Shown: piece by piece, positions 1 through 64,000 of the stretch
Layout of the letters: each line of letters starts with the position of its first letter
Position numbering within the stretch: the first letter of the stretch is position 1
DNA from: Antennarius striatus
Lineage: Eukaryota > Chordata > Actinopteri > Lophiiformes > Antennariidae
Assembly (NCBI RefSeq): GCF_040054535.1
Contig: NC_090794.1
Span: forward strand, 5,943,001 to 6,007,000
DNA: 64,000 nucleotides
Direction of reading: 5' to 3'
Notes under the pieces: generated by a model
Told to the model about the DNA's origin: nothing
What the model saw: only the letters and a program-made list of their open reading frames with translations
Databases searched by the model: none
Program-made: the position numbers and the translations under genes

Positions 1-376
1 CATGTTGGATCGATGCGGCTGCCTCCACTGATTTAAGACAAACAAAGAGACAAAGAGCTTTATTTGTCATTATACAGGGATGGTAGAATGAAATTGAAAG
101 TTAATACTGTCAGAGATGTGATTATATACTGTATATATACTGTATTTTATTCTCTCAGGATTTTATTTTAACAATTCTTTGTTAGTCATCAAATATCATG
201 TTTCGCAGCTTTATCTTGCCAGGCATTTAGATCACATCCCTGATGGTGTTCATATAAGAGTCAGTGGTAGCTGCTGGAGAACCGACCTGGTTGGGGAAAT
301 GTGGGACTATAGTTAAATTAAAAATCCCCTGCTGTGGTGGAAGCAGTTTTAATGACTTGATGTCACTAGAAGAGTA

Positions 377-523
377 CAGTATTTTCTGCACTATAAGGTG
401 CACCTTCATTGAATGGCCTATTCTAAAGCTTTTTCCATATATAAGGTGCATTGGATTATAAGGTGCACTGTCGGCTTTTGAGAAAAAGGCTTTTGGGTGC
501 GATTTATAGTGCAGAAAATACGG
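377..523. mobile_element. Short TIR element (MITE) inserted in upstream duplicate only
   Basis: The left end reads CAGTATTTTCTGCACTATAA. The right end is its inverted complement with one mismatch near the tip (CCGTATTTTCTGCACTATAA when reversed). Internal sequence repeats the 'ataaggtgca' motif several times. This end type is widespread among non-autonomous DNA transposons of vertebrates. The matching site in the downstream duplicate (around 3385-3410) lacks the element, so it inserted after the duplication or was lost precisely. A TA flanks the left end, but no clean target duplication is visible on the right. No transposase is encoded. Confidence 0.72.
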
Positions 524-1149
524 TTTTTATTTGGAAAGAGGACAAGGAATGAAGATGTTGCATGTCTTATGTGTACATCTATGTTTTTATGTTAGATAAA
601 ATTTTAGGGATGCATTTCGTTTCCTCTTGTTTCTCCCCATCGGCTTGTACCACTTTGATGAAACAAGACCCTATGGTTTCCTGAGGATGGTGCAGAGAAA
701 CCGTGAAGTCGAATACTTCCACACATGTCCAAATCCTATTTCATTGACAATGATCACATTATTTGTAAAATAAATATATATTTAACCCAGTACAATCACT
801 GTCTCCTGATATGTGTTGAGGACTATACAGTATGTGACTGCATATTCGGTTCAATTTTAAGTCCTACATCTGAATAATGAACAATGATGTAAATTCTTAA
901 TGAGGGTGTAAAAGAAAGAGGCCACATTATGTAAAAAAAGAACAACCAGAAAACGGTCATTATATTAGCTAAATGTTAATTTCCACCTGCACTAGGGTCT
1001 TGTGCACCCAAAAGGGACAGTACTTGTAGTCCACTACAGTACACTACATGTCCCATAAGCCACTCGTGGTATTCATCATGTGCAGATGATTACGTGCCTT
1101 TCTCAGTCATCCGTCTAGATGAATTCTTCAGTGTCAATTTTGTAATAAT

Positions 1150-1233
1150 TTATTTATTTTCTGAACTGGGTTAAAGAGGGAGACGACTGACGGTACATCC
1201 GCCGACCACCTCGTCCCGTGGCAGCAGCGACAG
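1150..1233 (+). other. Duplicate of the ephx1 non-coding first exon with intact donor site
   Basis: The block ends in 'agcagcgacag' followed directly by a gtaaaa donor (GT at 1234-1235). It is near-identical to 4105-4187, the inferred non-coding first exon of ephx1. If transcribed, it could splice to the ephx1 coding exon acceptor at 5274/5275, running over the intervening srp9 gene. It could equally be a dead relic. The start of the block is approximate because I cannot locate a transcription start. Confidence 0.5.
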
Positions 1234-1959
1234 GTAAAACGACTCGAACAGTGACAGTAAGGGGTAAAAACACGAATTTAAATATCTTAGTTAAGATTTT
1301 TTTTTTTGTGTTGAAAAGCTAAAGTTGCAGGAAGTGATTGTTTTAACCAGGTTTAGCCGTGAGGGGGGAAGAAAACCGTTGATCTGACAGATACATCTAA
1401 ATCGTAGTGCGTAGATAAAATTTAAATTTTGTCGGAAATACAGTACTGTACTGTACTTTCTGACGTCACTTCCACGCTAACCTACGTCCTGACGTCATCA
1501 GTCGTCTGGATGATTTATGTTTTTTTTATAGCTAGAAACTGTAGAACAGTCTGAATAGTGAGAATGGGTACCAGGCGCGTTTGTTATAATAATAAATCAT
1601 CTGTATTTCTATAGAATCTTTCAGACAAGAAATACTCCTCAAACTGTTTTCTAACAACAAATAACTTCAACCAGAAATATAGATGTTAATGTAAACGTGC
1701 TAATTGTGAAAATAAAGAAATGTTGGTTAACCTTTCATAACATTGTGTACAGAGACTGTAAGTACACTGGCTAGGTCAACTTCTTCTTCCAATAATTTAT
1801 GATACTTACAAAACTTGCTGTCCCTGGGAAAATATTATTGTGAACATGTTCAAGGTCACATCTGAGACGAAAGACATTTGGAACACACTGCTGATGTGTT
1901 GTTGAGAAAATAGTTATCCGTAGTGATGGGCATATGAAACTTCATAGAGCTTTGAAGCC

Positions 1960-2100
1960 TTTCATCCCATTGGTTCATTCCAGCACCTTTCCTCACGGCA
2001 CACGCTTTAAAGCCGCGATACATGACGTCACATCATTCATCCACATCGTTCAATTCAAACAGATTGTTTGGTACAACAGTAGCTTTGCTCGGTTAAAATT
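1960..2100 (+). promoter_or_regulatory. srp9 promoter with CCAAT box and full CRE
   Basis: Immediately upstream of the srp9 start codon there is an inverted CCAAT box (ATTGG at 1969-1973) and a perfect palindromic CRE, TGACGTCA, at 2023-2030. The spacing (about 70 bp from CRE to ATG) fits a compact housekeeping promoter. No TATA box is obvious in the expected place. The call rests on motif content and position only. Confidence 0.6.
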
Positions 2101-3054
2101 ATGACTTGTTATGAAGTTTGGGAGGAGTTTGCCCGTGCAGCGGAAAAATTGTATCTGGCAGATCCCATGAAGGTAAAAACATTTTATGTTAAAGTAGTTT
2201 AGCGTGTTAGCTAGATCGCTTATGAACAGGGTGACCGCTGCACATTATTTAAAAAAAAAAAATATTGTCAGATATAGTAATTGTTTATTTTTTTTTTGCA
2301 GGTTAGATTGGTGATAAAGTACAGACACTGTAACGGCAAACTTTGTATCAAAATGACCGACAATGATGTGGTAAGTCAAGTAAGTTAAAAATCATTGATG
2401 ATTTACTATCAGTCGTCATGATTAAATAATATAAATCCGGTTTATGAACAGAAAACCCTGTGACAGTTCTAATTGAGGTGAGATGACGATATTTAATTTA
2501 TAGTGTAACGACAACGGCGATACAAACAAATGTGAACACGTGTGAGGCTGGGTACTTTCTACTTGAAGAAACTAGGCAGCACGACTACCCACAATGCACC
2601 AGTGCAGGAATATTTGAATTAAACATTTGGTTTCATAAATAAAACCAAAATGTTTGACAGATTCATGTCAACCGGATGATTGTTTTAGATGAATGTAAAG
2701 ATTACTGAGATTCATCCTCATGGAATAATGATCTCCGTAACAGAGTTTTGAGCATGGCCATAGATACGGAGATAACATCAAAACATCATTGTTTAATGTC
2801 TTGTATTTTTGGATACAGTAAAATTCGCCAACTGTAATGCGTAACAAAAACATAACACGTGTTTGTATAATGTGTTTTGTAAAAATGTTAACAGGAAATG
2901 GCTCCTTCATGTGGTGTTTTGTCCATCTTTACAGTGCTTACAGTACAAAACAGACCAGGCTCAGGACGTGAAGAAGATGGACAAGCTCCATGGAAAGTTT
3001 ATGAGACTCATGGTGTCCAAGGAGACGCACAGTGGTTCCATGGAGATGAACTAA
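2101..3054 (+). CDS. srp9: Signal recognition particle 9 kDa subunit
   Basis: Three coding exons, 2101-2172, 2302-2370 and 2935-3054, give an 86-residue protein, the same length as human SRP9. The splice sites are canonical and all introns are phase 0. SRP9 pairs with SRP14 to bind the Alu domain of 7SL RNA and slows translation elongation while the nascent chain is delivered to the ER. Recognisable family blocks are the N-terminal [18 protein letters not shown], the central LVIKYRH and the C-terminal [11 protein letters not shown]. The last residues ([11 protein letters not shown]) diverge, as in other vertebrates. Translation starts 70 bp after a CRE. The 3' UTR probably runs to the AATAAA near 3650. 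ephx1 lies downstream on the same strand, as in other vertebrates where the two are neighbours. Confidence 0.95.
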
Positions 3055-3142
3055 AATGCTGTAGAAGCACCTGGACTGATTTCAGCAGTTGTTGAGAACA
3101 CAGTACCATCGGAGTGTGATGTGGGTGTATGTAAAGAGGGAA

Positions 3143-4600
3143 CACGTGGGATCAATGCAGATGCCTCCACTAATTAATATGCTGTCAGAGATGTGTTTAC
3201 ATACTGTAAATATATTTTATTCTCTCAGGATTTTGTTTTAACGATTCTTTATTAGTTATCAAATATCATGTTTTGCAGCTTTACCTTGGGAGGCATTTAG
3301 ATCACATCCCTGATGGTGTTTATAAGAGTCAGTTGTAGCTGCTGGAGAATCAACCTTGTTGGGGAAATGTAGGACGATATTTAATATCACTAGAGGAGCA
3401 TTTACTTTTATTTTGAAAGGGGACAAAAAGGACAAGGAATGAAGATGTTGCATGTCTTATGTGTTTACATCTATGTTTTTATGTTAGATTAAATTTTAGG
3501 GACGCACTATTTTGCCCTCCTGTTTTTCCCCATCGGCTTTGATGAAGCAAGACCATGTGATTTCCTGAGGATGGTGCAGAGAAACTGAAGTCGAATACTT
3601 CCACACACATCGAAATGCTATATCATTTACAATGATCACATTATTTGTAAAATAAATTTTTATTTACCCCAGTACAATCACTGTCTCCTGCTATGTGTTG
3701 AGGACAGTATATGACTGCAAATTTGGTTCAACTTTTGTAAATTAAGTCCCACAACTAAATAGTGAACAATGAAGTAATTTATTCATGAGCATTTAAAAGA
3801 AAGAGGCCTCATTGAGTTAAAAAAAAAAAAAACTGACCAGAAAACGGTCATTATCTATGTTAGCTAAAGATTAATTTCCACCTGCACTATGATCTTTTGT
3901 ACCGACTCACCCAAACGGGACAGTACTTGTAGTCCACTACAGTACACTACATGTCCCATAAGGCACTCGTATTCGCACACCTCGTTTTCCTGACACGTTC
4001 GTCCTTACACTTCTCCATCATGTGCAGATGATTACGTGCCTTTCTCAGTCATTTGGCCGGCATCGTCCTTCTAAATGAATTCTTAAGTGTATTTTGTCAC
4101 TTATTTGTTATTTCCTGAACTGGGTTAAAGAGGAAGACCACTGAAGGCACTTCCGCCGACCACCTCGTCCCGCAGCAGCAGCGACAGGTAAAACGGCTCG
4201 AACAGTGTCAGTAAGGGGTAAAAAAGACGCGAATTAAAAAATCTTCGTTAAGATTTTTTCTGTGTGTGTGTTAAAAAGCTTAAGTTGCAGGAAGTGATCA
4301 AATCTGCAGAGTGCGTAGATAAAATTTAAACTTGGAACATTTGTCGGAACTACTTTCTAATTTATCTGTCAGGTTAACCTACGTCCTGACGTCATCACTC
4401 GTCTTGCTGATTCACGTTTTTTATAGCTAGAAACTGTAGAGCAGTGTGAATAGTGACAATACCAGGCGTGTGTGTTATAATAATAGAATCTTTCAAACAG
4501 GAAATACCTCTCAAACTGTTTTCCTAACAACGAATAATATCAACCTGAAATATGCATATTCATGTAAATATGCTAATTGGGACACTAAATATGGATAAAA
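3143..4600 (+). repeat. Tandem duplication, downstream copy (srp9 3' UTR to ephx1 first intron)
   Basis: Counterpart of 1-~1720. It starts about 90 bp after the srp9 stop codon and covers the 3' UTR, the likely polyadenylation signal near 3650, the spacer, the inferred ephx1 first exon (donor at 4188) and part of the ephx1 first intron including a TGACGTCA near 4388. It lacks the MITE found in the upstream copy. The offset between copies is about 3.1 kb at the left and 2.95 kb at the right, so the duplicated unit is about 3 kb and must have included srp9 itself. Confidence 0.88.
4105..4187 (+). other. Inferred ephx1 non-coding first exon
   Basis: A GC-richer block ends in 'agcagcgacag' followed by a gtaaaa donor (GT at 4188-4189). 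The next acceptor on this strand, 'gaagcag' at 4268-4274 plus 1 kb, is at 5273-5274, leaving 17 nt of 5' UTR before the ephx1 ATG. The presence of the same donor in the duplicated copy supports it being a real, conserved splice site. The transcription start is not determinable by eye. Confidence 0.55.
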
Positions 4601-5274
4601 TTATATGATAGGAGCACAAATAAGGCAATGAGTAATAATATAGCAATGCAGAGTAATTATGAAAAGAATAGCAAACATGGGATTCAAATGTGCAAAATCT
4701 TTGGAGAGGATTAGCTGTTTGAATGCTGATGATAGGATTTAATGATGTCAATAGGAACTGTATTTCATAGATTTGGACCATTTACAAAAGCTGCTGCCCT
4801 GATTTAGTTTGACAATTACTGTAAACGTCCAATAAGCCAGCAGTAGAAGAAGGGGTTTAGTAGTCTTGGTTGGTCCTATCCCAACCGATAACATAGTGTG
4901 GCAGTTTCTAACTCACAAATTCTAAACAACTGCACTACATTGATGCAGTGGGGGCATGTTGTCGTGTTATCATGCTTGCAGCGCTCCCGAATGAGAAAAG
5001 CTTTGTCATGCAGGACTATAAGGGGCCTGGTCAGCTCCGTTCTTTACCTAATCCTGTTAGCTGGCCACAAACACAACACTGACACCTTTGTTCAGCTGCT
5101 CCTGTTCACATTTCTAACTCCTGACTAATGAATTCATTCGACCCAGCTTGCATCATTGTGAGGGAGAGCTCACGCAGAGAGGGAGTTGTTGTTTGGTTAA
5201 TGTTTGAATGAAAGAATATTTAGTTATATGGACGTCTTAGCTGTGTCAATTATCTGTTACTCTGTCTGAAGCAG
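4600..5274 (+). other. Rest of ephx1 5' intron
   Basis: AT-rich sequence between the duplicated block and the acceptor at 5273-5274. I see no gene, RNA or clear repeat in it. The duplication homology has ended by about 4600. Confidence 0.6.
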
Positions 5275-5291
5275 CGGCGACACTGAGCACC

Positions 5292-7855
5292 ATGTTCACG
5301 GAAGTACTGGTTGCCGTGGTGATTGGAGGACTGATTTTATTCCTGGTTCAGAGGAGCAGAAGCCAGGTTCTAAAGACCGAAGATGGATGGTGGGGGGTTG
5401 ATGCACCCCCAGATGGCGAAGAGGACGGTGCCATTCGTCCTTTTAAAGTCACCACTAGTGATGAGGAGCTGGAGGTCAGATTCTCTCGTGGAGCAGTTGA
5501 CCAGTAGGAAGGCTTGTGAACGGTGAGGGTGCCCTCATACCTTCTGTTTTTCTCTATCAGGACCTCTACAGAAGGATAGACCAGACCCGTCCTGTTCCTT
5601 CATTGGAGGACAGTCAGTTTAATTATGGCTTCAATTCCAACTACCTAAAGGAGGTGGTCACGTACTGGAGAAACGACTTTGACTGGAGGAGACAAGTAAA
5701 CAAACTCAACCAGTACCCCCACTTCAAAACCAACATCGAAGGTGAGGCGACTGATCAGACACTGAAGAACATCATCCTTCATTTGACCTCGTCTTAACCA
5801 CTGAACTTCCATTTAGGCATCGATATCCACTACCTGCACGTGAAGCCCAAGAAGGTTCCAGATGGAACCACCGCCATTCCTCTGATAATGGTCCACGGCT
5901 GGCCTGGCTCCTTCTACGAGTTCTACGGGTTGATCCCTCTGCTTACAGAACCATCAAACCCAGATGACCTGGTGTTTGAGGTGGTGTGTCCCTCCATTCC
6001 AGGCTACGGCTTTTCTGAAGCTCCACACAAGAAAGGTGAGTCTGGAAGGAAAGTATCCACGATGCTTGAAAACGAAGCTAATCCAAAAAACTTGCTTTTA
6101 CTATCATGACTATTGGATTTGGACTATTCTATTGCATATATACCACTAAGTACTGTATGTGCTTTTTGTCGTATCATCCCTCTGTCAACAGGTTTTGATT
6201 CAGTTTGTGCAGCACGCATCTTCCACAAACTCATGAGACGTCTGGGCTTCCAGCAGTTCTACGCTCATGGAGGGGACTGGGGCTGGCTGATCACCACCAA
6301 TATGGCTCAGCTGGAGCCCAAGTAACAGATTTACTAAAAGCTTTGAAAGCTTCCTTCATTCTGAATGAATTTACCAGCTTTACATTTTGCAATAACGATG
6401 TATTCTTCCTCGAAAATCCAAACGTTGATACATATATTTTTCAGACTTTCCTGTTTGGTTCTTTTGACATATTGATATTTTTTTATGCCCCAGGACAGTC
6501 AAAGGCCTCCACGTGAACTTTGCCCCACCCTCCAAGCCTGGGCTGCCTGTGCTTTTGTCCGTTATGCTTGGCCGCCGCTTCCCGAAGCTGTTCGGTTTCT
6601 CCGACATGGATATTCAACGTCTCTTTCCTCCATTGGAGAAACTGGGGGTGGAGATGATTAAAGAGACCGGCTACATGCATATCCAGGCCACCAAGCCTGA
6701 CACTGTGGGTAAGTGTCCATTTCAGCTACTTTGCGACATGAGATCATTTTATCTGAGGCTGAGGTGGACACAAGAAGAATGCGTGTAAGCAGAGAGACTT
6801 TTATGAAACAGATCCTGGGAGCAGAAACTCTGTTTTTATTTTCTGTATTTATAGTATCCTATGGAGATGTTTCTGACCAGACCTTATGACAGCATCCATA
6901 ATAATCGGTGCCTCTGTATGTTCCATCAGGTCGAGGACTGAATGATTCCCCTGTGGGTCTGGCTGCCTACATCCTGGAAAAGTTCTCCACCTGGACAGAT
7001 CAGAACTTCAGGAACCTGGAGGATGGAGGACTCACCAGGTTACTAGCACAGAATAGAATATAAGAGATTTAGTTGCATTTAATCAATCACCAGCTACTAA
7101 ACTGCTTGGATAGTTGATTAATTGGTTTAAGTAATTATGGAGAGTTGAAATATTCCCAATCCAGCTTCATAATTGATAATATTTGATTTTGTTTTAAATT
7201 TATTTTTGCATGAGGACATTATCTTGATTTTCAGGAAGCACTGATGAAAAAAGTTTGGACACTTCATAGACCAAATAATGTAGAAATTCCTTTTAAAAAG
7301 AAATTATTAGATTGGAAGTCTCTACAGATTACTGTCAGATAAAGTTTTAGGTGCCTTGCAGGAAGTTCTCCCTGGATGATCTTCTGACAAATGTGATGAT
7401 CTACTGGACTTCTGGCTGCATCGTCCCCTCCATGAGGTTCTACAAGGAGAACCTCAGCAGAGGCCTCTACCCGCCTCACACCAAGTAAGATACTGATTCT
7501 GTGGTGATAATGGTTAAATCAGAGTTGGAGTATTTAAAGGACAGATGAACATATAGGAGGGTTGGGTCTTGGTGGTGTAGGTACTGCTTGTCCTTAAGGA
7601 GGAATTGGGCGCTGACCAACTAGCACATCATCGTCTCTTCACAGGATGCAGGTGTACGTCCCCACCGGGTTTGCTTGCTTCCCCAATGAGTTGATGCACA
7701 CCCCCAAACTATGGGTGAAACAGAAATACCGGAAACTCCTGACCTTCTCGGCCATGGCTAGAGGCGGGCATTTTGCTGCCATGGAGGAGCCCCAGCTGAT
7801 GGCGGAAGACATCCAGAACTTCACAAAGATAGTAGAGAAGAAGAAGAAGAAATAA
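5292..7855 (+). CDS. ephx1: Microsomal epoxide hydrolase 1
   Basis: Eight coding exons: 5292-5474, 5561-5741, 5817-6035, 6192-6321, 6494-6708, 6930-7038, 7362-7484, 7645-7855. They encode 456 residues (human EPHX1 has 455). The enzyme hydrolyses xenobiotic and lipid epoxides to diols on the ER membrane. Residues 3-21 form the hydrophobic anchor, and the EHN domain follows (DGWWG, IRPFKV). The alpha/beta-hydrolase fold carries HGWPG at 148-152 (oxyanion hole), the nucleophile D223 in GGDWG, tyrosines Y298 and Y373 that activate the epoxide, the acid E402 and H429 in GGHFAA. All align one-for-one with human D226, Y299, Y374, E404 and H431, so it should be active. The C terminus is a short lysine run. 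An AATAAA lies about 25 bp past the stop. The gene is compact (2.6 kb coding span). Confidence 0.97.
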
Positions 7856-10702
7856 GAGCAGGGGGCAGAGGTTGGGCAAATAAAATGGATTAAAACTAAA
7901 TTGTGATGGTATTGATTAGAAGGTGTCAAGAAGGAATGGGAGCACTTTGGTGAGCAAGAAGTAGACATGTACACAAGTGTTTTTCTATGAGGTGCAATCC
8001 ACAATATAGTAAACGTGTAGCGCAAAATGTCCAATAATTCTTCATGTTGGAGTGTCAATCCTAAAAAATGTATGGAATGTCAACACGAAGAGCAAACAGT
8101 GACATGAGAGCTTCTTTTTTATTTCTTACAAAGCAGGAATTGACATCAGTAATCAGAAGAATTTTTTTCTAAAAAGGAAAGATAAATATGAAACGACATA
8201 TATTTGAAACTTTTAGCACCGAGATTACCACAATATCAGAATTTCAAACATTTGTACACTGCTAGTTTTAAATCACAATAGCCCTCCCGTGACAAAAAGA
8301 AATGAAAATGCAGAAAGTCCATGAATACAGCAACACATGTCTAATAATGTTTAAGTATCCAATCTAATCGTAGATCCTTTTTTGTTAAAAGCTTTTACAC
8401 TTAAACTACTGGTTTCAAAGATGTATTGACAAAGAATCAAAATAATAACCCTATTACGTCATCATTCAGGTAAAGAATCGTAAAGTTGCAGGTTGCATCC
8501 CTGTGTGCTGGTGACATGGATTTAACCAGCAGGCGCGTGAGTACAACCTAGAGCTACACCTGTTTAAAGTCAGGACGCAGCATCCACCCGTTCAGTCTGC
8601 CCTCCTCACAGCTCCACTCAGCCTTGCACCGCTGAGTGGTTCACCATGCAGCTGCAGATGGGAGGTCAGGGGTCACCAGTTGTTATTGTGTTGACAGCCT
8701 GCAGAAGGTACCAGGCATTCCTGTAACTGATAGCTGAGAACCACAACTGTCCTGCCACGCTACAGCTTCCACTAACATCTCTGCATTCTCCCATAAGAAG
8801 AAAGCTTTCTGTATTATTGTAAAGCATGTTAGTAGAAGAACTGGACACTTACATTTATGTTATTCTCATTTCATTCTAGAGTTTTAATGCCTGCAGAGAG
8901 TTTTAGATTCACTTCTTTGATGTGTATTATTTAGCTGCTTTAGGGCATGATAACCTCATAGGAAGGTAGCAATCCTTGTGAGATGAGTCTTTCACCATGC
9001 TGATCTGGAAGAAGGTCAAATCTATAATTATGTTTGCAGCAAGTTGTTTTTTTAAAAAAAATTCTGATGATTTCCTTAAATGCTGAAATATTTGTTTCTA
9101 ATGAAGGAAGGTCTTTCTTTTACCGCATACGTTTTTAATACCAATATTAAAATCTGTTTTTTGACTAAAATAGTATGTTGTATCATAAATCATTCAACAA
9201 CGTTCTAATTTCGATCTAAATAAATTTATACTCTGCTCTGACTTTGCTTCTGTTACTGCCTTATTCAACGTGTTCAACAAATTGTCTTCCCATTGCCAGA
9301 AACCTTGGAGTCCAGACATAAACAGACAAACGGGATTATTCCACTCCACTAAACACCATTCTAGTCTCAGACTGTTGCATCCACACATGATTCATTGATG
9401 AATCATTGGATTTTTCACTCAGTTTATTCTATAATGAAAGTCCAGAAACTCAGATGTCATGAAAAGTCACTCAGAGCTGCAGTTTTATATCCTAATATAG
9501 GAATATATTTACAAATACTCTTTTAGAAAAGACTTCAAGAGAACATGAAATGTGTTTTATTGACAGTGACATTTTATCTGTACCTATAATCTTGGTATTC
9601 ATACATTTTTGAACTTTTTACAAACATGAAACATTCGTAAAGGTACTTATGGTTACAGTGAAATGACCTTAAAAGACATGAAAACAGATAAAAAACACAA
9701 GTAAACACAAGATAAGAATCATAGCGGCAATTTAGCCTTGGGGCATCAGTTGACTGTAGTTGATACTAATCTTGATTCCTGGAATACGGCTGAATGACAG
9801 TGTGGAACTTCCCTAAATTTCATTTTTGCAGATGGAGCTAAGTCATCCTCCTTTCTGGAATACCACCCAGGAGTTATGGTCCAACAGGTCTGTGCCACGT
9901 TGGGCTGTTACACAGCAGAGTTACAGCACTGCAGTGAATCTTTTCTTCTCCGTTCTGTCATAACAAGGTTTTTAAGATGCTGCGATGCAGTGAATGTTTC
10001 CAACAACCCAAAAGAGACAGCCACTTCTGCCTCTCTGTAGTAACGTTCCATGTCGCACTGCTCCCAGCTTCCAGTCCCACCCTTGTCCAGTTTTTTTGCA
10101 CAGCTTTGACTTTCCCAAGCCCCCCAGTGCCCTGGCTCAGGACACCCTCCCAGCACTGCACTCCCCCAGGCCTGACTGCCTGCCTGCCTGCTCTTCTTGG
10201 CAGCCAAACAGCCAGGGGAGGATCAGGACGACCGGCCGGCTAAGATAACGACCGCATGAAGTTCCCCACATTACCTCACCCGATAAGGAAACAAGCAGAA
10301 GGAGACGTAGAGAGAGAGAGAGGGTCAGACTGGGAGGAATTCTCTGGACGGACGGTGATGAGCAGGGGTTTTCACCAGTTATTTAGGGGTGTGGGTGGAA
10401 GTCGGGGTCCCTTAGGCCTGGTGAGAGGATCTGGGAGATGCATGAAGATTGGTTCTCATTGATGAGAATGTTGATTATTTTTCTTCAGATCAGATGAGTC
10501 ATTTCAGCTGCTCTTGAGATTTTTTTTATTAGTTAAGCAAACCTTTGAAGATGTTTTCAGCGTAGATGGAAAGATGACGACCTCAGAGTGTGTTTTGCAG
10601 CATTTTAACTCAAGCAGTTAAAACAGATTATGGTGCACAGCCATCACCAAAAGAGCAAACTTCAACCCGGCTAATGAAAACAGAGTCAGCAAAGCAACAT
10701 CC
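7856..10702. other. ephx1 3' UTR and intergenic spacer
   Basis: An AATAAA just after the ephx1 stop (about 7879-7884) probably ends its short 3' UTR. The rest is AT-rich with a GC-richer patch around 10000-10460 and a short GA run near 10311-10322. Some of this may be tcf23 promoter or 5' UTR. I see no supported gene or RNA. Confidence 0.5.
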
Positions 10703-13141
10703 ATGGCGGTGAATCCTCTGGAAGGTCTCATGTCAGTTGCAGCCAACCACCAGCTGGTCTCCAGTTCCACCAGTGAGCTGCAGAGGCAGCAGCCCTGTGC
10801 AGCGGGAAGCCCAGCATCCCTGCATGGAATCAGGCAGAGCTCACAGAACAGCAGCAGCAGCCGCGAGCCGAGCAAGTGGGTGAGTTGGAATTTACATCAT
10901 CAAGCATCATCATAACCATCAAAAATCAAATGGAACCAAAAGAGAACAGGAAACATGCTTCAAACGTGTTCATAAAATTGTTGTATGCTATCTCAGAGAG
11001 GAAACGGTGGGATTAATTTCCTCCTTTCCCACAGATGAATACACAGATTATAATAAAGCTGTGTTTTCTTCAGGGGCTGTTTGGATAATAATGGAAACAT
11101 TTATCCTTTATTTAACATGGTTGTGATTTAACAAATTTAAAGAAGCATGAAATATTCATTGAAGAAAGATGTTTTTAAATAGCAATTCTGCTTAGTTGCA
11201 TCCCTAGAATGTAATTTTTTAAAATCAAAGTAGATAAATAAATACCATTACATAAATGTTTCTATAAAGGATTCTTCTGCTACAGGTGTGTGGGTCCAGG
11301 TCAAACCCTGGTTTTAGTTTTGGGTCTGCAGTTCAGTCCAGGACGCTGAGGGGTCAACACTCCCCGGAGAATGCAGCGCGAGAAAGGAGTCGAGTCCGAA
11401 ACCTGCGACAGGCCTTCCACAGCCTGCAGGTACCCTGGTCACAGACAGACCTGTACCTGTTAAATTATGTTAAGACAACCTCTATTATTAGACAATTATT
11501 TATTTATGTTTAATTATTTAACACATTTGAGTGTAAGAGCTAAGAGAGAAAGTATTCCTCTGTCCTCAGGCTGCGCTGCCTTCAGTCCCACCAGACACCA
11601 AGTTGTCCAAACTAGACGTGCTGGTCTTGGCTACCAACTACATAGCTTACCTAACCGAGACCCTGGACCAAGGAGGGACGCTGGCTGAGCACACCCTGTC
11701 ATCCCGAGCGGGTGGTTACCTTCATCCTGTTAAGGTCAGGTTAGCAGTCAGCTACCTACTTCTTCTTAAGGTGGATTGTATAGATTGTTACTTAACAAAG
11801 CATGATAACATGAGAGACAGTTAGGATGAAGCTGAGGCTAAACGTAACGCACATCTCATCAAATCAAAGGCATCTACTTTTATGTCAACTAACTGGTTTG
11901 TGTTTCACAAGGAGAGATAGCGAATATACTGGTAGAAGGATGCTGAGTTTTGAACTTCCAGGCAGGAGGCCTAGAGGAAGACCAAAGAGGAGGTTTATGG
12001 ATGTAGTGAAAGAGGACATGAAGGTAGTTGATGTGAGAGAAGAGGATGCAGAAGACAGGGTTAGACGGAGGCAGCTGATTCGCTGTGGCGACCCTTGAAG
12101 GGAAAAGCCGAAAGGAGAAGAAGAAGAAGGATGTCAAACTCTCAAATTTTCATTTGGACAAGAAGAAATGTCAGCAAGGTACACTAACAGAGAAATGAGT
12201 AATAGATTTCTGTGTGTAGCAGAATAAAAAATTAAGCCACCGCTGAGGGAGCACTGAAAACTTTATTTGAAAAAAAAAGTTTTTTTAAAAATGTACCGTA
12301 TTGGTCCGAATACAAGACGGTGTTTTTTGCATTGAAATAAGACTGAAAGATTGGGGGTCGTCTTACATTCGGGGTCTAGACATTATACCCATTCACAACG
12401 CTAGATGGCGCCAGATATCTTTAAAGCGAATGCTGAACTTAACTCCCCAGGACAAATCGAACCCCTGTCACGAAGACGAAAAATAAAAAATAGCGGTAAG
12501 AAAGAAAAGAGAAGAAAATAAGAGAAGAGATAACAGAAAACGGAGAAACGTAGCGACAATCTGGAGAAAAGTGGGTCGAAGATCGGCCAGGTTAACCGGC
12601 AGCTGAGGAGAAGTTATGATGCAAACTTCAAGATGATGGTGATAAATGAGGCAGAGTCTTCAAACAATTGCAATGTGATCGAATATATTGAATAAATTAA
12701 TATAATCATTTGTTTCAGATGTACTGTAATTATTTTCTGTATAAAAATTAAATTTGGTGTTCAAAAAGTCTTTTTTCAAACTTGAGTCTTGAAAAAGAGG
12801 GGGTCATCTTATAATCAGGGTCGTCTTATATTCGGGCAAATACGGTATTTGACATGCATACTGGTGTACTTTATGCAAGTTTATCTCTTATGGAGTTAGA
12901 GTGTTCTTCTCTGTCTTCTCTTGATATCAGATTTGTGAATTCTGAGAATACCATTAGCCTATTAGCATGATGAGCTAACTCACTCGTCTGTCCCCCTCAG
13001 AAGTGGCCCATGCGGTCCCTTCTTTACTGCGGCAGTGTGGGAGAGCTGTTGTCAGGAGTCCCAGCCAATCAGATGCCTCCATTTGGAAAGGATGGGACAC
13101 ATTCTCTGAACCCGAACTCAGAAGCAGGAAAAGAGTGTTAA
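10703..13141 (+). CDS. tcf23: bHLH transcription factor 23 (TCF23/OUT-type)
   Basis: Four coding exons, 10703-10879, 11286-11429, 11570-11734 and 13001-13141, all joined in phase 0, encode 208 residues. The bHLH domain spans about 88-139: basic region NAARERSRVRNLRQAF with E92 in the E-box-reading position, a loop with PPDTKLSKLD, and helix 2 VLVLATNYIAYLTETL. The motif YLHPVK-KWPMRS just after it, split by intron 3, is shared by TCF23 and TCF24. TCF23 is preferred because slc5a6 lies next door, as in human 2p23.3. TCF23 is described as a bHLH protein that dimerises and restrains other bHLH factors in muscle and reproductive tissue. The N-terminal 60 residues are Ser/Gln-rich and poorly conserved, so the start is the least certain part. 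AATAAA is near 13282. tcf24 remains a possible alternative name. Confidence 0.88.
11908..12130 (+). mobile_element. 3' end of a non-LTR retrotransposon (LINE) in tcf23 intron 3
   Basis: A short open stretch reads like the C terminus of a LINE-encoded protein, with GRRPRGRPKRRFMDVV, then DRVRRRQLIRCGDP and a stop. The sequence after it ('gaagggaaaagccgaaagg') ends in a GAA-repeat tail. This arrangement is familiar from heavily 5'-truncated LINE copies of the RTE-like type in fish. The strand is the same as tcf23. The left edge is approximate and the family assignment is from recall, not from a search. Confidence 0.6.
12296..12845 (+). mobile_element. Non-autonomous pogo/Tigger-like DNA transposon in tcf23 intron 3
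   Basis: A 550-bp element with about 24-bp terminal inverted repeats (left CCGTATTGGTCCGAATACAA, right inverted CCGTATTTGCCCGAATATAA) flanked on both sides by TA, the Tc1/mariner-superfamily target duplication. Around 12595-12690 a decayed reading resembles the start of a pogo-type DNA-binding domain (RRSYDANFKMMVINEAE). The rest of a transposase is missing, so this is an internally deleted copy. The 'cgctagatggcgcca' stretch near 12400 resembles a CTCF half-motif. Confidence 0.75.
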
Positions 13142-14208
13142 TCCAAATTCATTCACTTTATTTTCTTCCTGTTCGGAGGGTTATGACCTCACAAACACGT
13201 ACATTTACATTTACAGACAGAGCACATACGGGCATATACAAACATACGTTGTAAATGTTTATACATGTCAAGTTTATCATGAAATAAAAAGGTTTGATAT
13301 AATAAATCATAAATGTGTTTCACGAGTGTGTGTTATTGTCTGAATCTCTGATCCAATATTCTTGCTGTACCCTTTTTAATTATGTTCCCCTCATGAACTT
13401 ATAATAGAGGGGATAAATATAATAATCTGTCACTGGCTGTCAGAAGGAGCAACAAATGAAAAACCACAAATAAATGCTGCACTCCACATTTGTGCATAAT
13501 CTGGTGAAATAATTCATAATTTTACTTTTGTTTTGAAACATAATTAATGGTAAAATATCTGGTTTTTACCAGGGAAGCTTTTTTTTAAGCAAGATTTAAT
13601 CAAACATGTTCTACACATTTAAATCCTCATGCTTATTGTTTTTTAACCAATTGAAATCTTCCATAACATTGCTGCATTGTCATCTACAATATCATTTATT
13701 ATATTATTTTGGATGTTTGACTAATCTCAGAATACCGCCTTTTTTTTTTAGATGTTTGGTCGGCTGATTGCAGAATAAACAGTAAGAATAAAACCTGATG
13801 TCCTTGTATTTTCTCCCTGTTTCTCCAATGTGCAGCCGTGCATAGTTGCAGGAGTAGTGATAGCAAAGGAAACAGGAACACAGAAATAGTGAATAACACA
13901 TACAGGTTAACACACTCAACAAGCCCTGTTGGATATAGTCCATCCTATCTGAGGGTGTCAGGAACAGGTTTGATATGAGGAAATGAAAAAGCTGCTTTGC
14001 TTGAATAATAACTCCACAAATCATCACATGGAGGAACAGTGTGTAACCTATCTGCCTGATTTAAAGGTTGCACAGTGTTTTAATTTTGTCAGACATTACT
14101 TTTCATCCTAAGGAAGAATCCCCTCACCTGTTTGCTCTCACAAAAAGTCGAATGCAAACGTCTCCAATGGGGTCAAATCCTTATTTTATCTAGATGTTTG
14201 TGGTATCA

Positions 14209-14214
14209 GTGTGT

Positions 14215-14282
<68 letters not shown>
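14209..14282. repeat. (TG)n microsatellite
   Basis: A nearly pure TG run of about 37 units. A second, shorter and imperfect TG run follows near 14471-14520. Likely length-polymorphic. Confidence 0.97.
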
Positions 14283-14288
<6 letters not shown>

Positions 14289-16839
14289 ACGTGCATGTGT
14301 GTAGGAGTGAAAGGATGGACGGACAGATGAGCGGTGAGGGAGGGCTTGTTGTGGGAACACAGCTGCTGTCTGATCACTTGTTATCTCTGCAGTAATGACC
14401 ACTTACTTCTCATTACAGCTCTGCCACAGAATGTAACCTTCCTCCTTGAATAAAACATCAGCTACAAAAACGTGTGTGTGTGTGTGTGTGTGTGTAGAGG
14501 CGTGTGCGTGTGTGTGTGTTGTTATTGCAGAGCCTGAACGCCACCTGTTAGAGGCCCAAATAAATCCGCTGCTTATTTAAAACCTCATTTTCTTGTTGAA
14601 AAGGATCAACGCTTAACGGACATAGCAACATCTCAAGGATTGGCTTTCATACGCACCAGTTTGTTTTTAATAAACACAAACCGCTGTTCATATCTCTTAT
14701 TCACGCTAAAGCTACATGACCTCACGCTGAATTTCAAACTGAATCTGAACAGGATATGCATCCGATCTAGGATCCAATTTTAAAAGATTGGAATTTTGTG
14801 CTCACGCAACCCTGGAAAATCAGGGTCACTTCATCCTGATAATGTCAGTTTAGCCCTCTGCATGTTTTTTTTTAAATTTTTTTTTATGTTGAACATCTGG
14901 AGCACCACTGTGCAGACACAACCACCCAACTAGAATGCCACAGCTGGCTTTTGCAGGCAACATAAAATGAAATGCCAGGTCGAAATACACATAAAGTTTG
15001 ACATGTGTGAATTTGAGCGTCAAAACAAATGAGATCAAACAAACGGGACATTATCACCAGTTGAGAAATACTACTACCAAGATAAACTACTTCCTGAAAA
15101 GCTTTAATTCAAGACTTAAAGCTCTTTCAGAATATATTTTGTGTCAATCACTTCTCAAACCTAAAACCACTATCTTAATATTGATTTATGTTTGTATGTT
15201 TTCTAAAAAAGTAAAGCTGTTTAATAGTAAAATATCTCCAAATCACCAAATGAGTGAATGTTTGGACCGGACTATTCCGATAGATAAAAAAGATATAAAA
15301 TTTTCAAGGTTCTCCTTTGAACAGTATTTACAGTTCTGCGCTCATAATTCACCATGTATCATATTTTAGTGATACTGTGTTTGCAGAAATAAGAGTTCTG
15401 GATTACAATCCAACCCAATAAGTCATGTAGATATGTTTGTGGGTGGGTATGAGAAGCCAACAACAGATGGGAGCCCAAACAAACTAAAATCATCTCCCCC
15501 TGGAACGAGATGGGCTCAGCTCCACGAGCAACAGCCCAGCGTTCAAGGCTAGCTCTATAAATCTGTCCAAGGGGGGGGACGGCTGTCCCGAATTCCCATA
15601 CGCGGTGATGACTAATTTGGAGCTGGTGAAGTCTGACTGCTGAAGTTGAGGACACACACCGACTGAAGAATCCAGACGGTTTGGTGAAGTGAGACTTGAG
15701 TTGAAATAAGAACCAGGACCAGGAGTTAGCTGTGGGCCAACGGTACTGCTGTCCTCAAATGTACTGTAAGCAATAGATTTGTTAAAAAAATAAACTCTTA
15801 AATTAAATAGTTTGGCCTTTTTCATTCCCAAGTGTCATTGTCCTGCTCTGCTGTGCTGTGATTGGCTGCTACTCAGTACCTCCGTGTTTAGATGTTACAT
15901 GTAGAAATACATCCTGCTGTCAGCTTAGTTAGGAATTCTATTGTATTAGGTGTGGGAGCAGCTCTTAACCTTTACTTGACAACATTAATGCTTTAAAATT
16001 AGCTCTGCTTTAGCCTTGATGCTAACTCAGACAGATGGTCAGATTTTATACGACAGTATAGGATTAGTTTGAGTCAGGTTCAGTTGCAATTTGTAATTTT
16101 ACTTTTTCTTTCATGTACAAAGTTTTGTTTCATATAATAATTTTGCACCATTGTAGTGCCATTTACCAGGTAAACCTTAAGATTTCAACTACCTGACTTA
16201 ACACCTGAATAATTTCATCTCATTTTACTCCTTGAACTTGAACTTAATCCTTTCAAGCAAGACTTTTTGCCTTGGTTAATAGGTTAGTTAGTCACGCTGG
16301 CAAACAAGATCAATGAGAAGAAGGATTTCTTGTTGAGCAGCACATGTACAAGTTGATCTAAGCCAGCCTTCCTCTTGTAGTGCAAGTTAATACTTGTGCA
16401 TCGTCTTCAACTGTTTAAGTGAATGCTCCACAAATGTTCCTGCGATGCTCCTGTAATGTTTTGTAGAGAAATCCACCAGCATATTGGTGTAGATTACGAG
16501 TACCTTAAACTTTCCTTAAAAAATATGTAAAAATCTTTTTTTTGCAGCAATTTTGTGTGTGTGTGTGGCTGCAGTAATACAAACATTAAGCCCTGTGTCT
16601 GCCTTTACAATATGTGTGTTTGTCCATGCTTCCATGTAAAGACAGAGAGCATGGATCCAAACTACCCCCTCATGTTGGGAGATAATCAGCATATTTCCAC
16701 TATCTCCTGCTCATTATGGCCGGCACACAACCATTACAGGCTGGATTTATGGAGCTCCGAGGCCACACTCCCCCTGCTCTGGCCGGTTCTTCTTTGGAAC
16801 TGGGTTCAAATCCAGGGAGAGGATGACATTGGAGAGGAG

Positions 16840-16985
16840 GACTGCTGGAGAGAAAGATGAAGAGGAAGAGAAAGGGGTGGAGAAAAGAGAATCGTGGAGA
16901 AAATAAATGTAGAAAGAGTTTGGAAGGAGAAAGGAGAAAAACAGGAGGAGAAATGATGGAGGCGCCGAGGATGGAGGTGCAAAGG
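16840..16985. repeat. Purine-rich low-complexity tract
   Basis: Almost only A and G on the plus strand (gagaaagatgaagaggaag and similar), interrupted by a few pyrimidines. Intergenic and non-coding by eye. Confidence 0.7.
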
Positions 16986-17940
16986 GATTAAAATGATGAA
17001 AAGCTTGATGGTGACGAATGATTCACTTACTGTATTTCAACTGACTCCTGCTGAACAAAGCTAATGCTGGGAATAAATCATATTCGATCAACCTCAGATA
17101 AGATTATAGCTGTGCCATTTGTCTTAAATGACAGAGCCTTGTAAGATTAAGCTTGGCAAAACATTGCTATCATGAAGCAGGACATCTTTTATTCACTTTC
17201 TTTCTTCTTTTGGTTTTCCTTGATGGCAATAGGTCAGAGCTGCTGCTTTACACTTTCAGTCAAACTCAGTATGGAATTCCAGCAAGTAGCATTGAGCTGC
17301 TGATAACATGAACTCATTCCTCACATTTCTGCTGGATTTCAAAAGTCTGTGCGAGACTACTTAGAGAAATCTGTATGAACATCATCACATGACCACATGT
17401 AAATGTGATTACAGCTCCATGGCAACCGTGGGACTGGAGAACACTGTCAATGTGGGTCTGAAAAGCTTGCTGTGGTGAGGCTCTGGAAAGTATTGTGGTG
17501 GGTAAAGGTATAAATTTGCAATTTAAAACTGTGGTTTTAATTTTTGGGGATCGAACAGATCTGTTACGGTACAGAGGTTAATAGTCCACAAATAGAAAAG
17601 AAATGCATTTTTACTCTAAATGGAGTTCCAAAATCCAATGATAATAGATATGTGAAATATAGGGAGACTTAATAATGGGCTACATCCTTCACCTATCCTT
17701 TCCAATTCCTTCATTTCAAATCAACAAACCTCAACAAAGTCTCACGAAAAAATTGCCATAACTGGTTTTTTCTTCATTTTTGTGATTTAACAGACTTATG
17801 GAAAGAATTACATACGTTATAGATATATTACATAGTTGAATAAATTTTTTTCAATGTATAAAGTGTCAACATTTTTAAATAAAAGATGTCAGAAACTGAA
17901 CATCACAGTCCAGAGCTGTTTGGAAACATGAAGTCTTCCT

Positions 17941-17957
17941 CCACTAGAGGGCGACAG
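17941..17957 (+). promoter_or_regulatory. Candidate CTCF-binding site
   Basis: CCACTAGAGGGCGACAG is a very close match to the core CTCF consensus (CCASYAGRKGGCRS). It lies between the convergent tcf23 and slc5a6 genes, a plausible boundary position. Motif only; occupancy unknown. Confidence 0.55.
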
Positions 17958-20900
17958 CGGATAGACTCAACACAACCGTTTATTTCGGTAAACTCATGAC
18001 ACACACGTTATTTATTCTCGTCATTCTTAACATCTCAATTCAAGTACATCAACCATAAATCTAATAGTCATACATCCAAGAACAGTGAAACATCAACGGG
18101 TCAGTTTTAAAGGTCCATGCAACAGTGTTCTGTTTCATACTCCTGTCAGGGCTGCTTCTCCCCGTCTTATCACGTGACACTGAACTCATTTATTCATTCA
18201 TAAATCTGGGGTTGGGTCCACTCCTGGACAGCTGTTTGGGGCTGACCCATTCATGGAACTATCCTGGATCATAAATAAAATCCACATTAGGATAGAGTTA
18301 AAATATAAATCACAACATGAAGGCACAGCCAAAGCAGAGGAGTCATCTCGACTTCAGTGCTTGTGGGGTTGTTGTTTTTGGAATGTGCTACAAGAAGAAT
18401 TCTTGTGGATGAAGAACAAATATAATAAATATTGTTCAAAACAATATTTATTGTTGCTAGAAATTACCAAGTGGCGTGATTTACCTTTACCAACTGTGGT
18501 CTTTACTGTATACAGTAGGTCTGTATTTCAAAGTCGATGTTAATGGTCACTACGGAGCTATGACATCAGTGTGTTTTATTAAGTGTGTTAGTGTTCCTTG
18601 GTTCCACAGTGATACACTAATAGTGTTATCGATGATGCGTCAGCACTTGAATTATATATCATGGAAGGGTATCAGGGGCGTATCACAGGCACACACTTCA
18701 AGTAATTTCAGGTATGAAGGAGAGGGTTCAATAGAAGGCAATCAAATAATAAAGCACAGATTATCACACATGATTGTTTTTCAAACGCTAAAATGGTTTG
18801 AAGGAATGTGACTATAGAGGCCGGTTTATGGGATGTAGCACGAAAATAGTTTTTATCTATAGGACACAGTGCAAAAAACATTTTATCGCTACGTTCCCCA
18901 GCCTGCTGCACATTCACAACAAAATGAAACACAAAAAAAAACAAAAACCCTCCAAACATTTCATGGCTCTTGCATATAGAATTCCACATTTCATCTTGGG
19001 AAATGTGCTCAGGCTTTATGTGAAATTACAAAAATATAACAAATCTTCTGCTGGTATAAAAAATATGAAAAATAATCATATTCTATATGCTTTGGGGAAG
19101 TTGAGGTATTTCTAAAGAATGATGGTTCAAATACGGCGATTTGGTAGCGGATCGACGTTCACATGGGTCTCAAAGGGCTCAACGCGCCATCAAGCAGGGG
19201 GATCTAGAGTCCACAATCCTTCAGATATAAAAGAAATGCACTAAGCTGCTTGTTCCTGCTGCTAAACTGGATCCATGTGATTGTCTTGCAGGTATTTAAA
19301 GGAGTAGTACACCTCACAATTTCATATGGGGACTTTGATGTAATCTAATCCAAACACAATAATTACACCCCGTTTTTAAAAGACGAAACCTTCACTAAAG
19401 CATCTAGCTTAGAAGTTAGTGAATATTTCAGTTAAAAAAAAAAAAAAAAAGCTTAGCTGAGCCAACTAATCATATTGAGTCATCTGACAAAATATGGCCA
19501 TGAAGTATTGTTGTGATATAAACACAATACCTTTAAGCTACGACAATGGATGACAAAAAAAAGCCACAAATGCGATGGTCAAGAATTCTGATTCCAAAAA
19601 ACACACAACACTGTTAACACTCTAAGGACACGTTAGCACTCGAGTCAATCACATACTGGCACTGATGAAGACCTGAAACTGTAAAGACGACGGGCACTTA
19701 CAAAGATTTACCAGAGACGACTGGGTTCTCTTCCCAGTCAAACGCAGCGTGTTGCTGCCTGGCAGAACTCACCTGTGCTTGTGGGGCAGTTCTGTGCTTT
19801 ATCGCAGGTCAGGGCGGTCGCAGCAGGGGCAAAACCCAGCAGTAGTGTGTCGATTAAACAAAGCGACACCTGTATCTACCTATATCCCACATAGTATGAG
19901 CTCAGAGGAACACAAGTCCAGAGAGGCACTTTAACCTTCTAGTGCTTTTCTGTTATCAACACGCTAACAGTTGTGGTCATGTGCTCATTTCTACTGATGC
20001 CACTGGTTTTCTGATTCACTTCATGGGGCGGCATGTTGTTTTATAAAACATCCTGTCAGCTGCACTGAACTACAATCATTCATCAACTTCCACAATGTTG
20101 AAGAATCTATTTGAAGAACACTCTGATGTGGATGCTGTATCTCCCTAAGAACACGTCTGTGTATTTAACTTTAATTTATTCCTTTATATGCAATTTTTTT
20201 TTGGACTAAATCTTAAAATATATTTTTCTCCATTTCCAGTTGTTCCATCTAAAAAAAACAAATGTTTTCAGTTGGATGACATCCAACAATTGCATGCCTC
20301 GAACAACAGAGCGCGCTAGATTTTCCATTTCCAGTTATCTTGGGCTAAAACCGTCTGTAGCAGCAGCTATTCATATTAACTAAAGCGTCATTAAAGGACA
20401 CTAATCCGGCTTGGAAACTTCAATTGAAAAATCAGACTTTTTTTCCGTTATAATCTCACATCTATACGTGTTCTTGGATTGATTTGGGTCATTTTTTTTC
20501 AGTAAAAAAACAAAATAAAAAATAAACCAAAAAACAACATTCTACATGCTATATCTAAGAGCTACCTGATTCTCCTGGGTTGTAGCTCACTGGGCAGGAG
20601 AGCTACCCACCAGCTTCAACCCTTGTGCATTGAGAAAGAACAGAACCATAGCCTCTGGGGCTATAGGTGCAAAGTTCCAGCCTGGCAAAAAAACAAAAAA
20701 AAAACCCCAGACAGTCGGTTTAAGAAGAATCTGTACCGATAAAAAACTCACCTCCCTGTGCAGATACTGAAGTGTTCCTCTACAATCAGAGTCACCTGAC
20801 TGTCTTCATTTAACACCAAAAAAAACAACCAAACCTGGTACAAAAGACCTCCAGGACTTTGTACATAGTGATGTCTCTTCCTGGGGGATGGGGTGGGGGG

Positions 20901-20964
20901 GTGATCTGTGTTGTGCGTGTTGTAAGTATGAGAGGGGAAAAAATAAATAAAAAAAGAAAAAGGA

Positions 20965-23900
20965 TCACAAAGCCGTCTCCTGGACCGTGTGAGCCGTCAG
21001 CTGGCATTTGGGCAGGACCACTCTGGTTTTCAAGCGGTCGTCCTCCGATTGAGCCTCGTCGCTCTCCATCTCCTTGTCCTCCGTGACCGCGTCCTCTTTG
21101 CAGTAAGGCGCCCCGTTGCTGTCCTTCTTGGCCATCTGGTAAGGCTGTCTGTTGATCTCTTTGGGCTGGAGGAGCGAAAAACTTGGGTCACTCAAAAATG
21201 AAAAAAGGGGAGAAATGAAACCAGAGTATGGATGGGAAACACTGGCGGTACCTTCTTAGACAGAGGTGTGACGCAGCAAAGCTTCTCCTTGTAGCGTTTG
21301 GGCAGGAAGAACAGCAGCATTCCGAGGACAGGGAACACTGTCCCGGGGGTCAGCTCCTTCTCCTTCATAGGTCCTGAGGGATACACCAGCAAAACCGAGG
21401 TTTGACCTTTGATCACATTTACCTCTAAGCAAGGACTTCTACGTGAAGCTTAACCTGGTCAGCTAGCGGCTAGACAAGCCTGCCAAGCCATGAGCTGTTC
21501 AAAACAGGGTTGAACCCCCCTCACCCAGAAATCGTGTGTTTGCACTAGATCCAAGTGTGATGATGCGTTCGGTACCTGTTAGCAGGCTGACGATCAGTCC
21601 CACCACCACTACGGTGGCGGAGTTGTGAGCGCTGTACCACATGTAGGACAGCGAGTACAGAGCCTCCACACCGGTGGGCCTGAAGGACAGACGGGGCCCA
21701 TTTTAAGACAAGTGAAATTCCATTAATGACGTCATCATCACGGACTCTCCTCTAATACTTTACCTTGGCTTGACTGTGCTGACATTGACCAGCGTTGTCA
21801 TGACGGCCGTGGTCATGTTGTTGAACAGGGGCGGAGCGGTGGCGTTGAGCAGCGGCGGCGCCGGGGTGGCGGCGGAAACACGCATCACGAAGCTGCCGAT
21901 GCCGATCCAGAAGGCCATGATGAGACCCGCCGCTAACCCGACCACGGCACCCTGAGGACGAATCAGAGACAGCAGGTGAAACCACGTCTCCATGGCGATA
22001 CGGATACAAAATCGGTGTGGACACAAATGTACACTGAACAGAAAGGACTCACTATAGAGTTTGCCCAGGGAAAGAACATCCCCAGACTGAAGAGACCCAG
22101 CAGGGGACCCCCCACCATCCCGAAGATGCTGAAGGCTGCCTGAGGGCACAGAGAACACGAGGGGTTAATCCTGGCTTCCTCAGCATTTCTTCATTTAAAC
22201 ACTCTGCAACAAACAATGCCGCAATTCTCTACCTGCAGCACGGATCCCATCAGAGAGGCGATGTAGGCCATCGCCAGACACACCAGCCCGTACACCAGCG
22301 CTGTGGAGCACAAGGATCAGGTGTTAGTGTTGTGTAGACGAGCAGTCTCCCCCTAGTGGACAAACAGGATATCATCTTACCGAGTCCCTTGGACAGCAGC
22401 GTGGCTTTAGCTTCAGTCATGTCAGGAAAATGAGGTTTAATCAGGTCCTCCATGGTTACTGTCGCTAAGGAGTTGAATGCTGATGAGATGGTGCTGGGAG
22501 GAAAAAAAGGAAAATGAGAATAAATGAATAACTGGGAATTTTTAAGGAGCGCCTGGGGGTGTTTTCAGTCTGGTTTTCCTTGGTTTACCTTAGAGCGCCG
22601 CTGAAGAGACAGGCCACAAACAGCCCGGCGAGTCCCGGCAGATCTCTGAACACGTCCATCACGAAGTACAGCACCATCTGCGCAAGGACGAATCCGATTA
22701 GCCTTCGTAATGAAACACACGTGTTCAACTTGGGAAACGATGGAGGAGAGTGTTACCTGGTCGTTGGCTTTGACGTAACCCTTATCCAGAGGGCTGTCCT
22801 CGCCATAGCGAGCGAACATCACCAGACCCATGAGACAACCCAAACACAGGACGATCTGCTGGCACGGGAAAACCACGTAGCAGGACCTGGAAAAACACGA
22901 GCGACGGAGACGAACATGTTTAGAAACCAGCTGGGGGTAAAACATGAATAGCTTCAAGTTCTTTTAATAGTTTGAAACAATCTGAAGCAATAAAAACCCA
23001 ACTCGGGAAATGGAACGATCCTTAAAATGCTTGAATGCACGTGTGGTTTGATGTTGCTTGTACCCACATGATAGCCTGTTTCTCAGTACGAGAGCTGAGG
23101 TATCTCTGGACCTGAGCCTGGTTGACCCCGTACAACGCCAGCATCAGGAAGACTCCCCCCACGCCCAGCGTCCAGAAGGTGTGGCGTTCCAGAGGATCGG
23201 GGTTCAAGCTGTGCAGAATGAGAGGAAACGAAACTGAATCTGTGAGGCGTTTATGAGTGGAGATCTCTGTCGAAGCGCCAAGGTAACAAGGAAAGCTTCT
23301 TCTGATGCGGTTTGAAAGGCCAACCACTCACTCAAGGGAAGCGATGCGGCTGCCGTTCACCGCTTTCCTCCACACCTCTGCCATGCCGCCTGCCTGACTA
23401 GCCCCCACCACGATGACCGCCAGCTGGCCCGCAAACATCACTACGGTCTGGAACACGTCGGTCCAGATCACCGCCTTCAAACCGCCCTGTGAGGAGATGT
23501 AACAATGCCAATCCAGGCCATTTTTTGTCAATTTTTTTGGTTAATCAGATATATATATATATCTATATACAGTCAACCGTCGGTTTTCGAACATAATCCG
23601 TTCCAGAAGGCTGTTCGAAAAGAGAGTTGTTCGAAATCCGAAGCTATTTTTCCCATTATAATTAATGTAAATAATTTTGATCCGTTCCAAGTCTAAAAAA
23701 CAACTTTTTCTAAATTTTTTTTTTTTACTGTTTCACACCATAAACTGCACTGTATACTGTTTACCATAAATAAAAAGGGGTAGAAATAGACACTGTGTTT
23801 TATTTTAATAAAAGATGTCCTGTCGAACTTTGAACACGAATGCACTACGGAGGAAGCATCCTGAGCAGTTCGCTCGGCTCCCGAGTGAGTTGCGTTCAGG

Positions 23901-25855
23901 TACGCTCGGCTTTCTTTCGGTTTGGTCGAGAGCCGAATTTTGGTCGAGTTCAGAGACGTAAAATTCTCGGATTTTCTGGTCGAAAACCGATTTGGTCGAG
24001 AACAGAAGCGTGCGAAAACCGAGGTTTGACTGTATATCTATCTATCTCTTATATATATATATTATTTTCTGTTTATATTTTTGGTTTAATTTTTGTGACA
24101 TAATTGTGGTGTTTAGTAGTCAACAAACGTGGATAAAAGTTATCAGTGGTTTGTAGAGTGACTCACCAGAGCAGTATACACAGTGCACACTAATCCCATG
24201 GCCATCACTGCCCCCCACAGGTCAAAACCCGTTACTGCAAGTAAAAAGAGCGAGGGTAACCAAACGCACCTCTGCAGGTGAAACTGTTTTAAACAATATA
24301 ATTATACACGCTGCATTCAGTGGCATCGGTGAACACAGCATCCTGTGTGGTGACATCATCGACTCTTACCTGCATTGAGGGCCAATGCCGGCGCATACAG
24401 AACCACACCCATATAAATGATCTGCAGAAGATAAAAAAGAGACAAGAAGAAAATGCTGCACGTTTATTCAGAACTTAGTCGAACTCTTGAGGTCGTATTG
24501 TGGTCTAATTTGGCGTGAGATTAAACCTTCCTGTCAATCACTCCAGTCGTAAATATTGTGACCTCTGGATGCTTCAACAGTACGATGTGTGAAAAGGACA
24601 AGTAGCCTTTGAGCAAACGAACACCAGCCATACTTTACACACTTTTATAACTTAATTAACCATTTGTTTTTGTCATGTCATCAGTTCAGAACATTGTCAA
24701 TGATTTAATTGGGGACCTCACACATAAAAGCTCATAAAAGAAACTTGTATAAAATTTACAGCGGTCACAGTAACATCTCTTTCATTCACACGTTTACTCA
24801 GCAGATATCCAGCTGATAAATCGGAACTTGACCCACAATTCCTGCAAGCTTCCACACGAGAATGCAAAGAAGTTATCGCAAAAAGATATGATGATGAACA
24901 TACCATCTGAAAGATGAAGGTCACGGTCCCACAGATACGAACCGTCTTATTAAAGCGCAGCTCCAGGTACTGTTGAAGGGACGGAATGAAAAGAAAGAAG
25001 AAAAAAAAAGGGAAAAAAGCTTAAATAAAAATCAAAAAGCTGGTAAAAATATAATCTCAGAGTCAATCTGTGACATCCGATTGGTGCTGTGCTTAATCTG
25101 AGCAACTGTTTAGATTCAAAATGAGGATTTAAGAGTCACTGAGCTTTTAGGAGAGGAAGTAGATAAAGTCAATAATGTCTGTTTTAAAACAAGTACACAA
25201 AGGATAAACTGATACCGTAAAAGGTCTCAGATCATACTTAACAAAATTGAATAAAAAACTAAAGTGTTCAAAGTGTAAAACAGAAAAACGAGCAGACGGG
25301 AAAAAAGAAATCACAATGAAGAAATTCAAATGCGTCCATCCAAACCAGCGGTACGGTCGTGTCAGTCTCTGTGCTGGTTGTTCGTACCTCGTAGGCGCTG
25401 GACAGCCGCAGCCTGTAGAAGACCGGGATGAACACGTGAGCTGGGATGAGCAACCCCAGGAAGTAGGAGCAGCCCAGGAACCAGTACTGCGTCCCGAAGG
25501 TGTACACCTCAGACGGAGCCCCCAGGATGGCCACAGCCGACTGGAACGTGGCCAGAAGGGACAGGGATACGGGCAAGCAGCTCATGGAGCGGTCGGCCAT
25601 CAGGAACTCCTGGAGCAAAAACAAAACACGTAGAGATAAAGACAGAAATTTCCGCGGTGAAAATCCGACGGATCCTGCACAGTACGGGAGGCCTCGACGG
25701 ATGCTGGGTCTTTCATTTAAGCGGCGTACCTGCGTCGTGCGCTGGCGTCCTCCCGTGAAGGCGTAGAAGAGGCCGATGCCGGCTGAGGCCACCAGCAACA
25801 AGGCGAAGATGACGTAGTCCACAGTGGTGAAGTGCATTTGGATTACCTCCCCCAT
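20965..25855 (-). CDS. slc5a6: Sodium-dependent multivitamin transporter (SMVT)
   Basis: Sixteen coding exons on the minus strand: 25855-25730, 25609-25388, 24969-24904, 24421-24370, 24234-24167, 23486-23332, 23208-23068, 22886-22757, 22677-22589, 22493-22381, 22300-22233, 22139-22053, 21951-21764, 21679-21576, 21373-21252, 21165-20965. They encode 643 residues (human 635) with all phases consistent. SMVT is a plasma-membrane Na+ symporter for biotin, pantothenate and lipoate. Diagnostic SMVT stretches include [73 protein letters not shown] and [15 protein letters not shown]. Three N-glycosylation sequons (N475, N484, N495) lie in one extracellular loop. The C terminus ends ETAL, a class I PDZ ligand like the human ETSL. 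The ATG at 25855 is chosen because the frame upstream reaches a stop with no other ATG. Confidence 0.96.
22341..22360 (-). promoter_or_regulatory. Candidate CTCF-binding site in slc5a6 intron 10
   Basis: Read on the minus strand it is TCCACTAGGGGGAGACTGCT, a good match to the CTCF core plus downstream positions. It lies in a 80-bp intron. Motif only. Confidence 0.45.
23570..24032. mobile_element. 463-bp TIR element in slc5a6 intron 5
   Basis: The ends are inverted repeats of about 23 bp (left CAGTCAACCGTCGGTTTTCG, right inverted CAGTCAAACCTCGGTTTTCG) and both are flanked by TA. The interior is built of degenerate repeats of 'gttcgaaa' and 'tccgttcc' words with no transposase. This fits a non-autonomous Tc1/mariner-type element. 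It sits between coding exons 5 and 6 and does not touch either splice site. Confidence 0.75.
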
Positions 25856-25959
25856 GATGCTGTTGGATGTTGGGATGGGGGAGCTGGTGATAGAGCGGCC
25901 TCGAGGGCTGATCACGACCTCAGAGAGAGCTCTTCATCCATGGACGGGACGACCGAGAG
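25856..25959 (-). promoter_or_regulatory. slc5a6 5' UTR with two overlapping upstream ORFs
   Basis: The minus-strand acceptor 'cctccag' ends at 25960, so the first coding exon carries 104 nt of 5' UTR. It contains an ATG at 25941 opening a nine-codon uORF that stops at 25912, and a second ATG at 25937 in another frame stopping at 25920. Both end before the main ATG at 25855. Such uORFs usually damp translation of the main frame. That this segment is really in the mRNA is inferred from the splice-site pair. Confidence 0.5.
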
Positions 25960-25999
25960 CTGGAGGAGCAGAACAAACAGGAAGTGAGTGATATCCCAT

Positions 26000-26062
26000 C
26001 CATTTTCTTCTAATCGATGGTAATCTTTTCATCTGCAGTCGCTTATCTGGGTCACCGGTGGT
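26000..26062. repeat. Fragment of a common teleost interspersed repeat
   Basis: The words 'catccattttcttc' and 'gtcgcttatctgggtcac' match the start of the dispersed fish repeat seen almost complete at 36520-36846. Diverged and truncated. Confidence 0.45.
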
Positions 26063-26142
26063 TAAGTTAAATAATAATTGGAATAAATTAAATAAATACA
26101 TTTTCTTAATGAAACAAACGAAAGAGGGGAAGACGACAGTAC

Positions 26143-26265
26143 CTCTTGAGATCCACCCGCCGCCACCGGCTTGACTGGACGCGCGCCGACCGCTCCGACT
26201 GAAGCTCACTTGGAGGCGTGTCTCCGTGTCACGACGTCCAATCACGGTCACTGTGGAGGAAGAGG
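26143..26265 (-). other. Inferred slc5a6 non-coding first exon and promoter patch
   Basis: A GC- and CpG-rich island in AT-rich surroundings ends, on the minus strand, in CTCAAGAG followed by a gtactg donor at 26142-26141. It would splice to the acceptor at 25960. The upstream edge is a guess. CpG content and the matched donor and acceptor are the only evidence. Confidence 0.45.
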
Positions 26266-26574
26266 AGAAACTCACTGAGCAAAAAAAATGACAATTCACC
26301 AGAAAACACAAGACGAACGTCACAATATTGTTACGAATAATCCAATACCTGTTCCAAAACACCTTTAGCCAAACAAAACCATGACTGGACTTTATTTTGA
26401 TAAAGGATACGTTACACTTCTCACGTCACGGGATTTGTTATTGTGTTCAACAAGAAAGAACCTTGTGGTGCTCATCTTACAACAAAAATAAAAAATCTTC
26501 TACTTTCCCATGAAACAAAAGCGTCCTTTTTCTAACAAGTTGTGCTGCAGCTTCTAACTCTGCATTTGAAGAGC

Positions 26575-26770
26575 AAAGAGCTGCTGAAGGAGAGGAAGGG
26601 AGAGGAAGAGGAGGTAAAAGGAGGGGTTGGCAAAAAAAAGTGAAAGTGGATAGGGCGGAGGCGGGGTGGGGGGTCCTCAGAAAGCAAAGAAAAGTTTGGG
26701 AAACGAAGGGATGTGGTGTGAGAAGTACAACTACAGAAGAAAAGGATGGGGGGAGGGATGAGGAAGGGTG
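26575..26770. repeat. Purine-rich tract upstream of slc5a6
   Basis: Extended G/A-rich plus strand (gagaggaagggagaggaaga and similar), about 300-500 bp upstream of the inferred slc5a6 first exon. It has the composition of triplex-prone DNA, but no mirror symmetry was checked in detail. Confidence 0.6.
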
Positions 26771-29700
26771 AAGAAACACGTGGTCACATGTTCATGCAAC
26801 AGGTGTCGTTAAGTTGCGCCGTCAGTGATGGGGAAATAGTTTATGAGGACAGACCCACAGGGATTTGATACGTGGAGGTTTTGTGTGTGTGTGTGTGTAT
26901 GTGTGTGTGACTCCTTCAGACATCATCTCCCTATCCATCCCGTACCGACAGGCCCGTCTGTGTGACGCTGCAGCCGGTTTGATCACAGATTAAATCCTAT
27001 CATTACTGTTCATTACATCTAATCTCAGATGACGGGTCGGGAACAGAGCTATCGGTGAGACTTAAAAGGAACAACCTCCTGACAGATCTAAAACGCTAAA
27101 GTTTTTCTATAGAATGTGTACATGCCAATATGGAGGGTATTCTAAATTACTTTCAAATGTTAGATTAGATTGAATTTACAGCAGGGCTCATCGAGCAGGC
27201 CTTTGTCCTGGTGTTTCATACAAAACCTTTGCTCCCACTGAAACGACACCATCTTAAAAAAACAAAACAAAATATCACATGTAATATCTGGCGAGTCACA
27301 AAGGGGTTAGAGGGATTAAAATGCCTGTAGTCACTAAGAGTGTGGTGTTCACTGAAAATCAGCGAGGTAAAGCGCCTTAACATGCCAGGACTGAAATGTG
27401 CCAGCAGTTCTACATGTGGGACAGGTCACGTCTCTACAGGACACCCCCCCAAGGGCAGCAGCAGCGGTCGCTGACAAGATTCTAAAAGCAGATCGATAGT
27501 CTGTTTGGAAAATAGAAAGTGAACCACAGCAGAAATTAATCTGACCGATTTCAGATTGACATCATTACAGAAGCCTGAGAGCCAATCAGAGCGAACAAAG
27601 ACAAGGTGACCCCAAACCTCTGAATAAACATTCAAGAATCTGGATGAAAAGCCATTTAAAGTTAATTAGAAAACCGTTCAGTGTGTCATCGCAATCATCT
27701 GCCGTCTCTTCCTGTTACCGACTCAACCAGTTTGACAGAGCACACAGGATTGGCTGGCAGTTTCCTTGACCGGCTGGTTTTATCTGTGTCTTTTATTTCC
27801 TTTTTAAAACGTCCAATCTTGTGATTCAGTGATTTAAATGCTAACAGAAATCCTGGTGGGAATATTTGACAGGAATAACCTTGTGATATGGAGGTGGATA
27901 CGCTCTCCTTTAAAAGGCAGGTGAAATGCCACTGAATTCAATGAAAGCTGATGTGAACAGGCCACACCCCCTTCACGCCTGTCATATACTGATGGATATA
28001 CGGACAAAAATATAGCCCCCCTAAGGCGGAGGCATACTCAAGTGTTCAATCTGACGTTCTATTATCAAGCAGTGTGGGGGTCTGTGGGATTGTGTTGTGT
28101 TTACTTGGTCACCCAAAGGCTACACCCGTCTCACACTTAATGGCCCGTTTCCATAAGAAACGTACAGCACACAGTCAGCGATTTGCTTCTGCACCAGTTG
28201 GCCCGAAGCCCGTTTTGCCTGAGTTCTGCACTTCCACAGATCGCAAAACGTCAAGAAGAAATATTTACTACGCATATATCATACATACGATGCAAATACA
28301 GCCTGTGCTCAGCCCCGCTTGTATGTTAGTCGGACCGCACGTGTGTGTGTATCGGGGTAAAACTGTGGTGGAGGGTTATCCTGAGCCTGAGGTCAGGCAG
28401 GCTGCTGGTTGCCAGGCAACACAGGGACAATGACAGTGGCTATACATAAGAAGAGAGCAGAGCCGGCAGCGCTTTCATGTCCCTACGCCCTCCACACCTC
28501 CCCACCCCATCTTGTGTTTAATGTAAATGCTAGAAAATAAAGGAGCAGCTGTTTGAAGATGATGTAACAGGTAGAGCATGATGGGAAAGTTAGCAGCTGC
28601 TCAGGAATCGATCAGAGAAAGAGGACTGAAAAAAACCATTCAAGGTTGTTTTATTAAAACAAACCCAGCATTTTCATTCACACCAGACTGAACATCTATC
28701 CATCTATCTCTTCTAGAATGATGTTTTGGCTCCTGCACCCCCGCTTCTCTCAGCTTTCTATTCCACTGACAAGACATACTCATGACAAATCGGCAATTTC
28801 ACAGTATTAAAAACCTTCCTTTCCATAATTTTTTTTGAAGAGAGTGACATTAGGATGTATGTAAAGATAACAACAGAAAAGTTTAATTATATGGGTTGAG
28901 CATCATGAATTCTTCTACAAATGTGTGTGTAAACACCATGCATGCCTCATCCTATGGGTCCCTGCTGTTTTTTTCCCCCCTCGGTGGCTAAAAGGTCATA
29001 AATTTGTGTAAATCATTAATGTTTCAGATGAACCCTGGTCAACTCCGATAACTAGTGTTATCCCAATTTGTTTTTATAAGCTGAAAGCAAAAGGCCACTG
29101 ACAAGAGAAATCCAGCGTCTGAACCACTGACTAACGCCCTATCAATGTCTGATAGGCAGCGATGTGATATTTTAGTTATAGTTTAGTATATGTCCTGTTA
29201 ATGCTGCATGTGTCTGTTAGTGTAGTGTATGTCTTGTGGTATGTCCAGTTTTGTTTTTGTATTTTCCTGGTGTTTGGCTGAGCAGTGGATATGTGCAATT
29301 TCCTCCGGGATTATTAAAGTATTTATCTATCTAAAAAAAATGCTGAGATGACATGATAACAGTGAATAAAACTACAGACACGTGCTGTGACAATATTCTG
29401 AGACAACAAGAGCAGATAATGGAGGAATGGTCCAAGTTTTATGTAATCATTAGCCTGAAAGAGATGAGACTGCTGTACATAACAGATAACCAAACAGGTC
29501 AATTTGACCTTCAGCAGTTGATCGGAAAGGAATTCACTTGAAAAAATAGATATAGCAGGAGTCAGATCCACTTCATATAATTGAAGTAACACCACTTGAT
29601 CACTTTCAGTCCCTTTACCAGTAGTTTGGGGGGTACTGAACAGGAATATTTTATTTGCAGCTGTTCTGTTTTTCCTCAGTATCCTAACATTTCACATAAT

Positions 29701-31024
29701 ACATGTGTGTGAAATCCACGTGAAGGACTGAATCTGCATCACCCCAGACGCACATGTCATCTCTCCAGCAGCATGCTGTGACCCACTTCTAACACTGACC
29801 CCCTCCAAAATATAAATATTGATCTGGGTCCGTTTTTCTGAGAGCAAGTTCAATCGAATTTGAACCCATCAGTTTGTATTTGCGCAAAAACAATTACCGT
29901 GTGGACTCATCTTATATTCAACAAACTGACATAAATGAAAGTCCCTTCACTGGGGTAAATTCAATCCTAACGCTAACTGCATTAGAGGAGATGATAAAGC
30001 TATAAATATTAGTTTTAAATATTAGTTTTACACATGATCAGGGTAGCGGGAAGTTATCTTCGCCAAAAGTTCAGGTAGTAAACTTCCAAAAAAATGTGAC
30101 TATTTTTAAAAAAAAAAATCATGATAATGCATAATGCATTGCTAATTTGGCTAGCCGGTGTCCGCATGCGCGCACAACTCATTCATTACTACAGTCAGAG
30201 CTAGCTAACCCGGCTCACGATTGCCGAGTTACACGTGACGCAACAGATCGATGCATTGCACAGATGTTGTGTTACACACCAGACGGTATCATTCACTATC
30301 ACAGCTGATGACACAGTTAACGCCAAGCACCAGCACGCAATGCTGTCATTTCCGAAACAACCGCATGGTCTTGTTGCCTAGAATCAAGGCAAACTTTCTC
30401 GTGCTGTGGCGTGCGCCCATGTTAAATTACGCTACTGACTGAAGATAATTTCATCCTTTTCAATTGGAAATTGATTGAATTCATCGATAGGATGAAGAAG
30501 CTTACCTTAGATCTCTTCGCGGTCAAAATGCTGTGACGATGATCGCCGTCTCACTACGATCTGATCGTGGGGTCACACGGTAACAGGCTGCCTACTCTCC
30601 TTGACGCTACTATTGGATGATGCATTCAGGTGATCCTCGTAAACTTGAACATTTGAACTTGCCAATGGCAACACGATTTTCGTGGGATTCTTCAAAACAC
30701 GGTGTTGTCACAAATGCGTGTTTTTACGTTTTATTTCACCCACATTCTTTATAACTTTAGATTTGTTTTTATCCAAACCGTATCCGTGTGAAATAAAAGG
30801 AAATGATGAATAGCAAATCACAAGTTTTCCTCAATGTTTCCATATTTTGCACATCTCCGATACTTTGAAGGCAACACAACACGTGGTTTGTCGGCTTGAA
30901 ATTAAATTTGCCTGGAAATAGCTTCAATTTATGTCACAAGTGTCTTGTTACGACCAGCGCAAAACGGATTTGACGTTTTATAACGTAATGACTGACATCA
31001 AGCACGTTTGAAAGCCGTTTGACT

Positions 31025-31052
31025 GCCAACGTGACGTCATTAATGAGTCACG
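31025..31052. promoter_or_regulatory. CRE-like and AP-1-like motif pair
   Basis: 'acgtgacgtcat' followed 6 bp later by TGAGTCA, inside a patch that also holds a TATA-like 'gttataaaag' near 31208. It could be a distal promoter or enhancer for slc5a6 (minus) or a non-coding transcript. Motifs only. Confidence 0.35.
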
Positions 31053-32156
31053 GTGCTACACTGAATGACATTAGAGAGGTGAAGGACGCCTGGATGCGAT
31101 CGCTGCCGCACTGAAAACGGCTTTGCCGTCAATATGACAATTTATTACCATGGAAATAGCGGCTGATTGGTTCTATAGATGACTTCTACACGCTTCCTCC
31201 ACTCTACGTTATAAAAGACACACGGTGCTTTTTTTTCCCATACCTGCTTTTTGACGTCGATATCCTCCAGTGGGTCGTGCGGATAAATAAACGCGTTGGG
31301 GGAATTCATCGGTGTCTGTGATCATGACCGGATGCCGTCCTCCATTTCTCCCAGTGCGCACTGAAAAAGGCGCAGCTGCACTGGAGAACACCTCTCATCC
31401 CCCTCCTCCAGCTGACTGCTGTGTCTCACTGGATTATGTGACACCAGTAAAACACGACTAGCAGAGTGTCACCACAAACAACCGGTTCATTCCCTTCACT
31501 TTTTCCACGAACCAGTAATTTTTCTCCTATGAAATAAGTCACAGACACCACAACGCAAACTTGCTCCACCACTGCTTCATGTTAACACGCAACCAACAGA
31601 AGTGCGGTTCCAAGGTAAATATTTACTGACTCAGCATCTGAATGATAATATTTCCATCATTTTCTCTCCCTTGTGATAAAAGTTGTGTGAAAACCTTGAT
31701 ATTGATCTTGTTTTTAATTGTACAAATGAAGTATTAACAGTATGTCACAGTAACACAACACATTCTCTCCCTTTTTTTTCACAATGAAAATGAGTGAAAG
31801 ACATGCGGTCCTAATCGTTTAATTATATTTGTGCATTAATCATGTATTAATTCCTCTGATGACGTGAACTTCACATGATGCTGCTTAAATGATATTTACA
31901 TTTAGGAAAGGTTTAAAAAAAAACAAAAAAAAACCCCAGTGCATACCCAAACATGAGCAAAATATCACGGAGGAGTAAAAGCAGTCCTTCACAGGTCCTT
32001 GTACGCTGCACGTTTCCCCCGCCCAGGATGGGCGTACAGTTAAACGTACAGTGAGGATGACTCTGGGTGGAACACCTCTGCCAAAAAACAATAAAATAAT
32101 CAGCAGTTGGCGTCCTTGAAGCTGCTGCCGAGCGTCCACCATCCGCGTCGTCCTCC

Positions 32157-35100
32157 TCAGTTCAGTTGTCTGATGATGGAATTAATGTCTGCGCCGCGGA
32201 ACCCCGGCTTTCCCAGGTCTTTGAGGAGTCCAGCCTTGTCCTTGGCGGCATGGCGAGCAACTGACAGTTTAAAGGGCACCAGGAAGTCGTTGGCGGGCTG
32301 GAAGCTGTCGCCGACAGAGGAGATTTCGTGAATTAGGTCCTCCAAACAGATGATTCCATGCTCACCTGTGAAACAAGGAGAAGGAGGTGAGTCATGGGGA
32401 GGAGCCGCCTGAAGACACAGTGCTGTGTCAACAGGAAAAAGGGACGAATTAAGCTATTGGAGTCAATTGACACTGAAAACAGAAATGGTTTCATCCAGCC
32501 TGCTAACGCTTCCTCATCTACATTCATATTGTTTGTGAACACAGTTGGAGAACATCCAAATTTGCCTGATGCCATTTTCTCACTCAACATGCAAGAAGAC
32601 TGTGTTAATGAGCGAGTGTGAACATGAAGCAAAATCATTTTGACAAAAGGAACTGAATCAAAAAATTCAATATAGTTGTTTAAATTCTCAATAAATTTAG
32701 ATGATGGCTCCATGATTTTCAATTGGTCATGACTCTGTTTCCCCACTTCTGACACAACTCTTCCCTCTGATATTCATCCAACATTCAAACTGCACACAGA
32801 AAGGCCATGTTGGGAATGCTGGTGTTTGAACCCATGTCCTTCTTGCTGTGAGGCAACAATGCTAACCACTATGTCACTGTGCCGCATAAAGAGGCAAATC
32901 ACTTCAATGTGGACGTGGATGACCTTTCTACTAGAACCAGGGCAATACATGTCTTAACCAGCGCGGATGTGACAGAACTATTACCCCACTCTGCTTAATG
33001 TCTCCTTGAGAAGCATAAATAAGCCTTATTATGGAATGTTTGGGGTCCTGCTGCGTTTCTATGGAGACGTACCCATGTGTTCCTCGATGAAGGTGTTGTC
33101 CGTTAGAGGAACACTCCTCCCTTTTTTCATGGCCTGCCCTCTCTTCAGGATGAGCTCACGAACAGACTTCAAGTTTGGGAATCTATTAGAACATGTGTTT
33201 AAAATGTAAATTCACCCCTCTCTCATTCAAATGACATGCAAGCTTATATATTTTCTGAGCACTCACCCCCAGGCCACATAAGGTTCAACAATCTTCATCA
33301 TGTCTACCGAATCCCGAGTGATTTTCACGAAGGTGCCGCTGAAGATCTTCTTCAGTCTCAACATCCGGATGACTTTCATCACTTGGGGACTGACACCTTT
33401 GATCCTGGCAGGAGAGGAGAAACAGTGCTTACCTAACTGGAATGCTGTTTTGTTCACACAAACACAACTGGGTTTGTCCCTTTGCTCTAATGCACAAGTC
33501 CGGATGTCACCGTGTCTCGTGTCAGTTTGAAAATTGAAATCATACAGAGTGAGCAAACAGTGTCTTCCTGTTCATTCAATATTCCTTTAGGGAATTCTGG
33601 GAAATTAATATCAACAGCTGTATAATCATTTAGGACATCATGTAAAAAAAAAAAAACTCAATGCAAAGCTGTTTTCTTTCTGCATCAATATTAATCTTGG
33701 CTAAAAAAAACAAACACCCACAAAATAATTTAAACTTTTCTATATTATTATATTACTTTTCAGGGTGCTTTCTCAAAGTCGATTTTATTCAAGACTGAAA
33801 AGAGTTGAGGAATGATTGATTATTCGACTTAATTTTAACAACAAATTTCCAAATTCTCAGCCAACTTGAACATTTTTACACAACGTTACAATTAGAAGCA
33901 TCAAAGCAAATGGTTTTTATTCTCAAAATAAGTCAAATCTAACCCTATTAGGAAAGCTCTCAATCAAACTCATACTAACATAAAACCCATGGTACCAAAA
34001 AGATGCTGCATCAACAAAAATCAGTGCAACAATTTGCTAATCGCTTTGACATCCAACAAATGTACTGTGTTCAGTGTATCAAGACATTTAAAAAAGCTGG
34101 AACAGAAAAAAACAGCAAACAAGAATATTCTACAGGGAAGATGATATCACCATTGCTGTGGACAAAAGCTGTGTATTCCACATCTCTCTCTCACGCACGC
34201 ACACACGCACACACGCACACACATACACACACACGCACACAAATGAGAGGATTGTTAATTCAAGTCCCTGTGTGGGTCCGAGAACTTACTCTCTGATGCG
34301 GACGGCGAAGGCTAGCTTGTTCTTAGCAGGAGGAAGAGGAGCAGGAGGTCTGTGCTTTGCTCTGCGGATTCGAGTTTCATCACGATGCGCCCTGTGACTG
34401 TCTTTCAAGAAGTCTTCCAAACGCTTGAAAGGCACAGGCTTACCCTTGGAAACCTGGAATGTAGAATAAATGCAAAAAATCTGACAAAACAGTCCATACA
34501 TATGTTTGGATTTTTCACACTGAGGCAGGCCATGTGTTAAGAATGACATCCAAGTGAGTACGTCCTGACTTCATAATATGTGGAATTCCTGCGAGTGAGA
34601 CGTGTATTTTGTGAGAATTTTGAGGTCTTTTTTTTTTAATCAACAGGGATATTGTTTCTGGTAAAAGTCAGATTGAAGGCAATTTCAAATAGAGCCCAAA
34701 TTGCACATCCATCTTACAGTAAGATACAGTCAGATACTCTAACATTCACGCCAGTTGAATGCTAGTGCTGATACTAGCATGACAGTAAACAATCTAACAG
34801 CAATGTGACTTACCCTTCTCCTCTCGAGCAGAGCTAGCTTAGCTTGTGTTGCTTTGATGGCCTGATACGCTTTTCTCTTTTTCAGGAGGTACTCTGGAAC
34901 CAGCTTGATTACCTTTTTTGATCTAATAACAGGAGCATTCATTTCAAACACACATAACAAGCAGTGGATCAAGAGCTACACGAAAACAAGCGGCTCTGTG
35001 CTGCCAGAGAGAATTAACTGTACAGTATGCAGCTTCACCTTTTACGTGATGGTGAGTTACACTAGTCAACAATAATGCTAACAGTATCTACAAAAAGTCG

Positions 35101-35390
35101 TGTTAACACGTAACATGAAGATCATCGGTTATATTTAAAGGTACTTCATATTATAGAGAAAACGTTGCTAAATTGAGGCTATCTGTCGCTATTTTGAATC
35201 TGACCCCATGTGAAACTAAACTCCCGAAAATCAACTTTTCCAAACATCAATCCTCTAAATGAATTATTTGTACCAAATATATACTATTTATAATCCCCGG
35301 AAATAGTCTGTATATATATATCTGAACACAAAGAACGGACGGATGAATTTAGATTTAATTATTGACATGTTCTTACTCTGACTCGGCCAT
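32157..35390 (-). CDS. rpl7l1: Ribosomal protein uL30-like 1 (RPL7-like 1)
   Basis: Six coding exons on the minus strand: 35390-35377, 34922-34814, 34453-34290, 33404-33267, 33182-33073, 32365-32157. They give 247 residues with consistent phases; the first exon contributes only 14 coding nt. The N-terminal region is basic (residues 8-41, [20 protein letters not shown] and on), as in eL/uL30 proteins. The uL30 core holds [15 protein letters not shown] and [20 protein letters not shown], and the C-terminal block CLEDLIHEI ends in [12 protein letters not shown]7L1 is the paralogue of RPL7 that acts in nucleolar 60S pre-ribosome assembly. LRLKKIFSG and the divergence from true RPL7 in the middle separate it from rpl7. 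A promoter with ETS-like cttccg words lies upstream (35670-35700). Confidence 0.95.
32790..32886. repeat. Fragment of a common teleost interspersed repeat in rpl7l1 intron 5
   Basis: Contains 'cacacagaaaggcc', 'gaacccatgtccttcttgct' and 'gtgaggcaacaatgctaacc', the tail of the same dispersed repeat as 36520-36846. Confidence 0.6.
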
Positions 35391-35462
35391 GGTGGAGCGG
35401 AACGCTAGACCGTCGCTTGCATTTGACGTCACAACATCTTTAAATTTCGCCAGACTAGTACA

Positions 35463-35480
35463 CACTGCCATCTATTGGCC
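35463..35480 (-). promoter_or_regulatory. Candidate CTCF-like site next to the rpl7l1 promoter
   Basis: On the minus strand, ggccaatagatggcagtg fits the CTCF core with an AGATGGCAG variant. It lies about 75 bp upstream of the rpl7l1 start codon. It also contains a CCAAT word, so a CCAAT-box reading is equally possible. Confidence 0.35.
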
Positions 35481-35659
35481 ACTTAGGCGTTCACAGGTCA
35501 TAAACGATATCAATTATCAAGTGTACAAAGATTGTGAACTTTGCTTTTGTGTACATTGTCCATAAGTCAGATATAAAAATGTTTGTAAAAATTGTTTCTA
35601 AAACAAGTTAGCACGTCAACAGAAAATAGAGAGAAAAAAAAACAGTTTTCATTTTTACC

Positions 35660-35760
35660 GGTCTTTTTCTCCTTCCGCTAATGTTCTACTTCCGTAGAAC
35701 GTTACCTCCTCCAGTCCAGCAGGAGGCGGCCATGTGTGTAAAACCAGGTTGCCAACCGAC
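35660..35760. promoter_or_regulatory. Possible promoter patch (ETS and YY1-like words)
   Basis: Holds two 'cttccg' ETS-type words and 'ggcggccatgt', a YY1-like word, about 270-370 bp upstream of rpl7l1. It could have served the decayed zinc-finger gene to the right (plus strand), rpl7l1 (minus), or both. Confidence 0.35.
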
Positions 35761-36100
35761 ATTAAGAATCCAAGAAGAAGAGAAACAGGAAGCGGATTGA
35801 GCCCAAACGGAGCGCCTTTGAGGTGCTACAGTATTTGGAACATATCGACAAACTCAACTGGAATTATTTATTCATGTACTGCAAAAGCTGGTTAAATAGA
35901 CAATTAGCTGTTCGATGAATCTGGAAATGTTTAATATGTGAATTATCTCTCGCTGTTCTCCGAAGGTTTTGAAGGTAACTTAGTGTGTTAGTTGTAAACA
36001 GATATACTGAACATCTACTTTACCAACTTGATGCACATCCATGAGTAACCAGTTTCGTCTACCTGGAGGAGACGCTAAAAGGTTTTGTTCAGCAGCAAAC

Positions 36101-36467
36101 GATGTTTACTAACGAGATGTCGGATCGATTTGACAGAACATCAGCAAAGTACGAGGAGAAACAAAAAACAACACAAACAAACAAATAACTGGACGCTGCC
36201 AGCAAAATAAGCTTTTGGCAACGCATTTCAGGACAAAGGTTCAGCGGCTCAGGTTGATTGTAACAATACGGCAAAAAAGGCGATTTTGGAAACTTATACT
36301 TGAGACCGCACAAAGGAGAAACCCTTCAGTTGTTCTAAGTGTGACAAAGGTATCAAATAATTTTGTTTAAGAGTAATGCTAATAATATATAGTGAAAACA
36401 TTTATTTGCACTATAATAAAAATTCTCATCTCATTCACATGAAAACACATATTGGTGTGATTAAATG
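36101..36467 (+). pseudogene. Decayed C2H2 zinc-finger gene remnant
   Basis: Around 36310-36356 the sequence reads EKPFSCSKCDKG, the linker and first half of a C2H2 finger, then a stop. After a 70-bp disrupted stretch, 36417-36458 reads KNSHLIHMKTHIG, the second half of a finger with both histidines and a degenerate linker. Upstream at 36101 an ATG opens a short frame containing AKYEEK, reminiscent of the N-terminal exon of teleost multi-finger genes. Several stops break the frame, so it is not functional. No other fingers are visible. The N-terminal part of the call is weaker than the finger part. Confidence 0.5.
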
Positions 36468-36519
36468 AAGCTGCTGACATGGTTCAATGTAATGCAAGTT
36501 TTTATGAATGGTGAAGCCC

Positions 36520-36846
36520 TGTTGTCTTTTCCATTCATTTTCTGCTGCTTCATCCGCCGTAGTGGGTCACGGAGAGGCATCTCGGCTGGCATAGGGTGAG
36601 GCGGGGGACACTCCGGGCACGACGCCAGTGCACCGCGGAGCCACACACAATGACAGACAATCATGCACACACACACACTCGGGCAATGTGGGACCGGCCA
36701 ATCAACCTGAAGCGCATGCTTTTGGAGGTGGGAGGACGCTCACGCAGACACGGGGAGAGCATGCAAACTCCGGACAGAGCGGGACTCAAACACAGAACCG
36801 CCGTGTTGTGAGGCAACAGCACTACCCACTGCGCCACTGCGTATTC
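36520..36846. repeat. Common teleost interspersed repeat, nearly complete
   Basis: Starts with 'tccattcattttctgctgct', passes through 'gtgggtcacgg' and 'gcatgcttttggaggtggga', then 'ggggagagcatgcaaactcc', and ends 'gtgaggcaacagcactaccc' and 'actgcgccactgcg'. This word order is typical of an abundant dispersed repeat of ray-finned fish. I do not assign a family name. Confidence 0.7.
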
Positions 36847-39006
36847 CAAGAACTGCTTTTTGATCTTTCATAAAGTCTTTGATGTACATTGCTTTTTGAA
36901 TTGTTTCCTTTCGAAGGTGGAAAGTCTATGTTGAGCTTCAAAGTTTGGAATAAATGCTAAAATGTCTATGTCTATCCCATTCATTTTCAGAAGTTTCACT
37001 TCTTGTGACTGTAATTTCTTTACTACATCTGGCCATATTTTCATTACAAGAAAATCCACTAACTCTACAGCTGGAATATTTCATTAACCCTCTTGGAACA
37101 GTCTAAAACAGACTTTACAGTTCTTTTTGTCTTTCTACTTAGCCTTATAGGTTTAAGCTAACAGTCAAGAAGCCAACAGGTAATTATAAAGGCACAAGAA
37201 ACTTTGTAGAATGGCAAAATTGTATCAATCTGCTTGGAGAATAGGAATAATTTAGTTGTTTGGTGCATATGACCATTAACTTCATGCTGCTGGAAATAAG
37301 GTCAAACAGACAGACAATGAATTGGAGATGGGTGATAGTTCTCTACGGCTTTGTGGATTACATCATGAGACGTTATGGTGCTCCCCTTGATGTATAACGA
37401 GCAGTTCAAATTCAATAGAGTAAACGCTAACCTCTGCCAGGCTCTGGATGTATCAATAAATTGGACAGTTTGAGGCAGCTATGCAGATGGAGTGGAATGG
37501 AGACAGAGGAGCTGCCTGGGGTAAAGGGACAATTTGTTCCCCTGGCAACGCAGTCGTTCAAACTGAACACACTTTTCACACACACCGCACAAGGAGGAAA
37601 CAAAAGATAATCAAGACGATGCAAGACGGTGTCAGCCATGATCCTGGCAGTACAGCCAGTCCCAGTCCATGTTGTCCTGTGGAATGAAACAACTTCCCAG
37701 ATCTTCCCCTTAATCCAGATCATCCAAACATTTGATGGTATTTTTGTGGCACGTGTCCCACCCCTTCCTCCCAGTCTCAGTAATCTGTTTAAATGCAAAT
37801 AGCCCTATTTTGCAACATATAGAATTTCATGTGCAAAAAAAAAATTTAAATAAAATGAAAATATAGTGAAAGAAAAAGTCCTTAAAGAAATGAGCCCCGT
37901 GTCTGTTACTGTTCGACTTCCCCCTGCTCTCGACCAATCAACACTGCCGTTCCTATGTTGGCAACCTGGCTAGGAACAAACCTCTCTGGCATGTGGGAAT
38001 AGAGTAAAAAGCTGATCTTTTACATTTGTTTGACATGGAGATGAGGCTGCCTCACAGTTCAGCTCACAGATGTGTTTTTACAGCTGCCAGATATGACACA
38101 GTGACAGGTGCAGCAGGCAAACAGCTCCGACAGGAAGCACAGAGGGCTTCCCTGGCTTTAATCACACATGCAGGTAGAGCACACAGTGTACAAGTACACA
38201 CAGATGGTACAATCAGCCTGCTCGCCACTTGTGGCTTTTGAAGGCTAGATGTGAGGTGTCACTACTGCGGATGCGACTGAATAATTTCACAGGAATGAAT
38301 CATACTACAGTGAGGTGTTGGTTGGACAAAATTTATTGCAAAAAGTTCAGAGAGGAGACATTATTTGAGTTGATCTGCAGAGAAGTTCTTCTTTTAATTG
38401 CTTCCATTTCCACAGAGGTCAAACTTCAGCTCAGAGCTGGAAGATAAATATGTCATACTTAATCAGCAAAGTTTAGTCTTCGCCCTCTCTGCTGGAAGGA
38501 CGCCAAAAACCACCCCAAGGCTGATTATTTGTAATGTTTTCTGTACCCGTGGTTATGGTTCGAAGGATGAAAGCGGTAGTGAATATTAAAATCCTGTAGA
38601 TGTGAGAAGAAATTTTAACAAATTAGAGTCATGTAAGGATACAAGGTTGGGAATAGAATGGAATAACAAGTCTTTATTGTTATTTTAGGAGTCAGTGCAT
38701 AAGACTGAATTCTGAATGATGCAAATTATAAAACAGCTCTTGCACACAGTGTAAATTACACTTAAAATGCATGAATATATGTATAAAGAAGGGAATGCCT
38801 CACAATAGAAGCCCTCACACTTCTGAAGGAGAGTCCATGTTGAGTTCAGAATCTCGTCTTTGAATGCTTGAATAAATAAAACCCAAGCAGCACTGCACAC
38901 CGTTTGTCAGGAGGGGGTACTGGAGAGCCACACATATGGCATGGCTTGTCATCACCATGGAAATAATGTGTGTTCGTTATGGTCTATCGGTGTCTGTGTT
39001 CTGCAG

Positions 39007-39119
39007 GCTCTGTTTTCACCATCATGAGCGAGAAGATACTGAGCGCGGGGTCTAACGTGGGATCAGTCATTAGCCTGCAGGGAACGACCGAAGTGTTCGC
39101 TCAAGTAGACGATGGTTGA
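39007..39119 (+). other. Candidate orphan coding exon
   Basis: A GC-richer island in AT-rich DNA begins after a good acceptor (tgttctgcag, ending 39006). An ATG at 39024 in 'caccatcatg' opens 31 codons (MSEKILSAGSNVGSV, then ISLQGTTEVFAQVDDG) to a TGA at 39117-39119. The frame also runs open from the acceptor. A possible donor (gtagac) is at 39105. I do not recognise the peptide and found no partner exons nearby. Chance cannot be excluded. Confidence 0.25.
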
Positions 39120-40126
39120 TTTGACTCAGGAAATGGTCTCACTGAAGGGAGATTAGGTGATCGGGCTTTCAGTGCTTGACTGAGCATCATTACAGCTAAC
39201 ATCTGTCTGATAGGAACCCAACCACGAGGGCCTGTCGTTAGCCCGTGAAGCATCTCATCACAGAAGCTCTTCTAACAGCAGGCTCTGGAAACTTGTAGGC
39301 TTTCAGAAGTAGTGGCAGCTGAGAGATATAATGCTGTTGTTTGTGTTAGAATAGAAGCAACAATGTGGTTGATGTTATCCTGAAAAGAACAGTTCATCAA
39401 AGGTGTGCCAGATAAATTCTTCCAGATTGTTTGGGCATGAGTTGTTAAGTGTCTTAGCCATCGGCTGTGGACGTGCAGAGAAGATACGAAGGTTAAGTAT
39501 TTTTCTTTTTCAATTCAGCTAAACCCTGCTTTGAATTCCAATAAATATTGCAGTGTTTAAAAAAGCAGAGGGAATTCTTAATTTCTTCTATTTTTCCGGA
39601 TCCACTCCATTCTTCCTCCCTCTATTCACAACCCTTACAACAAGGTTTATCTACATCTGTTAGGGAGTTTATGTGACATACTGCCAACAAATGATGCTAA
39701 ACATGACCGATTCAGAGGTAAAATAACACCAGCCACTAAAATGAAGCTTGAATATGACTCTCTGAAATTAAAAACACAATCATTCAATGTGATTTGCTGA
39801 CATCATGAAGCCACAAGATCTTTGTGCTAACCATGAAATGCATGACGTGAAAACATAACTGGGTATCCGCTGAGATTTTAGTAACTGGATGTGTTTTTAA
39901 GGGAACATTTTAAATATTAGTTAAAGAAATCATTACCTTTACCAGAGATGTTATATTTTCACTTGTTTGCTCGTTGGTTAGAAGAATATCTCAGAAAGCT
40001 TTGGACCACATTTTGTAGAGGGATCCATGATGACAAATAGTTCCAGTGTCACCAGTCAAGAAGAACAAGAGGTCATCAGGCAGTTGGTGGAGGTCAAATA
40101 AAATCTGCACCGAAAGTGTTTCTTGG

Positions 40127-40143
40127 CCACCAGGGGGCAGCAG
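40127..40143 (+). promoter_or_regulatory. Candidate CTCF-binding site
   Basis: CCACCAGGGGGCAGCAG matches the CTCF core consensus almost perfectly. It lies in the long non-coding region between the zinc-finger remnant and the LRR gene. Motif only. Confidence 0.6.
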
Positions 40144-43100
40144 AAACGAGCAAACACAAACATCATTAGTAAACGTGTTCTTTTTTAAACTGGAGGCCAC
40201 ATTTATCATCATTACGGGTATTTTAAGTGAAATAAATTAACTCCAATGCCTTTCTGTCCTTACTAACAATCATAAAACGTGCTTAACATCTCTTTTTTCT
40301 GTCTGTTTTCTGCAAGCACTTTGTTTTCTGTGCTTTTGGCTGCACAGCAAAGAGAAATCTCAGCCTTCTGGTTCTGTCTGCTCCTCCTGACATGAAATAT
40401 TTCCCTCAGCTCCCGTGACGACCTTGCTACAATGTCCTGAAGTCTGGACACAGTCTAGATATGACAGGATATGAAGGCTGTTACCTTTGTCAGCTGCAAT
40501 ATAGCGCACATCAACAGAGTTCCTTCACCGTGGTGTCCTGTAGCTCATATTTCCTCCACCATTCTACTAATAGTTAGACCACTTTTGTCATGAATTCATA
40601 ATTTATGAATTTGAAGCAGATCCTGAATACATATTTATGACATTTCTGACACAGGAAGTGCACCCATGCTGGCTCATCGCCTACCTGAGCACTGAGTAGT
40701 GATTTCATAAAATGTGTCCTTAAAACTAAAAACTGGAGGAACGTACTTCTGTGCACCAGCAGGCAATTACTGACTGTTGCCATTTGCAGGCTATTGACTG
40801 TGTAAACTCAAGTGCTCTAATCAATAAGCACTCGCTGCATCCATCTCTCTTACAGCAGCAGTTTATTGACATGGCCGCTTTCAGGAGACGCCACAAATGA
40901 TGGACTCCTCCATAAAAAATGTCATCTGATCACTATTAGGTTTGATCTGATGGCATCAGTCCATTGTTAACAAACTCTTCGATTGGGAGCTAGTCATACA
41001 AATTGAATAGCCATCTGCAGCGAGTACAGTGGTTTTTAACAGCTTCAGATGGCTGTGTAGAGAGACATAGAGGTATTTATCAGACAGTCATCATCAGCCC
41101 TGTTTGCTCTTCCCGTCTTCTCGTCCTCTCTGCTAGTTTAACTTTTATCTTTTCCATAATTTTGTTTTCTCACTTTATTTCCGTTCTGTCTGGGGATTTA
41201 GTGATGGATTAAACCGACAGCATGCATTTCAGCCATGCTTTTGAGAAAAAAAAAATTAAATCTGTTATAGTTGACAGATGATCGTGATCTAATTTTGTAC
41301 ATCACATATTACACTAAGCAGAGCCAGAATTCTGTCATTTACTCGGGCTTAAAGGATAAGGGTGGGACTATTCTGTTTTTCTTCCTCATTAAACCCATTG
41401 GTTCTTAATGAAGTCACATATAGATTCAAAAATAGTTGCTCCAACACTGTACAAAACAATATTGTGGCTCCCCTACTGCTTAAAATGCTGGATCAGGTAC
41501 CAATTAGCCACAAAATGGAAAAGTCCTACTTTTAGCAGAGTCCTGTACACCTCAACTTTATTGATTTTACAGAACAAACAACTACTATCTATAAAAAAAT
41601 GAAAATAGACGAAGGAAATATAAGAAAATCCAGGCTGGGTAAATATTATATTATTTTAGAAATATTCAAATATTCCACATTGTGAGTAAATCAGCCAAAA
41701 TGTGAAGCTGAAATACACAATTCATCAACCGACATTGTTTGTTTCAATTGTCCATGAACGACCTGACTGCTCACATTTGTCAAAGCCCCTGTGGATCGGA
41801 CCGCCGCTATCAATAAAGATGGTTTAAATGCTCCTCTGGGGTCGGTAAAAGCTTGTTTACCAAAGAGGAAGTGGACTTCTATTTGCTAGAGGGGGTTAAC
41901 TATGCGTATCCGGCAGGAATGATCTGCTCCATTAGCACCAACCTGTGTTCTGAAATGTGTTTTTAAAAAAAAAGAGAAGGGATTGACGTAAAAGCACCAG
42001 CAGGTGGGAGGAGAGACGAGGGAGGTTTTCTGATCCTGTACAAACAATTGCAGTGACATTTGCTGTGCTTTATGGAACACTGGAATAAAATTACACCAGA
42101 ACTTTCACAGACACATTTTTACTCCTGTTTGTTGTTGGCTAGCATCCCTGGAAGCAGAACAGTGTGTGTTCATAGTAATGGTTGAAGATATTGTCTAGTG
42201 GAACAGCGTGACTCATGCATATTTCATTTTTGGTCATGCTAATGATGTAGCATGTGGGTTATTTATTAATTCTGAATGCAGCATCTTTAAAAAACAAACA
42301 AAAAAACCCGTAATATTTTACATTATTTCACCAGTAGTGAAATCCAATGAAAAACAACTAAAATGAAAATCACAGGTTTATGAAACCAACTACTTACATG
42401 TACTATTTAGAAAAGTGTGAGTGTGTGTCTGTGTGTCACAAAGTATGCACAAACAATGAAATGAGATGGATGCAGGCTGAATACTGACTCAGAGTTAACA
42501 TTTCCCATTACCCATACAAAGGTCTGTATGTTTATCTCTTGCACGCAGTTTAATCCTTATGTGGGAAGGACTTATAAACGTGGGAATGAATTGGAGCATT
42601 CTGCAGGTATTACTGTGCTAAAAACAGCCGCCTGTTGTTGATGTGTGTGCACCAAACACGACAATGGATTAACGGACTTCATAAAACTTGCTAATGTGTT
42701 GGCACGGGGAACAAATAGTAAATATCCCATGTCACACCTGAGAGATTGGTTAATGAATGTTCATTACTTCACTTAATAGGACAATTCTGTTAATGTGTTT
42801 GACCTTAATAATACTAATGAGCACAGAAATAGCCAATCGTGCTGGTAATCAGGTTGAATTTGTTTATTCATGCTGGTAGCTAGGGAAGGGTCCAGGTCTG
42901 CTATGAATTGAAATAAAAAAAAACAATCAGATGATAATCTAACTTTTATCACATTATATTAAAGCACTACTAGTAGACACATTTTCCTTGGATAATTACA
43001 AAATCCATGTGGTTAACAGTAGCTTAACCAGTGACACCATTTGTTCCTTTTTTGTCGCCCCAACTTGAAGTAAAGTTCCATCCTTCTTCAAGCTATCTCC

Positions 43101-43355
43101 AGACTACTGCCAGCTGCCCTTGAAAGCATCCCATTGTGAGCTAACACACATAACAGGACTCAGAGCTAATGATCCTTCATTACATTATAAGAAACAGCAC
43201 AATGAAGGTGAAACAGGCTTGCCTGAACCAGTCAGTGTAAAAGAGGTTAAATGCACTTTTTCCCCCCGGTGTCTCACCTCTCCGTGTTTTACTATCTGCT
43301 CTCTGTCTCCTTCTGTGTCTTTGTGGAGCCTGGTTAATGACACCAGATGGCTAGC

Positions 43356-43357
<2 letters not shown>

Positions 43358-43405
<48 letters not shown>

Positions 43406-43407
43406 GT
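43358..43407. repeat. (TG)n microsatellite
   Basis: About 22 TG units with one CG interruption near the end. Confidence 0.95.
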
Positions 43408-43609
43408 CTTAGCCAGGTTTAAAAAGGATCTTTCATCTTCCTCTGACAAAAGAATCTGTCTAGTCAGCACAGCTGTCTATTTGCTGCCCATTTTCCCCAG
43501 CACATGTCCCAATTAATCCCGACGTCATGCTGCACAGCTCGGTCCCGGCGTGCGCTCTTTCCCACCTCTAATGTTATTCTTGCTTTTTCAATCTGTCAAT
43601 CTGTCATTT

Positions 43610-43800
43610 GCACAGTGTATTCCTCTCTGTTTCTCCCTGCAGTTCCAGTGTTAGTGTTAGATCTTTCTCTTCCGTCCTCTCTCCTCTTGTCTGGCCGGCT
43701 CTCCAGCCTTCTGTCCCATCATTGTTTCCTCAAATTCTTGTCTTTTTCTTTCGATTTTTGTCTCTCTGCCTCTTCCTCTCCTCTCCTCTCTCCATCCCCA
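43610..43800. repeat. Pyrimidine-rich low-complexity tract
   Basis: C/T-rich plus strand ('cctcttcctctcctctcctc' and similar). It gives long frames in several registers, which is a composition effect. Confidence 0.6.
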
Positions 43801-46739
43801 GTCTTCTCTTTGCTGTGTAACAGAGACTGACATGTTTGGCAGCTCTTCTGCTCCCTCCTCTCATAAGGAATTACTGTTCTGACCCACTTCCACATGCAGC
43901 CACTGCCACATCCACACGCCTGTGGAACAACTCATGTCACAGGCTACCAAGGAGAAAGATGTGACTACCAGACCGACCTCACTGGATCGGCATCATATAA
44001 TGTGTGAATCTGTCACGCTTGCCTACAGAAATCTAAAATACGCCAAATAGGCTTCTTGGTTATTTGATCCATTTTTGCATCCAAGAAAACTGTGAAAACT
44101 CTAACAACTAAAATGTTTTTATATAGCTCCACCCACTAACTTTAACCAATGAGACCATCTGAGGTTCTTTAGAAATAAATTATATTACTCTTCATCTATG
44201 GCGCTGTTTCTACAGATCTTTTTGCTTTGACCAGATAGATTTTGCTGGATGTAGGAGGAAGAGTTATTTTTTTCATGGTTGCACTAATCTAATGACTCCT
44301 TATTGATGGAATATTTGTCTGTGTGGACAAATTTTGCATGACAAAAAAAGAATGGGCTATGACACACATTACATCACGGACAATAAAGCAAAGCCAAACT
44401 GTTATTCTGCTTGATGTTAACTTAATGTAAAGGGCATTAGATGTAATGAACATCCTAGAATCAAAGCACGTGCTGTACTGTTGAATGAATGTTATAGAAT
44501 TGACCGTAATAAAGATGTGAGTACAGAATAAAGTCCTGAGCGATGGCAGGAAATCTACCATGAACCACTTTTGGTCCTGTCTGACAGTCTGACTGTTAAT
44601 GGTTGTGTTACTAGACTCAAAAAACCAGGGAAGAGATGTAATCCTCAACATTAAGAAAATGCAGCCAACAGCATGTTTGCCAGGGAAAGATTTGGCTACC
44701 TTCTTAAACTTTAATCAGTGTCACTTTGTCCAAATACTTTATGAATTCGCTGTAATATTCAGAAGAGAAAAAAGATTTCAAAATCATTGAAGTCACTTCA
44801 GTGCTGTTCAAAAGTCTTTATTAGACAAACAGTGCAATCAAATACACAAATGCCCTGCATGCAAACACAACAGCTCATCATCATAAAACAGACGTCTTTT
44901 TTAAAAACCACATTTGAATGTTGAGAGTTCCATCAGTGACTCTTAATCTTGGAAAGCATTGAATCCTTGTTAATAAAAAATCATGACAAATTCTGGTGAT
45001 TTCACTTATTAAAACTTTTCCGTTTCGCTCATTACTCATAAGGACACTAAATTCATTTGATATTATGACTCATTTACATATTGATGAATGAACCTTTTGA
45101 TTAGTCCTCGCTACGGTCTCGACACCCCTGAAATGCACAGTTGAAACACTGATGATGTTGATATTTGTTGATTTTCATTACGTGGATGATGCTGACATGA
45201 AAGTGCTACACACTGTCACAGTTACCGTTTTATGGAACTTATCAGAAGATAAATATCACTCTATGACCCTAAACTAAATCCGCCAGTTAGCTTAGTGGAC
45301 AAATGGACTTTAAAAAAAAAAGTCTGTGTTGTTTCTTTAGTGACTTACAGCTTTTTGTTTTTTTACACAATATAAATTTATATATTGTCAGACAGAGTCA
45401 GTCCCCATTTCCCTCCATTGTTTTAAGCTGATCTATCATGCTTGAAAAAAGCTAAATTCTATCAAATTATAGTGACAGGGTGCTATACTCAGCAAAGTAC
45501 ACAAAAAGAAAGAAAAAAACATTAAAATATAAAAAATTTCTCATTGTCTTAACATGTTGATTTAATACATCTTTAATCGTTTTAGACTTTAATTAAATAA
45601 TTTCTCCAATTGTTATTGTGGGAAAATCTTAAAAGCCTTTAAGTCAAGCCTTAGACAGGAGCATTCAATGAGTTCAGTGTGTATGAGCTCAGGTCATGTT
45701 TTGGCGACACACACACATGCACGCACGCACACACGCACGCACGCACACACACAGTCATGACACCTGGAAACTCAACATGGATTGGTGCCATAATCTATGG
45801 ATGCCATATTTCTCTGGGCTTTGCAACATAGCAGGGTTTGCAGCTCTGCGAGTTTCACACCTTACTTTCACTGTCTCAGAGCTGCATTCCCACACTCTGC
45901 ACTGGAAAGTGTTTTTTAGCTGCTTGTGTGTCAGATATATGCTGCGCAGTTTCATCTACCTGCTTCAGAACAAAGGGAGAGCACAGACCTTTTCAAGAAC
46001 TTCTTGTCATATATTAAAAAAATAATAGTTAATCCTCAAACTCACTTTTCAAAGGAAGAGAGGCCACAAGGTGGATTTTGTGACTGGCGTCTTGTTCTTA
46101 CGGGTAAGTATGATGGACAGTTTTAAAGAGAAAGGTGAAATAAAGTGGACAAACCTCTGGAAAATCAAGAGTTGATTAGAAAGTGTGATGACAGCCTGCT
46201 TAGGTAAGTAGAAGCCAGCAGGAGGAAAAACAGTTTGATTTCTAATTCGTCTTTTTCAAATTTGGATGAGCTCTGAAGTTTAGCACGTTCAAATGATTAT
46301 CAGGTATTAGAGTTTCTAGTGTGTCGCAGTTGTAGGAGCTGTTGAAAAAGATTATTTCCACACACAGTGTGGCCTTAAAAATGTGAGATTTGCCACATTA
46401 ATTCATATTTTGCTAAATACTTTAAGAAGCTCTGCTTTTCTTGTATTTTTATATCTACTTGAGTGATTCACTTTTAAATTCTGCCCTATGAATGTCTGAG
46501 CAAGTAGAAACATCTAAGGAATCCATAATTAAACACACAGGTGCTTTATAAAAGCAATTTCCAGTAAATATTATGTAGGTGTTTGCAGATCTAGGCAACC
46601 AGAACATAAATGGTGTATGGATGATTCTGGTTAGTGTTAATTTGTTGGTTCCACTTATTTTTGACACTTTAACTTTAACTGAATATTTGGTTTGTAGATT
46701 TGAGGAATTTTAAGTTTATACTACAGTAAATTTGAGAAA

Positions 46740-46775
46740 AATATTGATTAATTTTATTTCAAATTAATCAATATT
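46740..46775. repeat. Perfect 15-bp inverted repeat, 6-nt loop
   Basis: Arms aatattgattaattt (46740-46754) and aaattaatcaatatt (46761-46775) with loop tatttc. Very AT-rich, about 350 bp upstream of the LRR gene start. Confidence 0.85.
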
Positions 46776-46954
46776 GTTTTTTACCCCCCATTTGTCTTTA
46801 TTTAATATTTCAGAATCAAAGAATAAGTAAATGGATGGATAATTAAGTAAATAAAAAAACTGACCAAAAGAGAGATTTACAATTGAATAATTTTAACAGC
46901 AAATACGTAACAATTTAAATATATAAAATCTAAGAATTACCTTCAATATTTAAA

Positions 46955-46956
<2 letters not shown>

Positions 46957-47050
<94 letters not shown>
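46957..47050. repeat. (TA)n microsatellite
   Basis: About 46 pure AT/TA units. It ends roughly 75 bp before the splice acceptor of the first coding exon of the LRR gene, so it lies in the inferred 5' intron. Confidence 0.97.
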
Positions 47051-47052
<2 letters not shown>

Positions 47053-47128
47053 TTACCAATTAAAAAACAAACTTGCTTGTTCAGCATCAACACTAACTCC
47101 ATTTCTCTATATCTATCTTACAGGGGAG

Positions 47129-49044
47129 ATGCTGCACATGTTAATGCTAGTGATATTATGGGTGGTGATGGGAGTGGAAGGCTGTCCAGATGTGTGTAAA
47201 TGTTCCAGGAAGTCCGGTCCTGAAAGGTCAGAGGTCAACTGTCATAAGAGAGGGCTTCGGGCCTTTCCCTCCAAACTGCCCACTGATGTCTGGATCCTCA
47301 AACTGGGTGAATGACTTTTAAGACTCCTGTGAAGTTCAAGACACTTCATTTCAATTGAACCTGACATTTACTGTAAGCAAATAACCTCAAAGAATCTTAC
47401 ATCTGTGCATAGGTGAGAATGGCATCACAGAACTGAAGGCCAATGCCCTGAGGTCTGTCCCAAAAATTGAGAGCATCAAGCTGGAAAGAAATGCCATCAT
47501 GTCCATCCATCCCCAGGCTTTTTCTGGTGCAAAACAACTGAAACTTCTCGATCTCTATGGCAACCACATCACCACCCTCCCTCCCAGGGGACTGCAGGTA
47601 AAGAGCCTGGAAAGGATTTACATATTTACAAATTTACAAATCACATTGAGTTTAACCATATTAACCGTTCCTTTCATACTTTAATCTCAACCTGTGTTTC
47701 TAGGACCTCCTGAACCTTCGTTTTCTCATGCTGGGACAGAACCAGCTTGGCATCCTCAAACCTGAAATGTTTGCAGGATTGAGGAATCTGTCAGAGTTAG
47801 ACCTGCCCCTCAATGCTTTAACTACGCTCCCATCTAATGTCTTCAAGCCTCTCATCGCCCTCAAAGTTTTGGACCTTTCTTTGAACCGTATCCAGAAGAT
47901 TTCTCCTCAGGCCTTTGCAGGACTAAGACAGCTCATGTTCCTCAACTTAGACAATAACAGGTAAAGCTAAACCAGCACAAACCTTATCCAAGGCTTTGAC
48001 AATCCTGACCCATGTCTCACTCCTCCACAAAGTCTGGTGTGAGAGAATATGTTGTTTGGTGACCATCCATCGCAGTCTTTGTTGAAAACCAAACGTGTTT
48101 CATGATTTTTCAGACCTAGGCTTAGGGTTTGGTTAGATTCAGGCATAAAAATATGGTCAATTTAAGAAAATGATCTTATCGGATATGGCATCATTTTTAA
48201 TGTCAAGGAATTCTGATGCTCTACTCAATCCAGTCTGAAGACCATCCCTGCTGGAGCCTTCAAGCCGCTGCGCTCTCTGGAGATGCTGGTTCTAGACAAC
48301 AACCTTTTGTCCACGCTGAGCCAATCAGCATTGGATGGCTTGAACAATGTGCAGGTAACAAACTGTCTTGAGTTTTAATCAGGATCAGTTTCCATAAAGG
48401 AACACAACCAGAATTGATTCATCCGTCTTTGTTTAAAACCAACCGCCTCTATGTGAAGTTAAGCTGAAATTGGTTAAGTGTGATAATTAGGTGACCTTTG
48501 CAGTAAAATATTTTGGTACTCAGTTGCTCTTATATTCCCACAGAATGTTTTACATATAACTTTCTTGCATTGGTTCTCTAAATGTCCCAATAATAAATGA
48601 GCTGAATATTGAACCAGGAGCTCTACCTGAGGAACAACGAACTGGAGCACCTGCCGCCTGATGTGTTTGGGAAAATGGCCAAGCTTTCTCAGTTGGCTCT
48701 CAGCACAAATCGCCTGAAGACAGTGGATGGAAACATGTTTGCCCATATGCCTGGTAAAACTGCCACCAGCTTGCATTTTTATTGCCCCACTTTCAAAGAA
48801 CGACATCTATTAATGCCAACATTTTTAGTTTTTCCTTTTCTGTCTCCTCTTAGATCTCAAAAAGCTGCGCCTCCATGACAACCCGTGGCAATGCGACTGT
48901 AACATCATCTCCTTGGTACAATGGATGGGACAGACCAAGGCCATGCTGTCACCTCGGGATGCTCTGAAGTGTGCGGGTCCTCCAAAGCTGAGAAATAAGA
49001 GCTTCTCCAGCCTTCAAGCTGACAAACTGCCCTGCCCTGCCTAA
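47129..49044 (+). CDS. Secreted leucine-rich-repeat protein, unnamed
   Basis: Six coding exons, 47129-47306, 47413-47597, 47704-47960, 48234-48354, 48618-48753 and 48854-49044, give 355 residues. The order is: signal peptide 1-18 (hydrophobic, ending VEG); a cysteine-rich LRRNT cap (CPDVCKCS) with VNC and a Pro/Leu stretch; ten consecutive 24-residue LRRs of the LxxLxLxxNxLxxLPxxxF type; and an LRRCT cap beginning NPWQCDCN with two further cysteines. There is no transmembrane segment or GPI signal after the cap, so the product should be secreted. It resembles the LRR portion of carboxypeptidase N subunit 2, LRRC15 and slit-type proteins. Those first two have few introns, whereas this gene is cut by five. 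The ATG is 5 nt after an acceptor, implying a non-coding exon upstream. AATAAA lies near 49543. Confidence 0.88.
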
Positions 49045-50919
49045 ACCCATGGAAAGACCACAGGATGGGCTTAGAATGAACGAATACGGATGATTAACTT
49101 CATACAGAGTTTACATTTTAAACAAGTCACTCTACAAAGCTAAAACGCAGTCAGTATATTTCTCTGCAGGATAGTGTCTTACTCCTTTTTCTAATTTAAG
49201 AGCAACACATGGATGCTTATAGCAAAGACCTTGCATAAACACCTTCTTAAAAATCATCCATCTATCCATTCATCCATCCATCCATCCATCCATTCAAAAG
49301 TTCCTTCTTACTTAATTACTGTAAAAGCTTATTTGCCGTGAAAACTTTATGTCTATTCCTTATAAAACATTTCGTCACTGACTTTAGACATTTTTTTTTG
49401 TCACAATCCTACTGCTTCTCCTAAGTAAGAATGCACCAGCAACGCTGGAACAGCATTTCCGTGGGCACACAGATTGGTACATCTCTCAAACACTAGCAAT
49501 AACGCTTTTGTTGTTCTGCGCAACATTTTACACCAAGAAAGGAAATAAAAGATGGGATAGAAATGTGAAGGGAAATGCAGAAAATTAACTTCAGCTTCAA
49601 ACTTATTATAATCAGGGCTGGAAGAGACATGGAAAGCTGTCCCTATACTTTTGGCTATTTAGTGCACAATGGAATTTGCACAACCTGTGTTTTACTTCCT
49701 GCTGCTTCAGTGCAAACCCCTTATTCTCCTGTCAGTGCATCTGCATCACACTTCATGCTGTGATTTACTTCTTCTGCACCGCAACTTCCTCGTACCTGCT
49801 GCTGTCAGACGTGTTCTCACCGCTGAGCATCCACAAGATGAAGCAGATGGAGACAGTGACAGAGACATCACTTCACAAAGGGAAGCGAGGAAAGATTTGA
49901 GCAAATGGGAGTAAGCGCGGAGTGAAGAGGTGATGGGAGGGCTGGCGGAGTGGAGGTGGGAGACAGTCGATAGCAGAGCGCTGACAATTGACAAGGCAAC
50001 TTCAATCGACCTCCACATACAATGATTTTGAAAGGGCGTGAAAAGGCCGGCGTCTCCCAATTCTTTGGGGGAGATAATCGCTTTAATATCCACCTGCATT
50101 CAACCTACTATTACAGGAGCGCACCCGAGAACAATATAATAGCCAGCTTCTGTCTCAAGCTGCAGTGGAGCTCATCTCTCTGGCATTTCATTTTACAAAG
50201 TCAAGATTTATTTTGTCCTCCCTGAAAAAAACATTATGCCGCTCTTATTTTAATAGGATGCATAAATTCTGTCATATTTAAAAAGAATTTCACTTTAGTC
50301 CAAAAACCACGCTACAGTTCATTCGTCATTAACATTTCACACTTACCACCATTGCAGATGATTTCCTTTTCAGATGTCATGTGTCATCCCCACGAGAAAT
50401 ATAACATAACTGAACGCTTCTTTTGTCCACATGCTTTTGTGCTCTAGATATTTGAATATCTTTGAACATGCATATAGTCTTAAATAATATATTACAACAA
50501 TGTACTAGATTATAATACCGCTACATACTACTACTAAGGGCGCTCTCACTTTTAAATCATCCAGACTGTTGTGTTTTGTCAGGATTTTATGAATTCTTCA
50601 GGTAATAAAACATTCCTGGATGATTTAAAACTGCACAAAACATGTTTAAAATGGCCCCAAAAATTTTTTCATTCAGTTTGTTTGTTTCGTTCATTGGTTG
50701 AATGGATATGTTCTTCTGTGATCTATTATCTCTTGAACAACACAAGTGTGTTGATGGACCACTGGATACATCCACTGAATGGAAACACATCCCATCATCA
50801 GAGGCTTTCCATCCTGTCCTATCTGAAATTAACTTTTTTCCTAGAGTAGATGCAGAATTCTGCTTTGGTTGGTGAATGAATAGTGCATGTTGTGTTATGT
50901 TATGTAATGTTGTGTAACG

Positions 50920-51053
50920 TTATATTATGTTGAGTTATATTATGTTGAGTTATATTATGTTGAGTTATATTATGTTGAGTTATATTATGTTGAGTTATAT
51001 TATGTTGAGTTATATTATGTTGAGTTACATAATGTTGAGTTACATTATGTTGG
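50920..51053. repeat. 15-bp minisatellite
   Basis: About eight to nine near-identical units of gttgagttatattat, diverging at both ends into related 'tgttatgt' words. No spacer structure, so not a CRISPR-like array. Confidence 0.92.
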
Positions 51054-53174
51054 TATGTTAAGTGTTGCTATGCTATGTTTTATGCTACATTATGTTATGC
51101 AATGTTAATTATGTTGTCCCAGCCAAATCTATTCAATAATCACAATCAACAAAGAAAAATTATGGTTGATCAGAAAAAAAATCTCTCAACCTCATAATAT
51201 TATATGACAAGAGCAAAACATAGCAGGTTATCAGGGAGTCACCCTGCAGAAAGCCTTTAATTCTAGGGACTGTGTGTGCAGTGTAGAGAGTGTGTGGAGT
51301 CATTTTGTTTTGTCAAGACGACAGAAGGAAACCAGAACTCATTAAAGAGTGACTGTCACTCCTCCCCTGCAGAGAGTGGGACACTGGCTGAAAGAAAATT
51401 AAAGCAACCTACTACATTTGTGTATATTTCTCACTATCCTGATGGTTGGAATAACTCACTGCTGCCTGGCGCTGCACCGACTGTGAGCTTTATCACTCCG
51501 TTATCAGTTCTGAATTTGTTTGTCACTGCGTGAGATAATGGACGTGTGGCACGAGAACGAATGAATTGCATGTGTCTCATGGTGAACGTTGGTGAGTTGG
51601 CAGCCCTGTCTTTTCATGCTTCCTCTAACATTTGCTTTAAACTCTGCTTGAGCAAACATTTAGACAGCACAGATATTTACCCGCCCACCTCTGAAGTTCA
51701 ACCTGAGCTCTTTTAGCCTTCTATCATTTTTAATTGTATGGATTTTTTCCTGCAAATATGATTCGTGTTTGCAGTGTCCAGTGAAATGGCTTTTCTTATT
51801 ACGACCTGCACAAAGAGCATGTGGTGAAGAGCACTGGATTAAAGAAGTTTAAACGTAGCCTAATTCTATGCTAATGTTTAATTAACCTTTAACAAGCTGT
51901 TAACATGATCATCAGACCAAATTTTTAAAGGTTACAAAATGCAATCAATGTTTCCAAGTGAAAGAAAAAATATCAGGTATTTTTTTCTGCTAACAAGCTT
52001 TGCTCCCCGTCATCACAGTTTCCTGAATAAATCATGGTGGCACCGACAGGAAGACCTGGGACCACTTTGGCTCAGTTGGACCCATAAATGCAGGGCTCAG
52101 AGGAGAAAATATCTAAAACTGCCTTTTTCCAATGGGAGCACAATTCCAGGTAATTTCCCTCTTGTGTGTGATGTGTGATTTGTAATGTTAGCACACACCG
52201 AGTGTAGAGAAACCAAAAGTGAAAGGGGCTATGAGAATGGAGCACACGGATCTATGATTGACTGTCGTCTGTTTGGCATGAAGCTCATATTTTTGCATTT
52301 TATGTTTTTGCAGAATAGGTGTGATGTTGCTGTAAGACTTTCACTAGGTGTAATGATATTTTCTGATATAACTAACACACACCTTATTCACCTGAGAGGA
52401 ATAAGAGGACAAAAATTGTAAATGCTTAGAGGAAAGAAAATTAAACGGATGAACGGTGAGGAGGATTATTGACATTTTAATCACAAATCTTCCACAACAA
52501 TTCAAGCAGGATAAAAGAGAACCATTTAGGGACCAAACTTAACTATACCATACCTCACCTAGCCATTAATCTCCCTTTGTGGTACACCCCTCGGTACTGC
52601 TCCATTTGGGCTTGCGCAACTTTCTAAAGAGCAAATTCAGCTGTGTGTGAAATGAGGTCATGTACTGATGGTGCATATGATGAACTGTCCAGTGATCAGG
52701 CGAGCTGGTTTGGGAATACGTAGTTCAAACAAAACCAAGAAAACAAGTAAAAAACCTTCATGTCAAATTACAACTAAATTAGCACAATAAAATTTAAACT
52801 GAAGTGCTGCAATGTTAATAATTTTTGCATGTGGCTCCATAAATTTTCTTGTGTGGACTCAGGATGATTACTTTCCACCTGATTAACAGCTCAAACAAAA
52901 AGCTGTTTATACTCACACTCTGGATGAGCAGAAACGCTTCATCAGAGCTCGTCTGGAGTGAGTTTCTGGATGTTTTTGGATTTCACAAACAGAGAAAAGA
53001 GAAAGGAGTTTACTAGTAATTACAGTATTGAGCAAACAGAGTATCAGAAAGTGGAGTGTAGGTGGATGGGGATTAAGAGAGGGTGGAAAGTTGGTAAATT
53101 GCCTCCTGGTGTGAGAAGCAGAGAATGGGATTTGGAGAGAGAAACACTATATTTGGCAGCTGAGACAGTTCAGG

Positions 53175-53201
53175 GTTATTGGCTCTGATAGAGCCAATAA
53201 C
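53175..53201. repeat. Perfect 12-bp inverted repeat, 3-nt loop
   Basis: Arms gttattggctct and agagccaataac around loop gat. The arms contain ATTGG/CCAAT words. Confidence 0.85.
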
Positions 53202-55596
53202 TCCAGATGTAAACATAAAAACAGGCTTAAGTTTAAATTCTAGATTAAAACAGAATGGGAAAAGCTTTTTAATTTTATTCCTCTATGTGCAATACAATAA
53301 ATATAAATCTTAATTAGTATTATAAATATTATAAACACCACAAGTATGTCATATCCTGGAAGATGCGGAGACTTGATTTCTGAGACTTTGCTTTGCAGGA
53401 AAGGACAAAATCAAGCGCCATGTCACCATGGCAACAACATTAAAATTGAGATCAACATTATGAAGACTTCTGTGCTTGATTATGTTCAGGCAACCAAAAC
53501 CAATAGATTTGAGAAAATTGTTTCAGCTCAGTTTTTACATGACACAACCCTTATTGAGATAAATAAATATGTTCAACAAAGTTTATTTGTGGATTAAAAA
53601 ACTGACACTGGGCTACATGTCAGCCTGGCGGGTCCAGCAGACAGCTAGCTGTGGTTTAGCACAGATCTGCCCCGGCTACACCCAACCACTGTGGTATGTG
53701 TTTGCTTTCTGCTCCATGGCTGCATTCCTTTGGGGGTTAAGTCATGACTTGGCAACACTTTGTATGTATATCTGGATAACAATGACTTTCTTGAGCATTA
53801 CCATGATTACCATGGATTCAGAAAATTAGGTGAAAAGCTGCAGGATTATTTTCTATATTTTCTTGTTTGGTAGCAGAGAAAATATGCAGGAAAAAAACCC
53901 ACTTTCTTTTCAGTGTGATTAAAGGAAACTGTTTTCTTTTGTACTTGCATAAAATGATTGTGATAGACAAACGTAATAAGAATGGGCCTTTATCTTTAAA
54001 TACTCAAACAGTCATTCAATTATAAAAAAATAAAATAAATTCATTTTTCAGTCCTAATAAAAAGACAGAAAGAGCTGCAGAATCATAGTTTTTAAATCTC
54101 CAGTGTATAACTTCCTTAAATAAATGAATGCATAAATACATGAGAATGAGGTGCAGTAACAACTCTGCGAGGTAAAAAAAAATCTGACAGTTACACAGTC
54201 AGAGGACAGTGTTGGTAGACCTCCTATCACCTTTATTGAAGGTGAGGGTTTTCAAAAGTTGATGGAGGTTCAAGGTGTCATCTCCTGAAACGGTGACTGG
54301 AAGCCTGGACCAGTTATACGATTCTGATGCACATGGGCTGAAAACTTCTAGTGAGTGTAGAAAATATAACTCCTATCTCTGTGTCTGCATATCATGGTGT
54401 TTTTGCTTGAAAATGGCTAGCTGTAATCCATACTGTATTAAACCGACTGCACAACATTCAGTGGAAATGACCAACCTGTTACAATAACAGTCACCAACAA
54501 CAAAGTGACGGAAGACTCGGAATACGCTCAACTCTCCAAATGTTTTGCTATCTCAACACCACCATTTCATCCCACTGTTGCCATGGTAACCCTTACTTAT
54601 GTATGCAATACCTGCAGATGTGTGTGTACTCTATCTATGCGTTTCCTACCAAACTGGCTGTCACCAACTGAAGGTCCTCTCTAGTGCACAGCTACACAAA
54701 AATGTGTCTTTCAAGGACAAAGCATGCAGAAGGAGAACCGGCTCATGAATCAGGAAGTGTTTCTTGTCAAAACAAGTTGCTGTTGTATTTAATAAGAGTA
54801 GGCAGGAGGAATAATCTGCAGCACAAAGCAGCATTATCACCGCTACACAGTAGCGGTGAGGTGTCACACGCGGTCCACATCGCACACACCACATAGTAGT
54901 TCACCCCTGACAGCGGCGGCGTTACACCTGCTGGCTGCTGACAGGCTGTGGATGCTGAGGGGAAAACTCATAAGAGGCGATAAACAAAGTAACTCAATCA
55001 CAGGGAAGCTGCAGATGTCCAGGATTCAATTTGTGGCCATAATGTGGAGGCATGTGGGCAATAACAGGCTCTGGGTGACACACACTGAGGGTGCAATCAC
55101 CAGTGCCTTCGCTTTATGAATAAGACTGAGGTCAGAGCCAGACACCATGTCACGTCTCAGAGAACTATTTGGGAGTTTCAGCTCATTATCTCCATGTTGA
55201 AATCATGCAGTTTTGTTTTCTCTGATTCATACTAGTGATTTAAAGTTAAAATAAATTTTGAGTCACAGTTAAACCGACGTCACACGCGGCAGACAGACAG
55301 GAAATGAGACATTTTCATTAGCCTGGATTTATTTGGAAATGGATTTTCAGACTATTAAAACAGACACACTGCTTATAATTAACCTGTCGTTTCAGGGTTA
55401 GGGTTACGCAGAAGTATTGCTGCATTTACTGAAATATCCATTTTCCCATTATACTTTTTTTTAAATGAAATTTTAATTCAATGCAAACATTGGGTATATT
55501 TTTCTTAATTGCCCAGTGCTACAATTTATGAATTTTAATGGTTTCGAGCTATCAAATAATAACACGTTAACGCACTACATTAAAAAGATGAATCTG

Positions 55597-55631
55597 CCAT
55601 ATCACCAAGAGTGACCAGCTTGGTGATATGG
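55597..55631. repeat. Perfect 13-bp inverted repeat, 9-nt loop
   Basis: Arms ccatatcaccaag and cttggtgatatgg around loop agtgaccag. A would-be RNA from either strand would fold into a short stable hairpin. Confidence 0.85.
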
Positions 55632-58600
55632 AGGAGGATGTTCTACCAAAACAGAAAATCTCAAAGCTGCTCATTATTAAAAAAAGAAAAATTCAGTGTC
55701 AGGACTGTGAACTTCTAGACTATGATCTATTTATTCTGCAAACAGTGATGGAATCATTGATTTATTCAGATTAAAGTGACAAATCAGTTCTTTACCTATA
55801 AGAAATGTTCAATAATGAGATTCAACATGTTTTTAAGAGATTTTTTTCCCAATCCTATATTCAGGCTCTGGTTTGTGACCTTGACTCCGTTTTTGTCATA
55901 AATAGTTTTATTCGTGTTTGCCTAACATCTGCATAACTGCTCTGAAAAGCGTTTCCCTTGGGGCTCAGTTTTAATGACTGGAACAGCAAAAACATGAATT
56001 AATGACCTTTAATGAGAAGGGTGATCCCTGTTGCGAGGCACCGTTGCTCAAACAGCAATGCTCTGCACCATGCTGTTCATCCCCTGAGGTATCTGAAACC
56101 ATATGTTTGGATGTTTTCAACGGTAAAAGTCAAAATCATACAATCACGTCCTCGCTCCACAAGAGCACCTCAGGAGCTGCTCTTTCACTTCTTAATGTTT
56201 ATCTGAGGTCTGAACTCTTTCAGCTTCTTTCATCAGATGAAAAATTCTCCAAATCCTAAGGCTGATTACAATAGATTGTGTTTTTGGTTAGATGGTGTCA
56301 TTTCTATGTGTTTTATCCATCCTGAAAGTTCTTAACATATACAAAAATACAACTTTTTTCTCCGTGTATGCTGTACCCAGGCATGAGAAGCAGACCTCCT
56401 TGTTAGCCTAGCCACCTAGCAGCATTTTTGTCATGCTGTGTCCAATTCTAGTTTCTTTTCTTTTCTTCATTAACTTTTGACCCACTTTAAATCTATGGAC
56501 AGTCACTTAGCGTGAGTTGCTGACTGTCTGCCAGGGGGCCGAGCCCATCACAGACCACCCGGCCAAATAATTGAGGTCAAGGAATCTGGGCTGGGAATGT
56601 ACTGTAATGTTGAACCAATTCCATAATCAATACTGTAAGGCTGATAATGAGCCTCTGAAATCTGAGGGGAGCACTGCTAATGAGAGAGAGGATGAGATTC
56701 TGTTTCTTTAAAAAATTGCTGACAGCAGTATTTGAGGTTTTTTCTTCAAACTCATCAGAAGCCATGAAATTATAAAACCTAACTATTGTGATATCACTGT
56801 TGGCACCAGTGGGCTGTTAGGCCTATGTTCCACTACAGTCACCTGAGGATCAGAGCAGATTACAGGTTGTGCTGTCATGCATCACATGACCTCTTCCCAG
56901 CCCTCCTCTTACACTTGTCTGATAATTCTCCTCTCATTGGTTTGTGACTTGGTTTGTAAAAAAAGTTCAATATGACACCAGAACATACACTACAGGCTAT
57001 TATTTTCAAAGGATAGTGAATCTTTATTGCCTTTTCTTTTTTTTTTAACCTACAATGTTTTTGAAAACACATTTAGTTCTACTTTTCTGATGTGTAACTG
57101 AAGCCAACAATGACTTTGATGCATCCATTCTGTTCTTTATATTGCGAAAATCCGGGCTGAGAAATTATTCAGTGTTTATTTCTGGATGGTTATATATATA
57201 TTTTTAAATATGTGCCAAGTTTAAAAGTTTCTTTAATTTTTTTTAATTTCCAACTTTGGAACAAACAGAAGCTACATAGTCATTTCATCTCATCATTTGC
57301 ACCACTTTTGGAAAGGCGTGCATCTCTCTGCAGCACGGACTGGCTTCTTTTATGACATGAGCATCATCTCCACTGTGAAATACTTATTTAACTGACTGAA
57401 AAATGTCACTCATGCTCAGATTATGAACAATACTTATGGAGCCCACAAATTCAAGCAGCTTTTGAATATTTTAAAAAGTGTTTGTAAGTCTTTGTTGTGG
57501 ACTTATGTACCACATATTTAGCAGATGCAGCAGATTGAAATACCGTGACTGGATTTGGATTAATTGGGCTTCAATTCATAGAATTCATAAAAATATCAAT
57601 CATTTCCAATCTGCACTTGGAAATATTCCTCTCTCTGACTACCTTCATACTCTTCTAATGGAAACATGTCGCTGTAAGAAACAGCGTGATGGATATTCCT
57701 GTTATGACCTGTTTGCCTCTCTTCATTTATTTTTACCTTTTTATGGTTGATATTTTTTGTGCTTCATGATGTTAAAGTGATTTTTAAAATCATTTTCACT
57801 TCATGTAACTATGCTGGTGTCTCTTTCAATCTTCCAAACTCTGTGCACTATAATGAGTTGTGTTGAGTTGAAGGCCAAAATCGTCCCTAGATGCAACACA
57901 CAGGAATAACCCCCCCCCCCCCAAACATCTATTGTTATTGTTTACCAGAGGTAATAGAATGCCACGAGGTGAGGTCATCATTCTTCTCAGCCTGACTGGT
58001 TGAGGGAACCTTCAGTAATGAGAAATGTGAATGATGTACGTGCTTTGCTTTGCTTTGTGCCTTTTTTTTTTTTTTTCAAAAGCTGATCCAAATTAATTAG
58101 TTTGTGTGCTGTTCATATTCTTGTTAGATATTCTTAGAAAATCTTGTTAATAAGAAACGACTTTGTTCCAGTTAAAGAATACACGCTACATGTAACAGTT
58201 CGAATAATGCTTGCCTGGCCTAAAACCTCTCACATCGACAAATTCAACACTTGAACTCATCACGTCCGTCCCGGCTGCTTGCTGCTCGCACACATCTCAT
58301 CTCCTCTGCCTCCTCATTTGCTGTGAACTAATATTTAATTTAGAAAATGCTCTCATACAAGCAGCACTTTTGAAGGAAAACTGGAGAGGAATGATAATGA
58401 GGCAGGGAGAACGCTGGTCTCAAAGCTAACTATTAAGCGTATCAGCCTGTGTCAGCAGTTCCCATACGTTATCTTCAAGTAGTTTTTCCGGAGCATCACT
58501 CAAGTAATTAACAGGTCACCCACTGAGGAACAAAAACAGCATCACAACATCTTTGCTATCTCGCTGTTGTTTGTCCATGTTGCATTAATCTTTTACTGAA

Positions 58601-59490
58601 ATGCAAGCATCAACTAAACCAATAGTTGGCCTCCGTGTACTGTAGGTGACATGGATTCTCTAGGAGACTCACTGGAGATGGATTCAAGTCTGCTAGAAAC
58701 TAGGTTCATGTTCACTGGGTGTTGTTTTTAGCATTCATCTATGCAGAAGTTGTAAGAATATGTACATCCACCATGTTGTTCATTTTAGGCTGCAATAAAA
58801 AACTGGTTATGTTAGTAAAAATTACTAAAGGTAAATCTGTCCTTTCTCATAGGGTTGTTCATCGGTCCATAGAGGAAGGCAAACATACTGGATTTTCTTG
58901 AATATTTTGCAGGTATATTTAAAATAACAGATGCGTTTAATATTTTTTTACTCCTTATATAAATGTTATTTTTATAATTTAGCACAAAAGCGGATTTCTT
59001 TCAAAAGTTATTGGCTGAAGGTGACGTTTAGGAGAAGACAAGAATATAATTTAATCATAGAAGTAAGATGATGTTGTAACTCTCGCTTGATGGGGGTATG
59101 GGGGCGTTATTCGACAGCCTATGTCTCTCTATGTCAGCACCCCTCCCTCCCTTCCTTCAGGTAAACAGTTGAGGAGTACGGAAGACTTAGAAAATGCTTC
59201 CTCTTTTAACTGCCAGGCTGTCATATAATTGCCCCACAGGGCACTTTATAATTTATAATTTATCTATTTTAGGTGACGTTTGGGAAAGTGTGTTTAATTG
59301 GCCGTGTCAGCAATGCTTCCTGTTTTAGATGAACTCTTAGAGATTCATATTTATCTGCTTACCAGTTATCTCTGGGTAATGCTGTCTACCTCTGCTCTGC
59401 ACAGCAGATATATGACAGTGACAGTAAAGCTCGAAAGAAATGAGCGAGTGAGCCTGGCAGCGGTAAGTGGCCACGGGTAGCCCAAACATC

Positions 59491-59684
<194 letters not shown>

Positions 59685-62384
59685 TCCCTGGGTGGATGAA
59701 CAATCTTTATCTCCACTTCGACTACATGGAATTTCACTACATCCTCTGATGCCAGGTATTCCCTTGAATTAAGGAGTTGTTTCTATGCTATCAAAAGTAA
59801 AACTACATCACCTAGCAACCAGCGGGGGATTTTTGACCTTTTAGCAACTGAACGACCAGTGAGATTTTCCACAGGGAAAAGCCATTTTAGAAACATGTCT
59901 GTCAGGCATCTTAAAAGTCATAGATAAGAATAAAAAACTAGTTTAAAGAGAGGAGTGTAAAGAGTACAGGGCGGGTGGAGGAGGTTGAGCAGAAAGAGAT
60001 GGACAACAGCAAACAACCAGGCGAAGCCACTGATGTGGAGAGAGATTGTGAAGGAGAATGCAGGAGTAGGGGTAAGAGCAAATAAAGTTGGGACATATTG
60101 AACCTGCATTTTCTGTGCTTTCTCATATAATGGAACCAGAAGGAGGTGATTACTGGGCAGAATATAGAGGTCAGGTCGCCTCTTCATGAAAAATCTTTTA
60201 TGGAAGAAATTTACTGTCAATGAAGGTCGTTTGAAATCACTTCATTCGATTGATTTCATTTATTCAACATGTCAAAACGTCTTGATAACTCTGGTAGGTG
60301 ATCACTACAGTAACTATAAGAAATCATGACTAATGTGTGGATTCCCCCAACAGGTTTTGTTCTTTTAGTGTCTACTTTCACACCCAAATCATTTGGTTTG
60401 GACTTTGTCACTTTTCTCTATGACCTGAAGAATCAGCCACCAAGAATAGGAAGATGACGACAACATGAAGGCATGTCAGCCTAAAAATCAGGGGTTATCG
60501 TTCCAACTAACAGTCAATACCGATGTTCAATTCTAGAGTAGGAAGGACATTCATGGAGAAGAAGGTATATGCAAACCTATCGATGATTTAAATGCTCCCG
60601 TTGAACTCCCATTGGCGGCAGATGTTGATGATGTAGATGTGAGTGTGGAGGTGAAAGACGGGTGAAATGAGCCTGAGAAATGTAGCCGGTATTAATAATT
60701 GAACATGACCGGAGCTCCTCCCGTGGGGGTTTAGGGAATGAAAGTATATACCCCCTCCATGTGACGACGAGAAGCATGGCTACACCTCCGCGTGTGACAG
60801 ACACACAGGGAGAAGCAGCCTGTAACGATCCAGCGCACCACCAGAGAGAAATGGATCTCATCCCCTCACCACAAAAACGCCTGGAGGTGACTTACACATA
60901 ATGATATCTGAGATGCATTTGGCAGGAAAAGCTGCATTCAAGTAACTACTAGGAATCATAACAAGAAGTGGCAGTGGTTGATTGAATGTGTGGGATGGTT
61001 TTTTATTTGTTTTTCTTCTTGTTTTTTTTTAGGCCACCCAAAGGAGAAATAGAATTTGACATCCTCCATAGCAGAGCTGAAGGTTTGGAGGAGGGAAAAC
61101 CCTAATTGTTCCATGTGGGATTTCCCAGGCGTGAGTTTTATACGGTGACAAGTGCTTCTATTGTGTTGTTTTTTAGAGTTATTATTAGTGAGTTTGCACG
61201 CAGCCAACATCGAGAACTAAAAGGCAGAATGAGAATGAAAAAATAGTTTTTATGTCCTAGCTTCTCTGACAATTATTGTCTTTCCTGTCCAATCAGTAAT
61301 GATTTTAGAACACCATCATTTCCCATAGAGATTATTTAAAGACTCATAATACAACCATGTGTCACATGACCATGGGTCAGATCTCAGATGGATAAATCCT
61401 TTTGGGATCACTGAGGGAACCTATCTGTTCCACATGTGATAGGCTTTGGTGCACAATCAGTATTTAATCAATGTGTTATTAAGAGGAGTCAGGTTTGCTG
61501 CTGTAGCTTCTTCGAACTTGAAAAGAAAAACTATGAATCCAAATGTTTGCAGATCGTTTTTAATCTGTTGTATCTTATATCCAATCATATATCTGGTGCC
61601 TGGTAAACAAACACATCTTGTAAGTCTTTGGTGTTGTGATTCAAATGGTTCTTAAATGATCTCAAGAACAGATATATTTTCAGGCTTTGGATTTGAATTA
61701 TTACACCAGGAACTCTTGTGAATCTTTCATAACTTAATTTCACACTAGGCATTTACTCTATAAATAGGGGTATAGGTAACAAGATGTACATTTTAAAAGT
61801 CACGTAACAAATTAAATGGGCATAACTGTCAGAAAGAGCTAACAAGTCAGAACAACATGTAACAGTAATGATCTCCAATCAGTTTGTTTTCATCGCTTCT
61901 CATCTCTGTTTTCACGCGTGCGCTTATTCAGTGAATATGCAAGGCTACGTGTTTAACATCAAAACATCACACACAAATTAATCAGACAAGTCTTTCTCAT
62001 TTTGAGCGATAATGAAAAAAAAAACCGGTTTCACACTTTCACAAAGAACAAGTTCAAACTCTAATTATGAAAAGCAATGGGTGTCAGCAAATTTCTGCCA
62101 TTTGTTCTCATCTCACACTTTTATTTAGTCTCAAAACGTCTTGTCGAGGTTTAGATTTAACTGGTTACCCTAAACCAGAACAAATCTGAGGATAAATGTA
62201 AAATGTAAATCCCTGTCACCTTTGAATCTGAGCTGATTTAATTTAAAATAATGATCATCCAGTATGTGTTTGACCATGTCTGTCTGGCTCTGCATCTCTG
62301 TGTGATCTCTTACACATCTCTGAGGAATCTCCTGTTCAGGGGGGTGTGCCAAATGTCAAAGGTGGGCCGCATCTGGCCCGCGGG

Positions 62385-62419
62385 CCAGGTGTCTGCATCC
62401 CACGGATGCAGACACCTGG
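62385..62419. repeat. Perfect 16-bp inverted repeat, 3-nt loop
   Basis: Arms ccaggtgtctgcatcc and ggatgcagacacctgg around cac. It directly follows a 'ggcccgcgggcc' palindrome in a short GC-rich island (62360-62420) that resembles the end of a dispersed fish repeat. Confidence 0.88.
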
Positions 62420-64000
62420 ATCATTGTGATGCTCATAATCTGCCTAGTTGTTCTTCTCCAGTTAGAAACCATCTATCTTTTGATGAGTAGGGAGATGCCT
62501 AGAGAGTCCTCCCATTAGGTTACTTTGTGGAGAGGGTTATGGAGAGGGTATTGCCTACATCTCCCTCCATCACTTCATCTTTTCTCCTCCCTCCCCTGTG
62601 ACAATGCCTTTGAAAACAGCATGTCAAACACATGAAAAGGATTTCTAGCTGTCTGTTTCAGCTCCTCCATATGTGCACATATATGTTTCTATAATACAAT
62701 CCATATATGTCCATGCTTGCCCACCCTTACTGTAAATATGGAGCTTGTTATTCAGAGTGAGTCATTTCTGCTGTGTCCTTTATCTGTTCATTGAGAGCTT
62801 TGACAAGGCAATATCTCACTTTCTCTTCAAAACCGGTGTCAGGTTGTTCAGTGTGGTCCCATCATCCTCCGCCTGCATCCCATGTTCATAAGTCTACCTG
62901 TACATTTCTTTCTGTTTGCTCTCATGTAGCCAGTCCCAATTCTTGTCTTTGTTTGAGCCTACTATCTTTGATTCTCTGGTGTAAATGCATGCATCAGGGT
63001 CAGAGGGAGGTACTGGACGAGGACATGGGGCAGTTTAGCATTACTGTATGTAGCTGTCTGTATATTTTCTTCTTTTTCGAGTGGATTCTAATTTTTCTTC
63101 TTTTTTTTGCCATGGAACACTTCTCATTTTATTTAATTGCTTGTTTCTCCAAGTTCCCCCTTTCACATATTTTTTTTATATATATCAGTGTGTCACTCGC
63201 AGCAAACACCCACACTCTCTGGCCCTGAAAGGTTTTTCACACTAGATGCAAACTGTTGGAAGCCTCTGCCCTTTAGCTGTCTCTCCAGAATCAATCACTC
63301 TTTTGGTAAGGACAGGCCACTAGGAATTGTCAATGCTTCCTATAATCATTTGGGTGGACTTATTTTCTTGCCAGTCTAAATGTAGTTTGCTTATATAGAG
63401 CAGATATTACCTATGATTCAAGTTTTAAATCGTTTTAGATGTGCTATTTATTTTTTTTGGTACCATTGTGCCGATCACTTGATATGAACATTCCGAGTAA
63501 AAATCTCACCATTCCATACGTGTTTCAGGCAATCCATGACAAATAGGATATTTCAAGTGTCCCTGTCCTAAGCAATTCCAAATTGTTCCTCAGACATAAG
63601 AGACACCTTACATTACTTTTTCATCCAGGTCATTCTTGATCGACTCCCATGTTGGGAAAAATTCCAAGATGCCAGCTGCCCTTCAAGGACAATCTAAGAT
63701 AAGCAGCAGTATTTACAAAGAAGTAAAATTACAACCAAAAACATTCAGGCAGGTAATTCAAATCATTGGGGGGGGAAAAACACCAAGCAGAGCAAAAACC
63801 CAAAAACTATATGAAAACACTTGAAAGACAAGTGGTACAAAGGGCACAGACACATGGATGTGTGGAAGGACATAATGAGACACAGGTGATAGCAGTCAGG
63901 GCAGGTGGCAGAAAGGCTGAAAGGAGAAGTCTGGTAACAAACAGAACCAGAGTAAAAAACACGGATGAACCAGAACAGAAAGAGGGGGCAATACTCCTGT

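Follow-up and report, generated by a model that had tools for sequence, protein, structure and literature searches.

A probable old tandem duplication repeats the srp9 3' flank together with a putative ephx1 promoter and first exon in Antennarius striatus

The window analyzed here, a 64,000-nucleotide stretch of the Antennarius striatus genome (NC_090794.1, positions 5,943,001 to 6,007,000), opens with a block of DNA that recurs on the other side of srp9, ahead of ephx1. Which event produced the two copies, and does the copy farther from ephx1 still act as a promoter? A first-pass annotation had described a block of srp9 3' flank, spacer and ephx1 non-coding first exon present twice in the same orientation, about 3 kb apart, with srp9 between the copies; self-BLAST and local alignment, the latter scoring far above shuffled sequence, bear this description out. 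We conclude that the duplication is real, old and ordinary in kind. It offers a natural case in which a putative promoter and first exon were copied, most likely along with a neighboring housekeeping gene, and it may have left ephx1 with a spare promoter.

Both genes at the locus lie on the plus strand. srp9 (2101 to 3054) is intact, encoding 86 amino acids in three coding exons (2101 to 2172, 2302 to 2370, and 2935 to 3054, including the stop codon) with GT-AG borders. The name given to it earlier fits: its product matched the Pfam SRP9-21 profile at 54.1 bits (curated cut-off, 21) and, among solved structures, best matched PDB chain 7obr_w (E = 2.9e-36). As expected, searches for SRP9 relatives in viral and prokaryote contigs gave 1 and 32 pattern matches, respectively, none of them confirmed. 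The second gene runs from a splice acceptor before 5275 to a stop codon at 7853 to 7855, and its eight coding exons, with the ATG at 5292, join in an open frame of 456 amino acids. The EHN domain (PF06441, 125.5 bits) and alpha/beta hydrolase (PF00561, 86 bits) profiles, together with PDB matches to juvenile hormone and microsomal epoxide hydrolases (top match 4qla_A, a juvenile hormone epoxide hydrolase, E = 4e-112), identify a microsomal-type epoxide hydrolase by sequence similarity. By family and by position beside srp9, an order shared with human EPHX1 and SRP9, it is the putative ephx1 orthologue.

The duplicated block spans 1 to ~1716 (copy A) and 3143 to ~4589 (copy B), both in the plus orientation. 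Self-BLAST returned two direct, collinear matches, one pairing 535 to 1716 with 3425 to 4589 (869 bits, E = 0.0) and one pairing 101 to 316 with 3174 to 3384 (E = 4e-72); no further self-match in the 64-kb window passed 1e-6 when low-complexity sequence was filtered out. In local alignment the two copies scored 1573.5, whereas the best of 50 single-base shuffles reached 47.5 and the best of 38 stretches from elsewhere in the window 43.5; this alignment carried the right end of copy A on to 1730, versus ~1716 by self-BLAST. The earlier proposal would have been undermined by identity that was short and scattered; the alignments contain long collinear matches instead. Among the 20 of 26 direct-repeat families listed, the A-to-B spacing of paired families ranged from 2872 to 3142 bases. 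On the left, homology is still running at base 1: bases 1 to 33 match 3143 to 3175 at 82%, and the opening 40 bases reach a score of 42 with the region at 3143, compared with no more than 24 in 500 shuffles. Copy A thus begins outside the window, and the counterpart of base 1 in copy B lies in the srp9 3' UTR, 88 bases past the stop codon. On the right, homology ends upstream of srp9 in copy A and within ephx1 intron 1 in copy B.

Each copy comprises an srp9-type 3' UTR with its poly(A) signal (AATAAA at 769 to 774 in A, aligned with 3651 to 3656 in B), a spacer, a putative ephx1 exon 1 and the start of intron 1; copy B holds most of the srp9 3' UTR and ~400 bases of intron. The putative non-coding exon occupies 1161 to 1233 in copy A and 4115 to 4187 in copy B, both starts being nominal and each exon being followed by a splice donor (GTAAAA after 4187). 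In both copies the donor lies inside a 21-base run identical between A and B, and the last 36 bases before it (1198 to 1233) match copy B at 34 positions. The conserved donor and the position suggest that the duplicated exon is exon 1 of ephx1, in which case two first exons with donors would stand upstream of a single ephx1 body.

Identity between the copies was 87 to 91%, varying with the alignment. It reached 90.5% of 1320 columns in the local alignment, a figure that counts some spurious columns inside a copy A insertion, 89.5% of 1299 columns when 312 to 534 was excluded, and 87.2% of 1276 columns by MAFFT with 1 to 103 and 312 to 534 excluded. The Kimura two-parameter (K2P) distance from the local alignment was 0.10. 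Copy A carries an insertion of ~70 bases (34 to 103) and a stretch mostly missing from copy B (312 to 534), within which lies an element (376 to 524) bounded by 29-base inverted ends (376 to 404 and 496 to 524) that are 86% complementary. In form, this element looks like a small DNA transposon; no second copy of it was found in the 64-kb window. Copy B has 42 private bases of its own (3974 to 4015, local alignment). The moderate, indel-rich divergence noted at first reading was recovered as ~10% substitution, many indels and two insertions private to copy A. Along the block, identity was not significantly uneven in any of five permutation counts of 2000 each (the smallest being 156/2000 for the longest run and 165/2000 for the best 100-column window), which is consistent with one event.

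Two nearby, direct and collinear copies are the arrangement that a tandem segmental duplication leaves, and one such old event, whose unit held srp9 together with the promoter and first exon of ephx1, is in our judgment the probable origin. The unit would have run from upstream of srp9, across the gene and the spacer, to a breakpoint inside ephx1 intron 1. The resulting order would be srp9 copy 1, promoter and exon 1 A, srp9 copy 2, promoter and exon 1 B, and then the rest of ephx1. A second srp9 or its remnant is accordingly predicted just left of the window, and the unit would begin outside the window too. Neutral substitution in fish proceeds at some 3e-9 to 1e-8 changes per site each year; with divergence at the K2P level found here, these rates would put the event, very roughly, at ~5 to 17 million years ago.

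The leading alternative, itself unlikely, is that the block alone, from srp9 3' UTR to ephx1 exon 1, was copied upstream of srp9 by dispersed duplication or template switching, so that a second srp9 never existed. Nothing else is seen twice in the window, as this account would have it. However, homology continues at base 1, so that the left end of the copied sequence lies beyond the window, and an ordered, same-orientation copy beside its source would be more simply explained as tandem. Next in rank, and likewise improbable, is duplication of the entire srp9-ephx1 pair followed by loss of the first ephx1 body. The same junction would result if everything between ephx1 intron 1 and the region upstream of srp9 had been deleted, but this history requires that extra step, and self-BLAST found no ephx1-like sequence in 1717 to 2100. 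An assembly artefact, or an end-to-end join of two haplotypes, is very improbable, and nothing was found in its favor: the ~10% substitution, many indels and copy A-private insertions exceed what a repeated assembly piece or two haplotypes of a single locus would show, and they support the view, already taken in the first-pass annotation, of an old biological duplication. Two insertions of a mobile or dispersed repeat are scarcely credible as an explanation. The block does occur twice, and framing repeats could lie beyond the window at the unseen edge of copy A, but there is no further copy in 64 kb, the block in B joins parts of two neighboring genes, and among the repeats listed (20 of 26 direct families) none, whether inverted or short and direct, flanks the ends of B.

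Several features bear on whether copy A still works. The M4 motif (ACTAYRNNNCCCR, THAP11-type) has exact plus-strand matches at 1043 to 1055 in copy A and at 3946 to 3958 in copy B, and nowhere else in the 64 kb. M4 is described as associated with core promoters and bound by THAP11 (PMC5006282). Shuffled sequence gave a mean of 0.43 matches to the published form, and at least two in 6 of 100 shuffles. Two occurrences of a tighter form, ACTACANNTCCCA, were found in 0 of 100 shuffles. The paired motifs are one site that was duplicated; they count once and are not independent. CRE-like sites (TGACGTCA) numbered seven in the window against a chance mean of 0.76, among them two in copy A (1461 and 1490), one in copy B (4387) and one ahead of srp9 (2023); 1490 aligns with 4387, and 1461 is without a counterpart in B. 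An ETS-like site (CACTTCCG) at 4148 to 4155, just before the donor of putative exon 1, is present in copy B only, and such sites are at chance level (at least one in 54 of 100 shuffles).

Both copies also include a CpG-rich stretch, defined by merging 300-base windows with an observed/expected ratio of 0.9 or more (951 to 1750 in A, 27 CpGs; 3801 to 4600 in B, 29 CpGs). The window, with a mean CpG ratio of 0.49, contains 18 stretches of this kind, and the two are consecutive with one at 1951 to 2700 that belongs to srp9 itself. Inside 951 to 1750, 16 of 28 aligned CpG sites were kept in both copies and 4 had a methylation-type change; outside it, 2 of 12 were kept and 8 had such a change. In the first alignment, methylation-type loss was rarer inside the stretch (Fisher test, 0.0019), and keeping differed as well (0.035). 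Other bounds, both picked after seeing the sites, gave 0.0012 (1051 to 1500) and 0.0003 (1093 to 1503). With MAFFT and 1 to 103 left out, 16 sites were kept and 6 changed of 30 inside, against 2 kept and 5 changed of 10 outside (Fisher test on changes, 0.10); the control dinucleotides GC, CC, GG and CA gave 0.27 to 1.0. The tendency toward CpG retention stands, but it depends on the alignment and is not firm. Non-CpG sites gave no general sign of selection, being kept at 0.906 inside the CpG-rich stretch and 0.910 outside it. The columns of 1001 to 1110 (n = 107) are 97% identical between copies; permutations along the block did not support raised exon and promoter identity as a selection signal overall.

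Copy A thus shows no visible decay, keeping its splice donor, M4 motif and CpG-rich stretch. The most far-reaching reading is that copy A is a working distal ephx1 promoter: its exon would serve as an alternative first exon, joined across the whole of srp9 to ephx1 exon 2 at the acceptor before 5275. srp9 would then be nested in a new ephx1 first intron, and ephx1 would possess two non-coding first exons that are almost identical, each with a promoter that has partly diverged from the other. We are less sure of this step than of the duplication and consider it possible but on the whole doubtful. Identity at non-CpG sites is not raised, the ETS-like site is missing from A, and CpG-rich stretches are not rare in the window. 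Reliance of srp9 on promoter A would be less likely because the gene has its own CpG-rich stretch. If both promoters work, the locus shows how a tandem duplication can equip a detoxification gene with a second control region, and nest another gene in its first intron, while leaving both proteins untouched; a silent copy A would be an ordinary relic.

Human EPHX1 has alternative non-coding first exons, which are not known to be tandem duplicates of one another, and its alternative promoters were reportedly described by Liang et al. in 2005; our search for literature on the EPHX1 E1-b promoter found none. The locus here resembles the human gene in that an ephx1 gene has more than one promoter, putatively so in this case. 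It departs from human EPHX1 in that its putative first exons are copies of one sequence. The nearest known case that we found is PEP1 of Arabis alpina, in which a partial tandem duplication created two first exons, both spliced to one exon 2 in two overlapping transcripts (PMC3527215). The present locus has a similar anatomy, with a putative duplicated first exon ahead of one ephx1 body, and by this analogy copy A may be a distal ephx1 promoter. PEP1 differs in being a plant gene with demonstrated transcripts and in that its sequences further upstream share little homology, whereas here the upstream parts are duplicated too. In addition, the exon here is probably non-coding, and an intact srp9 lies between the copies. 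Incomplete tandem duplicates arise by unequal crossing over, according to the background section of PMC2687787; the srp9-ephx1 locus is like them in being duplicated without the whole gene and its control regions, but that report treats human duplicate genes generally, a different subject. No literature was found on tandem duplication of srp9 in teleosts, and a search joining srp9, ephx1 and fish yielded a trout trait study and a human 1q42 deletion report, neither of which, in the parts available, deals with an srp9-ephx1 duplication.

Across the window, Rfam gave no matches at gathering score and ARAGORN (bacterial code) no tRNA. A plus-strand open frame at 11537 to 11824 matched a helix-loop-helix profile at 30.4 bits and is perhaps part of a TCF23/24-like gene. 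A minus-strand frame at 25268 to 25933, perhaps slc5a6, had a weak sodium:solute symporter match (21.8 bits against a curated cut-off of 22.8). Leucine-rich repeat matches fell in two plus-strand open frames at 47385 to 48878. Simple repeats included two perfect dinucleotide tracts, AT in 46.5 units (46957 to 47049) and AC in 95.5 units (59492 to 59682), and a 15-base repeat in 8.9 copies (50919 to 51052).
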